NCBI RefSeq assembly: GCF_037975215.1
Contig: NZ_CP150239.1
Span: 2,332,001 to 2,396,000, forward strand
Origin: Solibacillus sp. FSL R5-0449
GTDB taxonomy: Bacteria > Bacillota > Bacilli > Bacillales_A > Planococcaceae
Direction: 5' to 3'
Length of the DNA: 64,000 bases
Below the pieces are notes generated by a model. It was not told the DNA's origin and ran no database searches. It was given only the letters and a program-made list of their open reading frames with translations. The translations under genes and the position numbers were made by a program. This document shows, one piece after another, positions 1 to 64,000 of the stretch; position 1 is the stretch's first letter; every line of letters starts with the position of its first letter.

Positions 1-140
1 GAATCGAATTCTTCCGAAAATTCCGCTGTATTATCTTCCGGATTCCGATTGTGACTTGTTGTATTCCGGTGTAATTCTTTATAAGTTGAAAAAGGATTGT
101 GTGTGCGCGTATTCATTGTCTCTTTGCTGTTTTTGCTCAT
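1..140 (-). CDS. Partial small hydrophilic protein, possibly gamma-type spore protein (5' end only)
   Basis: The reading frame starts at an ATG at 140, preceded by a very strong SD (GGAGGTGATG), and runs off the left edge of the window. The 46 visible residues are hydrophilic, rich in Asn, Thr, His and Glu, with no membrane segment or cysteine, and end in a TAEFSEEFD stretch. In B. subtilis the gamma-type small acid-soluble spore protein gene sspE lies near yfhD, and gamma-type proteins contain Gln/Asn-rich repeats ending in TEFASE-like motifs, so such a protein is possible. The resemblance is weak and the C-terminus is missing. The gene is divergent from the yfhD-like gene at 276. The frame and start are well supported; the identity is only a suggestion. 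Confidence 0.5.
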   Translation of the reverse strand, partial: MSKNSKETMNTRTHNPFSTYKELHRNTTSHNRNPEDNTAEFSEEFD

Positions 141-275
141 ATTTCATCACCTCCTACTGCCTTAATGTGCTCAGGTTAGGATGTTTTATGCTTTTTAAGG
201 CTGGCACGATTTTTGTAATGAAAAATTGCTGGAAAGCCATATTAAGAAGGAATCAAAATTGAAAGGAGCATATTA

Positions 276-437
276 ATGGGCAGAGATGATAGTAAGAGTA
301 AAGGAACGAATAAACAATCATTACCGCAAACACCGAAAAACATGAAAATTGCACCTAATAAAGTAAAGGAAGAAATTGCAAATGAGCTAACGGAGCTTCA
401 TCAGCAAGCTCAAAAAGGGAAACGAAAATCGTATTGA
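276..437 (+). CDS. yfhD: YfhD-family small protein (53 aa)
   Basis: This 53-codon gene starts with ATG after a GAAAGGAG Shine-Dalgarno site. The product begins MGRDDSKSKG and contains SLPQTPKN, the pattern I recognise from the Bacillus YfhD family (small, basic, Lys/Gln-rich proteins with a conserved LPQTPKN core). YfhD proteins are short, soluble, of unknown biochemical function and are usually linked to sporulation. No membrane segment is visible. Downstream, a strong inverted repeat at 446-481 ends the transcript. A CATATTA element at about 228-245, with a TGTAAT element 18 nt upstream, is loosely like a forespore sigma-G promoter, but this is only a visual match. The coding frame is well supported and the family assignment fairly so. 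Confidence 0.75.
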   Translation: MGRDDSKSKGTNKQSLPQTPKNMKIAPNKVKEEIANELTELHQQAQKGKRKSY

Positions 438-445
438 GATAAAAA

Positions 446-481
446 TGGCCTTCATCACAGTATGTACTGTAATGAAGGCCT
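446..481. terminator. Bidirectional hairpin terminator between two convergent small genes
   Basis: The arms GGCCTTCATyACAGTA and their complement form a stem of about 15 bp around a short loop. A run of T follows on the minus strand (GGCCATTTTT). It sits between the ends of the yfhD-like gene (+) and the YpzG-like gene (-). Confidence 0.8.
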
Positions 482-501
482 GATTTACTTCAAGACAAAG
501 G

Positions 502-654
502 TTAGAACTGTCTCGCTTTCGCATTAATTCTCAAAATCTGGTTGTTCAAAGTTACCTCTGTTTCCCCTTTGATTTGAGATTTTTGATGCTTATCGCTCGT
601 CCAGTTATGGTGGATCTTCTTAGATTTTGGATCTGTGAAACCCTTCTTATCCAT
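502..654 (-). CDS. Small YpzG-like protein (50 aa)
   Basis: This short gene starts at an ATG preceded by GGGAGG with 8 nt spacing and encodes 50 residues. The product contains KIHHNWTSDKHQKSQIKGETE, close to the HHNWT...SQ(V/I)xG(E/H)T core that I remember from the YpzG family of small Bacillus proteins. It is hydrophilic and basic, with no membrane segment. The family is of unknown function. The gene converges with the yfhD-like gene and shares the hairpin at 446-481 as terminator. A longer overlapping open frame on the same strand (552-758) has no ribosome site and is rejected. The gene looks real because of the SD site, the conserved motif and the terminator; the family name is less certain. 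Confidence 0.65.
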   Translation of the reverse strand: MDKKGFTDPKSKKIHHNWTSDKHQKSQIKGETEVTLNNQILRINAKARQF

Positions 655-847
655 TCGTTCCGCCTCCCTATGTTTAAAAGTGAATCAATATAAGTATGGC
701 TTTTTTTGCTATCGTTATTCCCTACATAGATAAAAATTGATGGTGCCAGTCCTAACAATTTCGAATTTCTTCCGCGTATGGAATCATTGCATCCACCAAT
801 ACTAAAAGTGTGAATCAGTCAATTCTCTTTGGAAAGGATGAGGAACA

Positions 848-1132
848 ATGGCTAAGAAAAGTTCAGGTACACCTAGCTGGAAACAAAATCACCCGATTAC
901 TTTATTATCCAACTCCGTTGAACGAACAGAACGTGCAGTAAAGCAGGCAATGTCCCACCCGGAAGAGTTTGCCGTTGAACATGCATTCAATTCAATGGAG
1001 CGTACCGAAAATGCGCTTGCCAATGCATTGCAAAGACAGGAGCATTTGGATATTGTCGAGCAAAATATATCCAAACTAGACGAGCTAAAGCAAAGCATCC
1101 TGGAAATTGATGAAAGCTTGAAGGATTCATAA
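848..1132 (+). CDS. Conserved hypothetical protein, 94 aa, helical
   Basis: The ATG start follows GGAAAGGATGAGG. The 94-residue product is predicted by eye to be almost entirely alpha-helical. From about residue 20 to 90 it is rich in Glu, Ala, Asn and Leu, with two related segments: SVERTERAVKQAM and SMERTENALANAL. These look like an internal duplication of a roughly 26-residue unit. There is no signal peptide, cysteine or membrane segment. I do not recognise the family. A strong terminator hairpin directly follows at 1134-1172. The neighbours are small spore-associated genes upstream and a spore-type endopeptidase on the opposite strand downstream, so a sporulation role is possible but not shown by the sequence. 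Confidence 0.75.
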   Translation: MAKKSSGTPSWKQNHPITLLSNSVERTERAVKQAMSHPEEFAVEHAFNSMERTENALANALQRQEHLDIVEQNISKLDELKQSILEIDESLKDS

Positions 1133-1133
1133 A

Positions 1134-1172
1134 AGTTCCCCCGTTACATCTATGGACGTAACGGGGGACTTT
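1134..1172. terminator. Bidirectional terminator after the 94-aa gene and the endopeptidase gene
   Basis: The stem pairs AGTTCCCCCGTTAC with GTAACGGGGGACT around a short loop and is followed by TTTCTTT on the plus strand. It lies between convergent genes, 2 nt from the stop at 1175. Confidence 0.85.
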
Positions 1173-1174
1173 CT

Positions 1175-2365
1175 TTACGTATAAAGTGCACTTAAAAAAA
1201 TCCCTAAAGCTTCTTCATATATTTCTCCAAATTGGCTAATTGGCAATGGGTTCGTTCCTAGTCCCAGTTCAACTGTAAAACCAGGACGGCGCCAATCTTG
1301 AATAAACCAGTCTTTATACCCCGCATAGCTTTCAATTGTCTGCACCGGCTCATATCCGCTTACCCGCGCAAATTCATTGACAAGCACTTCTGTTTCAGGC
1401 GGTTCCAATCCCATGAATCCCCAATAAATAACTTTCCCTTGTGTATGGAAGGCCAACACGCGCGAGAAATCCCGTTCAACAGTCAGTTCGGCCATTGCGA
1501 TGGATTCCGGTTCGGATAGCGGACTTTCCCCACCATAGTCCCGGGGCCCTGGTGTTTTCGGGTTTCTCTCTCTTTCTCGCTCCCATTCGGCAGGGAACTG
1601 GTCGTTCAGATCAACCCCATTAATATTCGCTTTCCACCCAGAGAAATCTGTACTGCCGCCATTCCACTCGATAAGCTTATTGCGGATACTTTCATCCTCC
1701 GGAGGTCCGTTCAGCACTAAATCCACTCCGTCCGGATTTACCATAGGTACAATATTTAAATTCATCTGATTATACAATGGCAATGTATAAAGCCCTCGTA
1801 TTGCACCATTATTCGTAAGCGACAGGAGATAGTCATTAAGAAATGTCATCACTACCGGTGTCGTAATCCACTCATTGGCATGAAAAGAAGCATTAAAATG
1901 CACACGTTTCTGCCCGTTCCCAATCGTGAGCCCCGGAATTTCTTTATTTAATACAGAATTGCCAATCGGGTCATGAAAGATAAACGGATAGATTGCCTGC
2001 AATGACCGAATATCCTGAACCATCGTCCTGTAATCGTAATCCTGTTCTCCGTTCACAACTCTCCATGTCACACGAACAGGCAACAGCAGCCTGAGACCGA
2101 CTTGAAGTACATATGGACTGAGTACCGGATTTAGCAGAAAAAGCGCATCCATCGGCATATTGATTCTTTGTGCAATCGACCAAATCGTATCTCCACGTTG
2201 AACTGTATATGGATTTGTCACATAACCGGGAATCTGAACGGGTTGGTTTGGCATGAGTGCCTGTGCATTCAAATTCCGGTTTGAGTCAAGTATCAGCTGA
2301 AAAGGAACATTAAAAACCTGGCTGTAATACCAAAAGGAATCACCCGGTCTTACGAAAATTTCCAC
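1175..2365 (-). CDS. LysM-M14 gamma-D-glutamyl-L-diamino acid endopeptidase I
   Basis: This 396-residue enzyme has two LysM peptidoglycan-binding domains (about residues 1-47 and 50-95), followed by a zinc carboxypeptidase domain of family M14 (about 100-396). The zinc ligands H162 and E165 (in FHANEW) and H307 (AFHTQG) and the catalytic glutamate E366 (FTVELGLG) are all present. Length, domain order and residue numbers agree with ENP1 of Lysinibacillus sphaericus, which cleaves the gamma-D-Glu-diaminopimelate bond of peptidoglycan peptides, in the family case during sporulation. There is no signal peptide. The start is a GTG after GGGAGGAG, and it overlaps the end of the frameshifted gene upstream by 26 nt, so the two are probably co-transcribed. 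Confidence 0.93.
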   Translation of the reverse strand: MEIFVRPGDSFWYYSQVFNVPFQLILDSNRNLNAQALMPNQPVQIPGYVTNPYTVQRGDTIWSIAQRINMPMDALFLLNPVLSPYVLQVGLRLLLPVRVTWRVVNGEQDYDYRTMVQDIRSLQAIYPFIFHDPIGNSVLNKEIPGLTIGNGQKRVHFNASFHANEWITTPVVMTFLNDYLLSLTNNGAIRGLYTLPLYNQMNLNIVPMVNPDGVDLVLNGPPEDESIRNKLIEWNGGSTDFSGWKANINGVDLNDQFPAEWERERERNPKTPGPRDYGGESPLSEPESIAMAELTVERDFSRVLAFHTQGKVIYWGFMGLEPPETEVLVNEFARVSGYEPVQTIESYAGYKDWFIQDWRRPGFTVELGLGTNPLPISQFGEIYEEALGIFLSALYT

Positions 2366-3396
2366 AAAGCTCCTCCCTCAATAAAATCTTCAATAGGAAA
2401 GTATATGAATACGGCGGGAGATTATTAACCGGGTAGAAGATACTCACTAATGCATCTGTTTGGGATACGTCAAATTCAATCAGTTTTTCAACGGTTTCGT
2501 TCCGATGTCGTTTCGCGTCATATACACCAAGATGGACTTCACTATCATCCAGTTTTGGCAAGCTCACGATATCTGACACTTGGCCCATGATATTATTGGC
2601 TTCGTCTGTCAACTCTTCCGTCACTTGTATGGCAGGTTTTGACTGCTCTTTCCGTGTTCAGATAACCGTTTGTATCAAAGTTGAAGCTTTTAAATCGGAT
2701 TTTGCAATAGAGTATAACAAGCTGCTCCGGCAATACGAAAATGAGTGTATAAAAAATACCGAATGGTAAAAAGACTAGCATGATTGTTTCAAATAAATCG
2801 GACGAACCCGTTTTCATGACAAATTGGATAAGAAAAACAAGTGCCGTACTGCCGATGATCGCAATCGGAATATAGGATTTCGTTTCAAATTTTCCACGCA
2901 TTTCTTCGCTTCCTGACCCTGCCCGGTAATGCCCTTTTTTAAGAAGTATATAAAAGCGGATCCACGTAGCAATAAACAATACACCTGCAATTGAAAGAGT
3001 AATCCAAGTTAAATTTAGTAGCGATTCAACTGTTGCAGCGTCCTGTTCCCCTAAAAGAAATAACGGCGCAAGGAATAAAAATACAGAAAAATTTTGTGTC
3101 ATAATAATCGACAGGAAGTACTGCAGCTTCTCCGTCTTTTTAAAAACGACAGGAATAGCGAATAGAAGGGACAATAAAATAATGATCCCTGTAAACCACA
3201 TATGAATTGTTTTAATGCTTGTGAAATTTGGATAGATTGTATATTTACCTGCAATATTATAAGTTAGATAGAAAAATAGTGCCTGCAGGAAAATGCCTAA
3301 TACAAGCACAGATGCCAACGAATTCGGACTTTGTCTACCAGACTCCAGCGGTCCTCGTAATACTGCGAAATCTTGTTCTGATAGTTTTTTTAGCAT
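2340..3396 (-). pseudogene. Six-helix membrane protein gene, apparently frameshifted near 2650
   Basis: The upstream part starts at an ATG at 3396 (SD GGAGG) and encodes six hydrophobic segments (about residues 30-52, 62-84, 91-115, 128-155, 170-192 and 200-230) and a short cytosolic tail, ending at 2593. A second frame, 2340-2624, continues with an acidic soluble segment (TEELTDEANNIMGQV...) but has no ribosome site of its own. Skipping one A in the GAAAGAG run at about 2646-2652 joins them as ...NTEEQSKPAIQVTEEL..., giving one protein of about 355 residues: six helices plus a cytosolic domain. This suggests a one-base insertion, either a true mutation or a sequence error. I do not recognise the family. 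It lies directly before the endopeptidase gene. Confidence 0.6.
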
Positions 3397-3700
3397 GCGT
3401 GAAAACCTCCATTTCATCTCAATACTATATAACCTTAATTATTCAGGTCAATACGGATTCGACAAAAGAGGGAGTTTATACTAAGTATTAAATTTTAAAT
3501 AAGTAAACAATCTCATTTATGTATCTTCATTTTGAAAAAAATTAATAACCTATGTCCTTTCATTTTCCAAGGAAATCAAAGTAAGTTCTTAACCATGAAT
3601 TCTTTAATGGCAAATTCAGAACTCACTTCGACATCTTGATATTAGAGCCTCAGAAATTAACTTAGGTCTATCTGGCAATCTTGCGGTTATTAGGGAAGTT

Positions 3701-4759
3701 TCAACTTACCTTCTGATTACTCGATTTAAATAATGCTGAAATTAAAATACACAGTATTAATCCTATACCTAAATATCCCATTACGACATACAACTTACTA
3801 ATCAACGTTGTAAAGCCGACTAAACTAATCGCAAAGCCAACGATGCATAGCAGATTGACCGTAACCTTAAATGCAAAACGGTCCGGTTTTACGATTCGTA
3901 CAGCCAATATATACAGTGTTCCTACAGCGGTACTGTAAATCATCGCCAGCAGCACGAAGGACATGATGATTCCTACAGCAGGATGTATTTGTTTTGCCAG
4001 TTCCAGTGTCGGCATTTCCACACCTGCCACAATATCCATTTTGACAAATAAGGCAATATTGATGAGCAATATAAGCAAACCTAGGAAAATGCCTCCTAAA
4101 GCACCTCCTATTCTTGCAACCTTTCTATTAGGAGCCGTGCCCCCCATCACAATAAGCATTGCCGCACCACCCGCAATATTATACGAAACATATATGACAG
4201 CACCAGAAAACCAGTGCGGTGTTGCAGAAGGCTGACTTTTTGCGATTGCATTAAGTTCACTTATTGGATAATTCATCGTAAACAATGAATAGATTAAAAG
4301 GATAAAAATGATACCAAGTAAATAAGGCATGAGCGCCGCCAGCATTTTAATGATACTTTCCGCATTAAGCATCAGTGTCACTACGACGAGCAGCGCCATT
4401 AATAAGCTGCCGACCGATGTATCCATACTGTACATCTGATTGAATGTAGAGCCTGCTCCAGCCAGCATAACAACCGCAATGCCGAACAGCACAAAGGAAA
4501 TCATCTGATCCAGTACCGGACCAAAAAAGCGTCCACCAATAAAATGAATACCTTCCTTATGGGAAGTCGTCTGCAAATCCGAACCAATCTGTGCAAGCGT
4601 CATTCCCAACATCGTAAAAATAATCGTTGCTACAATACATCCAAACACACTCATTAACCCAAAGCTTGTAAAGTACTGCATAATCTCTTGTCCTGAAGCA
4701 AAACCTGCACCGACAACTAAACTGACAAACGCCCCTGCAATTTGAATACTCTTTTTCAA
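3701..4759 (-). CDS. YkvI-family membrane transporter
   Basis: This is a 352-residue integral membrane protein with about ten hydrophobic segments. It begins MKKSIQIAGAFVSLVVGAGFASGQEIMQYFTSFG, where GAGFASGQE in the first helix is the pattern of the YkvI group of APC/LeuT-like membrane proteins of Bacillus. Length matches the family (about 345-350). These proteins resemble branched-chain amino-acid carriers, but to my knowledge their substrate is not established. The start is an ATG preceded by GAAGGTGCG. The gene stands alone: 283 bp without genes lie downstream (3418-3700, where I see no clear feature). The upstream neighbour is 172 bp away. The family call is fairly sure; the substrate is unknown. 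Confidence 0.8.
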   Translation of the reverse strand: MKKSIQIAGAFVSLVVGAGFASGQEIMQYFTSFGLMSVFGCIVATIIFTMLGMTLAQIGSDLQTTSHKEGIHFIGGRFFGPVLDQMISFVLFGIAVVMLAGAGSTFNQMYSMDTSVGSLLMALLVVVTLMLNAESIIKMLAALMPYLLGIIFILLIYSLFTMNYPISELNAIAKSQPSATPHWFSGAVIYVSYNIAGGAAMLIVMGGTAPNRKVARIGGALGGIFLGLLILLINIALFVKMDIVAGVEMPTLELAKQIHPAVGIIMSFVLLAMIYSTAVGTLYILAVRIVKPDRFAFKVTVNLLCIVGFAISLVGFTTLISKLYVVMGYLGIGLILCILISALFKSSNQKVS

Positions 4760-4866
4760 TTCGCACCTTCTTTATATTTCTATTTATCATAGATACTTTA
4801 TGTACAGGCAGGTAGAAAACATGCTTGAATATAAAAAGAAGAGAATTTGAATGGAATTGCCGCAAT

Positions 4867-4908
4867 AAAAAATACCTTAACCGCTATTTTCTAGACGGTT
4901 AAAGTATT
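4867..4908 (-). terminator. Terminator of the SIMPL-domain gene
   Basis: On the minus strand, TACTTTAACCG pairs with CGGTTAAGGTA around an 11-nt loop, followed by TTTTTTATT. It begins just after the stop codon at 4932. Confidence 0.75.
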
Positions 4909-4931
4909 ATTGAATGGAAAATATAAGTTTT

Positions 4932-5582
4932 CTAATAACTAAACTTTACACGCACTGATGCGCTTACTGTCATCGTTCCAGGTTCTATCGGTGTCACGAC
5001 CCGTTGGCTGCTTAACTGCATCGCCTTGTACGGGATCGGAGCAATCGTTTGCTCTTCGATTATTTCCACCGGCACCATGTGTAATGTAACACCCATCGTT
5101 TTTGCCATAGCTGTTGCTTTCCCCACGGCATCGATTAAAGCAAACTGAAGTGCCTGCCGGTAATAAACATCTGTATCCGTTATTTTAAACTCGATAGCTG
5201 ATACATGGTTTGCCCCATTTTGAATGGCCGTGTCAATTGCCGTACCTACTTGACCAATATCGTCTATTTTTACTGTTATGGCGTTTTGTACTTCGTAGCC
5301 CCTTAGCACCTGTTTTCCATCTATGAAATCGTAATTTGGAAAGATATTGTAAGCAGTCGTCTGAATCGATTCTTTTGGAATCTTTAAAGCCATTAGTGAG
5401 TCTATGACACGATTCATAATGACCGCATTTTCCCGCTGGATCGCGCTGACATCTTTCCCTTGCGTCCGCACTTCAATTTGTACTTGCGCATAATCAGGCT
5501 GCGCAACGATTTCCCCATTCCCTGTAACAGTCATTTCCCGTGCATTAGCGCCTGGTTGAAACATCATTTGTTGGTGATACAA
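4932..5582 (-). CDS. SIMPL-domain (DUF541) protein
   Basis: The product is a 216-residue soluble protein of the SIMPL/YggE (DUF541) family. It shows the N-terminal MTVTGNGEIVAQPDYAQVQIEV strand, the QRENAVIMNRVIDSL helix, the characteristic GYEVQNAITVKIDDIGQVGTAID segment and a C-terminal beta strand ending TMTVSASVRVKFSY. I place the start at the TTG at 5582, because AAAGGTGG lies 6 nt upstream and homology begins there. The longer frame to 5681 adds 33 unrelated residues. No signal peptide is visible, unlike many periplasmic family members. Function in Gram-positives is unclear; relatives have been linked to oxidative stress. It has its own terminator and is flanked by a terminator at 5709-5743, so it is monocistronic. 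Confidence 0.82.
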   Translation of the reverse strand: MYHQQMMFQPGANAREMTVTGNGEIVAQPDYAQVQIEVRTQGKDVSAIQRENAVIMNRVIDSLMALKIPKESIQTTAYNIFPNYDFIDGKQVLRGYEVQNAITVKIDDIGQVGTAIDTAIQNGANHVSAIEFKITDTDVYYRQALQFALIDAVGKATAMAKTMGVTLHMVPVEIIEEQTIAPIPYKAMQLSSQRVVTPIEPGTMTVSASVRVKFSY

Positions 5583-5708
5583 GAGCTTCCACCTTTCTAA
5601 TAGCTGGTTTCTTAATATACTATGCACTTTATTGACAGGGGTTGTTATTTTCAGGTCGCAATGGGAGTTGAAAGCAGTCACTATAGACAGCCTTTCTACA
5701 GATAAATA

Positions 5709-5743
5709 AAAAAAAATCGCTAAACTAATACCAGTTTAGCGAT
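5709..5743 (-). terminator. Terminator of the peptide/protease operon
   Basis: On the minus strand, AAATCGCTAAACTGG pairs with its complement around a short loop, followed by nine T. It lies directly downstream of the M50 protease stop at 5749. Confidence 0.85.
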
Positions 5744-5748
5744 TTCTC

Positions 5749-6933
5749 TTAGTTTTCTTGCTTCTGTTTTCTTGCTATAAAAACAAGCAAAATAAGCATG
5801 AACATGGTCATTGCAAAAAATGTCACGGCATCCCAAAAAGCAGCACGATCGCCTGCTCCGAGAAGATTCATATAAATCGTATTGTACGTATAATAAAGCT
5901 GCGGTACAAAATACATCACTGCCAAAACTAACGTTAAAACAACTCCAACTATGTAAAATACACTATACAAGCGAATGAAATTCCATTCATTTTGGAATAT
6001 CTCTTTATAATTCTTTTCATCTTTTCGATCCTTTTTAACGAAGGAATTCAAATAGATTTTGCCATTTTCCATTAAGTTATAACAGCCCGTTAGATTTTCC
6101 ACAACATAATAAACATCTGTTTTCATATAAAAGCAGCATTGATAAATAAATTTAATGAAAATATCCAATACGATGATCCCAAGAATTCCTGTCATACCCT
6201 CGTTCGGAAAAAGAAGCATTACGCAGAATGAAACAAATAGAATTACCTGCTCAAAAGATATTCCGGCAAGGTACAGGGTATTTCTTTTTTGTGGATCGAG
6301 CTTCCAAGCTTGAGTGAGGTCTGTTTCAAAAACGATAAATATGAGCCGATTTCCAATACTTAATTTCGCCGGTAAATCGTGTGATCGAATGGCAAGAATA
6401 TGGCCGAACTCATGAATTAAAATTAATACTAAAGAAATTGATAAGTATATAAGAATATTCAGTACCATAGAATCGAATAGGAATATATCTTTGTAATGCG
6501 GAAAAAGTTCAGGATTTAGTATAAGAATAATGATATTTGCAATGAGCAGGAGTATATATACCTTGCTCATCATTCCATTAAAAAATAGACGCCCTACTGA
6601 TTGGGGAATCCATAAGAAACCACCTGAACGTGATGAAGATTTAGACAGTTCTTTTTTAACGTGTACACCATCCACTTCTTGGACTAGCCCCAAATCCAAC
6701 AGCTGCTCCACAAAATCAACAATGTCCACTTCTTCATCCGGATATGAATTTTTTAATGCCTGTTCAATGGTAACAAGTTCTTCCCCTTGTTCCAATCGTT
6801 TGATGGCATCAACACCAATCTCAGGCAATTCAAAGAAATCCCCTGAAATCGGCTCTTCTACAATATAATGTTTTTTATCTTTTCGTATGGATAATGGATA
6901 TAACGTTATTTCAGATTGTAAGGATACCTTCAA
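5749..6933 (-). CDS. PqqD-like/M50 membrane zinc metalloprotease
   Basis: This 394-residue protein has an N-terminal soluble part (about residues 1-95) that looks like a PqqD-type peptide-recognition (RRE) winged helix: PISGDFFELPEIGVDAIKRL, a hinge, then EVDIVDFVEQLLDLGLV. A linker and a membrane region of about seven segments follow, holding HEFGH (174-178), the zinc site of family M50. A second M50-type motif, MKTDVYYVVENL, lies near residue 260. Such RRE-protease proteins (for example YydH-type) process or export ribosomally made peptides. The start is TTG after GAGGAGG. It is the last gene of an operon with the tiny peptide gene at 7002-7067 and the HD-GYP gene. By inference it matures or releases that peptide; whether the RRE is genuine should be tested by structure prediction. 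Confidence 0.8.
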   Translation of the reverse strand: MKVSLQSEITLYPLSIRKDKKHYIVEEPISGDFFELPEIGVDAIKRLEQGEELVTIEQALKNSYPDEEVDIVDFVEQLLDLGLVQEVDGVHVKKELSKSSSRSGGFLWIPQSVGRLFFNGMMSKVYILLLIANIIILILNPELFPHYKDIFLFDSMVLNILIYLSISLVLILIHEFGHILAIRSHDLPAKLSIGNRLIFIVFETDLTQAWKLDPQKRNTLYLAGISFEQVILFVSFCVMLLFPNEGMTGILGIIVLDIFIKFIYQCCFYMKTDVYYVVENLTGCYNLMENGKIYLNSFVKKDRKDEKNYKEIFQNEWNFIRLYSVFYIVGVVLTLVLAVMYFVPQLYYTYNTIYMNLLGAGDRAAFWDAVTFFAMTMFMLILLVFIARKQKQEN

Positions 6934-6960
6934 ACTATAGCCTCCTCTTTAAATTAAAAT

Positions 6961-6984
6961 AGGATGCTATAGTTATAGCATCCT
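6961..6984 (-). promoter_or_regulatory. Perfect hairpin between peptide gene and protease gene, possible attenuator
   Basis: The arms AGGATGCTAT and ATAGCATCCT form a perfect 10-bp stem with a 4-nt loop. On the minus strand it is followed by ATTTTAATTT, a weak T tract. It lies 17 nt after the peptide stop and about 30 nt before the protease start. It could be a leaky terminator, or an mRNA stabiliser that raises the amount of peptide message relative to protease message. Confidence 0.6.
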
Positions 6985-7001
6985 AAGTATGTACTTCTTT
7001 A

Positions 7002-7067
7002 TCATTTTGGTACTAACCAGCACCACCAACAAGTAACTTTAATTTTATTCAATTTCCGAATTTTCAT
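7002..7067 (-). CDS. Tiny Cys/Trp-rich peptide (21 aa), candidate peptide precursor
   Basis: This 22-codon frame starts at an ATG whose bases overlap the HD-GYP stop codon (ATGA), so translation is probably coupled. A purine run (GAGGGGGGGG) sits at SD distance. The N-terminal half is basic (six Lys/Arg among ten residues) and the C-terminal half is VTCWWCWLVPK, with two cysteines and three tryptophans in five positions. Such a leader-plus-core layout, placed before a membrane protease with a PqqD-like domain, is typical of ribosomally made modified peptides or peptide signals. No radical SAM or cyclase gene is adjacent, so the modification, if any, may be a disulfide or none. I know no named family with this core. 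Coding is inferred from position, overlap and composition, not homology. Confidence 0.6.
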   Translation of the reverse strand: MKIRKLNKIKVTCWWCWLVPK

Positions 7068-8242
7068 GCTTTTCCCCCCCCTCTCATATCCATACCTTTA
7101 AGATATGTTTTTGAAATATTCACCCATTGAGGATAAATTTGCTTAAATAATTTTATCAGTTGTGGGTCAAATTGACTTCCTTGACCATCAAGAATTCGTT
7201 GATATGCCACTTCAAATTCAAGTGCAGGACGATAGGATCTGGATGAAGTCATGGCATCAAATGCATCCGCTACCGCAGTGACTCTTGCTAAAAATGGAAT
7301 ATCGTCTTCTGCTAGACCATCCGGATACCCTTTACCATCCCATCTTTCATGATGATGATAAATTACATCAATATTATCAGCAATGCCTTCAACATCCCGA
7401 ATAGCTTCTGCTCCAACAACAGGGTGAGTCTTAATTATATCAAATTCCTCATTCGTTAACATACCGGGTTTTGTTAAAATTGAATCTGGTATACTAACTT
7501 TTCCAATATCATGTAATAGGCAAGCATAGTAAAAATTATTTAATTCAGCGGGTTTAAATCTCCCCGTAGCCTCAGCCATGTTCATTGCATAAGCAGCAAC
7601 TCGTTCGCTATGGCCACGAGTATAGGGATCTTTCAGTTCCAACGTTGCAATTACTCCTTTTACAATGCCTTCCAACTGTTCATCATAGGAATACTTTAAT
7701 GCTTTAATATAATTTAAAAAACGATGAAGTAGTATAAATGAAATAAATGATAATACAATTAGAATACTAATTGGGAATAATACCAATATATCCCTTATAA
7801 ATACACCAACTAAAACATATTTCAATAGTAAACCCAATGTTATATAGTAAGTGAATTTCTTACTTACGAAAATTGGAGAAAAAAGTATAACTACAAGTTC
7901 TACCATGTTCCCACTAGTGTATGGAAGCGTACTATCTTTATAATAGAATATATCAGAAAATAAATTAGTTAAAAAATAACAGAAAAATAATATGTATTTT
8001 ACTGACTCTGTTTTCTCTATTTTAATTAAATAAATTGATAAAGGCACTACTGCAATCATAACTCCAAATTTAACAAACAAAAAATCATACCACACTGTAC
8101 TCTTTGTGTTAACATCGCTCCACGGAAATGTGGGAAAAAGATTATTATAAAAGATTTCATAAACAAAAAACACAACATAAAATAACCATAAAAATAAAAT
8201 TGTGGACCGCTTTTCTTCTAATAACAATGATGTTTTTTTCAT
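7064..8242 (-). CDS. Membrane HD-GYP cyclic-di-GMP phosphodiesterase
   Basis: The 392-residue protein has six hydrophobic segments in its first 190 residues. An HD-GYP domain (about 195-375) follows, with GHSERVA, LLHDIGK (the HD pair), THPVVGA, HHHERWDGKGYPDGL (the GYP motif) and ADAFDAMTSSRSYRP. All metal-ligand motifs expected for c-di-GMP hydrolysis appear intact. The membrane part could be a sensor; I do not recognise it as a named domain. The C-terminus ends in a glycine run, MRGGGKA, encoded by the G-rich stretch that also serves as SD for the 21-codon peptide gene. The start ATG follows GCGAGGT. A TATAAT at 8294-8299 may be its -10 box. As first gene of the peptide operon, it may link the peptide to c-di-GMP signalling. 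Confidence 0.9.
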   Translation of the reverse strand: MKKTSLLLEEKRSTILFLWLFYVVFFVYEIFYNNLFPTFPWSDVNTKSTVWYDFLFVKFGVMIAVVPLSIYLIKIEKTESVKYILFFCYFLTNLFSDIFYYKDSTLPYTSGNMVELVVILFSPIFVSKKFTYYITLGLLLKYVLVGVFIRDILVLFPISILIVLSFISFILLHRFLNYIKALKYSYDEQLEGIVKGVIATLELKDPYTRGHSERVAAYAMNMAEATGRFKPAELNNFYYACLLHDIGKVSIPDSILTKPGMLTNEEFDIIKTHPVVGAEAIRDVEGIADNIDVIYHHHERWDGKGYPDGLAEDDIPFLARVTAVADAFDAMTSSRSYRPALEFEVAYQRILDGQGSQFDPQLIKLFKQIYPQWVNISKTYLKGMDMRGGGKA

Positions 8243-8626
8243 TTTTTACCTCGCAATTTCATTACCAACCAAAAGACCTTATGCTCATATATCATTATAA
8301 CACGATAATGGAAATTAGTTCTATATGTCCAGGGTTTAATTTTCTCATTTTTTTGTTATTTAACTCTTTTAACCAAAATATATTTACTTTGTACCTATAT
8401 GCTATATAAATAAAAGTTGATTTATTGTTTTAACAATAAGGCTATCTTAACAATACCCTTTTATATAGCACAACTCAATTCCTATTTTTTCTCATTTCAA
8501 GTAATTTTGATTATATAAAAACCTAAATCATATCTGAATCAAAAGTCTTATTAAAAGAAACGCTTTATATTTCTAAAAATAAAAAGACCTAATCAAAAAT
8601 TATGATTAGGTCTCACTTTATGAATA
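8243..8626. other. Intergenic region upstream of the HD-GYP operon
   Basis: No gene is supported in these 384 bases. They are very AT-rich. The only features I can point to are a minus-strand TATAAT (8294-8299) at a plausible distance from the HD-GYP start, and the aldehyde dehydrogenase terminator at its right end. An open frame of 93 codons on the plus strand (8128-8409) is antisense to the HD-GYP start and has no convincing SD. Confidence 0.6.
8582..8614 (-). terminator. Terminator of the aldehyde dehydrogenase gene
   Basis: On the minus strand, GACCTAATCA pairs with TGATTAGGTC, followed by TTTTTATT, just downstream of the stop at 8627. Confidence 0.85.
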
Positions 8627-10078
8627 TTAAAACGGATATTCTCGTGGATCTGTCTGAACAGAAATCCATTTGGTTGTTGTGAATTCATGGATTGCCCATT
8701 CGCCACCATATCGGCCTAAACCTGAAGCTTTCTCTCCACCAAAGGCAACGATCGGTTCATCATTGACTCCCTGATCATTCACGTGAATCATACCTGTAAT
8801 AATCTGTTTAGCCACTTCCACACCATGTTCTGTTGTACCAGCATGAACTGCACCGCTCAGGCCATAGTCGCTGTCATTGGCAACACGAATTGCTTCTTCC
8901 TCACTGTCTACAACAATTACCCCTACAGCAGGTCCGAAAATTTCCTCCTGTGCAATCGGCATATCGTTTGTAACATTCGTTAAAATAGTAGGAGCCAGTA
9001 CATTTCCATCCACTTCACCTTGTAAAGCGTATTTTGCCCCTTTCTCGATACTTTGGTCGATTAATCGTTGAATTCGAGTAATTTGTTTGTTATTAATAAG
9101 CGGACCGACAACTACATCGTCATTTTTCGGATCACCGTATTTAATTTTGGATGCTCTATCCACAAATGCTTTTATAAACGACTCATACGCTGGACGTTCA
9201 ACAACAATCCGGTTTAGCGACATACAAATCTGCCCACTGTTTAAAAATTTCCCGAAGGCCGCTGAAGCTGCTGCTCTTTCTACATCCGCATCCTTCAAGA
9301 CAAGCATGACATTGTTTCCGCCAAGTTCAAGTGCTACACGTTTCAGGTTTCTTCCGCATACTTCTCCGATATGGCGCCCTACCTCTGTGGAACCGGTAAA
9401 AGAAATAATTTGAGGAATAGGGTGCTCAATAAATGCATCTTTAATTTCGGATGAGCTGCAAACTGTAATATTTAACAACCCTTTAGGGATGCCGGCCTCT
9501 TCAAAAATTTCACCTAAAATAAGGCCGCCTGAAACCATTGTCTGCAAGTCCGGTTTAAGCACAACGCCATTACCTGTTGCCAAAGCCGGTGCCAATGAAC
9601 GCATCGTTAAATGGAACGGGAAGTTGAATGGACTAATAATCCCTACTACACCCGCAGGATTATGATATACGCGGTTCTCTTTTCCCGGAATGATGGATGG
9701 CATGATTTTCCCATGCATCCGGAGCGGGAATGTAGCCGCTTCTTTCATAATGCCAATTCCGCCACTAATTTCAATATTGGCTTTCGTATGGGAAGCCCCG
9801 TTTTCTTCAACTAAAATCTGAACGATTTCTTCTCTTCTTCGCTCAACAATTTGGACAGCTTTTTCTATAATTGCTTGTCTTTGATAAGCATTAACCTGTT
9901 CCCATTCTTTTTGCGCTTCTTTGGCTGCTTGATATGCCTCATCTATATCCTTCACATTTGCCAACCGAATTTCCGCAATCGTTTCCTCGTTGTAAGGATT
10001 CTGGTCTACGTATACTTTTTCGCTGTTTCCTTCTCTCCATTCGCCACCAATAAACTGCTTATTCCACTTTTTATCCAT
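8627..10078 (-). CDS. NAD(P)-dependent aldehyde dehydrogenase (YfmT/benzaldehyde-vanillin type)
   Basis: The product is a 483-residue aldehyde dehydrogenase. It oxidises an aldehyde to the acid with NAD(P)+. Visible hallmarks are the cofactor/substrate region SPFNFPFHLTMRSLAPALATGN, the FTGSTEVGR glycine motif, the general base in ALELGGNN and the catalytic cysteine in NSGQICMS, and the C-terminal PIVAFGGEKASGLGRYGGEWAIHEFTTTKWIS. The sequence is closest in my memory to the aromatic aldehyde group that includes B. subtilis YfmT (vanillin dehydrogenase). I place the start at 10078 because AAAGGATG lies 7-8 nt upstream; the frame extends ten codons further without an SD. The gene is divergent from the nitrilase operon. 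The real substrate is unknown. Confidence 0.85.
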   Translation of the reverse strand: MDKKWNKQFIGGEWREGNSEKVYVDQNPYNEETIAEIRLANVKDIDEAYQAAKEAQKEWEQVNAYQRQAIIEKAVQIVERRREEIVQILVEENGASHTKANIEISGGIGIMKEAATFPLRMHGKIMPSIIPGKENRVYHNPAGVVGIISPFNFPFHLTMRSLAPALATGNGVVLKPDLQTMVSGGLILGEIFEEAGIPKGLLNITVCSSSEIKDAFIEHPIPQIISFTGSTEVGRHIGEVCGRNLKRVALELGGNNVMLVLKDADVERAAASAAFGKFLNSGQICMSLNRIVVERPAYESFIKAFVDRASKIKYGDPKNDDVVVGPLINNKQITRIQRLIDQSIEKGAKYALQGEVDGNVLAPTILTNVTNDMPIAQEEIFGPAVGVIVVDSEEEAIRVANDSDYGLSGAVHAGTTEHGVEVAKQIITGMIHVNDQGVNDEPIVAFGGEKASGLGRYGGEWAIHEFTTTKWISVQTDPREYPF

Positions 10079-10392
10079 AAGTATCATCCTTTCCAACGTT
10101 GCATGCATTAAATTTCACTAAAAATGCCACGCGTCTTACTTTGTTGCATGTACATATAACACTTAGTACCCTAGATTCGTCATTTTATTACCATAGATAT
10201 CATTTTCTTTTATTTTTCCTATAATGATTTTCTTCTATTTAAGCATTTTGCCACGTTAGTATAAGGGAAAATCTTCACAATATACGCGGGTTTGAAAGCA
10301 ATTCCAAATTTACATTGAAATAAACTGAAAAACATACTATTATTACCTACAATATATTGGTAATATTATGTAAAAATAGTAAGGATGTCCAT
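10079..10392. other. Divergent intergenic region between aldehyde dehydrogenase and nitrilase genes
   Basis: No gene is supported in these 314 bases. They hold a promoter for the nitrilase operon (separate entry) and the upstream region of the aldehyde dehydrogenase gene. The minus-strand promoter could not be assigned. Confidence 0.6.
10315..10343 (+). promoter_or_regulatory. Sigma-A-type promoter of the nitrilase/acetyltransferase operon
   Basis: A -35 TTGAAA (10315-10320) and a -10 TATTAT (10338-10343) are separated by exactly 17 bp, about 50 bp before the start codon at 10393. Confidence 0.6.
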
Positions 10393-11271
10393 ATGAAACT
10401 ACGTGTCTCAACCGTTCAATACCATCTTCATACGATTCGATCTTTTGAGGAGTTTGCTCAGCAATTAGAGCATTATGTGCGGGCTGCACTGGAATTCGAG
10501 ACGGATTTTATTTTATTTCCTGAGTTCTTTACGACGCAGCTGTTATCAATAGGAAATGATGAGGGGGAAACGCTTTCCATCAATGCGCTTCCTGACTTTA
10601 CAATGCAGTATCTCGACTTATTTACAAGTCTGGCAGTTAAAACAAAAACGCACATTATCGGCGGAACCCATTTCATTCGCAATAATGACAAACTTTACAA
10701 TGTCGCTCATTTATTTTATCCGGATGGCACTGTTGCTACACAGGCGAAACTTCATATTACCCCAACCGAGGTAAACGAGTGGAACATGGCGGCAGGCAAT
10801 GAGTTGCATCTTTTTGATACGGAAAAAGGTAGAATTGCCATTTTAACATGTTACGATATCGAGTTCCCAGAAATTGTCCGAATGGCAAAGGCACGTGGTG
10901 CAGACGTTATCTTTTGCCCTTCTTGTACCGATGATCGCCACGGCTTTTATCGTGTACGCTACACAAGCCATGCCCGTGCCATTGAAAACCAGGTATATGT
11001 CGTGACCGCTTCGACTGTCGGTTCGCTCCCAACTGTAGATTTTATGCGCATGAATTTGGGACAGTCCGCGATTATTGCTCCAAATGATGTCCCGTTCCCG
11101 CCGCGTGGAATTGTTGTTGAAGGAGAGCTCAATAACGATATGGTCGTTACGGGAGATTTGGATTTGGCACTGCTTTATCAAGTTCGCGAAAAGGGCTCTG
11201 TAACAACGTGGCGTGACCGTCGTACTGATTTATACAATGATTGGGAGAGCAGTTTTATCAATGTACCGTAA
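10393..11271 (+). CDS. Carbon-nitrogen hydrolase (nitrilase superfamily amidase)
   Basis: The 292-residue enzyme carries the nitrilase-superfamily Glu-Lys-Cys triad: Glu in LFPEFFTT, Lys in AKLHITPTE, and Cys in ILTCYDIEFPEI. It should hydrolyse the C-N bond of an amide or similar compound. I choose the ATG at 10393 (MKLRVST) because AAGGATG lies just upstream and homology starts there. The stop codon overlaps the start of the next gene, an acetyltransferase, by 11 nt. In many bacteria a GNAT domain and this hydrolase type are fused in one polypeptide; here they are neighbouring, overlapping genes in reversed order, which supports a joint function. The substrate cannot be told from the sequence. 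Confidence 0.88.
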   Translation: MKLRVSTVQYHLHTIRSFEEFAQQLEHYVRAALEFETDFILFPEFFTTQLLSIGNDEGETLSINALPDFTMQYLDLFTSLAVKTKTHIIGGTHFIRNNDKLYNVAHLFYPDGTVATQAKLHITPTEVNEWNMAAGNELHLFDTEKGRIAILTCYDIEFPEIVRMAKARGADVIFCPSCTDDRHGFYRVRYTSHARAIENQVYVVTASTVGSLPTVDFMRMNLGQSAIIAPNDVPFPPRGIVVEGELNNDMVVTGDLDLALLYQVREKGSVTTWRDRRTDLYNDWESSFINVP

Positions 11272-11941
11272 ACAGTTTTATGTGTTTCAAGACAGCAAAC
11301 CGATCCTTGCGACAGTCCGAAATTACACGCCTGCAGATTTTGATGCCCTTATCCGGATTCAACAGGATTGCTTTCCTTCCCCGTTCCCTTCAGAGCTTTG
11401 GTGGAGTAAAGAACAGCTGATAAGTCATGTGACACATTTCCCTGAAGGTACACTTTGCATTGAAGTGGATGGGCAACTCGTCGGTTCCATGACATCGTTG
11501 CTTGTTGATTTTGACCCAAACGATCCCATACATACATGGGAGGACATTACAGATAACGGCTATATCCGTACTCATAATCCAAATGGCGATACGCTCTACA
11601 TTGTTGATCTTTGTGTGAGCCCGGCTTATCGCAGTTTAGGGCTTGGTAAATGGCTCATGCTTTCGATGTACGAGATTGTCATTGAGCAAAAGCGCGTTCG
11701 TCTGCTTGGTGGCAGCCGTATGCCGAACTATCATCGCCATGCCGGACAGCTTTCGCCAGAAGCATATATTGAAGCCGTTTTGCGTGGTGAAATACATGAC
11801 CAGGTTATTTCGTTCCTGCTACGATGCGGTCGAATGCCAATACAAGTTGTACCCCATTATTTAGAGGATGAAGAGTCGCATCATTATGGTGTGTTAATGG
11901 AATGGCGCAACCCTTTCGTCCAGATCAAGGAGGCTTATTAA
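11261..11941 (+). CDS. GNAT-family N-acetyltransferase
   Basis: The product has 226 residues, with a GNAT acetyl-CoA fold over about residues 18-150. The motif A region is VDLCVSPAYRSLGLGKWLMLSMYE, with the Q/R-x-x-G-x-G/A acetyl-CoA loop reading RSLGLGKW. The start is the ATG at 11261, which overlaps the end of the nitrilase gene by 11 nt; its own SD is poor, so translational coupling is likely. Its stop overlaps the start of the next gene by one base (TAATG). Similar GNAT domains are fused to nitrilase-family hydrolases in other bacteria, so the two probably act on one substrate, for instance an amine and an amide of the same pathway. The substrate is unknown. Confidence 0.85.
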   Translation: MYRKQFYVFQDSKPILATVRNYTPADFDALIRIQQDCFPSPFPSELWWSKEQLISHVTHFPEGTLCIEVDGQLVGSMTSLLVDFDPNDPIHTWEDITDNGYIRTHNPNGDTLYIVDLCVSPAYRSLGLGKWLMLSMYEIVIEQKRVRLLGGSRMPNYHRHAGQLSPEAYIEAVLRGEIHDQVISFLLRCGRMPIQVVPHYLEDEESHHYGVLMEWRNPFVQIKEAY

Positions 11942-12612
11942 TGGATTATCATCGCATTACATCAATTACTGACCCACTGTTTACACATATGTATGAATTA
12001 TTAAAAACGGTGTTTCCACCTGAGGAAGTTTTAGCATTTGATTTATGGAAAGAACCGCTGGAAGATCCAAGCATCCGCGTATTTGTCGCTGTCCATGAAG
12101 GTGAAATCGTTGGGACAACAGAGTACCGTTATTATGAGGATTTGAATGTTGGTATGACCGACTTTACAATTATCGGCCGGGGAGGCATTGGTGTCGGGCG
12201 CTTTTTAGCAACTAAACGTGCGGCAGATTTACATGCATTAGCCAAGAAAAACAACAAGCAAATGGCGGGAATGTTCGCTGAAATCTATGACCCTTATCGT
12301 GTAGACGACCACAGCTTTGGCGGAGTAAAACCAATGGACCCGTTTGTTCGAAGAGAAGTGTTATCACATTTAGGCTACAAACGTCTCAACTTCCCGTACG
12401 TTCACCCATCCTGGCAGCTGGACGGGACAGCTGTCAGCGGACTTGATCTATGCTTTATGCCTGCCGATTATGAACAAACAGAGTTAAATGCATCCCTCAT
12501 TGCGACTTTCTTAAAGACGTACTATGCCGTATTGCCGGAAAAACCAGATGCATGGGTAGCGATGATCGAGGAGCTTAATGCAAAGGAAAGTGTAGAGTTA
12601 TTGGCAATCTAG
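11941..12612 (+). CDS. Second GNAT-like acetyltransferase of the operon
   Basis: The 223-residue protein starts at the ATG overlapping the stop of the previous gene (TAATG), with SD GGAGG inside that gene's last codons. The first half looks GNAT-like: VFVAVHEGEIVGTTEYRYYEDLNVG, then IGRGGIGVGRFLATKRAADLHALAKKNN, where GIGVGRFL is the acetyl-CoA loop. The region around PYRVDDHSFGGVKPMDPFVRREVLSHLGYKRLNFPYVHPSWQ fits a group of GNAT proteins found next to nitrilase/GNAT pairs. It is the last gene of a three-gene operon ended by the hairpin at 12645-12680. The specific reaction is unknown. Confidence 0.75.
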   Translation: MDYHRITSITDPLFTHMYELLKTVFPPEEVLAFDLWKEPLEDPSIRVFVAVHEGEIVGTTEYRYYEDLNVGMTDFTIIGRGGIGVGRFLATKRAADLHALAKKNNKQMAGMFAEIYDPYRVDDHSFGGVKPMDPFVRREVLSHLGYKRLNFPYVHPSWQLDGTAVSGLDLCFMPADYEQTELNASLIATFLKTYYAVLPEKPDAWVAMIEELNAKESVELLAI

Positions 12613-12644
12613 TAATAATAAATTTCAAAGAAACAAAAAAGCTG

Positions 12645-12680
12645 CCGTCTGCAAAACACAGATGACAGCTTTATTTTTTT
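12645..12680. terminator. Bidirectional terminator between acetyltransferase operon and aldo/keto reductase
   Basis: AAAGCTGyCrTCTG pairs with its complement around CAAAACA, with T runs on both sides (TTTATTTTT on plus, TTTTTTG on minus). It sits between convergent genes. Confidence 0.85.
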
Positions 12681-12693
12681 CAGGTCCCCTTAA

Positions 12694-13773
12694 CTATAAC
12701 CCTGTATGATTTTTTCTATCCATCAACTTAATGTATTCTTCTAAATAGACCTTTTCTGCATTTGACGCTCGATCCAATGTATTCATAGCACGGTGCCATG
12801 ATGGATAAATAGGTTCCAGTGCTGTTAAGTCATTAATTTGTGAAATATCGTCATTTGTTAATTTTAAATTATAGGATGCAATATTCTCATGCAACTGTTC
12901 TTTTGTTCTTGCAGACAAGATAATTGAATCTACGTTTGGTCGATCACGCAGCCATGCAAGAACAATTTGCGGTACTGTCGCTTTATGTTTAGACGCAACA
13001 TCTTGCAATAAATCGATTAGATTATAAAATAAATCCGGATTTTTAATATATGTTTCCGGCCAGCCATTTTCTTGTCTTGTACCTGGTTCGAACATTTTGT
13101 TTCTTGTAAATTTACCAGTAAGCAGCCCCTCACCAAGTGGAGACCTAATACTATTAGCAATGCCCAATTCTTTACCGGCCGGCAAAATTTCGTACTCTGC
13201 TTCACGAGATTCCGGTGTGTAGTAAATTTGCTGAGCAATTGGCGGTATCATATTATTTTCCACTGCCCACGTATGTGTCTTCGCAAGCGCCCAGCCGTTG
13301 TAATCGGCTACACCCCAATGACGAATTTTCCCTTTTTTAATTAAGTCATTCATCTCTTGGACCGTTTCACTAACGTCTACTTGACCATCCCAACAATGTA
13401 CATAATATAGATCAATATAGTCCGTACCAAGTCTTTTTAATAGCGCATCTATCGATGAATCAACATTGATTAAAGCTCCCGTATCGGTTGGTTTATCTAT
13501 CAGCTGAAATCCTTTTTTACTGCTGATAATCATATCCTGGCGTTTATCACGTATCGCTTTGCCTAAAATAACTTCTGCATCACCTTTCGCATACATATTT
13601 GCTGTATCAAAATGGTTGATGCCTTGATCCAGTGCATAATCCACCATATAATTTGCGGTCGCCTGATCCATCGCCCCCTCGTCATCAAGACCGTTTGTAC
13701 TGAACATTACTGTACCTAATGCATATTTAGAAACATTCATACCTGAGTTGCCAAATAAATTATAATCCATCAT
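12694..13773 (-). CDS. Aldo/keto reductase
   Basis: The 359-residue soluble oxidoreductase belongs to the aldo/keto reductase superfamily. The tetrad is visible: Asp in FDTANMY, Tyr in the same motif (DTANMYAKG), Lys in IISSKKG, and His in LYYVHCWD. The NADPH site includes IILSARTKEQLHENI near the C-terminus. Length is somewhat above the usual 310-335 because of a C-terminal tail. Two adjacent ATGs at 13773 and 13770 both lie close to GGAGGG; either may be used. The gene is monocistronic, with a terminator downstream and 238 bp without a gene upstream, before the HEPN gene on the other strand. The physiological substrate is not predictable. Confidence 0.88.
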   Translation of the reverse strand: MMDYNLFGNSGMNVSKYALGTVMFSTNGLDDEGAMDQATANYMVDYALDQGINHFDTANMYAKGDAEVILGKAIRDKRQDMIISSKKGFQLIDKPTDTGALINVDSSIDALLKRLGTDYIDLYYVHCWDGQVDVSETVQEMNDLIKKGKIRHWGVADYNGWALAKTHTWAVENNMIPPIAQQIYYTPESREAEYEILPAGKELGIANSIRSPLGEGLLTGKFTRNKMFEPGTRQENGWPETYIKNPDLFYNLIDLLQDVASKHKATVPQIVLAWLRDRPNVDSIILSARTKEQLHENIASYNLKLTNDDISQINDLTALEPIYPSWHRAMNTLDRASNAEKVYLEEYIKLMDRKNHTGL

Positions 13774-14011
13774 TATCCCTCCTATGCCTTGTGTTTTCCC
13801 ATGTTCCCTATTAAATAAAACATTCTACGGCTGTTACTGAATAGATTACACAACTACTGAAAACCTTTGCTCTATTGAATGACTCAAATAAATAGTTGAT
13901 TAATATAAAAATTCGGGTAAGAAAATAGATAACTTAATGCTTAGGGGGTTTGTAAGTGAATGTGCACCCTCCTTTACTGTTAAATTAAATCGTTGGAAGG
14001 ACGTGTTTGAG

Positions 14012-14512
14012 ATGAGTAAGAAGAAAGAAATTAAAAAATTAAAAGACCATGCATTTGCTGATCTTTGTTTGATCGAAAAAGAATTTCAGCAAATTGTAAA
14101 AAATACATCGAATCAATCAGGTGCTTTTAAATGGGTGGACTTATTGAGCGATTATGAGTTAGAGGAATTTTATGGACGCCGCAGGGACCGGAAATATGCA
14201 ACACTCACAGTCGAATTGTATTCATTAACTGAACAACTGCTAAAAGACATTTTTAAAGTTTATTTTAAGCATAAATATAAAAATAAGTCCGACATGAATA
14301 TTATTCTTGATTTAGAAAGAAAACTGGGAGATCACTTAACCTTCAAGAATAATACTAAGTTATTGGCGAACCTCAGAAGCTGTATTGTTCATGAAGAATT
14401 CTCTTTAAAGTCTGCACGAAAAAGAATAAATATAAAAAAGAAAAATAGAATCTTATTTAAACAATTGATGAAAGATGTTGACCTGTATATTGAAAATATC
14501 GCATTGAAATGA
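14012..14512 (+). CDS. HEPN-like domain protein
   Basis: The product is 166 residues and nearly all alpha-helical. The C-terminal half contains NLRSCIVHEEF, which fits the R-x4-H signature of HEPN-domain ribonucleases and related proteins. An upstream helix has YATLTVELYSLTEQLLKDIF, as in HEPN proteins that begin with a long amphipathic helix. I choose the ATG at 14012 (GGAAGG upstream, homology-like start MSKKKE); the frame is open for 25 more codons but without an SD. No partner nucleotidyltransferase (MNT) lies beside it. It is convergent with a PD-(D/E)XK nuclease gene at 14614. A role in RNA cleavage or defence is possible but inferred only from the motif. Confidence 0.6.
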   Translation: MSKKKEIKKLKDHAFADLCLIEKEFQQIVKNTSNQSGAFKWVDLLSDYELEEFYGRRRDRKYATLTVELYSLTEQLLKDIFKVYFKHKYKNKSDMNIILDLERKLGDHLTFKNNTKLLANLRSCIVHEEFSLKSARKRINIKKKNRILFKQLMKDVDLYIENIALK

Positions 14513-14613
14513 CTTTATGCGAAGTTGGATTCTATCGCCGGTAATATTAATTATAATCCGTTCAAATGAAAAGGTCAGCCAGAATTACTGGTCGACCTGT
14601 TTCATGGGAGTAT

Positions 14614-15042
14614 TCACTTCAAAATCTCAGGTATTTCTAAAAAGCTCTCAGCAAAATAAACACCTTTTTTTTGTTTATTTTTTGTTTCCTTTAATCTAAT
14701 TGTGACAGATCTATTGAATTGCTTTGGATTGAAATAATAGCAGAGGTCTGTCTCCGGACAATAAATACAGTAAAGATCAATTTGTGATTTATCGACATCC
14801 TGGATTTGAACACCATTTTTAGTCGAGTAACATTGTTGAAACTTTACATACATCGTTCCGTTTTCATTCATATTACGGTACTTAACTTGTATTCGCCAAA
14901 ATTGTTGATCTTTATATGCAACGATATCAAAAGGTGCATGCTCTGTTTGTGGCAGCAACACCAAATATCCTTTTTCAAACAAATCTAATTGGCTTTTTAA
15001 TACCGCTAAATCTCCTTTTGTCTTTGTATGATGAAAGTACAT
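14614..15042 (-). CDS. PD-(D/E)XK nuclease of the group I intron-associated (I-Ssp6803I-like) type
   Basis: The 142-residue protein opens with TKGDLAVLKSQLDLFEKGYLVLLPQTEHAPFDIVAYKDQQFWRIQVKYR. This is the pattern of the PD-(D/E)XK family whose founder, I-Ssp6803I, is encoded in a group I intron of a tRNA-fMet gene: KGD, then a helix, then PFD (Asp) and a Q-x-K strand. At the place where relatives often have a glutamate (KGDxxE), this protein has Val, so activity is uncertain. The ATG follows GGAGGTGG. The gene lies just outside the left end of the 15.1-23.6 kb island. Without the island it would sit about 100 bp downstream of the intron-split tRNA-Arg gene, on the same strand. Confidence 0.65.
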   Translation of the reverse strand: MYFHHTKTKGDLAVLKSQLDLFEKGYLVLLPQTEHAPFDIVAYKDQQFWRIQVKYRNMNENGTMYVKFQQCYSTKNGVQIQDVDKSQIDLYCIYCPETDLCYYFNPKQFNRSVTIRLKETKNKQKKGVYFAESFLEIPEILK

Positions 15043-15100
15043 GCAACCACCTCCAACAGGAACATTTGTTCTTATTTTAAATTACTAATTGATTTTTTGC

Positions 15101-15141
15101 AAAAAAAAAACCATCAAACCTGTTAATTCAAGTTTGACGGT
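15101..15141 (-). terminator. Stranded original terminator of the tRNA-Arg gene
   Basis: On the minus strand, ACCGTCAAACTTG pairs with CAGGTTTGATGGT around AATTAA, followed by ten T. No gene on the island side reads into it closely. It begins 5 nt past the 15-bp repeat shared with the tRNA 3' end, so before integration it would have been the tRNA terminator. Confidence 0.8.
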
Positions 15142-15145
15142 ATTT

Positions 15146-15160
15146 ATACGTCCCAGGAGG
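15146..15160. repeat. Left attachment-site repeat of the genomic island
   Basis: The 15-bp sequence ATACGTCCCAGGAGG is identical to 23552-23566, which covers the 3' end of the tRNA-Arg gene. This is the usual outcome of tyrosine-recombinase integration at a tRNA 3' end. Confidence 0.85.
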
Positions 15161-15210
15161 ACGTTATATAGGGCTGAGAAACATTGAAATAACAACTTTC
15201 TCTTTAGCCA

Positions 15211-15230
15211 TGTGTAAAATTTGTGTAAAA
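15211..15230. repeat. Inner end repeat, left copy (possible integrase arm site)
   Basis: TGTGTAAAATTTGTGTAAAA is identical to 23410-23429 and is itself a tandem of TGTGTAAAA-like units. It lies 50 bp inside the left att repeat, a usual place for arm-type integrase binding sites. Confidence 0.65.
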
Positions 15231-15234
15231 TTTA

Positions 15235-15801
15235 TTATTTTAAATATCCTTCTAAATCTTTTACAATTTTTTCAGCTGTTTTAATCCTTATAGTTAAATC
15301 AACTTTTTCTAGATTCTGATAATCAGGTAAGACTTTCAATTTTATATCTTTACACTCTCTAAAGTGATTATTCAATACTTTATAAAAATCTTCTTTCAAG
15401 TCACTAATAATATTAAATTTAACTTCATTCCATACTTGATCTTCTAATGCTAATGAATTAGATAACTTTCCCTCAACACCTGATTGATTCATTATTTTAA
15501 ATATATCAATATTATGATTCACTTCTACTATTAATAACTTTAATATATTATTAAATCTATTCTTAGAACTTTCCCTATTTTTCCGATCTTCTTGCCATAC
15601 CTGAGCCTTAGCTACCATAAATGCTACTAACCCTCCGAATAAACCCCCTAAAAAACTGCCCAGTCCAGAGATATAACTACCCCAAATGGTTTCATTATAT
15701 AGTATTGTATCGTATAAAAAATAATAATAAGTTAAAGTTCCACCACATAAAAGTGTAATTATAGATATAGTCACAGTTGCAAAAATATTAAAACCCTTCA
15801 C
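15235..15801 (-). CDS. Unknown membrane protein, third gene of island cluster (188 aa)
   Basis: The protein has two hydrophobic N-terminal segments (about residues 8-30 and 43-66, the second glycine-rich: GSYISGLGSFLGGLFGGLVAFMVA). A charged cytosolic region of about 120 residues follows, rich in Lys, Asn and Glu, with no recognised domain. The start overlaps the end of the previous gene by 14 nt, so translation is probably coupled. It is the last gene before the left att repeat. Small two-helix proteins with a cytosolic tail, placed last in an operon, occur as membrane effectors in defence clusters, but nothing in this sequence proves that. I do not recognise the family. Confidence 0.75.
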   Translation of the reverse strand: MKGFNIFATVTISIITLLCGGTLTYYYFLYDTILYNETIWGSYISGLGSFLGGLFGGLVAFMVAKAQVWQEDRKNRESSKNRFNNILKLLIVEVNHNIDIFKIMNQSGVEGKLSNSLALEDQVWNEVKFNIISDLKEDFYKVLNNHFRECKDIKLKVLPDYQNLEKVDLTIRIKTAEKIVKDLEGYLK

Positions 15802-16354
15802 TGTCTAAATACTCCTTCATAGTATCATTTCTAATATTTAATAAACATAAAGAATCTATCGATTTTATAAGACCTGGATCACCTACCTTTTCAATACTAG
15901 AAAAAGAATTATCGTATTTTGCAATGTCAAATTCATTTAAAAAATCAGTTTCACCATTAATATCAACATCCCATTCGCATTTAATAGGTTTTTCCAATAA
16001 TTCGAAATACAATTTTATACTATCTTTTAATTCTTGATATTCGCCAATTAAACCACATTCACACATAATTTTATCTTTAGTAGTTTCCAGTTCTATATGT
16101 TCTCCACAATTACATTCAAAAAAAAGTCTCATTCTAAATAAACTTTCTCTACTACCTATAACAAATAACATCATCGCTGTCTTATACTGAATTTGCTTCT
16201 CAATAGCAAATTTAACAGGATTAATATTTCGTCTTTCTCTTAAAGTAATATAGTTTTTCAAGTAATCGTCTAATTTATGTATAATCAAACTATCAATTAA
16301 GAACTTTGAACTGTCTTTATTATTCTTTACTTTCAACAATTTTTCGCAATACAT
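15788..16354 (-). CDS. Unknown zinc-ribbon-like protein, second gene of island cluster (188 aa)
   Basis: I set the start at the ATG at 16354 because AAGGAGAT lies 8 nt upstream. The open frame reaches 16456 but would then overlap the previous gene by 137 nt. With this start the overlap is 35 nt. A central segment, FECNCGEHIELETTKDKIMCECGLIGEYQ, has two CxC pairs about 18 residues apart, which fits a small zinc ribbon (around residues 78-106). The rest is mixed alpha/beta and acidic toward the C-terminus. No membrane segment is present. Function unknown; its position between a large soluble protein and a membrane protein suggests a complex or coupled pathway. Confidence 0.7.
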   Translation of the reverse strand: MYCEKLLKVKNNKDSSKFLIDSLIIHKLDDYLKNYITLRERRNINPVKFAIEKQIQYKTAMMLFVIGSRESLFRMRLFFECNCGEHIELETTKDKIMCECGLIGEYQELKDSIKLYFELLEKPIKCEWDVDINGETDFLNEFDIAKYDNSFSSIEKVGDPGLIKSIDSLCLLNIRNDTMKEYLDSEGF

Positions 16355-17567
16355 AATCAAACATCTCCTTATCAAAGTAATAAGGTAATACGTTACATTT
16401 AAAACGCCCATTGCTTTCTGCGTGGAAAGACGTCCCCATAGGTTCATATTTATCATTCATATTTATCCAATAAATCGTAGTATATTTAATTACTTTTGAA
16501 TCATCTAATCTTGATTTTATATCATAGTATACACTAGTATCTAATAGCGATTCTTTTTTAGTATGAGATTTTGCCTTCCCCTCCCCTATAGTATCATCAA
16601 CAAATTTTACAGTCCTTACATAACCATCTACTTCATATTTATCTACTAATGTTTTATTGGGTATTTTCCCTATAACATGCTGCATATGCAACCTATAATA
16701 ATTATTTAAAATAGATTCTTTAATAGAATTAATATCTTTAGTTGTTAATTCAACTTCTTCATCAATAATCAATTTATTCCATTGCGTTATAATTTGTTGA
16801 ACTTCAGAAGCCATCTTAGAATTTACGACGGTCATTGTAGGCGATAAAACCTTATCTGTTAAATCTCTAGTCATATTGTATATAACTTTTTGAATCAACA
16901 AGTTGGTATTAATACTCTCTAAATTAAATATATTTATAATATTTATTTTAAAATTATTCTGAAGTTCATTTATATTTATTTTAAATGGCCCATCAAACCC
17001 TTCTTTACCTCGAAGCTTTATTATCATCGTTTTTAGCTCTACATTAATTTCCACACCAATATAATAATTTACTTCAGCACCATCATAGGTTATGCCTTTT
17101 GAGAAAACTAAACTAATATTTTTTATAACAGAATCTTCCTTGGTAACATCGGCATATATAAGTTCCGTCTTTCCATGATCTGTCCCCATCGAAATTTTAT
17201 ATACAAAAGGGAAACCATTGACTAAATCACAATTAGAATAGTATCTAGATAAACTATTAATACTTTTAGTTACGTATAACTCATCTTCTAACAAAGTGGT
17301 ATCAGCTAAATAATAAATATATAAGTTTCTTTGCAACCCATAATTTATTTCATTTATTAAAAACTCATTTACCTTATCTATCGAAATCAATGAATCATCA
17401 ATAGCTTTATCTAACAAACGACTATCAACTAAGTCACTCATTATACTATAACCACTTTCAGTTAAAAATTTAGAATAGTCTTCTAAATTTTCCACAAGTA
17501 ACTTTTTAACAGCATTTTGATATAGAGCTCTATGAACTTTAGGTTCAATTACATATGTTGCTTGCAT
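16320..17567 (-). CDS. Unknown 415-aa protein, first gene of island cluster
   Basis: The ATG start follows a clear SD (AAAGGAG). The 415-residue product is soluble, rich in Ile, Asn and Lys, with mixed strands and helices and no signal peptide. I can find no nuclease, NTPase or toxin motif by eye. It lies 64 nt downstream of a tyrosine recombinase gene and overlaps the next gene by 35 nt. Together the three genes form a compact operon filling the left end of the island. It may be the sensing or adaptor part of the cluster, but that is speculation. The coding frame is long and well supported by SD and overlap; the family is unknown to me. Confidence 0.75.
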   Translation of the reverse strand: MQATYVIEPKVHRALYQNAVKKLLVENLEDYSKFLTESGYSIMSDLVDSRLLDKAIDDSLISIDKVNEFLINEINYGLQRNLYIYYLADTTLLEDELYVTKSINSLSRYYSNCDLVNGFPFVYKISMGTDHGKTELIYADVTKEDSVIKNISLVFSKGITYDGAEVNYYIGVEINVELKTMIIKLRGKEGFDGPFKININELQNNFKINIINIFNLESINTNLLIQKVIYNMTRDLTDKVLSPTMTVVNSKMASEVQQIITQWNKLIIDEEVELTTKDINSIKESILNNYYRLHMQHVIGKIPNKTLVDKYEVDGYVRTVKFVDDTIGEGKAKSHTKKESLLDTSVYYDIKSRLDDSKVIKYTTIYWINMNDKYEPMGTSFHAESNGRFKCNVLPYYFDKEMFDYVLRKIVESKE

Positions 17568-17631
17568 ATATCTATTTACTCCTTTTATTCTTTTTTCTGG
17601 ATATTATGTATTTAATATAACATATACTTAT

Positions 17632-18531
17632 TTATAAATATCTCTCTATATCACCTTTATTTACCTCTAAATAATGTTCTGTTATTGTTTGTAAACATTT
17701 ATGCCCTGTATGTTTCGCAATTGTTGCTAAATCAGCCTGCTTATTATGCATGCTACTTACTTGAGTTTTTCTTAATACATACGGTGCCATTCCTAACCAT
17801 TTCTGCATTAGGCGATTATAACTACGTTCTGAAATTTTGATATTCTTATATATGCCCCAACGATCAACAGAACCAACTATATAGTCTTCTTCCTTTAGTC
17901 CAAATACATTAATGTATTTTTCAACTGCTTTGATACATTCTAACGTTAAACTTTTTTCTTTCATTTCCCCTTGTTTTTTTAACATAACTAAAACAGTTTT
18001 ATTTGTAATATCAATGTCTGAAACCTTTATTCTCACCATTTCAGATGGTCTATTTGCTGTAATCAAATTTAAATAACAAATAGCACGTTTACGGATTTCA
18101 CTTTTGTCATTTGTATCATATTTATTAATAAGAGCAATTACTTCTTCTTGTTTTTCAGCGCGGACTCCGCGCATCGGTTTTAATCTCAAATATTCCTCTG
18201 TATTATATAGCTGTCGAATTATTTGAAGTCTCTTTTTCTGTAAAGTTGATTGTTCCAGATTTAATACAGAAGATAAATAAAAGGTAATCCCTGCAGCACG
18301 TCTGTTAAAAGTTGAATATTTAATGCCATTAACCGTTATTAACTTATGCAGGTATTTCTCCATCGAATCAAAGTCTAATGTACGATACTCACTTTCACAA
18401 AAGTGAACGAACTTTTTATAATCCGGATAATACATATCCTTCTTTCTTTGCATTACTTGAGCAATCGACTCTTCTACTTCGAAATCTGTTCTTAATTTAT
18501 CTAAACGAATTATTGAACCCTTATTATTCAT
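17632..18531 (-). CDS. Tyrosine recombinase/integrase (variant active site)
   Basis: This 299-residue tyrosine recombinase has an N-terminal SAM-like core-binding part (about 1-110) and a catalytic part. The first arginine is in ITANRPSEMVRI and the C-terminal His and Tyr are in HTGHKCLQTITEHYLEV. The usual H-x-x-R box reads YVLRKTQ, so the His is replaced by Tyr. I choose the ATG at 18531, with CAGGAGTG 7 nt upstream, over the TTG six bases earlier. It lies 64 nt before the 415-aa gene and 110 nt after the cysteine-motif gene, all on one strand. It probably acts with the 19231 recombinase rather than with the integrase at 21285, but this is inferred from proximity. Confidence 0.82.
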   Translation of the reverse strand: MNNKGSIIRLDKLRTDFEVEESIAQVMQRKKDMYYPDYKKFVHFCESEYRTLDFDSMEKYLHKLITVNGIKYSTFNRRAAGITFYLSSVLNLEQSTLQKKRLQIIRQLYNTEEYLRLKPMRGVRAEKQEEVIALINKYDTNDKSEIRKRAICYLNLITANRPSEMVRIKVSDIDITNKTVLVMLKKQGEMKEKSLTLECIKAVEKYINVFGLKEEDYIVGSVDRWGIYKNIKISERSYNRLMQKWLGMAPYVLRKTQVSSMHNKQADLATIAKHTGHKCLQTITEHYLEVNKGDIERYL

Positions 18532-18646
18532 CTTCAATCACTCCTGAAATCGTTATAATTCAATTTAAACTGAACATTTAAAATCCGGCAAAAATCGATG
18601 GAGTATCAGAGTCTAAAAAGGAAGTTTTTTTGACTCTGATAATGAA

Positions 18647-19207
18647 TTAATCATTAAATAAAAACTTTTTACATTCTTTCTTCTGATTATCCGTTAAGGC
18701 ATCTTCAATCACTTTAAATTTTTGATATGTAAACTTATTCATATTTTTTTTCGTATCTACATTAATCTTAAATTTTCTCTTGTCATATACCGTGCCTTGC
18801 TTATCAAGATAGTTAAATAACGCAAAGCTCTGCTCTGGAGTAAAATAGCCATTATCACTGTAATTCTTTTTATACGAACCAATATTCGGCCAACTTAGTT
18901 TATCAATTGTATTAAATACATATTGGTTGGCATTTTCTTTTTTAAAATGATATTTATATTTATTAACTTCTTTAAGGGTTTCTACCCTAGAAGACCTTAC
19001 ACCACTTTTCATCATGGTAACATTAAACCTTTCTATGCAATCAGAACCTACACCCAGTATTTCACCTGTAATTTTATTTTGAATGTAATAAACATATCTA
19101 ATTGCTGTATTACATAAATCACATGAATTAATTCTTTCTCCCATATCTTCCGCTTTTCCAGTAAAGTACCAATCCAAAACATTCTTCACTTTCTTTTTGC
19201 CCTCCAT
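18647..19207 (-). CDS. Hypothetical protein with CxxC zinc-like motif, between two recombinases
   Basis: The 186-residue protein has SCDLCNTAIRYVYYIQNKITGEILGVGSDCIERF near residues 28-62. This is a CxxC followed about 23 residues later by a lone Cys in a VGSDCIE turn, similar to a motif I remember from uncharacterised proteins of mobile elements and phages. The remainder is basic and helical (many Lys, Asn and Tyr) and may bind DNA. The ATG follows AAGGTGGG. It starts 23 nt after the upstream recombinase gene and is followed by a second recombinase, so all three are probably one transcript. No function can be assigned; an accessory role in recombination is possible. Confidence 0.7.
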   Translation of the reverse strand: MEGKKKVKNVLDWYFTGKAEDMGERINSCDLCNTAIRYVYYIQNKITGEILGVGSDCIERFNVTMMKSGVRSSRVETLKEVNKYKYHFKKENANQYVFNTIDKLSWPNIGSYKKNYSDNGYFTPEQSFALFNYLDKQGTVYDKRKFKINVDTKKNMNKFTYQKFKVIEDALTDNQKKECKKFLFND

Positions 19208-19230
19208 TTTTTACCCACCTTACGTTAAAT

Positions 19231-20310
19231 TTATAGTTTAGTCCCTGCTAAATACACTAGATATAAATCCCTCCTAATCGATTTTTCTAAAGGCTTGCTC
19301 TTCGTATGCCCTAGCTCATCTAACACCTTATTAGCTAATTGAACTATTTGAAATAATCCCAACTCTTTGCAAGAAAAATATCTAGAATTACTATTTTTCA
19401 TTTCAAAATCAAGCTTTGTTAATAAATCATTAATGTGATCAATTGGTTCATTTATTCTAGAGAGATACATTTTAAATCTATTTCTAGCAAACGAATGTCT
19501 AAATCGATGACATCCTTTATCACAAGAAGAAATCCGCGCTTTATTATAAGCATTACGCACGCTTTTTCTGATTGTTTCATAGCTAATTTCAATAACCTTA
19601 TCGTTTTCTGCTTTATCAGCTATATTTAAAGTTAATTTAATATCTTTATCACTTTCTAAAGGAATAACTCTATATCTTCCTCCCTTTGTAACTCCCGCCC
19701 CTTCACCAGCTGGTATATAAATTTGATTATTCTTTAAATCAAAATGTTTTACTTTAATATTCGAAACTTCTTTCAGCCTTAAACCGAATTCAAACATTAG
19801 AAAAACCGCTAAAGAGACCCGTTTACTTACCGTATCTCTTATCAGTATGTAGTCTTCATATGAAATAGATCTATCAACTACCGCGCTTTTCTCTTTCTTG
19901 ACTAACCTTCCATAAAAGAATATTGGTTTTGTTTTACCTCTATTTTTATAGTTCCGAGTCAGAGCAAACTGAAATAGCTGCAAGCAAGTTTCTAAATCGA
20001 CGATTGACCCGTTTTTTAAACCTTTCTTACTTTGCTCGCCTATATAAGATTTATAAATCGAATTATTTAGATTCTCTAAATTTTTTATTTGATGTTTTTC
20101 TTTAGCAAACCTTATAAAATCAAGCGCGGCAGTTAATACTTTCTTCTGCTGCTTATAGCTATGAATTGCCTTTGTAGAGTTTTCTCTAGCCTCCTTTTTT
20201 GAACTACCGATGTGACTAAAATTTTTAATAATCAGTTTAACTTCAAACTCTAGTGTGTTTTTACTCCTGCCTTTTCTTATATATTCCACTCCTTTAAATG
20301 CCCTGTTCAA
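19231..20310 (-). CDS. Tyrosine recombinase/integrase
   Basis: The 359-residue protein is a tyrosine recombinase. The first catalytic Arg lies in FEFGLRLKEVSNIKVKHFD, the H-x-x-R box is in GCHRFRHSFARNRF, and a late GH is in DELGHTKSK, followed by YLVYLAG, which may hold the nucleophile. The N-terminal region (about 1-120) is a basic helical DNA-binding part. The start is uncertain: the frame opens with TTG at 20310 without an SD, while AAAGGAG lies just inside the frame, so the true start may be an unusual codon downstream or the 5' end may be altered. It is the first gene of the minus-strand module. Confidence 0.78.
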   Translation of the reverse strand: MNRAFKGVEYIRKGRSKNTLEFEVKLIIKNFSHIGSSKKEARENSTKAIHSYKQQKKVLTAALDFIRFAKEKHQIKNLENLNNSIYKSYIGEQSKKGLKNGSIVDLETCLQLFQFALTRNYKNRGKTKPIFFYGRLVKKEKSAVVDRSISYEDYILIRDTVSKRVSLAVFLMFEFGLRLKEVSNIKVKHFDLKNNQIYIPAGEGAGVTKGGRYRVIPLESDKDIKLTLNIADKAENDKVIEISYETIRKSVRNAYNKARISSCDKGCHRFRHSFARNRFKMYLSRINEPIDHINDLLTKLDFEMKNSNSRYFSCKELGLFQIVQLANKVLDELGHTKSKPLEKSIRRDLYLVYLAGTKL

Positions 20311-20392
20311 TCGCGGGGAACGTCGGCTCGATACCCTATCAAATAAATAACTGTTTTACTAAAAGAACTATTTGTCAAATTTATATATAAAA

Positions 20393-20428
20393 AGGCTCGA
20401 AAAATTATAATAATAATTTTTCGAGCCT
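20393..20428. terminator. Perfect palindrome, likely bidirectional terminator in the island
   Basis: The arms AGGCTCGAAAAATTAT and complement pair over 16 bp around AATA. T-rich tracts follow on both strands (minus TTTTTATATA, plus GAATTTTTATT). It isolates the two divergent modules from each other. Confidence 0.65.
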
Positions 20429-20735
20429 GAATTTTTATTAGATTCAACTCTTATCAGGACCAGTCTTTCAAAATGAACAGACCTATCCCATACATGAAAA
20501 TGTAATTTGAGAAACTCTAATTCATAAAATGAATAGTTTCTCTAAAAAGAGTTTTTCCTGAGGAATAACTTAATAAAATAAGTAAAATAAGAATAAAAAA
20601 TAATGCATTAACTATAAAATAATATTTAATTTAATGCAAGCTTATAAAAAAACATGTAAGTATAATAAACCTAAACTATGGTATTCTTTTATCTAATATA
20701 TTGAATTTAGATAGTACTTTCTTTAAAAATAGTTA

Positions 20736-20852
20736 TTGTAAAATTTTTTTCTCTATGCTATTGTATTTCTCAAGAAGTAAATATTAACATTTAAAAGTGG
20801 AAGCACCACGATGTAAACTCGACTGTTCGGGTTTATTTCGTGGTGCTTTTTT
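20736..20852 (+). ncRNA. Short leader RNA ending in a terminator hairpin before the DUF771/integrase genes
   Basis: A promoter-like pair TTGTAA and TATTGT with 17-bp spacing (about 20736-20765) precedes an unstructured stretch and a long hairpin. AAGCACCACGA pairs with TCGTGGTGCTT, with an inner 9-bp stem TAAACTCGA/TTCGGGTTTA and a run of six T at 20847-20852. Transcription from this promoter would mostly stop here, giving a small RNA of about 80 nt or an attenuated leader controlling the integrase operon. Confidence 0.6.
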
Positions 20853-20892
20853 GTTTACTTCAAACTATAAATTAGCTAAGGAGTAACGTAAT

Positions 20893-21213
20893 ATGCAGTA
20901 TTTAACATCACAATTAATAATCCCAATACCGGAGGATAAAATTATAGTAGATCTCATTGAATACAAAGAATTAAAAGATAACGAACTTGAAGGTTGCTAT
21001 TGGAGTATGTCTGACTTAGAAAAACGTATTAATAAAAAACGTGATTGGATAACTCAAAATCTACTCTACAACCCTAAATACAAATCATTGCTTGATGTTA
21101 AAAATAAGGGGTTTGTTTTTTATCCAGTAAAGAAAGGTCAACAATGGTGTTTTCAAGCAACTAAAATGGCTAAGTTTTTAGAAGATCACTTTGCAGATAT
21201 TCATAATAACTAA
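20893..21213 (+). CDS. DUF771-like small protein, probable excisionase-type DNA-binding protein
   Basis: The 106-residue product contains GCYWSMSDLEKRINKKRDWITQNLLYNPKYKSLLD and later FVFYPVKKGQQWCFQATKMAKFLEDHF. This arrangement is typical of DUF771 proteins found in Gram-positive phages and integrative elements. The central helix-turn-helix-like segment suggests DNA binding, as in excisionases. The ATG follows AAGGAG. It lies 71 nt upstream of the integrase start on the same strand, which fits a recombination directionality factor, though the family function is not established. The leader RNA and terminator upstream probably control its expression. Confidence 0.72.
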   Translation: MQYLTSQLIIPIPEDKIIVDLIEYKELKDNELEGCYWSMSDLEKRINKKRDWITQNLLYNPKYKSLLDVKNKGFVFYPVKKGQQWCFQATKMAKFLEDHFADIHNN

Positions 21214-21284
21214 CTTTCATTTTTTGACCATATTCAACAATTAAAATAAACTCTTTGTAATTCATTTTGAAAGGACTGATGCTT

Positions 21285-22421
21285 ATGGCTAGCTTCCAGA
21301 AAAGGGGGCAATCCTGGCAATATACTGTTAGTTATAAGGATAAAGACGGTAAACATAAAACACTTCGTAAAAGTGGCTTTAAGACTAAAACAGAGGCTAA
21401 AAATGCTGCAACACTTGTGGAAACGGAGATATTAGAAGGAAATATAGCGATAGTGAGAAAACAGCCTTTTCATGCTTATTTTCATCGGTGGTACACTACA
21501 TTCAAAAAAGATTATTCAAAGACTACTATCGCTGCTTATAAAGCCACTGAAAGTAAAATTGCTAATTTTTTTGGTGATAAAGCTATTCATAATATTACTA
21601 GATTTGAATATCAAGAATTTATCTCAAAGTTAGGAGAGTCACTTAATCATGGTACAGTATCTAAAACCCACAAACATATCCGCGCTTGTGTAACTGATGC
21701 CCTGGAGGATGATTTACTAAAAAAAGATTTCACCCGTAAGGTTATTGTTTCAGGAATAGCACCTAAAAAACATGAGGAAAAATTCATCAATTATAGCGAT
21801 AGTCAGAAATTATTAAAATACCTTGTAGATAATATTGAATTAGGTTTAGAAAACTATATGTTAATTTTAGCATTAACAACCGGCATGCGTTACGCGGAAA
21901 TATTAGCATTACAATGGACTGATTTTGATTTTGTTAACGGTTGTATTACGGTTAATAAGCAACTTGAATATAAACATCAAGAACTTACTACAAATGTTCT
22001 TAAGAATGTATCTAAATTTAGCCTATATAAAGTTTCACGTACTATTACTCTCGATAAATTCACACTGGATCTTTTTGAGGACTTAAAGAATAACGAGAGT
22101 TACATAATAGAAAATCATCTAAATATTATTTTTTATAAAAATGAAATTGGAAAAATTATAACAAATGATCGAATTAACGACGTTTTACGTGCTATTTTAA
22201 AACGTTTAAATATTTCACCGGTTATTTCATTTCACGGATTACGCCATACACATGCGAGTATATTACTTTACCAACGTGTTTCAATAGTATATATTTCCGA
22301 ACGCTTAGGGCACAATAATCTAGATACAACCATTGGTACATACTCACATTTAGTAAGCGAATTGCGTGAAGAAGACTCAAATAAAACCAAATCAATATTT
22401 AAACAGTTATACATCAACTAA
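21285..22421 (+). CDS. int: Phage-type tyrosine integrase, likely the island's integrase
   Basis: This 378-residue integrase has an N-terminal arm-binding AP2-like domain (about 1-50, KRGQSWQYTVSYKDKDGKHKTLRKSGFKTKTEAKNAA), a SAM-like core-binding domain (about 65-165) and a catalytic domain. All catalytic residues are visible: Arg in TTGMRYAEILAL, H-x-x-R in FHGLRHTHASILL, His in RLGHNNLDTTIGTYSHL, and Tyr in the same segment. This layout is that of Tn916-like and temperate-phage integrases. The start at 21285 follows GAAAGGA; the frame opens six codons earlier without support. It points toward the tRNA-Arg target about 1.1 kb away, so it most likely catalyses integration at the 15-bp core. 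Confidence 0.92.
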   Translation: MASFQKRGQSWQYTVSYKDKDGKHKTLRKSGFKTKTEAKNAATLVETEILEGNIAIVRKQPFHAYFHRWYTTFKKDYSKTTIAAYKATESKIANFFGDKAIHNITRFEYQEFISKLGESLNHGTVSKTHKHIRACVTDALEDDLLKKDFTRKVIVSGIAPKKHEEKFINYSDSQKLLKYLVDNIELGLENYMLILALTTGMRYAEILALQWTDFDFVNGCITVNKQLEYKHQELTTNVLKNVSKFSLYKVSRTITLDKFTLDLFEDLKNNESYIIENHLNIIFYKNEIGKIITNDRINDVLRAILKRLNISPVISFHGLRHTHASILLYQRVSIVYISERLGHNNLDTTIGTYSHLVSELREEDSNKTKSIFKQLYIN

Positions 22422-22425
22422 TTAA

Positions 22426-22470
22426 AAAGAGAAGGGTAATTTTAGTATATAATCCTCCCTTCTCTTTAAA
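22426..22470 (-). terminator. Terminator of the minus-strand cargo genes
   Basis: On the minus strand, AAAGAGAAGGG pairs with CCCTTCTCTTT and is followed by TTTAATT. On the plus strand no T run follows, but the stem may still slow integrase transcription. Confidence 0.7.
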
Positions 22471-22496
22471 CATCTTCATCAGTAAAGCAATTATTA

Positions 22497-22802
22497 TTAA
22501 AAGTTAAGTTTATTCTTAATGTATTCCTCTGTGGCACTATGAAGCATATTTTCCCATGAAGTAAAATCAGAATAATTCATAATGAATTCGTCCATTTCTT
22601 GATCAGGTATGTCTTCAATATCTTTATACTTCTTAAAGATCTCACTACTTTCAAATTCACTAAAATTTGAAAATCTAGTATTCTTCGCTAAAAAACTATT
22701 TGTTAATAGCTCCGTTATCGGTATAGACTTAGTATTAGATACTTCTTCTAACCCTTTCGATAATTGTTTCAGTTTGTTTAAGCCCGTAATCTTAATCCCC
22801 AT
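22497..22802 (-). CDS. Small acidic hypothetical protein (101 aa)
   Basis: The start is placed at the ATG at 22802, because AAAGGAGGTGG lies 5-6 nt upstream; an in-frame GTG nine bases earlier overlaps that SD. The protein begins MGIKITGLNKLKQLSKGLEEV, continues with a SIPITELLTNSFLAKNTRFSNFSEF segment and ends with SWENMLHSATEEYIKNKLNF. It is soluble and helical. I remember this pattern from uncharacterised Firmicute proteins in mobile or defence-related loci, without an assigned function. It lies 66 nt downstream of a membrane-protein gene on the same strand and is ended by the hairpin at 22426-22470. The two may be a cargo pair such as toxin and immunity, but this is a guess. Confidence 0.7.
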   Translation of the reverse strand: MGIKITGLNKLKQLSKGLEEVSNTKSIPITELLTNSFLAKNTRFSNFSEFESSEIFKKYKDIEDIPDQEMDEFIMNYSDFTSWENMLHSATEEYIKNKLNF

Positions 22803-22868
22803 AATATCCACCTCCTTTAATTTTAAAGTTCTACATTTTACCAGGTAATCCTTTATAACAAGATTAAT

Positions 22869-23327
22869 TTAATTAACACTATTTTCATTACTCCATTTCT
22901 TCCATATATAATTCCTAGCTTTTAATACTGAATTAATAAAACATAATATATAAATTATTGATACCATCATTATATTCCATCCTATATTAATCCCCATGAA
23001 TAATGCATCTATTATAAAAATAGTAAAAGACAAAGTACTAACGTATAACATTGCTTTAATTGGTAAGCTATATAGCTTATCTATTTGTTTCTCCCTTAAA
23101 TCTTGATAAAGTATCTGTTGCAATGTCATCTTGTAAATAAGCATAGATAAAAGATTGGATTTAATTATTATAATTGTATAAGCACTATACCTTGATAAAA
23201 AAGGAATGACATCTACAATAAATTCTATAAACAAAAATACTGATGAAAATACGCAACTAGTCAAGATCATTTCCAGCATAAAGATTCTATTTAATAATTT
23301 TACATCTTCGGAATTTAATTTTACCAT
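22869..23327 (-). CDS. Small four-helix membrane protein of the island (152 aa)
   Basis: I place the start at the ATG at 23327, which follows TGGAGG; the open frame extends 18 bases further. The product has four hydrophobic segments (about residues 14-38, 48-66, 92-112 and 118-138) and short charged loops. No catalytic motif is visible and I do not recognise the family. A good promoter (TTGAGC, 17 bp, TATAAT at 23370-23398) drives it, so this cargo gene is probably expressed constitutively from the end of the island next to the tRNA. It could be an immunity or superinfection-exclusion type membrane protein; nothing in the sequence proves this. Confidence 0.72.
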   Translation of the reverse strand: MVKLNSEDVKLLNRIFMLEMILTSCVFSSVFLFIEFIVDVIPFLSRYSAYTIIIIKSNLLSMLIYKMTLQQILYQDLREKQIDKLYSLPIKAMLYVSTLSFTIFIIDALFMGINIGWNIMMVSIIYILCFINSVLKARNYIWKKWSNENSVN

Positions 23328-23369
23328 TGTAGTCCTCCATTTCACTATAACCGCGCGGCACTTTTACAG

Positions 23370-23398
23370 ATTATAGACTACATCTAGATAATGCTCAA
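23370..23398 (-). promoter_or_regulatory. Promoter of the island membrane-protein gene
   Basis: On the minus strand, TTGAGC (23393-23398) and a consensus TATAAT (23370-23375) are separated by 17 bp, about 45 bp before the start codon. Confidence 0.7.
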
Positions 23399-23409
23399 AA
23401 ATCTCTCGA

Positions 23410-23429
23410 TGTGTAAAATTTGTGTAAAA
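23410..23429. repeat. Inner end repeat, right copy (possible integrase arm site)
   Basis: Identical to 15211-15230 over 20 bp and in the same orientation, 123 bp inside the right att repeat. Confidence 0.65.
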
Positions 23430-23472
23430 ACATATCGAAAACTATCCTATACTTTCGTATATAGATAATACG

Positions 23473-23516
23473 AAAAAACGCTTCAAACTCTTGAATATCA
23501 AGGGTTTGAAGCGTTT
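23473..23516 (-). terminator. Island-supplied terminator for the tRNA-Arg transcript
   Basis: On the minus strand, AAACGCTTCAAACCCTTGA pairs with TCAAGAGTTTGAAGCGTTT around TAT, followed by TTTTCG. It lies about 40 bp downstream of the tRNA 3' end and inside the island, replacing the terminator now left at 15101-15141. Confidence 0.8.
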
Positions 23517-23551
23517 AATCTTTTGTTCAATCTTATACAATTTGAACCTAA

Positions 23552-23566
23552 ATACGTCCCAGGAGG
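23552..23566. repeat. Right attachment-site repeat (tRNA 3' end)
   Basis: ATACGTCCCAGGAGG, identical to 15146-15160. It covers the last 12 bases of the tRNA-Arg gene, from the discriminator base into the acceptor and T stems, plus three bases beyond. Confidence 0.88.
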
Positions 23567-23887
23567 GATTCGAACCCCCGACCGACGGCTTAGCTTACCA
23601 CTATAGTTTTCACTACTTATACAGACGTATAATTTGTTGGTCTGGACTATAACTTCACCATTTCAGGTGCGACACGTTTAGTCTCTACGGAACCTCCCGC
23701 AATTTCTTGCAGCAAACATTTTACCTGCATAAAGCCATTCAAATGTTCTCGTTTCCTCGGTATTGCCATCAGCATAATCTGTTAAGGGTTTACCGATACG
23801 GTGTCGTCCACTTTATACGTTCATTTTCCGTATAAAGGCTCCTATTTACTTAAAGGCCGTTGCTCTATCCTGCTGAGCTACTGAGAC
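23555..23887 (-). tRNA. tRNA-Arg(UCU), split by a group I intron
   Basis: The 5' exon (23853-23887, 35 nt) and 3' exon (23555-23593, 39 nt) join to a complete 74-nt tRNA. Acceptor stem GTCTCAG/CTGGGAC, D stem GCTC/GAGC, anticodon stem ACGGC/GCCGT with loop CTTCTAA, and T arm with GTTCGAAT all pair. The anticodon is TCT, reading Arg AGA/AGG codons. CCA is not encoded (discriminator G is followed by TATT). The intron interrupts between anticodon bases 34 and 35. A consensus promoter lies upstream at 23925-23953. The 3' end is the integration target of the island. Expression of this tRNA depends on self-splicing. Confidence 0.92.
23594..23852 (-). ncRNA. Group I self-splicing intron in the tRNA-Arg anticodon loop (about 259 nt)
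   Basis: The interrupting sequence carries group I core elements. The R element GTAGAGACT (23680-23688) pairs through P7 with the S element AAGTTATAGTCC (23644-23655). They are separated by a P8 hairpin CACC-TGAAAT-GGTG (23656-23669). A P9 hairpin TTATAC/GTATAA lies at 23617-23632. The intron ends in G, as expected for omega-G, before exon CTAAGCC. The 5' exon GGCCTT can pair with TAGGAGCC inside the intron to form P1 with a U-G pair at the splice site. No open reading frame fits inside, so it has no internal homing nuclease. Position 34/35 is also used by the tRNA-Leu(UAA) intron of cyanobacteria. Confidence 0.9.
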
Positions 23888-23924
23888 AATTTCTTTAAAC
23901 CAATTGGTAATAAAGACATTTTTT

Positions 23925-23953
23925 ATTATATGGTATATTATATTTAAAGTCAA
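23925..23953 (-). promoter_or_regulatory. Promoter of the tRNA-Arg gene
   Basis: On the minus strand, TTGACT (23948-23953) and a perfect TATAAT (23925-23930) are 17 bp apart, with the tRNA starting 37 bp after the -10 box. Confidence 0.9.
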
Positions 23954-24018
23954 CAAACAAATTAAACAAAATTATTATTTAACTAAAATAATTTTCCATT
24001 TGCTAAATTCTGTATTAA

Positions 24019-24053
24019 AAAAGTGAAGCCCTCATTACTTCAAGGCTTCACAT
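24019..24053 (-). terminator. Terminator of the murI-rph-rdgB-phosphoesterase region
   Basis: On the minus strand, GTGAAGCCTT pairs with AGGGCTTCAC, followed by TTTTTT, 7 bp after the phosphoesterase stop. Confidence 0.85.
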
Positions 24054-24059
24054 TGTTAA

Positions 24060-24560
24060 TTAACGCTCATAAAACAATTCATCGATCAAATTATTATTAT
24101 CGTCATAACATTGTAATGTAAAATGTGTGGAAGTTATCGTCAGAGTCACAAATGACTTTTCTTCGATCCGGCGTGGCTTCAACAAGCTGCCCGGATTGAT
24201 AAATAATATGTCATCAATATATTCTGCACCAAGGATATGTGAATGACCAAAACATACGATTTGTGCGCCGACTTCCTTTGCGCGGTAAATCAGTTTCATC
24301 GGAGAGTTTTTCACATCGTATAAATGCCCGTGTGTCACATACACACGATCTCCATTTACCTGAAAAAGCATCTCTTCCAAATAGTTATGGTCATGATCAC
24401 AGTTCCCTTTCACACGCTCTACTCCTTGCAGAGCAGGATGTGCATACGGTAATTCACTATCACCACAATGGATCACTTTATGCGCATCTGGATGGTAGCC
24501 CTTTACACGTTCAATGATTTCCTCGTCACCATGTGTATCACTCATTATCAACAGCTTCAT
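24060..24560 (-). CDS. ysnB: YfcE/YsnB-type metallophosphoesterase
   Basis: The 166-residue calcineurin-like phosphoesterase has the motifs MSDTHGDEE, HCGDSE, VKGNCDH, VTHGHLYD and GHSHILGAEY, which bind two metal ions. It resembles the YfcE/MJ0936 group, whose members hydrolyse phosphodiesters in vitro. The start is taken at the ATG at 24560 (MKLLIMSDTHG), with AAAGGATG 9 nt upstream; the frame is open for four more codons. It follows rdgB on the same strand, 106 bp away, matching ysnA-ysnB of B. subtilis. A terminator follows. The physiological substrate is unknown. Confidence 0.88.
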   Translation of the reverse strand: MKLLIMSDTHGDEEIIERVKGYHPDAHKVIHCGDSELPYAHPALQGVERVKGNCDHDHNYLEEMLFQVNGDRVYVTHGHLYDVKNSPMKLIYRAKEVGAQIVCFGHSHILGAEYIDDILFINPGSLLKPRRIEEKSFVTLTITSTHFTLQCYDDNNNLIDELFYER

Positions 24561-24666
24561 ACGTATCCACATCCTTTACATTTCTATACTTAGTTTGACA
24601 GCAATGAAACGAAAATTCAATCGTTATTAAACAATTTTTTACAATTTCCAACAATTGCCGAAATTG

Positions 24667-25260
24667 CTATTTCAGAAATTCTGCTAGCTGTAAGGCCAGT
24701 TTGCGAATGGCATTGCCTCGGTGTGAAATGGCGCCTTTTTCTTCAGCAGAAAGTTCCGCCATATGTTTTTCCAAAGCAGGTACATAGAAAATCGGATCAT
24801 AACCGAATCCGTTTGTCCCCTTCTTCTCATGTGCAATTATACCTTCACATGTGCCGAATACTGTTTTTGTCTCCATGTTCGGTCCAGCAATTGCTAAAGC
24901 ACAGCAGAAACGGGCTGTACGCTGTTCTTCCGGTACGTCCTTCATGTTTTCCAGCACTTTCACCATATTCGCTTCATCGTCATGGTCGCCGGCATAACGC
25001 GCCGAATAAACACCCGGTTCACCGTTTAAAGCATCGATCGCTAATCCGCTGTCATCTGCAATCACGATTTGGCCAAGCATGTTCGCCAATGTTTCCGCCT
25101 TTAAAATGGCATTTTCTTCAAAAGTCGTACCTGTCTCTTCAATTTCCACATCTGGAGCAACCTCAAACATTGTGACAACTTCATAGCCAAATGGTCCGAA
25201 TAATGCTTCAAAGTCTTTCGCTTTTCCTTTGTTCTTCGTGGCGATTACTACTTGTTTCAT
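24667..25260 (-). CDS. rdgB: XTP/dITP diphosphatase (non-canonical purine NTP pyrophosphatase)
   Basis: The 197-residue HAM1/RdgB-family protein opens with VVIATKNKGKAKDFEALFGP, the nucleotide-binding start of the family, and has FEENAILKAETLANMLGQIVIADDSGLAIDALNGEPGVYSARYAG and GTNGFGYDPIFYVP. The enzyme hydrolyses ITP, dITP and XTP to monophosphates, keeping deaminated purines out of nucleic acids. The ATG overlaps the stop of rph by one base (TAATG), so the two are translated together. This arrangement corresponds to rph-ysnA in B. subtilis. All conserved parts are present. Confidence 0.95.
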   Translation of the reverse strand: MKQVVIATKNKGKAKDFEALFGPFGYEVVTMFEVAPDVEIEETGTTFEENAILKAETLANMLGQIVIADDSGLAIDALNGEPGVYSARYAGDHDDEANMVKVLENMKDVPEEQRTARFCCALAIAGPNMETKTVFGTCEGIIAHEKKGTNGFGYDPIFYVPALEKHMAELSAEEKGAISHRGNAIRKLALQLAEFLK

Positions 25261-26012
25261 TATGCTTCCACCTTTCCGATCAAGATTGCGATGTCGCCTA
25301 ATGCTGTTTTTTGCATTTCGATTAGCTGTGCAATTCCGGCTTCTCCTAAATCGAGTAATTCATTTAGTTCTGAACGGCTGAATGTCGCTTCTTCGCCTGT
25401 CCCTTGCAATTCCACAAATTCGCCGGCACCTGTCATAATAACGTTCATATCGACTTGTGCAGCTGAATCTTCCACATAGTTTAAGTCCAAAACTGCGCCA
25501 ATGTTTTCTAGTTTTCCGACACTCGTCGCAGCTAAATAATCTGTAACCGGGAATTTTACGAATGGCTTGTCAGCACCTAGTTTTGCAATTGCCTGTGTCA
25601 TCGCTACAAAAGCACCTGTAATCGATGCTGTACGCGTTCCGCCATCTGCCTGGATTACGTCACAGTCAATCCATACCGTTTTTTCACCTAATGCTTCTAA
25701 ATCAACGACAGCACGTAATGCTCGGCCGATTAAGCGTTGAATTTCCATTGTGCGGCCACTTACCTTCCCTGCAGAGCTTTCACGGCGTGTGCGTTGCTCT
25801 GTAGCGCGTGGTAGCATGGAATATTCAGCCGTAATCCAACCTTTACCTTGTCCACGTAAAAAACCAGGTACTTTTTCTTCAATCGTTGCAGTACAAATCA
25901 CCTTTGTATTTCCAACTGTTATTAATACCGAGCCTTCCGGATGCATTAAATAATTATTATCAATTTGAACTGGACGTAATTCATTCACAGCTCTTAAGTC
26001 ATGTCTAGTCAT
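25260..26012 (-). CDS. rph: Ribonuclease PH
   Basis: The 250-residue phosphorolytic 3'-5' exoribonuclease trims tRNA 3' ends using inorganic phosphate. Visible family motifs are [64 protein letters not shown] (Arg residues binding phosphate), [20 protein letters not shown] and [20 protein letters not shown]. The start at 26012 ([14 protein letters not shown]) follows GAGGAGGT; the frame is open five codons further. It lies downstream of murI, and in B. subtilis gerM lies between the two. Here only 124 bp with a terminator separate them. Confidence 0.95.
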
Positions 26013-26097
26013 TCGTGACCTCCTCAATTTGTTCGCGCACTTATCTTATCACAATTTAAGGTGGGTCTAAAGCAGAAAAGCAAGACATAGAAGGAAA

Positions 26098-26132
26098 AAG
26101 CTCAAATTAGACAAAATGCCTAATTTGAGCTA
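26098..26132 (-). terminator. Terminator downstream of murI
   Basis: On the minus strand, AGCTCAAATTAG pairs perfectly with CTAATTTGAGCT around GCATTTTGT, followed by TTTTTCC. Confidence 0.85.
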
Positions 26133-26136
26133 TCAA

Positions 26137-26937
26137 CTATTTTTCGAATGTAATTTTACGGATATCCAATTCACCTTTTTCCAGCCAACGTTCCGCTATG
26201 GAACGGAAAATCGGCACAGAGCCAGATGCATGCAGAATATGGTGCGGCGGTTTTTCGTCTGTTCGTAATTGTCCTGTGTAGCTTAAAATCGCTTCAACAT
26301 CTTTAGCCGTTTCTTCGGCAGATGACAGGACGTGAACTTGTGAGCCTACTGCTGCTTCAATTTGCTTTTGTAAAATAGGATAATGTGTACAGCCTAAAAT
26401 GACTGTATCAAATCGCTCATCTTCAAGCGGTTTTAATCCTTTCGCAACAAGGTCATACGAAAATTGGCCTTCGTATTCGCCACTTTCAACGAGTGGCACA
26501 AATGTCGGACAGGCAAGTGGAATTATTTTCGCTTTTGTCGACAATGATTTCACTGCTTCTTCATATGCGCCACTTTTGATCGTGCCTTCTGTCGCTAATA
26601 CGACAACTTCATTGCGCTTTGTCTTTTTTATGGCCGCTCGTGCCCCTGCATTAATAACTCCTAAAACCGGAAATGGCATATGCTTTTGCAGACTTTCCAA
26701 TGCAACGGCAGTCGCAGTATTACATGCAATGACAAGCATCTTCACATTCATCTTTTCGAGCGCTTTTGCCATCTCCCATGTAAAATTGCGGACTTCTTGC
26801 TTTGTGCGTGGCCCGTAAGGACATCGCGCCGTATCACCTATATAATATATTGTTTCATTCGGCAAAAGCTCCATAATTGCTTTTGCCACTGTTAACCCGC
26901 CAACTCCGGAATCGATAACACCTATTGGGGCATTCAC
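26137..26937 (-). CDS. murI: Glutamate racemase
   Basis: The 266-residue enzyme converts L- to D-glutamate for peptidoglycan. It has the opening PIGVIDSGVGGLTVAKAI, YIGDTARCPYGPRTKQEV, and the two catalytic cysteines in VIACNTATAVAL and ILGCTHYPILQ. B. subtilis calls this copy racE, located in the same context (ysmB-racE-rph). The start is a GTG after AGAGGCGG; the marR-type gene upstream ends 17 bp before it, so they are likely one operon. The terminator at 26098-26132 separates it from rph. Confidence 0.95.
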   Translation of the reverse strand: MNAPIGVIDSGVGGLTVAKAIMELLPNETIYYIGDTARCPYGPRTKQEVRNFTWEMAKALEKMNVKMLVIACNTATAVALESLQKHMPFPVLGVINAGARAAIKKTKRNEVVVLATEGTIKSGAYEEAVKSLSTKAKIIPLACPTFVPLVESGEYEGQFSYDLVAKGLKPLEDERFDTVILGCTHYPILQKQIEAAVGSQVHVLSSAEETAKDVEAILSYTGQLRTDEKPPHHILHASGSVPIFRSIAERWLEKGELDIRKITFEK

Positions 26938-26953
26938 TTGTACCGCCTCTATC

Positions 26954-27397
26954 CTATTTCATTAATAAATGTAGTTTTTGTAATGTTCTTGATAATTGCT
27001 CAAACTCTTCTGCGTTAAATTCCTGTGTAATATCCCGCAAATAATTTTGACGCTTTAAAATTACTTCCTGGATAATTCTTTCGCCTTCAGGTAAAAGATG
27101 AATCCGTACAACACGTCGATCATTTTCGTCACGTACACGCTGTACCAATTCATTTTTCTCCATCCGGTCCACTAAATCTGTCGTTGTCGAAAATGCTAAA
27201 TACATTTTCGTCGACAAGTCACCGATCGTCATATCACCCGATTCATGCAACCATTGCAATGCAATAAATTGCGGAGGTGTAATCGTATAATTGCTTAAAA
27301 TTTCTCGACCTTTTTGCTTGATTAAGTGTGAAATATATCTTAGTTCTTTTTCCAGGATTGCTACAGATTCAGAGCTATGTGTGCTGTGATCTTTCAT
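26954..27397 (-). CDS. MarR-family transcriptional regulator
   Basis: The 147-residue protein has a MarR winged helix-turn-helix: ITPPQFIALQWLHESGDMTIGDLSTKMYLAFSTTTDLVDRMEKNELVQRVRDENDRRVVRIHLLPEGERII (about residues 38-115), flanked by dimerisation helices. In B. subtilis the corresponding gene next to racE and gerE is ysmB. It is followed 17 bp later by murI, so it may be co-expressed with it. The effector and target genes are not known. A soluble dimeric DNA-binding repressor is the likely form. Confidence 0.88.
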   Translation of the reverse strand: MKDHSTHSSESVAILEKELRYISHLIKQKGREILSNYTITPPQFIALQWLHESGDMTIGDLSTKMYLAFSTTTDLVDRMEKNELVQRVRDENDRRVVRIHLLPEGERIIQEVILKRQNYLRDITQEFNAEEFEQLSRTLQKLHLLMK

Positions 27398-27470
27398 CTA
27401 CTCCATTCACTCCTCGATGCGTTTCATAGTTCTATTTTGAAGTTTTTTTCATAAAATAGCAAGCATCGAA

Positions 27471-27692
27471 TCAGTATATCGACAATTCCTGAAGTCTTAA
27501 TAACTCAAGAATCGCTTGCGTACGACTTGATACACCCAGCTTTTGAATCGTATTGGAAATATGATTACGAACGGTTTTTTCACTAATGCCTAGCTTAGTT
27601 GATATTTCCCGTGTTGAATAGTCCTTTATTAATAGCTCAAAAATCTCGCGTTCTCTTTTTGTTAACAGCGAACGATGCTGCGGACGATTCAT
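27471..27692 (-). CDS. gerE: Spore-formation transcription factor GerE
   Basis: The 73-residue protein is a stand-alone LuxR-type helix-turn-helix: LTKREREIFELLIKDYSTREISTKLGISEKTVRNHISNTIQKLGVSSRTQAILELLRL. Its length and sequence match GerE of Bacillus, which acts late in the mother cell together with sigma-K to control spore-coat genes. The context (ysmA-gerE-marR-murI) is also that of B. subtilis. The ATG follows GGAGGG. It is strong evidence that the organism makes endospores. Confidence 0.95.
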   Translation of the reverse strand: MNRPQHRSLLTKREREIFELLIKDYSTREISTKLGISEKTVRNHISNTIQKLGVSSRTQAILELLRLQELSIY

Positions 27693-27761
27693 TTTGCAAC
27701 ACCCTCCTATCCTCTTCTTTGTACATTATGTCGAAAATACAAAGCAGGTGAGGGCATTTAA

Positions 27762-28205
27762 CTATTTCCCAAGCAATAATTTTTTTTGTTCTTCCAGTAA
27801 CGGGACACCTTTCCCCGTGTCACTGCTCAATTGTACAAGCGTTCCGCGCCCTGTATAGCACACTTCATCTTTTTCATTTTTCACCATATAATGCAAATCC
27901 ATCGATGATGTGCCGATTGATGCGGTTTTAACAAATATTGTCAATTCTTCGTCGAAAAACACTTCTTTTAAATAATCACATTGGATATCCGCAACAACGA
28001 GCATATTTCCCGTATCTGATCCTGCTGTAAAATCAAATCCTAATGCTTTAAAATATTCGATACGTGCATACTCGAAATAGGCAAATACTTTTGTATTGTT
28101 CACATGCCCGTACATATCCGTTTCCGAAAAACGCACCTTTACCTTTGTCGAAAACGAAAATCCTGCCATCCATTCTGTTGCATCCTGAATATATGTAGCT
28201 CGCAT
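27762..28205 (-). CDS. ysmA: Hot-dog acyl-CoA thioesterase (YsmA-type)
   Basis: The 147-residue protein has the 4-hydroxybenzoyl-CoA thioesterase-like hot-dog fold: VKVRFSETDMYGHVNNTKVFAYFEYARIEYFKALG, where the Asp in ETDMYGHVNN is the usual active-site residue. Such enzymes hydrolyse acyl-CoA. Its position between sdhB and gerE matches B. subtilis ysmA. The ATG follows AAAGGGGGA. A FadR-type operator overlaps its promoter (28246-28268), linking it to fatty-acid degradation. That regulatory link is inferred from the sequence and supports an acyl-CoA substrate. Confidence 0.88.
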   Translation of the reverse strand: MRATYIQDATEWMAGFSFSTKVKVRFSETDMYGHVNNTKVFAYFEYARIEYFKALGFDFTAGSDTGNMLVVADIQCDYLKEVFFDEELTIFVKTASIGTSSMDLHYMVKNEKDEVCYTGRGTLVQLSSDTGKGVPLLEEQKKLLLGK

Positions 28206-28245
28206 AATAAATTCCCCCTTTGTTTGATTCCATCATCATCCCCTG

Positions 28246-28268
28246 ATAATGAATACTCATTCATTATA
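28246..28268 (-). promoter_or_regulatory. Putative FadR operator overlapping the -10 of ysmA
   Basis: On the minus strand, TATAAT (28263-28268) runs into TGAATGAGTATTCATTAT (28246-28263). This matches 16 of 18 positions of the Bacillus FadR box TGAATGANTANTCATTCA as I remember it. A fadR gene lies 11 kb away. Confidence 0.7.
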
Positions 28269-28304
28269 GCATAATTTGTCAGAAATCAAAAAGCGGACTC
28301 AAAA

Positions 28305-28334
28305 CAAAAAGACCCCCACCTAGGTGAGGGTCAA
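28305..28334 (-). terminator. Terminator of the sdhCAB operon
   Basis: On the minus strand, GACCCTCACC pairs with GGTGGGGGTC around TA, followed by TTTTTG. Confidence 0.9.
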
Positions 28335-28348
28335 TTATATTCATTCGA

Positions 28349-29125
28349 TTAGTCAACCATGTGGTCAGAACCGAAGAAGTTTTTGAACATTTGAACTGTT
28401 GTTTCACGGTTAAGTGCAGCGATAGATGTTGTCAAAGGAATACCTTTTGGACATGCAGCTACACAGTTTTGTGAGTTACCGCAGTTTGCAAGACCACCAT
28501 CGCCCATGATTGCATTTAAACGCTCGTCTTTATTCATTGCACCTGTTGGGTGTGTGTTGAATAAACGTACTTGAGATAATGCAAATGGACCGATGAATGA
28601 TGCAGATTCAGAAACGTTTGGACATGCTTCCATACATACACCACAAGTCATACATTTTGATAATTCATAAGCCCATTGACGTTTGCGCTCTGGCATACGA
28701 GGACCTTCGCCTAAATCATAAGTACCATCGATAGGTACCCATGCTTTAACTTTCTTAAGTGCGTTAAACATGCGCTCACGGTCTACTTGTAAGTCACGGA
28801 TAACCGGGAAAGTTTTCATTGGCTCTAAACGAATTGGTTGAGTTAACTTGTCTACTAATGCTGAACAAGATTGTTGTGGACGTCCGTTGATTACCATTGA
28901 ACATGCACCACAAACTTCTTCCAGACAGTTCATATCCCATGCTACTGGAGTCGTTTTTTGACCATCAGCAGTAACAGGATTTTTTTGAATATGCATTAGA
29001 GCAGAAATAACGTTCATACCTGGACGGTAAGGAACTTCAAACTTCTCAACGCGTGTAGCACCATTCTCATTGTCTTGACGAACGATTTCTAACTTAACTG
29101 TTCTATCAGTATTTACTGTTTCCAC
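28349..29125 (-). CDS. sdhB: Succinate dehydrogenase iron-sulfur subunit
   Basis: This 258-residue subunit passes electrons from the flavoprotein to the membrane anchor. The plant-type ferredoxin part has MNCLEEVCGACSMVINGRPQQSC for the [2Fe-2S] cluster. The C-terminal part has CMTCGVCMEACPN and CGNSQNCVAACPKG for the other two clusters. Length agrees with SdhB of Bacillus. It follows sdhA by 16 bp on the same strand and ends at the operon terminator. It acts at the cytosolic face of the membrane as part of complex II. Confidence 0.97.
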   Translation of the reverse strand: METVNTDRTVKLEIVRQDNENGATRVEKFEVPYRPGMNVISALMHIQKNPVTADGQKTTPVAWDMNCLEEVCGACSMVINGRPQQSCSALVDKLTQPIRLEPMKTFPVIRDLQVDRERMFNALKKVKAWVPIDGTYDLGEGPRMPERKRQWAYELSKCMTCGVCMEACPNVSESASFIGPFALSQVRLFNTHPTGAMNKDERLNAIMGDGGLANCGNSQNCVAACPKGIPLTTSIAALNRETTVQMFKNFFGSDHMVD

Positions 29126-29141
29126 TGTTTAGTTCCCCCTT

Positions 29142-30887
29142 CTACGCTGAGTAGTCGCGTTTACGTGGTGGAATTAACGAAACGTCTACATCGGCATAAG
29201 TAATAATTGGTTCGCCCGTTGCCGGATCGAACTTCGCCATAGTTGTTTTTAAGAAGTTTTCATCATCACGTTCAGGGAATTCAGGCTTGTAGTGAGCCCC
29301 ACGAGATTCGTTACGTAATAATGCACCCTTAGTCATAACTTTAGCTAAATATAGCATGTTCTTTAACTGACGAGTGAAGTGAGCACCTTGATTCGACCAT
29401 TTTTGTGTGTCGTTAATGTTGATGTTTTCCCAACGCTCTTGAAGTTCAGTTAATTTCGCATAAGTTTCTTCTAGTTTTGCGTTTACACGTACAACAGTCA
29501 TGTTGTCAGTCATCCACTCACCAAGTTCTTTGTGTAGTAAGTAAGCGTTTTCTGTACCATCCATTTTTAGGATAGCTTCCCATTTTTCTGTTTCTTCCTG
29601 TACGCGACGCGTATAGATTTCTTCAGGTAAATCTTCTGCATGCTTTTTAAGTCCTTTAATGTACTTAACAGCATTTGGACCTGCAACCATACCACCGTAA
29701 ATCGCTGATAATAATGAGTTCGCACCTAAACGGTTTGCACCGTGTTGTGAGTAGTCACATTCACCTGCAGCGAATAAACCAGGGATTTCAGTCATTTGGT
29801 CATAGTCAACCCATAATCCACCCATTGAATAGTGTACCGCTGGGAAGATTTTCATCGGTAATTTACGTGGGTCATCACCTACGAATTTTTCGTAGATTTC
29901 GATGATACCACCTAGTTTAATATCTAATTCATGAGGATCTTTATGGGATAAGTCTAAGTATACCATGTTTTCCCCGTTAATACCCAATTTTTGATTTACA
30001 CACACGTCAAAAATCTCACGTGTTGCGATATCACGTGGTACTAAGTTACCGTAAGCTGGATATTTCTCTTCTAGGAAGTACCAAGGCTTACCGTCTTTAT
30101 ACGTCCATACACGTCCACCTTCACCACGAGCAGATTCAGACATTAGACGGTTTTTGTCGTCTCCAGGAATCGCTGTTGGGTGAATTTGAATCATTTCACC
30201 ATTTGAATATGTTGCACCTTGTTGGTAAACAATCGATGCTGCAGAACCAGTGTTGATTACTGAGTTTGTTGTTTTACCGAAGATAATACCAGGACCACCT
30301 GTTGCCATAATTACAGCATCAGAGCGGAATGAGCGAATTTCTTCACTACGTAAATCTTGTGCTACGATACCGCGGCAAACGCCTTCGTCATCAAGCACTG
30401 CACCAAGGAATTCCCAGTGCTCATATTTCGTAACTAAACCAGCTACTTCGTGTGAACGAACTTGCTCGTCTAGTGCGTATAATAATTGTTGACCAGTAGT
30501 CGCACCAGAGAATGCTGTACGGTGCATTAACGTACCACCGAAACGACGGAAGTCAAGTAAACCTTCTGGAGTACGGTTGAACATTACACCCATACGGTCC
30601 ATTAAGTGGATAATACCAGGTGCTGCATCACACATACCTTTAACTGGTGGTTGGTTCGCTAAGAAGTCACCACCATAAACTGTATCATCAAAGTGGATCC
30701 ATGGAGAATCCCCTTCACCTTTTGTATTAACTGCTCCGTTAATTCCGCCTTGTGCACATACAGAGTGTGAACGTTTAACCGGAACTAACGAGAATAATTC
30801 AACTTCAGTACCAACTTCAGCTGCTTTAATCGTAGCCATTAAGCCAGCAAGACCGCCACCAACGACGATAACTTTACTTTTTGCCAT
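29142..30887 (-). CDS. sdhA: Succinate dehydrogenase flavoprotein subunit
   Basis: This is the 581-residue catalytic subunit. It begins with the FAD-binding VIVVGGGLAGLMATIKAAE, has HSVCAQGGINGAVN (the His to which FAD is covalently bound in the family), IHPTAIPG, SARGEGGRVW and HYSMGGLWVDYD of the active site, and ends with PRKRDYSA. It oxidises succinate to fumarate in the citric acid cycle. Length fits the Bacillus enzyme (about 585). It lies between sdhC (94 bp upstream) and sdhB. Confidence 0.97.
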   Translation of the reverse strand: MAKSKVIVVGGGLAGLMATIKAAEVGTEVELFSLVPVKRSHSVCAQGGINGAVNTKGEGDSPWIHFDDTVYGGDFLANQPPVKGMCDAAPGIIHLMDRMGVMFNRTPEGLLDFRRFGGTLMHRTAFSGATTGQQLLYALDEQVRSHEVAGLVTKYEHWEFLGAVLDDEGVCRGIVAQDLRSEEIRSFRSDAVIMATGGPGIIFGKTTNSVINTGSAASIVYQQGATYSNGEMIQIHPTAIPGDDKNRLMSESARGEGGRVWTYKDGKPWYFLEEKYPAYGNLVPRDIATREIFDVCVNQKLGINGENMVYLDLSHKDPHELDIKLGGIIEIYEKFVGDDPRKLPMKIFPAVHYSMGGLWVDYDQMTEIPGLFAAGECDYSQHGANRLGANSLLSAIYGGMVAGPNAVKYIKGLKKHAEDLPEEIYTRRVQEETEKWEAILKMDGTENAYLLHKELGEWMTDNMTVVRVNAKLEETYAKLTELQERWENININDTQKWSNQGAHFTRQLKNMLYLAKVMTKGALLRNESRGAHYKPEFPERDDENFLKTTMAKFDPATGEPIITYADVDVSLIPPRKRDYSA

Positions 30888-30981
30888 GATTATTTCTCAC
30901 TCCTCATTAATTGCTAAAACTTTTACTCATATTCCATTCCGTCTAGGTACTTAACTATGTAGTAGTGACTAAGTTAAGTGA

Positions 30982-31596
30982 TTAAACGAATGCTAAGATA
31001 GCTGCAACACCAACGATTGCTAATACTACGAAGATTAACAATGTAACATAAGTTGCGATTCGTTGAGATTTGTTAGATTGTGTAATACCCCAGCTTACTA
31101 AGAACGACCATAAACCGTTCGCTAAGTGGAATGCTGCTGAAACGATACCTAAAATGTAGAATACTAACATTAATGGATTATCAACGATTTCAACCATCAT
31201 ATTAAATTCAACTTCAGCACCTAATGCTTTTTGGATACGTGTTTGGAAAATATGCCACGCAATGAAGATTACAAGGAAGATCCCTGTGAAACGTTGCAAT
31301 GCAAACATCCAGTTACGGAATGTGCTGAAACGTCCCGTGTTGTATGTCGCTGTAAAAGCAATATACACTCCATAGAATCCGTGGAACATTAATGGAATAT
31401 AGATAATAATCCATTCCATCGCTAACAATAACGAGTGTGGAAGTAATTCCATAACACCTGTAGCGTTATTGTAAGTTTCCTCACCGCCAATTGCAGTGAA
31501 GTTCAGAAATAAGTGGAACACCAAGAACAACCCGACAGGAACTACACCTAGTAACGAGTGTAAGCGGCGCCATAAAAATTCACGATCTTTCGACAA
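30982..31596 (-). CDS. sdhC: Succinate dehydrogenase cytochrome b558 subunit
   Basis: The 204-residue membrane anchor has five hydrophobic segments and conserved histidines (WRRLHSLLGVVP, LVFHLFLNF, FHGFYGVYI, WHIFQTRI, FHLANGLW) that bind two hemes in the Bacillus diheme type. It hands electrons to menaquinone. The start is best placed at the TTG at 31596 (SKDREFLWRRLHS), because AAGGGGGG lies 8 nt upstream and the length then equals the Bacillus protein (202 aa). The longer frame to 31683 adds unrelated residues. A consensus promoter lies at 31690-31718. Confidence 0.93.
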   Translation of the reverse strand: MSKDREFLWRRLHSLLGVVPVGLFLVFHLFLNFTAIGGEETYNNATGVMELLPHSLLLAMEWIIIYIPLMFHGFYGVYIAFTATYNTGRFSTFRNWMFALQRFTGIFLVIFIAWHIFQTRIQKALGAEVEFNMMVEIVDNPLMLVFYILGIVSAAFHLANGLWSFLVSWGITQSNKSQRIATYVTLLIFVVLAIVGVAAILAFV

Positions 31597-31689
31597 AACT
31601 GTTACCCCCCTTAGTACTTGAAATACACATGCGCAACGCCTCAAATTTGTAAAAGTTGGGATGTTGACTGCGCATTTCATCATGGTACA

Positions 31690-31718
31690 ATATTATGACA
31701 TGTCCATTGTACTCTCAA
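31690..31718 (-). promoter_or_regulatory. Promoter of the sdhCAB operon
   Basis: On the minus strand, TTGAGA (31713-31718) and TAATAT (31690-31695) are 17 bp apart, about 95 bp before the sdhC start. Confidence 0.7.
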
Positions 31719-31867
31719 CAGATACTAGCGTCAAGGCAACGCAGGATATTTTATAATCATTTTAAAGACGGTTTTACGCTGTTTTGAGAACCGTTTTTTC
31801 TGCTTATAACTCTTTTCTTCACGAAAGAATGAAAATTATACGAAAATTTATGAAAGAGGTTTTTTAT

Positions 31868-32284
31868 ATGGAAGGGTACAAAATGAAAACGATTCCAACT
31901 TTTGGCTACGAAATCATTCGTGACCATCTTCTTCCTTCTATTTTAGGAAAGCATGAAGAAGATGTTTTATATTGGGCAGGTAAAGAAATTGCAAGAAAGT
32001 TCCCATTATTTTCAATGGATGAACTGCCTTCATTTTTCATGGAAGCTGGCTGGGGCCAGTTAATTCTGGAAAAGGAAACGAAGGACGAACTTCACTACAT
32101 ACTTTCGACATCTGAGGAATTGCCACTTAATATTGTACAACGTTGTTTCCGTCTTGAAGCCGGCTTTTTGGCAGAGCAGAAGCAAAAACAGCTTGGCTAT
32201 TTGACGGAATGCTATGAAGAAAAAGACAATGACAAACACATCGTAAAATTTACGTTAAAATGGGATTTAAAAGAGAAAATTTAG
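31868..32284 (+). CDS. yslB: YslB-type DUF2507 protein
   Basis: The 138-residue soluble protein belongs to DUF2507. It reads TFGYEIIRDHLLPSILGKHEEDVLYWAGKEIARKFPL, then FFMEAGWGQLILEKE and CFRLEAGFLAEQKQKQLGYLTECYEE, similar to the V4R/XylR-N-like fold of small-ligand binding domains. The start is the ATG at 31868 with AAAGAGG upstream; the open frame extends 28 codons further without support. B. subtilis yslB lies in the same place between sdhC and lysC. Function is unknown. Confidence 0.85.
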   Translation: MEGYKMKTIPTFGYEIIRDHLLPSILGKHEEDVLYWAGKEIARKFPLFSMDELPSFFMEAGWGQLILEKETKDELHYILSTSEELPLNIVQRCFRLEAGFLAEQKQKQLGYLTECYEEKDNDKHIVKFTLKWDLKEKI

Positions 32285-32333
32285 TCTTCAACTTATCATA
32301 ATTATCTATTGGTGAAGATGCAAATTTGCACAA

Positions 32334-32373
32334 TAAAAAAGCTGGAAATAAGCTACTTCAGCTCATTTCCAGC
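32334..32373. terminator. Bidirectional terminator between yslB and lysC
   Basis: AGCTGGAAATGAGCT pairs with AGCTTATTTCCAGCT around GAAGT, followed by TTTTTTATT on the minus strand. It lies between convergent genes. Confidence 0.85.
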
Positions 32374-32380
32374 TATTACT

Positions 32381-33613
32381 TTAAGAAGCGGTTACTTCTT
32401 TCATTGCCAAATCGAATTCCTCATGCAGCACATTCGCAGCACGAACCATTTCTTCCTGTGGTACAACGACAGACACTTTGATTTCCGAAGTGCTGACCAT
32501 TTTTACAGGAATATGTTCGCGTCCCAAACGTGCAAACATGCGAGCTGCCACCCCAGGATTGGATGCCATCGCAGAACCGATAATCGATACTTTCGCTAAA
32601 CCTACTTCAAAATCTGCAAAACTAAATCCAAGTGATAATTTACTAGTTTCCAGAACCCGTAATGCTTCCGCAAACTCATCCTTGGAAATTGAAAAGGAAA
32701 TGGTCGGCTTCACGCCATCAATGACTGCTTGAACAATAATATCCACATTGATATCATTTTCTGCTAAAACACTAAACACTTCTGCCAATGACGCGGTTTC
32801 ATACGAATCATAGCCGATCGTCAAACGAATAATATCCGATTCGTAGGCTATCCCGCGTACAAGTAAGTTTTTCTCCATGTCTACATCCCCTTTAATAAAA
32901 GTGCCTTCCACGTCCTGTACGAAAGAACGTACAATGAGCGGTATATTGTATTTTTTGGCAAGTTCAACCGCACGTGGTTGCAATATTTTAGCCCCTAAAT
33001 TTGCAAATTCCAACATCTCATCATAAGAAACTTCCGGTAGTTTCCTAGATCCCTTTACAATTTCTGGGTCTGCTGTGAAAATCCCTTCAACCGATGAAAA
33101 AATCTCGACACGCTCTGCTTCGAGGGCAACCGCAAGTGCAACCGCTGAAGTTTCAGAACCTCCTTTGCCGAATGTTGAAATATTGTCTGTCCCCGTAACT
33201 CCTTGAAAACCTGCTACGACGACGATTTCGCCTAATGCCAAATGTTCCTGAATTCGTTTACTATCGACATGATCGATCCGTGCGTTACCATGCTTTTGAT
33301 TTGTATGGATACCTGTTTGCCATCCAGCTAAAGAGACAGCTTTGCCTCCATGCTCCTGAATCGCCATTGCAAGCATCGCACTTGTTATTTGTGTTGCTGA
33401 TGAGACGAATGCATCCATTTCCCGTTTCGACGGCTCATCGGTAATTTCAGCAGCATATTGTCTCAATTCTCGTCGTATAGCGGGCATTGAAGAAACGACA
33501 ACGACTAAGTTTATGCCACGCCCTTGCTCTTTTATCACTTTTTTAGCTAGGTGTACTATTTTTTCCGGTGTAGTCAATGCCGGACCGCCAAACTTTACAA
33601 CAACTGTCTCCAT
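32381..33613 (-). CDS. lysC: Aspartokinase (lysine-responsive type)
   Basis: The 410-residue enzyme phosphorylates L-aspartate, the first step to lysine, diaminopimelate, threonine and methionine. Recognisable parts are VVVKFGG at the start, FVSSATQITSAMLAMAIQE, GFQGVTGTDNISTFGKGGSETSAVALAVAL, and two C-terminal ACT domains (LAENDINVDIIVQ and VSIIGSAMASNPGVAARMFARLG). The usual KFGGTSV motif reads KFGGPAL, a departure near the active site. The gene is preceded by a lysine riboswitch, which fits feedback control by lysine. In the Bacillus type a shorter beta subunit is made from an internal start. Confidence 0.93.
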   Translation of the reverse strand: METVVVKFGGPALTTPEKIVHLAKKVIKEQGRGINLVVVVSSMPAIRRELRQYAAEITDEPSKREMDAFVSSATQITSAMLAMAIQEHGGKAVSLAGWQTGIHTNQKHGNARIDHVDSKRIQEHLALGEIVVVAGFQGVTGTDNISTFGKGGSETSAVALAVALEAERVEIFSSVEGIFTADPEIVKGSRKLPEVSYDEMLEFANLGAKILQPRAVELAKKYNIPLIVRSFVQDVEGTFIKGDVDMEKNLLVRGIAYESDIIRLTIGYDSYETASLAEVFSVLAENDINVDIIVQAVIDGVKPTISFSISKDEFAEALRVLETSKLSLGFSFADFEVGLAKVSIIGSAMASNPGVAARMFARLGREHIPVKMVSTSEIKVSVVVPQEEMVRAANVLHEEFDLAMKEVTAS

Positions 33614-33639
33614 TCTTTTCCCTCCTTAAATTTGAAAAC

Positions 33640-33875
33640 AAAAAAGACGGCTTTCCGAGTTCATGGAAAGCCGCCGTCAATACAAATAATAGTTATAAGT
33701 TTTTCAGGATAGCCCTCCAGAACATAAAGCTCTGACAGTTTTACATCTCTTAAATGCAAAACCAGCAAACTGCGCGAACAATACGCACTTCACTTCGGCA
33801 GGACCCCCTTTCGATTGCTGTCAATGGAATTGTTCTTCCTCGAGCAATGTACTGTTGAATACTGCGCCTCTATCT
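33640..33875 (-). promoter_or_regulatory. Lysine riboswitch (L box) upstream of lysC
   Basis: On the minus strand the leader begins AGAGGCGC and contains CGAAAGGGGGTCCTGCCGAAGT, a GCTGGTTTTGC segment and GCTATCCTGAAA, which are conserved parts of the L-box aptamer. It ends in a terminator hairpin, GACGGCGGCTTTCC pairing with GGAAAGCCGTC followed by TTTTTT (33640-33678), about 27 nt before the lysC start. Lysine binding would favour termination. Confidence 0.9.
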
Positions 33876-33912
33876 TAGTAAATATTGAATTGTCTTTTAT
33901 ATTAGCACAACC

Positions 33913-35703
33913 CTATTCTTTATTCAATGGTGCTTCATGAAAATGACGATAGATGACTTCCGCCAATTTTGCCGGTACTCCTGATTCCTGCAGCTGCAGC
34001 TCGCTTGCTTCGCGAATTTTTTTCACTGAACCAAAATGCTTCATAAGCTGCTGCTTTCGCTTCGGACCCACTCCTTCAATCCCATCAAGAACAGAAGTAA
34101 TGGCATTCGTTTGATGCTGCTGACGTAAAAATGTAATCGCAAATCGGTGAACTTCATCTTGAATACGCTGCAATAAATAGAAGCCGTCACTTGTACGCTT
34201 CAACGGTACAACTCCCGGAGGCGTACCAAATAAAAGCTGGGACGTATTATGCTTTTCGTCTTTAGCAAGTCCTGCAATCGGGATGACTAAGCCAAGTTCG
34301 TCTTCGATTACTTCACGTGCGACTTCCATTTGTCCTTTTCCCCCATCGATGAGAATCAGGTCAGGCAATGGCAGATTTTCTCGCAGTACACGTGTATAGC
34401 GGCGTCGAATGACTTCCTGCATCGCGCCATAGTCATCATGCTTGGCCGCTTCCCTTGTTTTATATTTCCGGTATTCCTTTTTCGCAGGCTTCCCGTCGAT
34501 GAAAACAACCATCGCCGATACCGGGTCTGCACCATGCATATGACTGTTATCAAACGCCTCTATTCTAAGCGGCAACGGAATTTGCATTGCTTCAGCAAGC
34601 GCTTCACAAGCCCCTACTGTCCGCTCTTCTTGACGTTCAATCAACTGGAATTTCTCATGAATGGCGATTTCCGCATTTTTCATCGCCAGATCAACAAGCT
34701 CTTTTTTGGAACCGCGCTTTGGTGTCAGTACCTTCACATTCAAAAGCTTTTGTAAAATTGTTTCGTTAATCGATTTCGGTACAAAAATCTCTTTTGGCAA
34801 TAGATGATGCGGCTGTTCGTAAAAACGCCCGACAAATGTTAAAAATTCCTCTTCCGGCTCATTATAGATCGGGAAAACCGAAACATCCCGCTCAATGAGT
34901 TTACCTTGACGCACGAAAAACACCTGAACACACATCCAGCCTTTTTCCACTGCATAGCCAAATACATCCCGGTTGCTTAAATCATCTGTGACGATTTTTT
35001 GCTTTTCCATAATCTGATCAATATGGGCAATCAAATCCCGGAATTCCTTTGCCCGCTCAAACTCCAGATTTTCGGCTGCATCCAGCATTTTTTGCTGAAG
35101 GTCTTGTTGTATTTCTTCGACGCCCCCATTTAAGAACTTCGAAATCTCATCAATCATTTCATCATACACCTGTTTTTCAATATCCTTTACACACGGTGCC
35201 AAACATTGACCTAAGTGATAGTACAGGCACACCTGGTTAGGCAGATGCGTACATTTACGAAGCGGGTACAGACGGTCCAGTAATTTACGCGTTTCGTTCG
35301 CCGCATAGGCATTCGGATACGGACCGAAATATTTCGCTTTATCCTTCTTCACTTTTCTTGTCGTAATAATACGAGGGTATCGTTCATTCGTTATTTTTAT
35401 ATAAGGATACGTTTTATCATCCGTTAGTTTTACATTATACTTCGGGTCATGCAGCTTAATTAAATTCAGCTCCAGAATAAGGGCTTCCAAATCGCTTGAA
35501 GTCACAATATATTCGAAGTCTTCAATCTCACTGACTAGTCTTGCAGTTTTCCCGTCATGACTTCCCGTAAAGTAAGAACGTACTCGATTTTTCAATACTT
35601 TCGCCTTACCAACGTAGATAATCGTGCCTTGACGGTCTTTCATAATATAGCAACCTGATTCATTTGGCAGTATTTCTAGTTTTGCTTTTATGATTGCATT
35701 CAT
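33913..35703 (-). CDS. uvrC: Excinuclease ABC subunit C
   Basis: The 596-residue nucleotide-excision-repair nuclease begins with a GIY-YIG domain ([29 protein letters not shown]), which makes the 3' cut. Then come a UVR motif ([27 protein letters not shown], about 205-235) for UvrB contact, the UvrC RNase H-like nuclease domain ([21 protein letters not shown]), which makes the 5' cut, and a C-terminal helix-hairpin-helix ([20 protein letters not shown]). Length is typical. It lies between trxA and lysC as in B. subtilis. Confidence 0.96.
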
Positions 35704-35757
35704 TTTCTCACCTGTTTAATATGTCCTTTCTTTTATTTTAACTGATTGGGGTATAAG

Positions 35758-35791
35758 AAAAAAGCCGTACACCTTATACGGCATACGGCTT
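35758..35791 (-). terminator. Terminator of trxA
   Basis: On the minus strand, AAGCCGTATGCC pairs with GGTGTACGGCTT, followed by TTTTCT. Confidence 0.85.
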
Positions 35792-35838
35792 GTTGACATA
35801 TCAGTAACGCCTTGGCGTTTGAATGGTCAATGGTTTAA

Positions 35839-36153
35839 TTATTTGTTGTCGTTAATGAAATCAACTAAAGCTTCTTTTGGCATGAAGCCAGCAGTTTTTG
35901 CTTTTAATTCACCATCTACGAATAATAATAATGATGGGATTGACATGATTTGGTAATCAGCAGCAGTACCTTGGTTGTTATCAACATCAACTTTTACGAT
36001 TTTAACATCGTTACCGATTTCTGAATCTAATTCTTCAAGAACTGGAGCGATCATTTTACATGGTCCGCACCAAGTAGCCCAAAAGTCTACTAAAACTGTG
36101 CCGTTTGAAATTTCTTGTGGAAATGTTTGATCTGTCGCGTGTACAATTGCCAT
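35839..36153 (-). CDS. trxA: Thioredoxin
   Basis: The 104-residue thioredoxin has the active site WATWCGPCKM and the cis-proline segment IMSIPSLLLF. It reduces protein disulfides in the cytosol. Length and sequence match B. subtilis TrxA, and the location between etfA and uvrC is conserved. The ATG follows AAGGAGGC. It has its own terminator. The 262 bp upstream (36154-36415) hold only the etfA terminator and the trxA promoter region. Confidence 0.97.
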   Translation of the reverse strand: MAIVHATDQTFPQEISNGTVLVDFWATWCGPCKMIAPVLEELDSEIGNDVKIVKVDVDNNQGTAADYQIMSIPSLLLFVDGELKAKTAGFMPKEALVDFINDNK

Positions 36154-36377
36154 ATTAAATAGCCTCCTTAAATAACATATGGTTGTAGTATAGCATGTTT
36201 TCCCAATTAAACAGTAGTAAAATGCTTGGGAATATCATGACCCTCAAATTTAGCCATTGTTTCCGATGGATTTTAGAGGATATTAGAAGAACTATACCCT
36301 TTATTTAAACAATTTAATGCATTATACGATATCCATTTCTCTTCACACCATACTTACCTCACCATAATAAAAATTAA

Positions 36378-36409
36378 AAGGCTCCCTTCAAAAGAAGGAA
36401 GCCCCTAAT
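36378..36409 (-). terminator. Terminator of the fad/etf gene set
   Basis: On the minus strand, GGCTTCCTTC pairs with GAAGGGAGCC around TTTT, followed by TTTTAATTTT, 7 bp after the etfA stop. Confidence 0.85.
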
Positions 36410-36415
36410 CACTTG

Positions 36416-37393
36416 TTAAGCATTTACTTTAAGTGCTTTAAACTCTTCGATTAACATTGGCACTACTTCGAATAAGTCGCCAACGATACCGTAGTCTGCT
36501 ACTTTAAAGATATTCGCTTCTGGATCTTTGTTGATCGCAACAATCACTTTTGAGTTCGACATACCAGCTAAATGCTGGATCGCACCAGAAATCCCTGCAG
36601 CGATATATAAATCAGGTGTTACAACTTTACCAGTTTGGCCGATTTGTAATGAGTAATCGCAATATTCAGCATCACATGCACCACGAGATGCGCCAACTGC
36701 TCCACCTAGTAAATTAGCAAGCTCTTTTAATGGCTCAAAACCTTCTTCTGATTTAACACCACGACCACCTGCAACTACTACTTTCGCTTCTGAAAGATCT
36801 ACACCTTCAGTTGATTTGCGTACAACTTCTTTGATGATTGTACGTAAATTTGTAATATCAACTGATACTGATGATACTTCACCAGAACGAGAATCGTCTT
36901 TTACTAATGGCGGAATATTGTTTGGACGAATTGTCGCAAAAATAATACCCTCTTTGATTTTTACTTTTTCAAATGCTTTACCAGAGTAGATTGGGCGAAC
37001 AAATACTGTATCATCGCCTGCTCCCTGAATTTCCGTAACATCTGAAATTAAACCAGATTGTAAGCGTGAAGCAATTTTTGGCGATAAGTCTTTACCTAAA
37101 GAAGTATGACCGAAAACGATTGCTTCTGGATTTTCTTGTTCTATTACTGCTAAAATTGCTTGGCTGTATCCGTCAGATGTATAGTTTTTCAAATGTGGAT
37201 GTTCTACTGTGATAACACGGCTCGCTCCGTATGCGATTAATTCCTGTGTTAATTCAGCTACTGCATCCCCAACTAATAAACCTACTACTTCACCGCCGTC
37301 AGCGATTTGTAAACCTGCTGCAATTGCTTCAAATGAAACGTTACGTAAGCTCCCTTCGCGAACTTCACCTAACACTAAAACTTTCTTTGACAT
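36416..37393 (-). CDS. etfA: Electron transfer flavoprotein alpha subunit
   Basis: The 325-residue alpha subunit accepts electrons from acyl-CoA dehydrogenases and passes them to the respiratory chain. The FAD-binding C-terminal part is clear: VVAGGRGVKSEEGFEPLKELANLLGGAVGASRGACDAEYCDYSLQIGQTGKVVTPDLYIAAGISGAIQHLAGM. The start at 37393 (MSKKVLVLGE) follows GGAGGG; an upstream in-frame ATG is not supported. It is the last gene of the lcfA-fadR-fadB-etfB-etfA set, as in B. subtilis. Confidence 0.95.
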   Translation of the reverse strand: MSKKVLVLGEVREGSLRNVSFEAIAAGLQIADGGEVVGLLVGDAVAELTQELIAYGASRVITVEHPHLKNYTSDGYSQAILAVIEQENPEAIVFGHTSLGKDLSPKIASRLQSGLISDVTEIQGAGDDTVFVRPIYSGKAFEKVKIKEGIIFATIRPNNIPPLVKDDSRSGEVSSVSVDITNLRTIIKEVVRKSTEGVDLSEAKVVVAGGRGVKSEEGFEPLKELANLLGGAVGASRGACDAEYCDYSLQIGQTGKVVTPDLYIAAGISGAIQHLAGMSNSKVIVAINKDPEANIFKVADYGIVGDLFEVVPMLIEEFKALKVNA

Positions 37394-37449
37394 AGAATAT
37401 CCCTCCATTACCATCTTCGTAAAAATTTTCGTACGCTAGTTGACTTCTA

Positions 37450-38223
37450 TTAGACTACTTTTGCTTCGTTATGAAGTAAGTTTACTAATTCTTTTACCTG
37501 TGCAGAAAGATCGCCTTCTAATACACGACCAGCCGCTTTTTGTGGCGGTAAGTAAATTTCAACTGTTTCTACTTTTACTTCAACATCGTCTTCATCGATA
37601 TCCAAATCATCCAATTCCAGTTCTGCAAGCGGTTTCTTCTTCGCTTTCATAATTCCCGGTAAAGATGGGTAACGCGGCTCGTTTAAACCTTGTTGAGCTG
37701 TTACTAATAATGGTAATGATGTTTCTAATACTTCAGCGTCCCCTTCGATATCACGCACAATCTTAACGTTCGTGCCTTCGATTTCCAATGAAGTAATAGT
37801 TGTTACGTAGTTAATGCCCAGCAGGTCTGCTAAGCGCGGGCCAACTTGTCCTGAACCACCATCGATCGCTACATTTCCTGCTAAAATTAAATCTGCTTCT
37901 TTGTCTTTTAAATATTCCGCTAAAATATAAGCTGAAGAATATTGGTCAAGCTCATCTAAATCATCTTCTGTATTAATCAATACCGCTTCATCGGCACCCA
38001 TTGCTAAAGCTGTACGTAACTGCTTTTCTGCATCTTCGCCACCGATTGTCACAACTGTTACTTTACCGCCTAATGCGTCACGCTTTTGAATTGCTTCTTC
38101 AATTGCGTACTCATCATATGGATTGATGATGAATTCTGCACCATCTTCCTGAATTTTACCGCCTGATACGACGATTTTTTCTTCTGTGTCAAAAGTACGT
38201 TTTACTAATACAAAAATATTCAT
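37450..38223 (-). CDS. etfB: Electron transfer flavoprotein beta subunit
   Basis: The 257-residue beta subunit starts MNIFVLVKRTFDTEEKI and carries the AMP-binding adenine nucleotide alpha-hydrolase fold. It has GADEAVLINTEDD, the DLILAGNVAIDGGSGQVGPRLADLLG loop and the family segment EPRYPSLPGIMKAKKKPL. It forms a heterodimer with EtfA. The ATG follows AGGAGG. It lies 62 bp after fadB and 56 bp before etfA on the same strand. Confidence 0.95.
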   Translation of the reverse strand: MNIFVLVKRTFDTEEKIVVSGGKIQEDGAEFIINPYDEYAIEEAIQKRDALGGKVTVVTIGGEDAEKQLRTALAMGADEAVLINTEDDLDELDQYSSAYILAEYLKDKEADLILAGNVAIDGGSGQVGPRLADLLGINYVTTITSLEIEGTNVKIVRDIEGDAEVLETSLPLLVTAQQGLNEPRYPSLPGIMKAKKKPLAELELDDLDIDEDDVEVKVETVEIYLPPQKAAGRVLEGDLSAQVKELVNLLHNEAKVV

Positions 38224-38285
38224 AATCTAGACCTCCTAAAAGCTTTTTAATTTTAATCCCGAAAAACAGGGAAGAATACATTTTT

Positions 38286-39059
38286 TTATTTGCCAGTAAA
38301 CACTGGCTCACGTTTTTCAATAAATGCTTGGATACCTTCTTTAGCATCTTCAGAAACAAATACTTCACCGAAGCTGTTTGCTTCAGCATTTACACCATCG
38401 TAATAAGATGATGGTTTCGAGTAATTCAGCATTTGGATCGCTGCTTTAAGCGCGATTGGTGATTTTTTCGCAATTTTTTTAGCGATTTTCAATGTTTCAG
38501 GCAACAGCTCTTCATCGGAATAAGCACGGTTTGCTAATCCCCACTCAACAGCTTCAGCCCCCGTAATCGGGTCACTTGTAAACATCATTTCCGCTGCTTT
38601 TGCTACACCAACATAACGTGGTAATCGCTGTGTTCCTGCGAATCCAGGTATTAAGCCTAGTGATAGTTCAGGTAAGCCTAATTTTGCCGATGCGGTTACA
38701 AAGCGCATATGGCATCCCATCGCAAGTTCCAATCCGCCCCCTAATGCAGCACCGTGGATTGCGGCGATAACCGGTTTACTGAATGTTTCAATACGCTCGA
38801 AAACATCTTGTCCATTTTTCGCCAATCCTGTAAATGCTTCTCCTGACTGTACGCTCGTAAACTCTTTAATATCCGCACCTGCAGAGAAGAACCGTCCTTC
38901 GCCATGTAAGACGATAACACGTACATTTTCATCATTTTCTACAGCGTCTAAAAGTGCATTCACGTCTTGGATCAAGCCTTGTGAAAGTGCATTTGCTGGT
39001 GGTCTTGAAATTGTTGCAATTGCTACCCCTTCTTCTACTTTCCAACTTAGAAACTCCAT
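38286..39059 (-). CDS. fadB: Enoyl-CoA hydratase
   Basis: The 257-residue crotonase-family enzyme hydrates trans-2-enoyl-CoA in beta-oxidation. It has [15 protein letters not shown] and [22 protein letters not shown], which form the oxyanion hole, and [21 protein letters not shown] with the catalytic Glu region. The ATG follows AAGGGGATG. The gene lies 14 bp downstream of fadR and 62 bp upstream of etfB, as in the B. subtilis lcfA operon. Confidence 0.93.
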
Positions 39060-39073
39060 CCTCTACATCCCCT

Positions 39074-39655
39074 TTATGCTTTTAGTGCGTTTAGCAGTAA
39101 TTGCTTTACTTTCGGAGCTTGCTCTAATAAATCATATCGATTTTCATTCATTACCCAAGTTGTCGTAATTTCGTCAATTGTGCCAAACACCATTTGTCTC
39201 GCAATACGAACATCCATCGTCTGGTTGAATTCACCATTTAGCATACCTTCGATTAAAATTTGATCTAGTAAAATTAAATATTCTTTTAGAATAGAATTAA
39301 TTTTCAGTCTAATCTCTTTATTCGATTGGCGTAACTCCAGCTGAGTTACTGTTGCCAAGTGGCGATCACTTGATAGAACACGGAAATGATTTTCGATCAT
39401 TTTACATAACTTATCGGAAGCAGTTTCCCCACTTTTTATTATAGCCTGTAAATTCTCTACGAAAATACCCATTTTTTCCTGGAATACAGAAATTAAAATA
39501 TCTTCTTTGTTTTTAAAATATAAATAGATTGTACCATCAGCAACCCCGGCTTGTTTGGCTATTTTGGAAACCTGGGCTTGATGATAGCCGTTTTCTGCTA
39601 TAGCAATGACTGCCGCGTCTACTATTTGCATATATTTGGGTTTGTTTCGTTTCAA
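39074..39655 (-). CDS. fadR: TetR-family fatty-acid degradation repressor FadR
   Basis: The 193-residue regulator has the N-terminal TetR helix-turn-helix: IAENGYHQAQVSKIAKQAGVADGTIYLYFKNKEDILISVF. It corresponds in position and sequence to FadR (YsiA) of B. subtilis, a repressor of beta-oxidation genes released by long-chain acyl-CoA. I place the start at the TTG at 39655 (LKRNKPKYMQIVDAA), with GGTGGTG 6 nt upstream. The frame opens at 39697 inside the operator and lacks an SD there. A perfect extended FadR operator lies just downstream of its -10 box, so it represses itself. Confidence 0.9.
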   Translation of the reverse strand: MKRNKPKYMQIVDAAVIAIAENGYHQAQVSKIAKQAGVADGTIYLYFKNKEDILISVFQEKMGIFVENLQAIIKSGETASDKLCKMIENHFRVLSSDRHLATVTQLELRQSNKEIRLKINSILKEYLILLDQILIEGMLNGEFNQTMDVRIARQMVFGTIDEITTTWVMNENRYDLLEQAPKVKQLLLNALKA

Positions 39656-39677
39656 GCAGATCACCACCAAAAAAAAT

Positions 39678-39740
39678 ATGAAAACATGAATGACCATTCA
39701 TTCATGTTTTCATATTATAGTTTGTTCTGCATTCTGTCAA
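39678..39740 (-). promoter_or_regulatory. fadR promoter with FadR operator
   Basis: On the minus strand, a consensus TTGACA (39735-39740) and TAATAT (39712-39717) are 17 bp apart. Directly downstream lies a perfect inverted repeat with 16-bp arms (39678-39713). Its core, TGAATGACCATTCATTCA (39687-39704), fits the FadR box with one mismatch. Occupation would block the polymerase. Confidence 0.88.
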
Positions 39741-39759
39741 TAGTTTGCTAAACAATTAA

Positions 39760-41451
39760 TTATTTTGCTTCTTGTTGTGCCATTTTCTGTTTTTCTTCTT
39801 CAATTAGTGTACGTCGTAAAATCTTTCCGACTGCTGTTTTCGGCAGCTCTTGACGGAATTCATAGAAACGAGGCACTTTATAAGCAGCCAAGTTTTTACG
39901 GCAATACTCGTTCAGTTCTTTGTCTGTAACTGATTTACCCTCTTTAAGAACAATATACGCCTTAACGGTTTCTCCGCGATACGGATCAGGTATACCGGCA
40001 ACGACACATTCCTGGATCGCCTCATGCTCATACAGCACTTCTTCTACTTCACGCGGGTAAATATTAAATCCACCTGCAATAATCATATCTTTTTTGCGGT
40101 CAACAACATAGAAATAACCCTTTTCATCCATATAACCTAAATCCCCTGTTAAAAACCAGCCATCTGTAAATGTCATCGCTGTTTCTTCAGGACGATTCCA
40201 ATAGCCCTTCATAACTTGCGGTCCTTTTACCGCTATTTCGCCGATTTCACCTACAGGCAATACTTCTGCTTCACCTGAACGTAAAATAACCGCTTCTGTG
40301 TTTGGCCAAGGTAAACCGATTGAACCGTTGATCCGATGATCCCAAATCGGGTTGGCATGTGTTACGGGAGAAGTTTCGGTTAAGCCGTATCCTTCTACTA
40401 GACGACCACCTGTCAATGCTTCAAACTTTTCCTGAACTTCCAGTGGCAATGCAGCAGAACCGCTTAAACATGCTTTAATTGATGATAGATCATATTTTGA
40501 TAAATCCGGGTGATTCAACAAGCCAATATACATTGTTGGGGCGCCGGGGAATAAAGTTGGTTTTTGTTTATCAATCGTTTTCAATGCTTGCTCTGCATCA
40601 AATTTCGGCAGTAATACCATCTTGCCCTGCTGCATGACCGATAAAATTAATACCGTAGTCATACCATATACATGGAAGAATGGAAGTATGCCTAAAATTG
40701 TCTCTTCACCTTTTTTACATTTATACATCCATGCATCACACATTAATGTATTTGCAATCAGGTTTTTATGCGTTAACATAACACCTTTCGGGTAACCTGT
40801 TGTCCCCCCAGTGTATTGCAATAAGGCTAAATCGTTTTCAAAATCAAAGTCTTGCTCGATTTTATCCGTCTTGGCCATTTTCATGATTTCTGTGAACAGG
40901 TGATTCGTTCCGCTATGCTCCACCTTTACACTAAAACCATACTGTTTCTTTTGGATGAACGGATACACCAGGTTTTTCGGGAATGGCAAATAATCTTTAA
41001 TTCCTGAAACAATGACATTTTCAATATTAGTTTCATGTAATATTTTCATTGCCCTAGGGTATAGAATATCCATCACTAAGATTACTTTTGCTCCGGAATC
41101 CGCCATCTGATATTGAAGCTCACGTTCTGTATAAAGCGGATTCGTCTGTACGACAACCCCACCGGCATACATCGTGCCATAGTAGGCGATAACCGCTTGC
41201 GGACAGTTCGGCAGCATAATCGCTACTCGATCGCCTTTCTCCACCCCTAGAGAACGCAAATAGTTCGCAAACTTCAATGCTGATTCATATAGCTCTTTGT
41301 ACGTAAGTTCACGCCCCATGAAGTGTATGGCCACTTTATTCGGCATTGACTCAAATGCTTCTGTTAAAAACTGGTGTACAGGTATTTCCGGCAACTCAAT
41401 TGAATGTGGTACTTCTTTCGGATAGCTTGCCAACCAAACCTTTTCTGTCAT
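39760..41451 (-). CDS. lcfA: Long-chain fatty-acid-CoA ligase
   Basis: The 563-residue AMP-forming ligase activates fatty acids for beta-oxidation. It has the P-loop LLQYTGGTTGYPKGVMLTHKNL, the EGYGLTETSPVTHANP motif, the hinge WFLTGDLGYMDEKGYFYVVDRKKDMIIAGGFNIYPREVEEVL, and the lysine region LPKTAVGKILRR near the C-terminus. Length matches LcfA of B. subtilis (560). A consensus promoter with an overlapping cre-like sequence is found at 41492-41520. It is the first gene of the fatty-acid degradation set. Confidence 0.95.
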   Translation of the reverse strand: MTEKVWLASYPKEVPHSIELPEIPVHQFLTEAFESMPNKVAIHFMGRELTYKELYESALKFANYLRSLGVEKGDRVAIMLPNCPQAVIAYYGTMYAGGVVVQTNPLYTERELQYQMADSGAKVILVMDILYPRAMKILHETNIENVIVSGIKDYLPFPKNLVYPFIQKKQYGFSVKVEHSGTNHLFTEIMKMAKTDKIEQDFDFENDLALLQYTGGTTGYPKGVMLTHKNLIANTLMCDAWMYKCKKGEETILGILPFFHVYGMTTVLILSVMQQGKMVLLPKFDAEQALKTIDKQKPTLFPGAPTMYIGLLNHPDLSKYDLSSIKACLSGSAALPLEVQEKFEALTGGRLVEGYGLTETSPVTHANPIWDHRINGSIGLPWPNTEAVILRSGEAEVLPVGEIGEIAVKGPQVMKGYWNRPEETAMTFTDGWFLTGDLGYMDEKGYFYVVDRKKDMIIAGGFNIYPREVEEVLYEHEAIQECVVAGIPDPYRGETVKAYIVLKEGKSVTDKELNEYCRKNLAAYKVPRFYEFRQELPKTAVGKILRRTLIEEEKQKMAQQEAK

Positions 41452-41491
41452 AAAACTCCTCCCCTTCGATAAAGCTTTACTTGTTTACATC

Positions 41492-41520
41492 ATTATAATG
41501 AAAACTGGAAATGGTTTCAA
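41492..41520 (-). promoter_or_regulatory. lcfA promoter with overlapping cre-like site
   Basis: On the minus strand, TTGAAA (41515-41520) and TATAAT (41492-41497) are 17 bp apart. TGGAAATGGTTTCA (41506-41519, plus strand) matches the CcpA box TGNAANCGNTNNCA with one mismatch in the central CG and covers the -35, which fits catabolite repression. No FadR box is visible here. Confidence 0.65.
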
Positions 41521-41730
41521 ACTATTTTCATAGATATACACATTATATTCTCGTTTATGCAATTATTTTCTCGTTATTTATTTTGACTTTTATAGTATTA
41601 TTGACTATAAAACATATAGGACTATTCGTTTAGTATGGAAATATAACTTTTCCAATAAAGTTTTAAATAAATTAAATATTTTTTGGTTAAGGATAGATTG
41701 GTCGAGTGATAATAAATTTCAAAACCAGTA

Positions 41731-41774
41731 AAAAAAGCAAATGCACTAGCGAAATACTAGGACATTTGCTTTTA
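41731..41774 (-). terminator. Terminator downstream of the DUF350 gene and the small membrane peptide gene
   Basis: On the minus strand, AAGCAAATGTCCTAG pairs with CTAGTGCATTTGCTT, followed by TTTTT, 4 bp after the stop of the 26-aa gene. Confidence 0.88.
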
Positions 41775-41777
41775 TGT

Positions 41778-41858
41778 TTAGAGTGTCATCATGTAGTAAA
41801 TGCCGACTGCGAAAAAAATGAAACAGACGACGAGTAAGATTTTCGATAATGTTTCCAT
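41778..41858 (-). CDS. Small single-helix membrane protein (26 aa)
   Basis: This 27-codon frame starts with ATG after AGGAGC, 10 nt downstream of the DUF350 gene on the same strand, and its stop directly precedes a strong terminator. The product is one hydrophobic helix (SKILLVVCFIFFAVGIYYM) flanked by short polar ends. Its place between a gene and that gene's terminator, with an SD, supports translation. No function can be given. It may be a small partner or regulator of the DUF350 membrane protein. It is too short to recognise by homology. Confidence 0.6.
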   Translation of the reverse strand: METLSKILLVVCFIFFAVGIYYMMTL

Positions 41859-41868
41859 GTATATGCTC

Positions 41869-42282
41869 CTATGAAATACTTGCTCCGATAACAAATGACA
41901 AACCGAGTGAAATGGTAAATGAGATAAATCCGACTGAACGATTGTCAGCTGCTATCTCCTCATCCACATTAAATTTCGGCGTTAAAAACTCAAATAAGAA
42001 ATAGGCAAAGATTAGTAACGTAAAACCGAATAAACCCCAACCGAGCATTTCAATAAATGATGTATGCTGATTAATTGAATATCTGAAAATATTACAGACG
42101 CCTAAAATTTTTCCTCCAGTAGCTAAAGCGACCGCGACATTTCCTTTTTTTATTTCATCCCAATTTTTATACTTTGTTACAATCTCAAATAAAATCATTG
42201 ATACGAATAGGCAGAGGACTACCACACTAAAATAGCCTGCTGTTTCTACGAGAGGATGGTGCCAAAAGTCTGATCCTAGCAA
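41869..42282 (-). CDS. yshE: DUF350 membrane protein (YshE-type)
   Basis: The 137-residue protein has four hydrophobic segments (about residues 13-33, 48-68, 78-98 and 115-135) and belongs to DUF350. Features are AVALATGGKILGVCNIF in the second segment and the C-terminal GFISFTISLGLSFVIGASIS. In B. subtilis the equivalent, yshE, also lies between lcfA and mutS2. Its function is unknown; it is an integral membrane protein. It is followed by a 26-codon membrane peptide gene and a terminator. Confidence 0.88.
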   Translation of the reverse strand: MLGSDFWHHPLVETAGYFSVVVLCLFVSMILFEIVTKYKNWDEIKKGNVAVALATGGKILGVCNIFRYSINQHTSFIEMLGWGLFGFTLLIFAYFLFEFLTPKFNVDEEIAADNRSVGFISFTISLGLSFVIGASIS

Positions 42283-42352
42283 TCCATTTTACCCCCTTTA
42301 ATTATTTTCTTTCTATGTTTAATATTAGCGCATAATTTAAAAGGAGCAACAA

Positions 42353-44719
42353 CTATTTTAGTTCTACGACTGTAACACCAAATCCGCCTTCGCCTGCTTC
42401 ACCATAACGGTATGATTTAACACGCTTATGGTTTTTCAGGAAGCTTTGAATCCCTTGGCGTAATGCACCAGTCCCTTTACCGTGAATAATCGATACACGC
42501 GGATAGTTCGCCAATAACGCATCATCCAAATATTTTTCTGTGCGTATAAGCGCTTCTTCATATCGTTCCCCACGTAGATCCAGTTCCAGTTTGACGACAC
42601 TATTGCGATTTTTCACATTCATCATCGGACGAGTAGCCTGCTCTTTTTCCGGTTTGACATACTCTAAATCAGATTCCGGCAGTTTCATTTTTAATATACC
42701 AATTTGAACAACCCACTCATTTCCTGCTTTTTGCAGAAGTGTACCTTTTTGTCCATAGCTCAATACTTTTACTTCATCGCCCACTTGCAGATTCTGTTTA
42801 CGTTCACGGGCAGCGACAGCCTTTTGAAGCACTTTGTTATTATCAATCGGTGCTGCATTATCTAAACGCTTCTTCGCATCGATTAACTCATGCTCTTTCA
42901 CCGATAATGCGGCATTTTCTTTCATTTTTCTCAGCTCTGCAATAATTGCTTCTGCTTCTTTCTTCGCCTCATCGACAATTTTGCGCGCCTTGTCTTTTGC
43001 TTTTTTCTCGAGGTTTTCCTTTTTCTCATCATAAATACGAAGACGTTCTTCCAGCTCTGCTCGGATTTTTTGTGCATCTTCGAGTAACAGGTGAGCTTCG
43101 TCCGCTTCACGTTCAGATCGTAATCGGCTTTCTTCGAGTGAAGCAATCATTGATTCTACTTCATGACGGTCAGTACCTGTAAAGGATTTTGCGTGGTCGA
43201 TTACATTCGAACTTAATCCAAGACGTTTGGAAATTTCAAATGCATTTGAACGACCCGGCACACCAATGAGCAATCGATAAGTCGGGCTAAGTGTTTCTAT
43301 ATCGAACTCTACACTTGCATTAACTACAGATGGACGGTTATAGCCATATGCCTTCAGCTCCGGATAGTGAGAAGTAGCCATAACACGCGCACCGCGATCA
43401 ACTGTTTCATCCAATATAGCAATTGCGAGTGCTGCACCTTCCTGCGGATCGGTACCTGCGCCAAGCTCATCGAATAGAATTAACGATTTTTCGTTAAATT
43501 TGCTTAAAATGTCTACTATATTCACCATATGAGAAGAGAAAGTTGATAATGACTGTTCAATAGACTGTTCATCGCCAATATCAGCAAAAATTTGTTCAAA
43601 CACGGCCAATTCCGAGCCATCCAGTGCCGGAACCGGAAGACCGCATTGTGCCATAATTGTACACAGACCCACAGTTTTTAACGTTACTGTTTTACCACCT
43701 GTGTTTGGTCCGGTAATAACAATTGCTGTAACATCCCGTCCAAATTCGATCGTATTGGCTACTGCTTCATCAATTGGCAATAGAGGGTGACGTGCACGGA
43801 CTAGTCGTGTATAACCTTCTTTATTCATTTTAGGCATTGTGCACTTATTCGCCTGTCCGTATTTACCTTTTGCTAAAATAACGTCCAGTTCTCCAAGTAA
43901 TTGCACAAGAACGAATATTTCGTGTCCTACTTCCTGTACCTTCAAAGTCAACTCGGATAGAATGCGCTCGATTTCAGCCTTTTCTTTCACTTTTAGGCGC
44001 TGTACTTCATTGTTCGCTTGAATCACTGCATCAGGCTCGATAAATAATGTTTGACCTGAAGCGGACTGATCGTGGACGATTCCGCCATAGTGGGACCGAT
44101 ACTCTTGTTTAACAGGGATTACGAAACGGTCATTACGAATTGTGATAATCGCGTCAGACAGCATCTTTGTTGCATTTGAACCACGTGTGAGGCTTTCCAG
44201 CTTTTGACGCACTTTCGATTCTTCTGAACGCAATGACTGGCGAATGGAGCGTAATGCAGAACTCGCTGAATCAAGTACCGTACCATTATCATCAATACAA
44301 TCGTTAATTTCGTGCTGTAATGCCGTCAAGACAGGCATTTGTTCTTTACGCTCGATAAAATGTGGAATTTCAATTGTATTTTCAGATTCGATATCTTCTA
44401 TGAAATTCCGTAAAATCCGGCTAGCACGTATTGTGCTTGCGATTTCCATTAATTCCATCGGGCTGAGCATACCGCCGATTTGTGAGCGGCGTGCATGCGG
44501 ACGTACATCGAAAATGCCGCCCAATGGCACATTGCCTTTCACACGCAAAATCGCAAGTCCTTCATCCATTTCTTCCAGCAGTTCAACAACTGTATCGTAA
44601 TCTGTTTCCGGTACAAGTTCATCGATCGCCTGTTTTCCGATCGAGTTTGTACAAAATGCCGCTACTTGCTCGCGTACTTTATGAAATTCTAGTGTTTTCA
44701 ATGCTCGTTGTTCGATCAT
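42353..44719 (-). CDS. mutS2: MutS2 endonuclease/ATPase
   Basis: The 788-residue protein has the MutS2 core with Walker A VITGPNTGGKTVTLKT (about residues 328-343), the Walker B segment SLILFDELGAGTDPQEGAALA, a long coiled coil (about 510-640), and a C-terminal Smr nuclease domain, VKLELDLRGERYEEALIRTEKYLDDALLANYPRVSIIHGKGTGALRQGIQSFL. It lacks the mismatch-recognition domain of MutS. Reported roles are suppression of homologous recombination and rescue of collided ribosomes in Bacillus. It follows polX by 14 bp. Length is typical. Confidence 0.96.
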   Translation of the reverse strand: MIEQRALKTLEFHKVREQVAAFCTNSIGKQAIDELVPETDYDTVVELLEEMDEGLAILRVKGNVPLGGIFDVRPHARRSQIGGMLSPMELMEIASTIRASRILRNFIEDIESENTIEIPHFIERKEQMPVLTALQHEINDCIDDNGTVLDSASSALRSIRQSLRSEESKVRQKLESLTRGSNATKMLSDAIITIRNDRFVIPVKQEYRSHYGGIVHDQSASGQTLFIEPDAVIQANNEVQRLKVKEKAEIERILSELTLKVQEVGHEIFVLVQLLGELDVILAKGKYGQANKCTMPKMNKEGYTRLVRARHPLLPIDEAVANTIEFGRDVTAIVITGPNTGGKTVTLKTVGLCTIMAQCGLPVPALDGSELAVFEQIFADIGDEQSIEQSLSTFSSHMVNIVDILSKFNEKSLILFDELGAGTDPQEGAALAIAILDETVDRGARVMATSHYPELKAYGYNRPSVVNASVEFDIETLSPTYRLLIGVPGRSNAFEISKRLGLSSNVIDHAKSFTGTDRHEVESMIASLEESRLRSEREADEAHLLLEDAQKIRAELEERLRIYDEKKENLEKKAKDKARKIVDEAKKEAEAIIAELRKMKENAALSVKEHELIDAKKRLDNAAPIDNNKVLQKAVAARERKQNLQVGDEVKVLSYGQKGTLLQKAGNEWVVQIGILKMKLPESDLEYVKPEKEQATRPMMNVKNRNSVVKLELDLRGERYEEALIRTEKYLDDALLANYPRVSIIHGKGTGALRQGIQSFLKNHKRVKSYRYGEAGEGGFGVTVVELK

Positions 44720-44733
44720 GAGAACACCTCCTA

Positions 44734-46449
44734 TTACTTTTCTTTATTTTTCGCAATAAATGCTTCGAACTTTTCTTTTGACCATGTGTTGACGATCAGG
44801 TCTTTTTTCAACCATGCTTTTTGTGCATATTTGACACCGATGTCCATAAAGCGCAACTGGTCAATTGCATGCGCGTCTGTATTGATGGCGATTGGTACAT
44901 TTTTCTCCATTGCCAGCGTTAAATATTCGATACTTAAGTCCAGGCGGTACGGATTTGCATTGAGTTCTAAAATTTTACCATGTTCTGCCACCCATTCAAT
45001 CAATAATGGCACATCCGGATCATAGCCTCCACGTTGTCCGACGATTCGGCCAGTCGGGTGGGCAATCATATGGACATATGGATTTTCCACCGCTGTTTTT
45101 AAACGCGCCATAATTTTGTCCTGCGATTGTGTAAAACTTGAATGGATCGATGCAATCACAAAATCAAGTTCTCTTAAAACATCATCTCCAAAATCTAATG
45201 TCCCATCAGGAAGAATATCCATTTCCGTACCTCTGTATAGTCGGAAATTAGGATTTGCTTCGTTAAATGCATAAATATCAAGCTTTTGCTGCTCAAGTCG
45301 TTCAGGTGTTAATCCATTCGCCACTTTTAAGTACTGCGAATGATCAGTAATGACCGCATGGGAATAACCGATATCTATTAAAGCTTGCCCCATCTCGCTC
45401 ACTGAATGCGCGCCATCAGACCAAGTTGTATGCATATGAAGATCCGCTACTATATCTTCCAGCTTCACTAATCCGCTTAGTTCATCTAGACGATCGAGCT
45501 CTTTACCGTTTTCACGTACAGTCGGTGGAATAAAAGGTAAATCAAAATGCGCAAAAAACGCTTCTTCCGATTCAAATGTTACGACGGTTCCGTCTTCTTG
45601 CTCGACCCCATATTCACTAATTTTCTTGCCCATTGATTTTGCAAGCTGACGCATACGTACATTATGGTCTTTTGATCCCGTGAAATGATGTAGTGCCGAA
45701 GCGAATTCTTCACGTGTCACTAAACGGAAATCCACACTTACCGGTTCTTCACGATCCAATATGACGGACACTTTTGTATCCCCTGCGGCAACGGTTTCCA
45801 ATATTGCGAGGCGCGTTAAAATTGCTTCACGTACAACTTCATATTCCTTAGTTGCCACAATAAAATCAACATCTTTACTCGTTTCCGCAACACGGCGGAA
45901 GCTCCCTGCAACCGAGAACTTCTCCACTTCAGGCAAACTTGCTAAAAGTTCGTTAATTTCCAGTACGACAGGCTCAAGCTGCCAAATAGGCAATCGTTCA
46001 GCACGAGAACCAAATGTTTCAAGTTCTTTTAAAATTTTTTCCTCTGTTTTTGCTGCAAACCCGGCAAGCCCTCGTACTTGTCCTGCCTCACATGCTGCCT
46101 TTAATGTATCGGCATCCACGATGTTCAGTTCCTGATACAGTTTTGCAAGCTTTTTACCGCCTAAACCCGGTAGTTTCATCAATGGAACGAGCCCTTTCGG
46201 TACGGCTGCCTCCAGCTCTTTCAGGACAGTCGATTCCCCGTTTTCCATCAGTTCAGTGATAACCGCTGCCGTTCCTTTACCGATTCCTTTAATTGCTGTA
46301 ATATCATCGATTTCACTAAGGCTTCGTTCATCTGCTTCTAGTGCCGCCGCCGCTTTTCGGAAGGCGGATACTTTAAACGGATTTTCTGCCTGCAGCTCCA
46401 TATATAAAGCTATTTTTTCCAATGTACGAATAATAATTTTTTTGTTCAT
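44734..46449 (-). CDS. polX: DNA polymerase X family protein with PHP domain
   Basis: The 571-residue protein has an N-terminal helix-hairpin-helix region (TAIKGIGKGTAAVITELM, KLPGLGGKKLAKLYQEL), a family X polymerase core with metal-binding aspartates (SKDVDFIVAT, SVDFRLV), and a C-terminal PHP phosphoesterase domain (VADLHMHTTWSDGAHS, VITDHS, DFVIASIHSSF, NTDAHAIDQL). Bacillus PolX fills short gaps and has 3'-5' exonuclease activity from PHP. Two ATGs at 46452 and 46449 follow AAAGGAG; MNKKIII at 46449 fits the family start. Confidence 0.94.
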   Translation of the reverse strand: MNKKIIIRTLEKIALYMELQAENPFKVSAFRKAAAALEADERSLSEIDDITAIKGIGKGTAAVITELMENGESTVLKELEAAVPKGLVPLMKLPGLGGKKLAKLYQELNIVDADTLKAACEAGQVRGLAGFAAKTEEKILKELETFGSRAERLPIWQLEPVVLEINELLASLPEVEKFSVAGSFRRVAETSKDVDFIVATKEYEVVREAILTRLAILETVAAGDTKVSVILDREEPVSVDFRLVTREEFASALHHFTGSKDHNVRMRQLAKSMGKKISEYGVEQEDGTVVTFESEEAFFAHFDLPFIPPTVRENGKELDRLDELSGLVKLEDIVADLHMHTTWSDGAHSVSEMGQALIDIGYSHAVITDHSQYLKVANGLTPERLEQQKLDIYAFNEANPNFRLYRGTEMDILPDGTLDFGDDVLRELDFVIASIHSSFTQSQDKIMARLKTAVENPYVHMIAHPTGRIVGQRGGYDPDVPLLIEWVAEHGKILELNANPYRLDLSIEYLTLAMEKNVPIAINTDAHAIDQLRFMDIGVKYAQKAWLKKDLIVNTWSKEKFEAFIAKNKEK

Positions 46450-46664
46450 CATTGTCTCTCCTTTAAAAAAGCTCCTCCCGAAAATCGAGAGAAGCATTCG
46501 CATGATTTTCAAATCAATTAGGCCTCGGCATAATGATGTCCCGGTTCGGCTAAAGATCCACGGTGCGCGGAAAAGTCAGCTGTTTAGCACAATGCGATGC
46601 TTGTTAGGTTGACTTCCTTCTTTAGTGACTCCTTTTCCGAATTTAGGACACCCGCTAAAATAAG

Positions 46665-47213
46665 TTAGTTTTTTTGTATATACCACCAATTTTGGAACAT
46701 GCTCGTAATTAGCGGTGTATGCTCAAGTATGAGTCCTGCCAAAATCGAACTGTCGATGAATGTCTGAATCGATTCCACCGGCAGCAGTGCTACTACGTAC
46801 AGTCCAATAAAAAGTACAAGATACATTTCGATGAATCCAAGAACTGCACCCAACACATAGTTTAACGAACTCAATACAGGTAAATACGTTAAAAAATCAA
46901 ACATCGATCCGACAATTTGGAGGGCAATCTTCACTGCAAAGAAAATAATGGCAAACGCAAAGACGCGATAAAATGTACGGTCAACATCGAGTGAATCCAG
47001 AACGAGCGTCATTGTTGAACCTTCTGTAAATCCAGGATACGGAATCCATAAAACAAATTTTTCTGCTAGCGGCTTATAATAAATAATCGCTACAATGAGG
47101 GCAATGATAAAACTTCCGATATTAATAAGCTGAACGACGAACCCTCGTTTCGCCCCAACTATAAGACTAATGATAAAGACTGCGAGAATAATTAAATCTA
47201 ACATGTATGTCAA
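46665..47213 (-). CDS. cvpA: CvpA-family membrane protein
   Basis: The 182-residue protein has four hydrophobic segments and begins [40 protein letters not shown], the typical CvpA/colicin V production family opening. The [19 protein letters not shown] segment is also typical. The gene equals yshB of B. subtilis. Its start overlaps zapA by 4 nt (ATGT/TGA region at 47210-47213). A role in membrane homeostasis is presumed from family members. The 215 bp between it and polX contain no recognised feature. Confidence 0.85.
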
Positions 47214-47470
47214 CCCTTCAAATGTTTCAATTGTATTTCTAGTTTTTCATATTGCTCTTTTAATAATAGATAGTCATGCACAGAATTTACGGCTGTTAAT
47301 ACAGCTAGCTTCGCTGTATCTAAAGATGGATTATGGGCACTGATTTCCCGCATTTTGTCGTCCACTAATGAAGCAACAAGACGCATATGGACCGATGATT
47401 CTGTTCCTACCATTTTATATGTATTACCATATATTTCTACGGAAATGCGATTCTTTTCTTGCTCAGCCAA
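47210..47470 (-). CDS. zapA: Cell-division protein ZapA
   Basis: The 86-residue protein is ZapA, which bundles FtsZ filaments at the division site. It reads [77 protein letters not shown]: a beta-hairpin head and a long C-terminal coiled coil. I place the start at the TTG at 47470 with TGGAGGG 6 nt upstream; the open frame to 47533 adds 21 residues outside the family. It overlaps cvpA by 4 nt. Confidence 0.93.
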
Positions 47471-47733
47471 AATAATCCCTCCAGAAAAAATAAGTGAACA
47501 ATAACGAATAAACTTTTTTCGTTCTTTGCCCAATAAAAGATTGAAAGCAAACCTGATTGATTCTATTATATAACGATGCCATTTTCCTATTGTACATCAT
47601 AACATTTCCAATTTCACTATCGCAACACCATGTGCCGAATGTTCCTCTGTAAGAAGCATACATAAGTGAGTTCCCCTTTTCTATTCAAAAAGCTATACTA
47701 CATAGTATTACATCATTTTTGAAAGGATCGATT

Positions 47734-48663
47734 ATGACAAATATTGTTTTACTTTGCAGTGCTGATCAACAGCAATCAATTCAACATTTTTATAAAGACG
47801 CTTTAATAGAACGAAAGGCTCCCGGCGTTATTTTTGCGGTAAAATTAGCGGATACGGCTATTACCGCCTATAAATCAGGAAAAGTAATGTTTCAAGGGGC
47901 AGGTGCAGAACGTGAGGCGGCACGCTGGGGGCAAGCAGGGGTTTCGCCGGCTAAAATTGCCTCCACGAAGGGTGATACACTCCCGGACAATTTTGCGGCA
48001 TTATCGGTTTTAGGCTCAGATGAAACTGGAACAGGCGATTACTTTGGTCCTGTAACTGTTGCTGCTGTTTATGTTCCCGCAGATAAAATTGCGCTCGTCC
48101 AGGAACTTGGAGTAAAGGATTCCAAACAATTGACTGATGATTATATGCGACAAATCGCCCCAGACTTAATGAAGGTATGCGCTCACAGTATTTTGACACT
48201 GCGCAATGATAAGTACAATGCAATCCAGGCACGCGGGTATTCACAAGGTAAAATAAAAGCGCTGCTGCACAATCAGGCATTAAAGCATGTATTGGAGAAA
48301 ATAGCACCGGAAACCCCGCAATATATTTTAATCGACCAATTTGCGGAGCGCGGAATATACTATAATCACATAAAAAATGAAAAAGAAATTGTCCGTCAAA
48401 ATGTCCTGTTCTCGACTAAAGCCGAAAATCTGCATGTAGCTGTTGCTACAGCCTCGATTTTGGCGCGTTATGCATTCCTTAAAGAAATGGACCGGCTTGC
48501 CAAAGTGACCGGGTTCCCTCTTCAAAAAGGAGCGAGCGGCAAAGTCGATGAAATGGCCGCTAAAATTTGGTTGAAGCATGGTGAGGACACACTTCGTTCC
48601 ATGACGAAATGGCATTTTGCCAATACGGAAAAAGCACGCAAACTTCTACAAAAGAAGAAATAG
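47734..48663 (+). CDS. rnhC: Ribonuclease HIII
   Basis: The 309-residue enzyme cleaves RNA in RNA-DNA hybrids. It has the N-terminal TBP-like substrate-binding domain (about 1-85) and the catalytic domain starting SVLGSDETGTGDYFGPVTVAAVYV, with the acidic residues of type 2 RNase H (D, E, then D in ILIDQFAE, and A-x-ASILARY). The start at 47734 (MTNIVLLC) follows GAAAGGA; the frame is open 5 codons further. It is divergent from zapA, as in B. subtilis. Confidence 0.95.
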   Translation: MTNIVLLCSADQQQSIQHFYKDALIERKAPGVIFAVKLADTAITAYKSGKVMFQGAGAEREAARWGQAGVSPAKIASTKGDTLPDNFAALSVLGSDETGTGDYFGPVTVAAVYVPADKIALVQELGVKDSKQLTDDYMRQIAPDLMKVCAHSILTLRNDKYNAIQARGYSQGKIKALLHNQALKHVLEKIAPETPQYILIDQFAERGIYYNHIKNEKEIVRQNVLFSTKAENLHVAVATASILARYAFLKEMDRLAKVTGFPLQKGASGKVDEMAAKIWLKHGEDTLRSMTKWHFANTEKARKLLQKKK

Positions 48664-48665
48664 AA

Positions 48666-48698
48666 AAGGAGCTGTCGCCATTAAATTGGCTCAGCTCC
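48666..48698. terminator. Bidirectional terminator between rnhC and the VOC gene
   Basis: AAAGGAGCTG pairs with CAGCTCCTT around a loop with an extra CC/GG pair. It is located between convergent genes. Confidence 0.75.
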
Positions 48699-48702
48699 TT
48701 CA

Positions 48703-49074
48703 TTATTTTTCCATTACGGCAAAATAATTTTCCTCATCATCGGCAAAGTTGAACACTTTCCCGAAAGGCATCTTCATGAACTCCCCGACTGTAATTCCCT
48801 TTGCTTTAAAATCTTCATACAATTCCTCTAAATTTTGTGCATAGAACATTAATGAAGGTGTAGACAAATTCAATTCAGGAGACATCTCTTCTATTTTCTT
48901 TTTATCATGCAATACAAGGTTTGTCTGAGTTTCATCTTTTGGTGCAATCGTAATAATTCGCATGCCGTTATTGATATCGGAAACTACAGTAAATCCTAAC
49001 TTTTCAGTCCAGAACTTTTTTGACTGCTCCTGGTCTTCTACATACAACATGACTTGTCCTAATTGTTCAATCAT
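48703..49074 (-). CDS. VOC-superfamily (glyoxalase/bleomycin-resistance fold) protein
   Basis: The 123-residue protein has two beta-alpha-beta-beta-beta units of the vicinal oxygen chelate fold: QVMLYVEDQEQSKKFWTEKLGFTVVSDI, and LMFYAQNLEELYEDFKAKGITVGEFMKMPFGKVFNFADDEENYFAVMEK. Such proteins are small dimeric metal enzymes or drug-binding resistance proteins. The usual metal ligand sites are present only in part (FADDEENYF with the late Glu), so the activity cannot be named. It is a single gene with a terminator at 48666-48698. Confidence 0.85.
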   Translation of the reverse strand: MIEQLGQVMLYVEDQEQSKKFWTEKLGFTVVSDINNGMRIITIAPKDETQTNLVLHDKKKIEEMSPELNLSTPSLMFYAQNLEELYEDFKAKGITVGEFMKMPFGKVFNFADDEENYFAVMEK

Positions 49075-49130
49075 TTTTCGAACTCCTTTTTAATACAGCG
49101 TATTTCACTTTACCCAAGTATAACAAATAA

Positions 49131-49163
49131 AAAAACGGCAGGAGTAAAAATCTCCCGCCGTTG
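49131..49163 (-). terminator. Terminator of the MFS transporter gene
   Basis: On the minus strand, ACGGCGGGAG pairs with CTCCTGCCGT, followed by TTTTTTATT. Confidence 0.85.
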
Positions 49164-49170
49164 CATCATT

Positions 49171-50694
49171 TTATTTTTTTTCCGGTATATTTCCCGTAAA
49201 GTCTTCACGTTTCGTAACGTCTACACGCTTAATAAATATCGCCAAAATTAAAGCTACAACTGTAATTCCTGCTGCTACGAAGAAACTGTACGTAATCCCG
49301 TCAAGCATTGCCTGTTGCATTACTTGTGCTTGGGCTTGTGCAATTTGCTCAGCAGTCGGCTGTACTGCAGATGAAGCGTTTGCCTGCATATCCGCTGCAA
49401 TTTCAGCTGCACGTGTTTTTGTATGTGAGTTGAAGATTGTTACTAAAACCGCTGTACCAATTGCCCCTGCTACTTGCTGAGCTGTATTGTTCATCGCTGT
49501 ACCATGCGGATTCAATCGGTTCGGCAAAGCATTTAAACCGTTTGTCATAATTGGCATCATAACCATTGAAATACCTAACATACGGATTGTGTAAATCGAA
49601 ATAATAAATAAGTAAGTTGAATCAACTTCCAAATAACCTAATCCGATCGTTGCTAATGTTGTAATCGTTAATCCGATAACCGCTAAAATACGCGGTCCAA
49701 AACGGTCGAATAATTTCCCTGTAATTGGTGACATAATCCCCATTACAATCGCACCAGGCAACATCATTAAACCTGCTTCAAATGGTTCGATTCCACGAAC
49801 ATTCTGCACATAGGCAGGTGTTAAAATCATACCCGAGAACATCGCTACAGATAATACCATTGATACGACAGATGCTAAAGCGTATGAAGGATATGTGTAA
49901 ATACGTAAATCCAATAACGGCTGCTCTAAACGGAACTGGCGAATGATAAACCATGCTAAGCCAATTGCCCCTACTGTAATTGTTCCCCATACTTCAATTG
50001 CTGACCAGCCAGCTGAACTTGCTGTACTGAAGCCGTATAATAATCCACCAAAACCGATTGTAGACAATGCAATTGATAGTATATCGATTTTAGCATCACG
50101 GTTCGGAAGTACATCTTCCAGTTTCCAAACTGCCAATAATAGTGATAAAACAGCAATTGGAAGAATCATTTTGAACAGTACGCTCCAGTCATAATGTTCA
50201 ACAATCCATCCAGATAAAGTCGGTCCGATTGCCGGTGCCAATACCATAACTAGACCGAACATCCCCATTGCCTGCCCGCGTTTTTCAACCGGGAAGCTAA
50301 TTAGCATAACGTTCATTAAAACCGGTGCCATCGTTGCTGCACCAGCTGCCTGAATCATACGACCTGCCAATAAAAATCCGAAGCTAGGCGCAAATGAAGC
50401 CAATGCTGTACCGATAACGAAAATCGACATCGAAATAATGAATAAAGGTCGTGTTCTGAACTTTGTAATCAAATATGCAGAAGCAGGAACCAATACCCCA
50501 CTTACAAGCATATAGCCTGTCGCTAACCATTGTACTGTTGAATAATCTTCAATATCAAAGGCAGCCATAATAGATGGTAATGCTACGTTTAATAATGTGT
50601 TATTTAAAAATGCTACAAACGCCCCGACAAATAATACGGCGATCATTAAATACGGAGGCTTTTTAAATGTTTTTACATCTTGTGTCTGTTCCAT
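49171..50694 (-). CDS. DHA2-type (EmrB/QacA) multidrug efflux transporter
   Basis: This 507-residue major-facilitator protein with about 14 hydrophobic segments is an EmrB/QacA-type drug:proton antiporter. Motifs are FLNNTLLNVALPSI in helix 1, the WLATGYMLVSGVLVPASAYLITKFRTRPLFI loop, GAATMAPVLMN, and LAPAIGPTLSGWIVEHYDWSVLFK (motif C). It has a charged C-terminal tail (KRVDVTKREDFTGNIPEKK). It is divergent from a TetR regulator, and two 22-bp direct repeats lie between them (50749-50801), so it is probably under that repressor's control. The ATG start is preceded by AAGGGAA. Confidence 0.92.
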   Translation of the reverse strand: MEQTQDVKTFKKPPYLMIAVLFVGAFVAFLNNTLLNVALPSIMAAFDIEDYSTVQWLATGYMLVSGVLVPASAYLITKFRTRPLFIISMSIFVIGTALASFAPSFGFLLAGRMIQAAGAATMAPVLMNVMLISFPVEKRGQAMGMFGLVMVLAPAIGPTLSGWIVEHYDWSVLFKMILPIAVLSLLLAVWKLEDVLPNRDAKIDILSIALSTIGFGGLLYGFSTASSAGWSAIEVWGTITVGAIGLAWFIIRQFRLEQPLLDLRIYTYPSYALASVVSMVLSVAMFSGMILTPAYVQNVRGIEPFEAGLMMLPGAIVMGIMSPITGKLFDRFGPRILAVIGLTITTLATIGLGYLEVDSTYLFIISIYTIRMLGISMVMMPIMTNGLNALPNRLNPHGTAMNNTAQQVAGAIGTAVLVTIFNSHTKTRAAEIAADMQANASSAVQPTAEQIAQAQAQVMQQAMLDGITYSFFVAAGITVVALILAIFIKRVDVTKREDFTGNIPEKK

Positions 50695-50748
50695 AATTTT
50701 ATTTCCCTTCTTTAATCTTTCAATCTTCCTATTTCTGCACTCGAACTA

Positions 50749-50801
50749 TTTTATACTCGGAGTCCAAAAAATTCAACAATTTTATACTCATAGTCTAAAA
50801 A
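50749..50801. promoter_or_regulatory. Two direct repeats, likely TetR operators of the MFS/TetR pair
   Basis: TTTTATACTCGGAGTCCAAA at 50749-50768 and TTTTATACTCATAGTCTAAA at 50780-50799 start 31 bp apart (about three helical turns). Over the full 22 bp they match at 19 positions. Each contains the small dyad ACT-N-AGT. They lie about 55 bp upstream of the transporter start. Confidence 0.65.
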
Positions 50802-50925
50802 CATTGCGAATACTCGCTTTAAACAGTAGAATGAGAGTACAATTCAGAGTATATAGTACAGAAAAAATTCACTTTTATTACGTTATATGCAAAGGAAATC
50901 GCTTTAATTGATATGGAGGAAGTTC

Positions 50926-51819
50926 ATGAATCAACGAAAAAGACAGGTACTTGATAGTGCATTGCAGCTTTTTATCGAAAAAGGCTTTCATGAAACATCA
51001 ATACAAGACATTTTAGACAAAGCGCTTATTTCAAAAGGGACATTTTATAATTATTTCTCATCTAAAGTGGAATGTTTTAAGGCGATTATGGAACAGACCC
51101 GATACGAAGCAAGCCTACTACGTCATGAAATGCTGCTGAATCAAGATATTACCGATGAAAACTTATTATTGGAACAAATTCTCGTTCTTATGCAAATCAA
51201 CAAAAAACAAAACTTAGTATCCTTGTTCGAAAATATTTTCCAGTCGAACGACAAAGAGCTACGTCATTTATTGGAACGCTATCGCCTATTGGAAATTGAG
51301 TGGGTATCCAATCGTTTTACGGATATTTTTGGAGAGGAAGTTCGTCCCTATTCCCTTGAACTTGCCATAATTTATTTTGCGATGGTTCACCATTTAACCT
51401 ATTCGCACCGCCTCTTCTATAGTGAAATAATCGACCAGAAGAAAATATTGCAAATTGCCCTTCGAAATGTGAAAGCAATTTATCCTATTATGTTGGAAAA
51501 CGGCGAAATCCTCGTTACACAGGACGCTCTTCAACTAGTTGAAGAGAAAACAATTTACCAGACGATTACAAAGAACGATTTAATCGAAAAGGTTCAGGGC
51601 TTCCTTGACCAGTTGAAACTGGATACTGACAATGAGGTGGGTGCACAATTCACTGAAAGTATTTTGGATGAGCTGCAGCGTAAAGAGCTACGTCTTCCGG
51701 TTATCGAAACATTGCTTAAGCCTTTCCGCGAATCATTCGCAAACACACTGCATGCCGGAGAAAATGTCGAGCTTGCAAATTTACTATGGTACTTCATTAA
51801 AAATGTGGACCAGAAGTAA
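50926..51819 (+). CDS. TetR-family regulator
   Basis: The 297-residue regulator has an N-terminal TetR helix-turn-helix (KGFHETSIQDILDKALISKGTFYNYFSSKVECFKAIM) and an unusually long ligand/dimer part, about 100 residues more than typical. The start at 50926 (MNQRKRQV) follows GGAGGAAG. It is divergent from the DHA2 transporter gene and probably represses it until a drug or metabolite binds. The inducer cannot be predicted. It ends before a shared terminator at 51846-51888. Confidence 0.88.
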   Translation: MNQRKRQVLDSALQLFIEKGFHETSIQDILDKALISKGTFYNYFSSKVECFKAIMEQTRYEASLLRHEMLLNQDITDENLLLEQILVLMQINKKQNLVSLFENIFQSNDKELRHLLERYRLLEIEWVSNRFTDIFGEEVRPYSLELAIIYFAMVHHLTYSHRLFYSEIIDQKKILQIALRNVKAIYPIMLENGEILVTQDALQLVEEKTIYQTITKNDLIEKVQGFLDQLKLDTDNEVGAQFTESILDELQRKELRLPVIETLLKPFRESFANTLHAGENVELANLLWYFIKNVDQK

Positions 51820-51845
51820 TGTTTGTATCTGATTCCGTTATCAAT

Positions 51846-51888
51846 AAAAAAGTCGTATTGAACGTCATCTGTTCAATACGACTTTTTA
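51846..51888. terminator. Bidirectional terminator between TetR and helicase genes
   Basis: AAAAAGTCGTATTGAAC pairs with GTTCAATACGACTTTTT around a short loop, with T runs on both strands. Confidence 0.9.
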
Positions 51889-53334
51889 TTAGTTATTGCT
51901 CGTTGAAATGTGGACTTTCAGTTGCTTGCCCTTAATCGGCGTTGTTTTCATCGCTTTTAATACGAGATTGCCTTTACCATTTAAAATTTCCACAAACGTA
52001 GATGTATCCAGAATCGTAATAATGCCGATATCTGCAGCGGTCATCCCCGGAATTTTTGCAATTGTTCCGACAAAATCAACAGCACGCAGCTTTTTCTTCT
52101 TACCACCATTAAAATAAAGCTTCGTAATATTTGCATCAACTTTGGCATTCTTTTGTTTTTTCTTTTGTGGTCGGCTTTGCATCTTTTTGTCAAACGCCTC
52201 TGCCTTTGCCTCTACTTCTTCATGTGTCGGCAAATCAACCTTTGGAATTTTAAATCCGATCAGTTCTTCAATACCTGCAAGGAAGTCATGTTCAAATGGT
52301 GTAACAAACGTAACAGCTTTCCCTTCCTTGCCCGCTCGTCCAGTTCGTCCTGTACGGTGGACATACGCTTCTTTTTCCATTGGTAGATCATAGTTAATCA
52401 CCAATGAAATATTCTCGATATCAATACCGCGTGCTGCAACATCTGTCGCTACTAAATAGCGGAAGTCTCCGCGCTTATAATCGTTCATAACAAGTAGACG
52501 GGTCGACTGATCCATACCACCGTGCAGCTTATCGACACTGTATTCACGGTCATATAAATAATCATGCAAGGCATCGACGCGATCTTTCGTACGACAGAAG
52601 ATAATACACGTATCCGGATTTTCCACAACCGCCATTTTTTCAACCGCCGCAGTCTTTTCCTCGTCCTGTACTTCAATAACCGCATGCTCAATTTTTGGCG
52701 CTGCCTCTTCCGAATGGACTTCAATATCAACAGCGTCGTTTAAATAATTCGATGCCAGTTTTTTTATCGTTTCCGGTACTGTCGCGGAAAACAGCATCAT
52801 TACTTCACGATGTTCCACATGGGCCAATATTGCTTCAACTTGCTCGATAAAGCCCATATTGAGCATTTCATCTGCTTCATCAAGCACAACATAACGAATT
52901 TTATCAAGCTTCAGTGTTCCCTTTTCGATATGATCCAGGACGCGTCCCGGAGTACCAACAGCAATATGTGTTTTTTGCTTTAATTCGTCCTGCTGATAAC
53001 GGAACGGCTGCTTTCCATATAAGGCGGCTGCTTTAATACGTTTGTAACGTCCGATATTTGTAAATTCTTCTTTTACTTGGACAGCCAATTCACGTGTCGG
53101 TGTTAATACGAGTGCTTGTGGCTTGTTTTCGATCCAATCAATATTTTCGCAAATCGGAATTGCGAATGCTGCAGTTTTTCCGCTTCCTGTTTGTGCTTTA
53201 ACAATTAAATCTTGTTTCTTTAATGCATGGGGCAACACTTTTTGCTGAACTTCAGTCGGTGTGCTGTAATCCAAATCTTTAAGCGCACGCTGTAATTCAG
53301 GTGATAATGGATAGTCGTTAAAATTAGTTGTCAT
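51889..53334 (-). CDS. dbpA: DEAD-box RNA helicase DbpA/YxiN type
   Basis: The 481-residue helicase has all motifs: Q motif ([13 protein letters not shown]), [28 protein letters not shown] ([13 protein letters not shown]), SAT, ARGIDI and HRTGRTGR. The C-terminal 75 residues ([50 protein letters not shown]) form the DbpA RNA-binding domain, which targets hairpin 92 of 23S rRNA in YxiN. Length matches YxiN (479). It works in large-subunit assembly. Its start overlaps the stop of the LysR gene by 4 nt. Confidence 0.94.
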
Positions 53335-54251
53335 ATTTGTTCCTCTTTTTCTTCTTTTATATGAATGATTCCTGGATCAACAATTGCGATAAATTTTCTC
53401 GTTGCTTTTGAAAGTGAAACATTTTTTAAATGGACAATCCCTAAATTACGCTTAGGAATTGGCTGTTGGAGCTCAATTTCATGCAAAAGCCCTTTATCAA
53501 GATAATCGGTCGCAAACTCCTTCGTTACACTTGCTATTCCTAAATTAATTTTTGCGAATTCCAATACTAAATCATGTGAACCTAACTCGAATTCAGGTGA
53601 AATTGTATACCCTTGTTCCTTTAAATAGTTTTCTACATAATTACGGGAATTTGCCTTTTTCTCCAAAAAAATTAATGGCAGCTTCATGAGCATATCAAGA
53701 CGGATTGGTTTTTTTGATAAATTTTTGTATTTTTGTCCGCACACAAATATATCATGAATTTCCTTACAAGGGATAACTTGAAGCTGTGGATCTTTAACCG
53801 GCAAGTTGCAGATGCCCAAATCCGCTTCCCCCGATTTGATAAAAGCTAATATTTCATTTGTAGTACCATTTAAAACCTTTAGTTTAATGCCAGGATATTT
53901 TATATGGAATGCCTCTAAATACGGCAGTAAAAAATACCTTGAAATTGTATCTCCTACTCCAATACGTAAAACGCCTGTACGCAGATTTTTAAACTCGGCA
54001 ATTTTTTCTTCCCCCGCGTCTAAAATGCCAAGAGCGGAGTTAACATATTCGTGTAATAATTCACCTTCTTCTGTCAAGGTTACCCCTTTTGGTGTTCTAT
54101 TAAATAAAACGGTATCAAGTTCTTTTTCAAGCTTTGAAATAGACTGGCTCACGGCCGGCTGTGTCATATATAAAGCGTTTGCTGCCTTAGAAAAGCTTTT
54201 GATTCGACTCACTTCATTGAAAATACGATATGCTTCTAGTTTTATTATCAT
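53331..54251 (-). CDS. LysR-family transcriptional regulator
   Basis: The 306-residue protein has the LysR N-terminal helix-turn-helix ([63 protein letters not shown]) and a periplasmic-binding-like effector domain. It is divergent from the CofE-like gene at 54385, the usual layout for LysR control of a neighbour. In the space between them ACTTATATCA occurs twice (around 54260 and 54293), a possible binding site. Its gene overlaps dbpA by 4 nt. The effector is unknown. Confidence 0.88.
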
Positions 54252-54384
54252 ATAAACCCTACTTATATCAGATATTAAATTTATTAATTTTACTTATATC
54301 ACATGAACAGGTTATAGTAAACACTGTGAGATTAAAGCAAAGACAATTAAAATATAACTTAGAGCTATTGAAGGAGAGATTATT

Positions 54385-55575
54385 TTGGAACGAGTAGTAG
54401 GAACGGTTGTACGCGGTCTTCGTGGCCCAATTATTAATGAAGGGGACGATATTGTACAAATCGTTGTTGATACAGCATTAAATGCCGCAAAAACAGAAGG
54501 CTTTGAAATTGAAGATCGTGATATTGTGACAGTAACAGAATCTGTTGTTGCTCGTGCACAAGGGAACTACGCTAAAATTTCAGATATCGCATCTGATGTA
54601 AAATCAAAATTCGGTGATGACACGGTAGGTGTGATTTTCCCGATTCTTTCACGTAACCGCTTCTCGAACATTTTAAAAGGAATTGCAGCAGGTACTAAGA
54701 AAATCATTCTTATGCTAAGCTACCCATCTGATGAAGTGGGCAACCATTTAGTATCATTGGATGATCTTGACGAAAAAGGAATCAATCCATGGACGGATGT
54801 ATTGACAGAAGCTGAATTCCGTGGTCATTTCGGTTTTAACAAACATACATTTACAGGTGTAGATTACATTGAATATTATAAAGAATTAATCGTTGAACAA
54901 GGTGCAGAAGTTGAAGTTATCTTCTCGAACAATGCAAAAACGATTTTAGATTATACGAAAAGCATTTTAACTTGCGATATTCACTCTCGCTTCCGTACAA
55001 AACGCATTTTAAAAGCTGCCGGTGCAGAAAAAGTTTATGGTCTTGATAACATTTTAGCTGAATCTGTAAACGGTTCTGGCTTTAACTCTAAATACGGTTT
55101 ACTTGGATCTAACAAATCGACAGAAGATGGCGTGAAATTATTCCCGGACAACTGTCAACCAATCGTTGATGACATCCAAGCTAAAATTTTAGCTGCTACA
55201 GGGAAACTTGTAGAAGTAATGATTTACGGTGATGGTGCATTCAAAGATCCTGTAGGCCAAATTTGGGAACTTGCAGATCCTGTTGTATCACCTGCGTATA
55301 CACCAGGTCTTGATGGTACGCCAAACGAAATTAAGTTGAAGTATTTAGCGGACAATGATTTCGCTAACCTGCACGGTGAAGAACTGAAAAATGCTATCAA
55401 AGAATATATCAACAATAAAGAAGAAGACTTAACTGGTAACATGGCTGCCCAAGGGACAACCCCTCGTAAGCTGACAGATTTAATCGGTTCTTTATCTGAC
55501 CTGACTTCTGGTTCAGGCGATAAAGGTACACCAATGATCTACATCCAAGGTTATTTCGATAACTATACAAAATAA
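54385..55575 (+). CDS. CofE-like (coenzyme F420-0:L-glutamate ligase family) protein
   Basis: The 396-residue protein belongs to the F420 ligase family (PF01996-like). It shows VGTVVRGLRGPIINEGDDIVQIVVDTALNA, DRDIVTVTESVVARAQGNY, and GVIFPILSRNRFSNILKGIAAGTKKIILMLSYPSDEVGN. CofE adds glutamate to F420-0 in archaea and actinobacteria. No F420 genes are visible here and Bacillales are not known to make F420, so the substrate here is probably different. The start is TTG with AGGAGAG upstream. A divergent LysR gene may regulate it. Confidence 0.8.
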   Translation: MERVVGTVVRGLRGPIINEGDDIVQIVVDTALNAAKTEGFEIEDRDIVTVTESVVARAQGNYAKISDIASDVKSKFGDDTVGVIFPILSRNRFSNILKGIAAGTKKIILMLSYPSDEVGNHLVSLDDLDEKGINPWTDVLTEAEFRGHFGFNKHTFTGVDYIEYYKELIVEQGAEVEVIFSNNAKTILDYTKSILTCDIHSRFRTKRILKAAGAEKVYGLDNILAESVNGSGFNSKYGLLGSNKSTEDGVKLFPDNCQPIVDDIQAKILAATGKLVEVMIYGDGAFKDPVGQIWELADPVVSPAYTPGLDGTPNEIKLKYLADNDFANLHGEELKNAIKEYINNKEEDLTGNMAAQGTTPRKLTDLIGSLSDLTSGSGDKGTPMIYIQGYFDNYTK

Positions 55576-55579
55576 AAAA

Positions 55580-55613
55580 CAGACTCAATTCCCTTAACAG
55601 GGGTTGAGTCTTT
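55580..55613 (+). terminator. Terminator of the CofE-like gene
   Basis: AGACTCAATTCCC pairs with GGGGTTGAGTCT around TTAACA, followed by TTCATTT. It lies 5 bp after the stop. Confidence 0.8.
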
Positions 55614-55636
55614 CATTTATATGTTGAAAGTTTTAA

Positions 55637-55676
55637 AAAAACGGTGCAAATTTGAATTTCAAATTTTGCACCGTTT
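55637..55676 (-). terminator. Terminator of the opuA operon
   Basis: On the minus strand, AAACGGTGCAAAATTTG pairs with CAAATTTGCACCGTTT, followed by TTTTAAAAC. Confidence 0.88.
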
Positions 55677-55713
55677 CTTTGTTTTAGCTTAGTCTTTTAT
55701 AGACTCTTTTAAT

Positions 55714-56601
55714 TTACTTCTCTATACCTTCTGTCCAGTTGTTTACAACATCCTGGTTTGCTTCAACCCATTGTTTTGCTGCTTCTTTAGGTTTTGTTCC
55801 TGAGTAGATGTTCAGCATGACTTCTTCGATATCTTCTGTTGTCCATTCAAACGCATCTAAAATCTTGAATGCATCAGGAGACTCTTTTTCCAAGTTTTGA
55901 CGAACAAATGTATGAATATTTTCTTCTCCGCCAAATACACCTTCAGGATCTTCTAAATATTTCAGATCAAAGTTGGCAAATTTCCAGTGAGGGCTCCAGC
56001 CTGTCACAACAATATCTTCTTCATTTTTAATCGCCTGTTCTAAAGCAACTGTCATCGCACCTGATGAAGATGGTTGTAATGACCAAGATTCAAGGTTTGG
56101 ATATGTTTCAAGTGCTCTTTCAGCAGCCGCTACTACACCTGCACCCGCTTCAATACCAGTAATCGTTGATGCCGCTTCAGTAGTTAAATCAGCAATTGAT
56201 GTTGCTTCCATATAACTTGGGACAACTAATCCGATTTTCGCACCTTTTAAGTTTGGCCCTAGATCTTCTACATCTGCACCGTATTTTTCATACTGTGACG
56301 CATGTGTAGCAGGTAACCAGCCAGATACCATCGCATCTGCTTCACCTTTGGAAACTGCTTCCCACATGATCGCATTATCCAATGGTGTAATATCAACTTT
56401 ATAGCCGACACTTTCCAATACTTCTGCCACTACATACGTAGAAGCAACTTCTGAATCCCATTCTACATAGGCTAAATCAATTGAGCCTAAATCTTCTGTA
56501 GAGGCTGTATCTTTTTTCTCTGTTGTATCATCTCCGCACGCACCTAATAATAGCGCTGCGCTCAATGCTGTTGCTGCAGGCATCCATTTCATTTTTTTCA
56601 T
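55714..56601 (-). CDS. opuAC: Glycine betaine/proline betaine ABC transporter substrate-binding lipoprotein
   Basis: The 295-residue lipoprotein has a signal peptide with lipobox LLLGACGD (Cys at about residue 22 of the chosen start). The mature part is of the OpuAC type: SIDLAYVEWDSEVASTYVVAEVLESVGYKVDITPLDNAIMWEAVSKGEADAMVSGWLPATHASQYEKYG, where tryptophans form the betaine cage. The start at 56601 (MKKMKWMP) follows GGGGGAAAG; the frame extends 5 codons. It is the last gene of the opuA operon and overlaps the permease region closely (56601/56603). The protein binds compatible solutes outside the cell. Confidence 0.92.
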   Translation of the reverse strand: MKKMKWMPAATALSAALLLGACGDDTTEKKDTASTEDLGSIDLAYVEWDSEVASTYVVAEVLESVGYKVDITPLDNAIMWEAVSKGEADAMVSGWLPATHASQYEKYGADVEDLGPNLKGAKIGLVVPSYMEATSIADLTTEAASTITGIEAGAGVVAAAERALETYPNLESWSLQPSSSGAMTVALEQAIKNEEDIVVTGWSPHWKFANFDLKYLEDPEGVFGGEENIHTFVRQNLEKESPDAFKILDAFEWTTEDIEEVMLNIYSGTKPKEAAKQWVEANQDVVNNWTEGIEK

Positions 56602-56602
56602 T

Positions 56603-57466
56603 TTACTTTCCCCCATTTGATTTTTGTTTGTTTAAACTTTGTGTTAATCGGTCTACAATAATAGCGAAGATTACTAGACTTATCCCCGCAACAAATCCAT
56701 TACCGATTTGAGCTCGTTGTAAAGCCGATAATACTTCACGACCTAAACCTGGTGCACCGATCATTGATGCAATAACGACCATCGATAGAGATAATAGTAC
56801 GGTTTGGTTTATACCGGCCATAATCGTAGATCTTGAAAGCGGCAGTTCTACTTTCACTAATTTTTGAGTGAATGTACTACCATAAGAATCCGCAGCTTCG
56901 ATTAAATGTGTCGGAACTTGACGGATACCTAGATTTGTAAAACGTACAGTTGGTGGTAATGCGAAGATAACTGAGGCAAATACACCTGGTACGACACCAA
57001 TTCCGAAAAACGCAACCGCTGGAATTAAATAAACGAATCCAGGCATTGTTTGCATAAAGTCTAAAATTGGTTTTAAGATTTCTTCTATTACTTTGGATTT
57101 TGACATTAGAATGCCAAGTGGTATACCAATTACAATCGCGATTAAACTAGAAAACAGCACGAGTGTAAATGTATTCATAAGCTGATCCCATAAGCCCTGG
57201 TTTAATATGAACAGTAAACCGATAATTGAAAAGATGGCTAAACCGAATTTTTTGCCTGTTGCGAAAAATGCCAACACGGCAATGATTAAAATAAATACAT
57301 ACGGCGGAATAGCTGTTAATCCGGATGTAACCAGATTCATCGTATCTTCACCGTTACTTTGAATGAAACGGAACTGGGCTGAAAAAGTATCTGTTACAAT
57401 ATCCATCAAATCTTCAACTTTTTCCGCTACCGGTAATGGCGTTGCTAAATTTAAAATTTTACTCAT
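56603..57466 (-). CDS. opuAB: Glycine betaine ABC transporter permease
   Basis: The 287-residue membrane protein has about seven hydrophobic segments and the binding-protein-dependent permease signature [48 protein letters not shown]. Its N-terminus ([19 protein letters not shown]) is cytosolic or lies outside the core. It is the OpuAB type. Its start overlaps opuAA by 8 nt, so it is translationally coupled. It carries betaine across the membrane. Confidence 0.93.
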
Positions 57467-58658
57467 TGTCTACACCTCCGTTTTTTTCAGAGGCTAACGA
57501 CTCTAAAACAACTCCACGGATCAGTACTCCGCGCAGTTTCCCTTCTTCGACGACTGCAACCGGTGTCGGAGAATCGGAAATAACCGATAGAATATCTTGA
57601 ATAACTGTTGATGGCTCAACAATCGGCATATCATTGCGTAAAATTGAATGCAGTGATTTTTCACCAGATTGTGCAAGCTCCAGTGCATCATTTGCAGTAA
57701 TATAGCCTAAATATTTTCGGGCTTTATCTACAGCGAGAAGTACACTTACTTTATCTTCTCTCATACGCTGCAACGCAACTTTTGGTCCTTCATGATCAAT
57801 TTGAATAGTCATTGGACGAATCATCGCATTTTCTGCTGTCAGTACTTTCGAACGGTCTACATCTTCCAGGAATGAACGAACATATTCATTTGAAGGATTT
57901 GTCAAAATCTCTTCCCCTGTTCCTACTTGCATGACCTTTCCATCCTTCATAATGGCAATACGGTCACCAATACGAAGCGCTTCATTTAAATCATGTGTAA
58001 TGAAGACAATTGTTTTTTGTAAATTAGCTTGCAACTCCAATAGCTCATCTTGCATCTCTTTACGAATAAGCGGATCAAGAGCAGAAAAAGCTTCATCCAT
58101 TAATATGATTTCTGTATCATTTGCCAACGCCCGTGCAAGTCCTACACGCTGCTGCATACCACCTGATAATTGATCTGGATACTGGTCTTTATAGGAGAGC
58201 AACCCTGCATTCTGTAAAGCCTTTTCTGCTTTTAATCGTCTTTCCTCTTTAGGAACGCCTCTGATTTCCAGGCCATACTCTGCATTTTGTAAAATGGTAC
58301 GTTGCGGGAATAAAGCGAAGTTTTGAAACACCATGCTCATTTTTTCTCTGCGGACTAGTTGCAGGCTTTTTTTATTGAGCTTCGTAATATTTTGGTCATC
58401 TATATAAATATCACCACTTGTCGGCTGAATAAGACGATTTAGTAAACGGATTAATGTAGACTTCCCACTTCCTGAAAGCCCCATAATTACGAAAATCTCA
58501 CCTTCTTCAATTGTCAAACTAGCTTCATATACACCTACAGTAGCATTTGTTTCTTTTAATATCTGTTCTTTGGATTTCTCTTGCTTCACGAGCTTTAATG
58601 CCTGTGATGTATTTTTTCCAAATACTTTAGTGACTCGGTCTATTTTTATTTTCCCCAT
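57459..58658 (-). CDS. opuAA: Glycine betaine ABC transporter ATP-binding subunit
   Basis: The 399-residue ATPase has Walker [19 protein letters not shown]-loop, signature [18 protein letters not shown], Walker [17 protein letters not shown], and a His-switch [10 protein letters not shown]. The C-terminal part (about 280-395) holds two CBS domains, which in OpuA sense ionic strength or nucleotides. The ATG follows AGGAAGTGG. It is the first gene of the operon, under the promoter at 58738-58766 with BusR-type dyads. Confidence 0.95.
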
Positions 58659-58690
58659 AATCCACTTCCTAAAATAATTAATTTCGTGCT

Positions 58691-58766
58691 AGTAACAACT
58701 TTATATTTATCTAAGGTTGTTAAAAGCAACAACTTTCATATTAATAGACGTTGTTACTAATGTCAA
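58691..58766 (-). promoter_or_regulatory. opuA promoter with two BusR-type dyads
   Basis: On the minus strand a consensus TTGACA (58761-58766) and TAATAT (58738-58743) are 17 bp apart. Around and downstream lie two dyads of identical layout, AACAAC-N16-GTTGTT, at 58694-58721 and 58728-58755; the outer arms extend to AGTAACAAC and GTTGTTACT. A BusR-like regulator gene is next door. Repressor bound to both would cover the promoter. Confidence 0.78.
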
Positions 58767-58817
58767 ATTAAGAGCGCACTTTTTACTAGTCAATCTAGAA
58801 AAAAAGTCCTTTAAACA

Positions 58818-58856
58818 GAAAAAACTACTCCTTAAATACAACGATGGAGTAGTTTG
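58818..58856 (-). terminator. Terminator of the BusR-like gene
   Basis: On the minus strand, AACTACTCC pairs with GGAGTAGTT around an 18-nt loop, followed by TTTTTC. It lies between the regulator gene and the opuA promoter. Confidence 0.78.
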
Positions 58857-58884
58857 TTTTTATTATAAATTTGACGAACTTTAT

Positions 58885-59535
58885 CTATTCTGATTGAAAG
58901 TTGTTACTTTCTAGCTGTAAAAAGTGTTTTACATTCGAATAGCATTCTTCTTTACCGATAAAAAATAATGTATCTCCGGCAGAGAGTGTTGCATATGGAC
59001 CAGGTGAAACAATCAGCTCATGATCTTTTTTGATGCCAATTATGGTAGCACCCGTTTGCTGCCAGAAATTAATCTCGCCTACATTTTTCGATATGAATGG
59101 GCAATTTTCAGTAATATCGATTTGAAATGGTACAAACGGGTTTATCGATTGGTAGCGGCTAGTCCGATTGACCATTTCTCCTAATGTATCCTGTAAATGA
59201 TGCAATTCATCAATTTGGCGTTCAATACTATCGGTTAATTGCTTTTGTAGATCTCTAATTGATTTGACGCCTGCTAAACGCTGGATGTATTTAGCGGCAT
59301 TTTCATAGGAAACGATGACAACACCGCTCCCCTTTGTCGCTTCGACAATATTTAAATCCTGCAGAACGGCAATCGCTCGTCTTGCAGTTTCCGATGAAAC
59401 ATTATATTGGGATGCCAGCGATGATCGGGCATAAATCTTTTCACCGACAACATATTTTTTTTCAACAATTTTAGCTGCAATATCTTCTGCTATTACTTGA
59501 TATTTAGGCTGTTTAATTTGGATTTTTTTCTCCAT
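58885..59535 (-). CDS. busR: BusR-like GntR/RCK_C regulator (c-di-AMP-responsive type)
   Basis: The 216-residue protein has a GntR winged helix-turn-helix (about 8-75: KIVEKKYVVGEKIYARSSLASQYNVSSETARRAIAVLQDLNIVEATKGSGVVI), a coiled coil (about 80-125), and an RCK_C (TrkA-C) domain (about 135-210: ATIIGIKKDHELIVSPGPYATLSAGDTLFFIGKEE). This order is that of BusR, the repressor of betaine uptake in Lactococcus and Streptococcus that binds c-di-AMP through RCK_C. It lies next to opuA, and dyads in the opuA promoter suit such a tetramer. The start at 59535 follows AAAGGAG; a GTG 9 bases earlier is less suitable. c-di-AMP binding is inferred. Confidence 0.82.
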   Translation of the reverse strand: MEKKIQIKQPKYQVIAEDIAAKIVEKKYVVGEKIYARSSLASQYNVSSETARRAIAVLQDLNIVEATKGSGVVIVSYENAAKYIQRLAGVKSIRDLQKQLTDSIERQIDELHHLQDTLGEMVNRTSRYQSINPFVPFQIDITENCPFISKNVGEINFWQQTGATIIGIKKDHELIVSPGPYATLSAGDTLFFIGKEECYSNVKHFLQLESNNFQSE

Positions 59536-59868
59536 TATTTGCACTCCTTTGTGCTGTGTTCATAATGCATAAGTAAAATTTCTATATTTATACTATATCG
59601 CATTATATACCTTTTTATAAAAACAACAAATAGTTCACCGATTTTGAATAATCGACTTTATTCAATTTCTTCAAATAATTTTGTAGTAAATGACACGTAT
59701 TTTTTTCTGTTAAATACTAACAATAACATTATTAACTAGTTCATTCGAGTTATTTCTCCATTTTTCGACAAACTTAACACTTCAGCACTTCAACTCAATA
59801 AACTTGTTTATTATTCTGAAAAATGATGATAAGATTTTGATTATTGTAAATTAGAAAAAGGTGTATTA
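59536..59868. other. Divergent intergenic region between BusR-like and permease genes
   Basis: These 333 AT-rich bases hold no gene that I can support. They should contain both promoters, but no pair stands out enough to call. Confidence 0.6.
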
Positions 59869-61263
59869 ATGAAAAAAGTATTTAGAAAAAAACCAATCAG
59901 TGACCTTTTACTCAAAAGTGGCAACATGCAGTTACCCAAAACAATCGGTCCTTTTGATTTGATTATGTTAGGTGTCGGTGCCATTGTCGGTACAGGCATT
60001 TTCATATTACCGGGGACAGTCTCGGCGCTCCATGCAGGCCCTGCAATTGTTTTCTCCTTCACGATTGCTGCTGTCGTTTGTGCATTAGCAGCACTTTGCT
60101 ATTCTGAATTTTCTTCTACTGTACCCGTTGCGGGAAGTGCCTATTCATATAGCTACATTGTTTTTGGTGAAATCATCGCATGGCTGGTCGGCTGGGCATT
60201 ATTATTGGAATACGGACTCGCAACAGCTGCCGTGGCAACAGGCTGGTCAGGTTACTTCGTTTCACTGCTGGAAGGATTGAGTATTCATTTGCCGGTAGCA
60301 TTGACAGGGGCATTCAGTCCTGAAAATGGTACATATATTAACTTGCCTGCGATTTGTATTATTTTTGCGATAGGTGCTCTGTTGTCATTGGGTATGAAAG
60401 AATCGACACGTTTTAATGCATTATTGGTCGCGATTAAACTTGGCGTTATTTTATTGTTTATTGCTGTTGGTGTCTTTTATGTGAAACCGGAAAACTGGAC
60501 ACCTTTCATGCCATTTGGAGTGAGTGGTGTTTTCACAGGTGCCGCGCTCGTTTTCTTTGCTTACTTAGGATTTGATGCCGTATCCTCGGCTGCCGCAGAG
60601 GTGAAAAATCCACAGCGGAACATGCCAATCGGAATTATCGGTTCCCTGCTTGTCTGTACTGTATTGTATATTGTTGTTTCACTTGTACTGACGGGGATTG
60701 TCCCATATACGGACCTGAACGTAACCAATCCAGTATCCTATGCAATGCAAGTGATTGATCAGGAATGGGCAGCTGGCATTATATCGCTCGGTGCTGTAAT
60801 AGGCATGATGACCGTTATACTAGTCATGATGTACGGTGGGACAAGATTGTTGATGGCTTTTGCCCGTGATGGTTTAATGCCAAAAATGCTTGCACAATTA
60901 AGCAAAAAACGTAAAATGCCTGCCAAAAATATATGGCTGTTTACCGTGATTATTTCATTTTTTGCAGGGTTTATTCCATTGGATTTATTGGCTGAGCTTG
61001 TAAATATGGGTACATTGGTTGCATTTATTTTCGTCTCTGCCGGCATTCTATACTTGCGTAAAAATAAAGACTTGCCGAAGGATCGATTTAAAGTACCTTT
61101 TTATCCTGTTTTACCGATCTTATCATTTATTTTATGTATATTTCTGATTACACAACTATCCTTCCACACATGGATTGCTTGCGGTGTTTGGTTCATTATC
61201 GGGCTAATCGTCTATTTTATGTACGGGAAAAAACATTCTACGTTGAATTCTAAATCTGAATAA
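59869..61263 (+). CDS. APC-family amino-acid permease
   Basis: The 464-residue membrane protein with about 12 segments belongs to the amino acid-polyamine-organocation family, cationic amino-acid/YfnA-like group. Evidence: GPFDLIMLGVGAIVGTGIFILPGTVSALHAGPAIVFSFTIAAVVCALAALCYSEFSSTVPVAGSAYSYSYIVFGEIIAWLVGW, where GVGAIVGTGIFI is the substrate-binding loop, then FFAYLGFDAVSSAAAEVKNPQRNMPIGI. The ATG follows AAAAGGTG. It is ended by the hairpin at 61299-61338. The substrate cannot be told. Confidence 0.92.
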   Translation: MKKVFRKKPISDLLLKSGNMQLPKTIGPFDLIMLGVGAIVGTGIFILPGTVSALHAGPAIVFSFTIAAVVCALAALCYSEFSSTVPVAGSAYSYSYIVFGEIIAWLVGWALLLEYGLATAAVATGWSGYFVSLLEGLSIHLPVALTGAFSPENGTYINLPAICIIFAIGALLSLGMKESTRFNALLVAIKLGVILLFIAVGVFYVKPENWTPFMPFGVSGVFTGAALVFFAYLGFDAVSSAAAEVKNPQRNMPIGIIGSLLVCTVLYIVVSLVLTGIVPYTDLNVTNPVSYAMQVIDQEWAAGIISLGAVIGMMTVILVMMYGGTRLLMAFARDGLMPKMLAQLSKKRKMPAKNIWLFTVIISFFAGFIPLDLLAELVNMGTLVAFIFVSAGILYLRKNKDLPKDRFKVPFYPVLPILSFILCIFLITQLSFHTWIACGVWFIIGLIVYFMYGKKHSTLNSKSE

Positions 61264-61298
61264 TTGAACAGAGATGGTACAATAACCGTTCTATAACC

Positions 61299-61338
61299 GA
61301 AGCGCCACAAATTAGTTTCCATAATTTGAGGCGCTTTT
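61299..61338 (+). terminator. Terminator of the permease gene
   Basis: GAAGCGCCACAAATTA pairs with TAATTTGAGGCGCTTTTC around GTTTCCA, ending in TTTTC. Confidence 0.85.
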
Positions 61339-61462
61339 CTATTTCAGAGGATTGATATCCAAATTTTCTGACCTTATTAAATTGTTTGTTTTTGAACCTT
61401 TTACACATGCCAACGAATTGCTATTATGAGAGATAATTTCAAGCAAGGGAGCGTCAATCAAT

Positions 61463-62002
61463 ATGGAATCAACACGAACGATCACTACCTCATCAGAGAA
61501 AACAAAAGATTTAATTATTACGAGCCTTCTTATTTCACTCGTATTCGTAGCCACATTCTTTATTAATATCCGTTTGCCGATTGCAGCAAATGGGGGGCTC
61601 GTTCATTTAGGTTCTGCCATGCTTTTTATCATCGCGATTTTATTTGGTCCAAAGAAGGGCGCTATGGCTGGAGCATTCGGTATGGCACTGTTTGATATTT
61701 TATCCGGCTGGACATTGTGGGCACCATTTACATTCATCACACGTGGTCTGCAAGGCTATATCATAGGTAAAATTGCTACAATGCATGGAAAAAATGGCGG
61801 CAGCATTATTTATAACTTTGCGGCTATTGTTATCTCGGTTCCATTTATGCTTGGCGGTTATTATATTTGTGAACGTGTTCTTTATGGGAACTGGGTTATC
61901 CCACTTGCATCAATTCCCGGAAATCTCGTGCAAAATGCAGTAGGTCTTCTTATTGCATTACCTGTATGTATCGCTTTGAAAAAACTGCCTCTTTTCAAAT
62001 AA
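61463..62002 (+). CDS. ECF transporter S component
   Basis: The 179-residue membrane protein has about five or six hydrophobic segments and is an energy-coupling-factor S component. After a polar start of 15 residues it reads DLIITSLLISLVFVATFFINIRLPIAANGGLVHLGSAMLFIIAILFGPKKGAMAGAFGMALFDILSGWTLWAPFTFITRGLQGYIIGKIA. The pattern matches the ECF-S families for vitamins such as pyridoxine or hydroxymethylpyrimidine. Neither energising subunit is next to it, so it is a group II type that shares EcfAA'T. I see no riboswitch in the 200 bp upstream. The substrate is not determinable. Confidence 0.85.
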   Translation: MESTRTITTSSEKTKDLIITSLLISLVFVATFFINIRLPIAANGGLVHLGSAMLFIIAILFGPKKGAMAGAFGMALFDILSGWTLWAPFTFITRGLQGYIIGKIATMHGKNGGSIIYNFAAIVISVPFMLGGYYICERVLYGNWVIPLASIPGNLVQNAVGLLIALPVCIALKKLPLFK

Positions 62003-62008
62003 ATAAAT

Positions 62009-62343
62009 GAGGTTGGGACATAACCCAAAAAAGCTATTTTTCTCTGAGAGAAAAATAGCTTTTTTTTGCTGAGCGTTAAAATTGATTTCCATTCCGGGAC
62101 GCTTTCCGCGGGCGTGAGGCCAACAGGATGTTGGTCACAAAAGCGTTGCCACAGGACGTGGCGTTCTTAGCTTTTGTTCCCAGTTTCAGGCGTCACGCTA
62201 TTCCCGCAGGAAGCTTTGCTTGTAGCGAAAGGCGTAGCCGTCAGCTACACTCGCCCTCCATTCCAATCAATTTTGCAATGTATCCATTTCTTAATAAATG
62301 CTTTCCTCTTATTTAGCAATAAATCTACTTATGTCCCTGCCTC
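62009..62343. repeat. Intergenic repeat element with inverted ends
   Basis: The element of 335 bp begins GAGGTTGGGACATAA and ends with the inverted copy of GAGGCAGGGACATAA (13 of 15 positions). Inside are a terminator-like hairpin and GC-rich segments such as GGGACGCTTTCCGCGGGCGTGAGG and GCGTCACGCTATTCCCGCAGGAAGC, which I remember as highly repeated intergenic sequence in Bacillus and Lysinibacillus genomes. It has no coding frame of substance. It is probably a small non-autonomous repeat or a repeated RNA element. Confidence 0.7.
62027..62068 (+). terminator. Hairpin terminator inside the repeat, downstream of the ECF gene
   Basis: AAAAGCTATTTTTCTC pairs with GAGAAAAATAGCTTTT around TGA, followed by further T. 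It also serves the ECF S gene that ends at 62002. Confidence 0.85.
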
Positions 62344-62351
62344 AATCTGAT

Positions 62352-62891
62352 TTATTTTACTAATTTGCTGATTGCTTTAAATGTATCACCTTTTGCTACT
62401 TGCTGCATTTCGAATAGTGCCATTTCAACACTCGTTACGCGCGCACCAAGCTGCATCATTTTCTGAATCCCTACTTCGCGGTTACTTGCTGTTCGCGAAG
62501 ACACGCAATCTGCCAGTACTTCGACTTCATATCCGTTTTCCAGTAAGTGAGCCGCTGTCTGATAGACGCAAATATGCGCTTCAATCCCAGCCAGTAAAAT
62601 CTTTTTACGGCCTGTTTGCTGTAAAGCCTGTACAAATTCCTCTGTATCATAAGCACTGAATGTAATTTTTTCAATCGGTTTTTCATCTGTTAAATGCGCG
62701 GCAACTCGCTCATCTGTCGGCCCAAGTCCCTTTGGATATTGTTCAAGCCATAAAATAGGTAAATCCAATAATTTTGCCCCTTGTACCATTGTGGCGATAT
62801 TATCTACAACGACCGCGCTTTCTTCAACAACTTGCGCCAATTTCCCCTGAATATCAATCAGTACTAATACTGCTTCTTCTTTTTTTAACAT
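62352..62891 (-). CDS. Isochorismatase-fold hydrolase (YcaC-like)
   Basis: The 179-residue protein is a cysteine hydrolase of the isochorismatase superfamily. It has Asp in AVLVLIDIQGKLA, Lys in WLEQYPKGLGPT, and the nucleophile Cys in ILLAGIEAHICVYQTAAHLLENGYEVEVLADCVSSRTASN. The sequence fits the YcaC group, whose substrate is unknown. The start at 62891 (MLKKEEAV) follows AGGGGAGG; the frame is open 8 codons further. It lies right after the repeat element. Confidence 0.88.
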   Translation of the reverse strand: MLKKEEAVLVLIDIQGKLAQVVEESAVVVDNIATMVQGAKLLDLPILWLEQYPKGLGPTDERVAAHLTDEKPIEKITFSAYDTEEFVQALQQTGRKKILLAGIEAHICVYQTAAHLLENGYEVEVLADCVSSRTASNREVGIQKMMQLGARVTSVEMALFEMQQVAKGDTFKAISKLVK

Positions 62892-63017
62892 GAATATACC
62901 TCCCCTAAGTTGCATTCTTCTCTATTATACTGAACTTCTCCACTAAATGAATAGTAGAACCTCCATTGAAACGAAATGCATGACACTGTATAGTGAAAAG
63001 AGAAATGGAGGATTTAT

Positions 63018-63494
63018 ATGTTGCGTCTTAGTTGGCTCATAAGTATGGGCATTTCTTTATTTGGAGTATTAATCATTCAGCACTTTTTTACAGTGAAACC
63101 GGACGATGTTGCAAATGGAGGAAATCTGGGTGCACTTGGTTTAGCACTAGTTGCACCATTTATTATACTTAGTTTATTTATTACGTTTCGCTTTTTTACT
63201 GAAACAGCCAGAAACGCAAAAGATCAACTTATGCGTATAATTTATTTAGTATTTGGAATTGCGCTGTTAGTGGCGTTCATCTATTATGCCATTGATTTTT
63301 CAAACAATGTATATGCATCCCTCGGTGGTGATACGAAGACACCCGGCTCGACAATCTATCGTTTCCCCCTATTAAATGAGTATACGAATCATGTTTTCCT
63401 TAACTTTTATACGTTTGGAATTGTCCATACATTAAGCGCTTTAATCGGTGCTGTTACAGGAATGGTCAAGCCTGCAAAACCATCTCCGCAATAA
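63018..63494 (+). CDS. Hypothetical four-helix membrane protein (158 aa)
   Basis: The protein has four hydrophobic segments (about residues 4-24, 40-60, 73-95 and 130-150) and an outside loop of about 30 residues (DFSNNVYASLGGDTKTPGSTIYRFPLLNEYTNH). I do not recognise the family. The ATG follows ATGGAGG. It converges with pheT and shares the terminator at 63497-63531. No catalytic motif is present. Confidence 0.75.
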   Translation: MLRLSWLISMGISLFGVLIIQHFFTVKPDDVANGGNLGALGLALVAPFIILSLFITFRFFTETARNAKDQLMRIIYLVFGIALLVAFIYYAIDFSNNVYASLGGDTKTPGSTIYRFPLLNEYTNHVFLNFYTFGIVHTLSALIGAVTGMVKPAKPSPQ

Positions 63495-63496
63495 TA

Positions 63497-63531
63497 AAAC
63501 CCGAATGGTCATCGAACCATTCGGGTTTTAT
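63497..63531. terminator. Bidirectional terminator between the membrane protein and pheT
   Basis: AAAACCCGAATGGT pairs with ACCATTCGGGTTTT around CATCGA, with T runs on both strands. Confidence 0.9.
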
Positions 63532-63540
63532 TATTGTTAA

Positions 63541-64000
63541 TTAGCGTACTTCTGCACCAGCTGCTGCCAATGCTTTTAGTACTTTATTGTGTGCTGCGAC
63601 TACTTCTTCGTCTGTTAATGTACGCTCTGGGTCGAAGTATGTTAACGAGAAGGCTACTGATTTTTTACCAGCCGTCATTTTCTCCCCTGCATAAACATCA
63701 AATACTTTTACCTCTTTCAATAAAGAAGTGCCTGCACCTTTAATAATGCTTACAATTTCACCAGCTGGAGCTGCTACATCCAATTCTAATGCGATATCAC
63801 GACTCATTGCCGGGAAGCGCGGAATCATCGAATAAACAAGCTCTTCTTGTGTTGCACTTAAAATGGCATTCAAGTTCAGTTCAGCAACATAAGTTTCTTT
63901 GACATCGAATGCTTTTTGTTCTTGCGGATGAAGCTGTGCAATGACACCCACTTTTTCACCATCTAATAAAACATCAGCCGTACGACCAGGATGTAAGCCG
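63541..64000 (-). CDS. pheT: Phenylalanyl-tRNA synthetase beta subunit, C-terminal part
   Basis: The last 152 codons of pheT are in the window; the gene continues past the right edge. Visible parts are GVIAQLHPQEQKAFDVKETYVAELNLNAIL and the C-terminal ferredoxin-like anticodon-binding domain, RFPAMSRDIALELDVAAPAGEIVSIIKGAGTSLLKEVKVFDVYAG, then KSVAFSLTYFDPERTLTDEEVVAAHNKVLKAL. The beta subunit with PheS charges tRNA-Phe. The neighbourhood pheT-rnhC region is conserved in Bacillus. Confidence 0.95.
   Translation of the reverse strand, partial: GLHPGRTADVLLDGEKVGVIAQLHPQEQKAFDVKETYVAELNLNAILSATQEELVYSMIPRFPAMSRDIALELDVAAPAGEIVSIIKGAGTSLLKEVKVFDVYAGEKMTAGKKSVAFSLTYFDPERTLTDEEVVAAHNKVLKALAAAGAEVR

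Follow-up and report, generated by a model that had tools for sequence, protein, structure and literature searches.

Among the described cell-cell signalling systems, the DSF system RpfC/RpfG ends in an HD-GYP phosphodiesterase; its signal is a fatty acid, and its HD-GYP protein is a response regulator and not a membrane receptor. In the Gram-positive systems known to us, peptide pheromones are received either by histidine kinases or by regulators in the cytoplasm. According to PMC3673130, the agr signal has a Cys-dependent ring, and a hypervariable stretch takes in the gene of the peptide and, of the receptor gene, the 5' part. Excerpts of PMC3150281 describe the Rgg/SHP and enterococcal pheromones as C-terminal signals of short precursors, with the site-2 type metalloprotease Eep. 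In the epipeptide system EpeX/EpeP (YydF/YydH), the peptide is matured by an M50 membrane protease, EpeP, to which PMC10885120 ascribes a likely role in both cleavage and export of EpeX.

The window analysed here, a stretch of 64,000 nucleotides from Solibacillus sp. FSL R5-0449, contains an HD-GYP gene, a short peptide gene and an M50 protease gene, all three on the minus strand, a point that the preliminary description left unstated. The layout given there was borne out; the ATG of the peptide gene overlaps the HD-GYP stop codon as ATGA. The plus-strand reading of 7002-7067 contains a stop codon. The features of the locus are as follows:

7064-8242, minus strand: 392-aa protein of N-terminal MASE12 membrane domain and HD-GYP domain, predicted c-di-GMP phosphodiesterase and candidate receptor (profile, fold and motifs)
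7724-8218, minus strand: MASE12 domain, residues 9-173, about six predicted transmembrane (TM) segments, proposed peptide sensor (profile, tail covariation)
7157-7648, minus strand: predicted HD-GYP catalytic domain (HD_5, residues 199-362; profile, motifs and fold)
7002-7067, minus strand: peptide gene, MKIRKLNKIKVTCWWCWLVPK, 21 aa, proposed pheromone precursor (conservation)
7032-7067, minus strand: basic conserved leader, residues 1-12, putatively RRE-binding (pN/pS 0.20)
7005-7031, minus strand: proposed core and mature signal (residues 13-21), CWWC followed by the variable tail, with putative boundary (pN/pS)
6960-6985, minus strand: terminator-like hairpin in the gap between peptide and M50 genes (stem conserved in 61/64 loci)
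5749-6933, minus strand: putative membrane M50 metalloprotease with N-terminal RRE, 394 aa, proposed to act in maturation and possibly export (sequence and model)
6664-6933, minus strand: predicted RRE/PqqD-like domain, residues 1-90 (model and fold search)
6400-6414, minus strand: HEFGH zinc site, residues 174-178 (invariant residues in 60 proteins)
5709-5750, minus strand: terminator-like hairpin 3' of the M50 gene (sequence)

The HD-GYP protein matched the Pfam families MASE12 (E 1.5e-68) and HD_5 (E 6.6e-37). Its catalytic motifs H244, D245 and HHERWDG-x-GYP (297-307) were invariant in the 55 aligned HD-GYP proteins (alignment A3), and a Foldseek search with the structure model returned the HD-GYP structures 4r8z and 4mcw (prob 1.00). 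The MASE12 domain itself had no significant fold match, because the significant Foldseek matches were HD-domain proteins. No description of a MASE12 function was found in the literature searched; in the passages of PMC7190382 that contain the term, it occurs only in locus-tag prefixes. At the window locus the HD-GYP protein is the only MASE12 protein, but 22 of 55 loci have, close by, a histidine kinase that bears MASE12 as well (profile and motif; confirmed by Pfam in L057 and partly in L044).

The M50 gene (6933-5749) begins with a TTG start codon. In Pfam its product matched Peptidase_M50 at E 2.2e-4 and PqqD at E 4.2e-4, in both cases below the curated cut-offs. The residues H174, E175 and H178 of the HEFGH motif together with D273 were invariant in 60 M50 proteins (alignment A1). 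The structure model of residues 1-90 reached pLDDT values of 78-91 by blocks of ten, and in the fold search the first matches were six lasso B1 RRE chains (prob 1.00, TM-score on target 0.64-0.71); these are matches by shape, with E 0.025-0.2 and none under 0.001. The PqqD-like N-terminus pointed out in the preliminary description is thus modelled as a RiPP recognition element (RRE). Neither AgrB (in Pfam) nor NF058609 (YydH/LiaK) matched the window protease up to E 1.

Loci were retrieved through relatives of the M50 protein only, therefore conservation of the peptide was not built into the sample. The 67 loci (64 after removal of the duplicates L013-L015), whose named hosts are all Bacilli, kept the order HD-GYP, peptide, M50 without exception, the HD-GYP gene of L018 being a fragment at a contig end. 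The peptide gene was intact in 67/67 loci, neither lost nor interrupted by a stop codon, and its product followed the design MKIRKLxKxKxT-CWWC-variable tail with 19-26 aa, so the gene proposed from a single sequence is real and conserved. Of 16 genomes of the host genus, 12 had peptide, protease and MASE12 together, and the other 4 had none of the three. Within the order, strong peptide matches were found in 22 of 261 genomes, the same 22 that had strong M50 matches; MASE12 was present in all of these and in two further genomes (G070, G181; 24 in total) that had neither peptide nor M50. Weak matches to the peptide profile appeared in six of the 261 genomes (E 0.002-0.009) and once more in the window's own genome (E 0.056). 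All seven were inspected and taken as chance matches, because a CxxC-like frame without leader (4) or no frame (3) was found at the matched place.

Beyond the trio, no gene family exceeded 17 of 55 loci, and no response regulator was common to more than 16 of 55. An exporter or modifying enzyme common to the 55 neighbourhoods was not found, in agreement with the earlier remark that no radical SAM or cyclase gene is adjacent. ORFs of at least 200 aa with the radical SAM-type motif CxxxCxxC occurred in 6/55 loci and were of several kinds. A molybdopterin-oxidoreductase operon was considered as functional partner and rejected as part of the unit because it is present in 17/55 loci only.

Selection on the peptide was assessed with 62 distinct genes. 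The pN/pS ratio was 0.20 for the leader, 0.023 for CxxC and 0.80 for the first four tail residues. The leader and CxxC are under constraint at the protein level, and the tail is under hardly any. The peptide has no evident signal sequence.

Across species, tail and MASE12 covary, and do so far more strongly than the tail and the HD domain, which lies between them. In partial Mantel tests, whose permutations are liberal with related sequences, the correlation of tail and MASE12 was r 0.27 (p 0.0005), compared with r 0.12 (p 0.024) for the HD domain, r -0.07 for the RRE and r -0.05 for M50 (n=54; incomplete or unresolved HD-GYP rows, e.g. L018, L019, L021 and L040, and several close relatives were omitted). 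The HD correlation persisted without the Solibacillus and Ureibacillus rows (p 0.021). In 27 matched pairs the value for MASE12 was 0.44 (p 0.015) and that for other parts 0.06-0.08. In one subset (n=25), M50 and tail correlated more strongly (r 0.24, p 0.0003) than MASE12 and tail (r 0.19, p 0.004). The MASE12 domain of the kinases tracks the tail too (r 0.24, p 0.035), whereas their kinase part does not (both in 21 of the 22 kinases). Within the genus, the W and F peptide types corresponded exactly to two MASE12 clades (support 100/100). The MASE12 tree rejected the species clade (AU p 6e-10), which in the HD tree had a support of only 82/83, and a single W clade was rejected by the HD (p 0.010), M50 (p 2e-5) and MutS2 (p 9e-4) trees; these AU p-values are somewhat optimistic because the W and F groups were set by one peptide residue after pairwise identities had been seen. 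Both tail/receptor types occur among species with 99% identical MutS2.

These observations make it probable that the cassette is an Agr-like peptide-signal system of the quorum-sensing type. The HD-GYP protein is probably the peptide receptor, since covariation with the tail is much stronger for its MASE12 part than for its HD part, and MASE12 is also found on kinases. This replaces the earlier proposal that maturation of the peptide is tied to c-di-GMP turnover. The RRE of the M50 protease would bind the basic leader of the 21-aa precursor as an added strand, and the protease would cut near T12/C13 and perhaps help to release the CWWC-tail peptide, in which a disulfide may form. The mature peptide may then be bound directly and read by the HD-GYP protein through its six-TM MASE12 domain, and hydrolysis of c-di-GMP by this protein would change as a result. 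Where a histidine kinase with MASE12 is present, as it is in two fifths of the loci sampled, it may read the same peptide.

The most serious alternative, although an unlikely one, is a cell-autonomous membrane microprotein that binds and tunes the MASE12 proteins of its own cell and is removed by the M50 protease through regulated proteolysis, with CxxC as a possible sensor of redox state or metal. Regulated intramembrane proteolysis is a known activity of M50 proteases, no exporter belongs to the shared neighbourhood, and the covariation of MASE12 and tail would fit any direct partner. However, the two tail/receptor types at 99% MutS2 identity and the nearly unconstrained tail look like intercellular specificity types, and RRE domains typically occur on proteins that mature peptides. 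The signal half of the preliminary reading 'signal or bacteriocin' is supported by a signal-like pattern, with conserved leader and CxxC and a variable tail. Its bacteriocin half is less likely: we judge it improbable that the peptide is an epipeptide-like (EpeX/YydF) bacteriocin or inducer of stress and that the MASE12 proteins sense it or confer immunity to it. Toxin-immunity pairs covary too, the role ascribed to EpeP fits, and the distant M50 protein of L172 weakly matched the YydH/LiaK model (32 bits, cut-off 225). Against this kind of peptide stand the counts of further gene families and of CxxxCxxC ORFs given above, and the fusion of the covarying domain with HD-GYP or a histidine kinase is more in keeping with a receptor than with an immunity protein.

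A leader-peptide attenuator, in which ribosomes stalling at Trp/Cys codons beside a terminator control M50 transcription, is suggested by two Trp codons upstream of the conserved terminator-like hairpin (6985-6960; GGATG/GGGTG stem). This hairpin, which the preliminary description does not mention, is the single copy of GGATGCT-N2-14-AGCATCC in the window. Yet the amino acids are constrained throughout the leader while synonymous change is free, the tail covaries with MASE12, and in L065 both the gap between peptide and M50 genes and the hairpin are absent. A dedicated pairing between the hairpin arm and the M50 ribosome site was also considered and rejected as weak, since the arm pairs only slightly better there than with the peptide ribosome site (37/61 loci, p 0.034). 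We regard attenuation as very improbable. Over 5500-8700, Rfam gave a single match (5597-5744), which was sub-threshold and did not touch the trio. Searching solved structures with sequence profiles yielded two matches, both at E 0.2-0.9. Spurious genes are common among short ones, but a chance ORF was refuted by the 67/67 loci, the ribosome sites before the starts and pN/pS of 0.02-0.20, and has virtually no probability left.

There is an even chance that the locus represents a Gram-positive peptide pheromone family with a membrane MASE12-HD-GYP phosphodiesterase as receptor, RRE-M50 maturation without modifying enzyme, and specificity types that exchange sensor domain and peptide. The best-covarying partner of the peptide is a sensor fused to a c-di-GMP-destroying enzyme, in some loci to a kinase, therefore a cell-cell signal would need a single step to reach the switch between motile and biofilm states. 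MASE12 gains a candidate ligand class, and the near-identical species offer natural matched and mismatched peptide-receptor pairs, which makes the idea directly testable.

Literature searches found nothing on CWWC peptides in Bacillus; among the matches listed, those for M50/PqqD/RiPP with HD-GYP and for RiPP with HD-GYP included no such system, and those for YydH/M50/RRE were unrelated. The nearest M50 relatives found here outside the family belong to RRE-M50-like and ThiF clusters, three of five of which (L118, L119, L121) lie behind three tandem 21-aa precursors. They differ by an additional ThiF-type enzyme, found where one tandem-peptide cluster was read further, by peptides without CWWC and by the absence of a MASE12 HD-GYP protein in the stretch read. 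The Rgg/SHP and enterococcal systems resemble the proposed window system in their short precursors, in their C-terminal signals and in the site-2 type metalloprotease that processes them; after re-import these signals are received by regulators in the cytoplasm, and no c-di-GMP enzyme is known to take part. We know of no RRE in Eep. With the epipeptide system the locus shares a peptide beside an M50 membrane protease, but it has an HD-GYP partner, and no radical SAM epimerase is common to window-type loci by the gene-family count and the CxxxCxxC ORFs. By eye, the window peptide is dissimilar to what we take to be the EpeX/YydF precursor. As in RRE-dependent RiPP systems, an RRE is predicted on the proposed maturation protein by the model and fold search. 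In comparison with agr, the window system has an RRE-M50 metalloprotease with HExxH instead of AgrB, its protease is not hypervariable whereas the 3' part of agrB is, its proposed receptor domain is MASE12 with a predicted c-di-GMP phosphodiesterase as constant partner instead of a kinase, and a conserved response regulator is absent from the unit. As in agr, the gene of a short precursor has those of a membrane protease and of a multi-TM candidate receptor as neighbours, and the W/F peptide types and MASE12 vary jointly in the same way as the agr peptide and receptor N-terminus vary as specificity groups.

The MASE12-HD-GYP gene, the short CWWC peptide gene and the M50 protease gene form a real conserved cassette. 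In the window, all three are carried by the minus strand:

8242-7064, minus strand: MASE12-HD-GYP protein, 392 aa
7067-7002, minus strand: peptide MKIRKLNKIKVTCWWCWLVPK, 21 aa, whose start overlaps the HD-GYP stop as ATGA
6985-6960, minus strand: terminator-like hairpin between the peptide and M50 genes
6933-5749, minus strand: M50 protein, 394 aa, TTG start

A second terminator-like hairpin follows 3' of the M50 gene, which was found in single copy when the strain's own genome was searched.

With the M50 protein as query, 55 loci were collected from named Bacilli (Solibacillus, Ureibacillus, Sporosarcina, Oceanobacillus, Virgibacillus, Gracilibacillus, Neobacillus and others; one record bears the label Paenibacillus sp.), which together with 12 of 16 genus genomes gave 67 loci, three of them duplicates. 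All 67 M50 loci had the HD-GYP gene upstream and a peptide MKIRKLxKxKxT-CWWC-tail in between, with a purine-rich, ribosome-site-like stretch 5' of the peptide start; at L018 the HD-GYP gene was a fragment at the contig start, matching in two frames. Peptide, M50 and MASE12 occurred together in the identical 12 of the 16 genus genomes and were all missing from the other four. At the order level, strong peptide matches were obtained in 22 of 261 genomes, exactly the 22 with strong M50 matches, and MASE12 was present in these 22 and in two weaker cases. Weak peptide matches in six further order genomes were taken as chance; a distant M50 was found in five order genomes, two of them also among these six. 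The system is narrow, since M50 was detected at E 1e-15 in just 2 of 398 genomes drawn from the phylum, its own and G654, where four genes in a row encode a MASE12 kinase, an HD-GYP-like protein, the peptide and the M50 (L175; Pfam on the kinase only). At L170:3908-5056, the MASE12 match of an HD-GYP protein is weak (E 1.7e-7), and neither peptide nor M50 adjoins it. As far as literature searches on the peptide, M50/RRE, MASE12 and HD-GYP signalling show, the cassette is undescribed.

Alignment of 57 peptides revealed invariant K2, L6, C13 and C16, and conservation of at least 90% for I3, R4, K5, K10, T12, W14 and W15. A simple count of pN/pS over 62 distinct genes gave 0.20 for the leader (residues 1-12), 0.80 for the tail's first four positions and 0.023 for CxxC, the last ratio being rough because Trp codon counting raises its pS above 1. 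This pattern indicates that the gene is translated into a peptide whose front part is fixed and whose end varies freely. In L036, L044, L056 and L065, one to three extra residues are inserted between T12 and C13, hinting at a leader/core boundary there.

Among 60 M50 proteins H174, E175, H178 and D273 were invariant. In the AlphaFold2 model (mean pLDDT 85.8), four strands, three helices and one further strand make up the N-terminal domain. Its top six Foldseek matches were lasso-peptide B1 RREs (RiPP recognition elements) solved with leader peptide, namely five TbiB1 chains and one of 6jx3 (probability 1.00, TM on target 0.64-0.71, E 0.025-0.2, none below 0.001). TigE, McbBCD and sactipeptide enzymes came next and SpoIVFB ranked 14; beginning at rank 15, further RiPP enzymes (SkfB rank 20, SuiB rank 31) were interspersed with unrelated membrane and coiled proteins. 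Cys266 and Cys267 (6133-6138) and Cys284 (6082-6084), at least 90% conserved, lie near D273 in sequence; thiol chemistry with the CxxC peptide is possible.

The M50 group keeps company with peptide precursors, as its distant relatives (E ~1e-55) stand beside tandem peptides and ThiF clusters. At L172:3202-6922 the distant M50 is preceded by three 21-aa genes in tandem (MKKIKVKVLPKVGLPANRANT or close to it), likewise in L118, L119 and L121; L172 also holds a 34-aa peptide and, downstream, DUF2785 and ThiF genes, possibly a separate RiPP cluster. A ThiF(-like) gene, distant M50 and alpha/beta hydrolase are consecutive at L173:18-3104 and, judged by eye, in the same order at L174:3823-6939. Ahead of the ThiF-like gene in L122, a shorter locus, lies a 19-aa ORF (MKIEIKEVENLTPLICHNR).

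Neighbouring ORFs of at least 80 aa were clustered around the 55 loci (full 8 kb present upstream in 48, downstream in 52). The only general groups were M50 (55/55) and MASE12/HD-GYP (54/55, L018 absent), and neither this clustering nor a CxxxCxxC motif scan found a common modifying enzyme; CxxxCxxC ORFs of at least 200 aa occurred in six loci, being ferredoxin in two. The next largest groups (17/55, between L042 and L065, Neobacillus-like loci only) belonged to an operon of molybdopterin oxidoreductase, ferredoxin, Rieske-Tat and two-component/GAF genes downstream of M50; outside it, groups reached at most 10/55. A GGDEF gene lay immediately upstream of the HD-GYP gene in 6/55 loci (Pfam on one, L033).

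Of 64 loci, 61 carry the terminator-like hairpin with its GGATG/GGGTG stem between peptide and M50. Of the other three, L034 and L038 show another hairpin on inspection by eye, and L065 lacks one. The hairpin likely yields more peptide than protease mRNA. The stem GGATGCT/AGCATCC (6960-6985) seems more conserved than terminators need. At L050:6106-7990, group II intron pieces (Rfam RF02001, RF01998) and a long ORF that by its look resembles a reverse transcriptase lie between hairpin and M50 gene.

The HD-GYP half of the proposed receptor has invariant catalytic motifs and a fold matching solved HD-GYP structures (model mean pLDDT 85.2); the MASE12 half has about six predicted TM helices (model and hydropathy), and a fold search with the model gave it no structural match of its own. 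In 22/55 loci the trio is adjoined by another MASE12 protein, one bearing a histidine-kinase motif; it lies just upstream on the same strand 20 times, divergently once (L041) and downstream once (L067). Pfam found MASE12, HisKA and HATPase_c in the L057 and L175 kinases, and MASE12 and HisKA on the given stretch of that of L044. One sensor domain with two kinds of output near one peptide gene suggests that MASE12 reads the peptide.

In partial Mantel tests (n=54) tail distance followed MASE12 distance once HD, RRE and M50 were controlled for (r 0.27, p 0.0005), HD weakly (r 0.12, p 0.024), and RRE or M50 not at all; mere linkage would favour HD over MASE12, since HD lies between MASE12 and peptide on the DNA. 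Leader distance had no clear partner (RRE r 0.14, p 0.06; MASE12 0.01). Leaving out the Solibacillus/Ureibacillus rows preserved the tail-MASE12 correlation (r 0.24, p 0.0003, n=46; HD p 0.021). It also held within kinase loci (r 0.42, p 0.0003, n=21) and within the remaining loci (r 0.19, p 0.004, n=25), where M50 was stronger (r 0.24, p 0.0003). Across 27 matched pairs without any shared row, the partial rho was 0.44 for MASE12 (p 0.015) and 0.06-0.08 for the others. For the kinase MASE12, r was 0.24 with the tail (p 0.035) and likewise 0.24 with the HD-GYP protein's MASE12 (p 0.008); the kinase part did not track the tail (r -0.34).

At the position following CxxC, peptides of the 12 genus genomes and of Ureibacillus (L016) carry either W or F. 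MutS2 of G005, G006, G007, G010 and G014 is 99% identical to the protein of the window's genome. Yet among these five, MASE12 nucleotide identity to the window was 72-74% in the four F genomes versus 90% in the other W genome, G007, whereas ALDH (87-91%), HD (84-87%) and M50 (82-89%) showed no W/F split. In trees of 13 rows (MutS2 12), MASE12 split W from F with 100/100 support and one change, rejecting the six-species clade (p 6e-10); that clade had 100/100 support in the M50 and MutS2 trees and 82/83 (unstarred) in HD. A single W clade was rejected for HD (p 0.010), M50 (p 2e-5) and MutS2 (p 9e-4), which needed four, three and three W/F changes, respectively. Of ten fixed W/F differences in the MASE12-HD-GYP protein, nine fall within residues 1-185 and the tenth is at residue 386. 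The cassette is best read as a candidate Agr-like peptide-signal system acting on c-di-GMP. The W/F pattern described here resembles that of agr, whose hypervariable region runs from the 3' part of agrB through agrD into the 5' part of agrC (PMC3673130).
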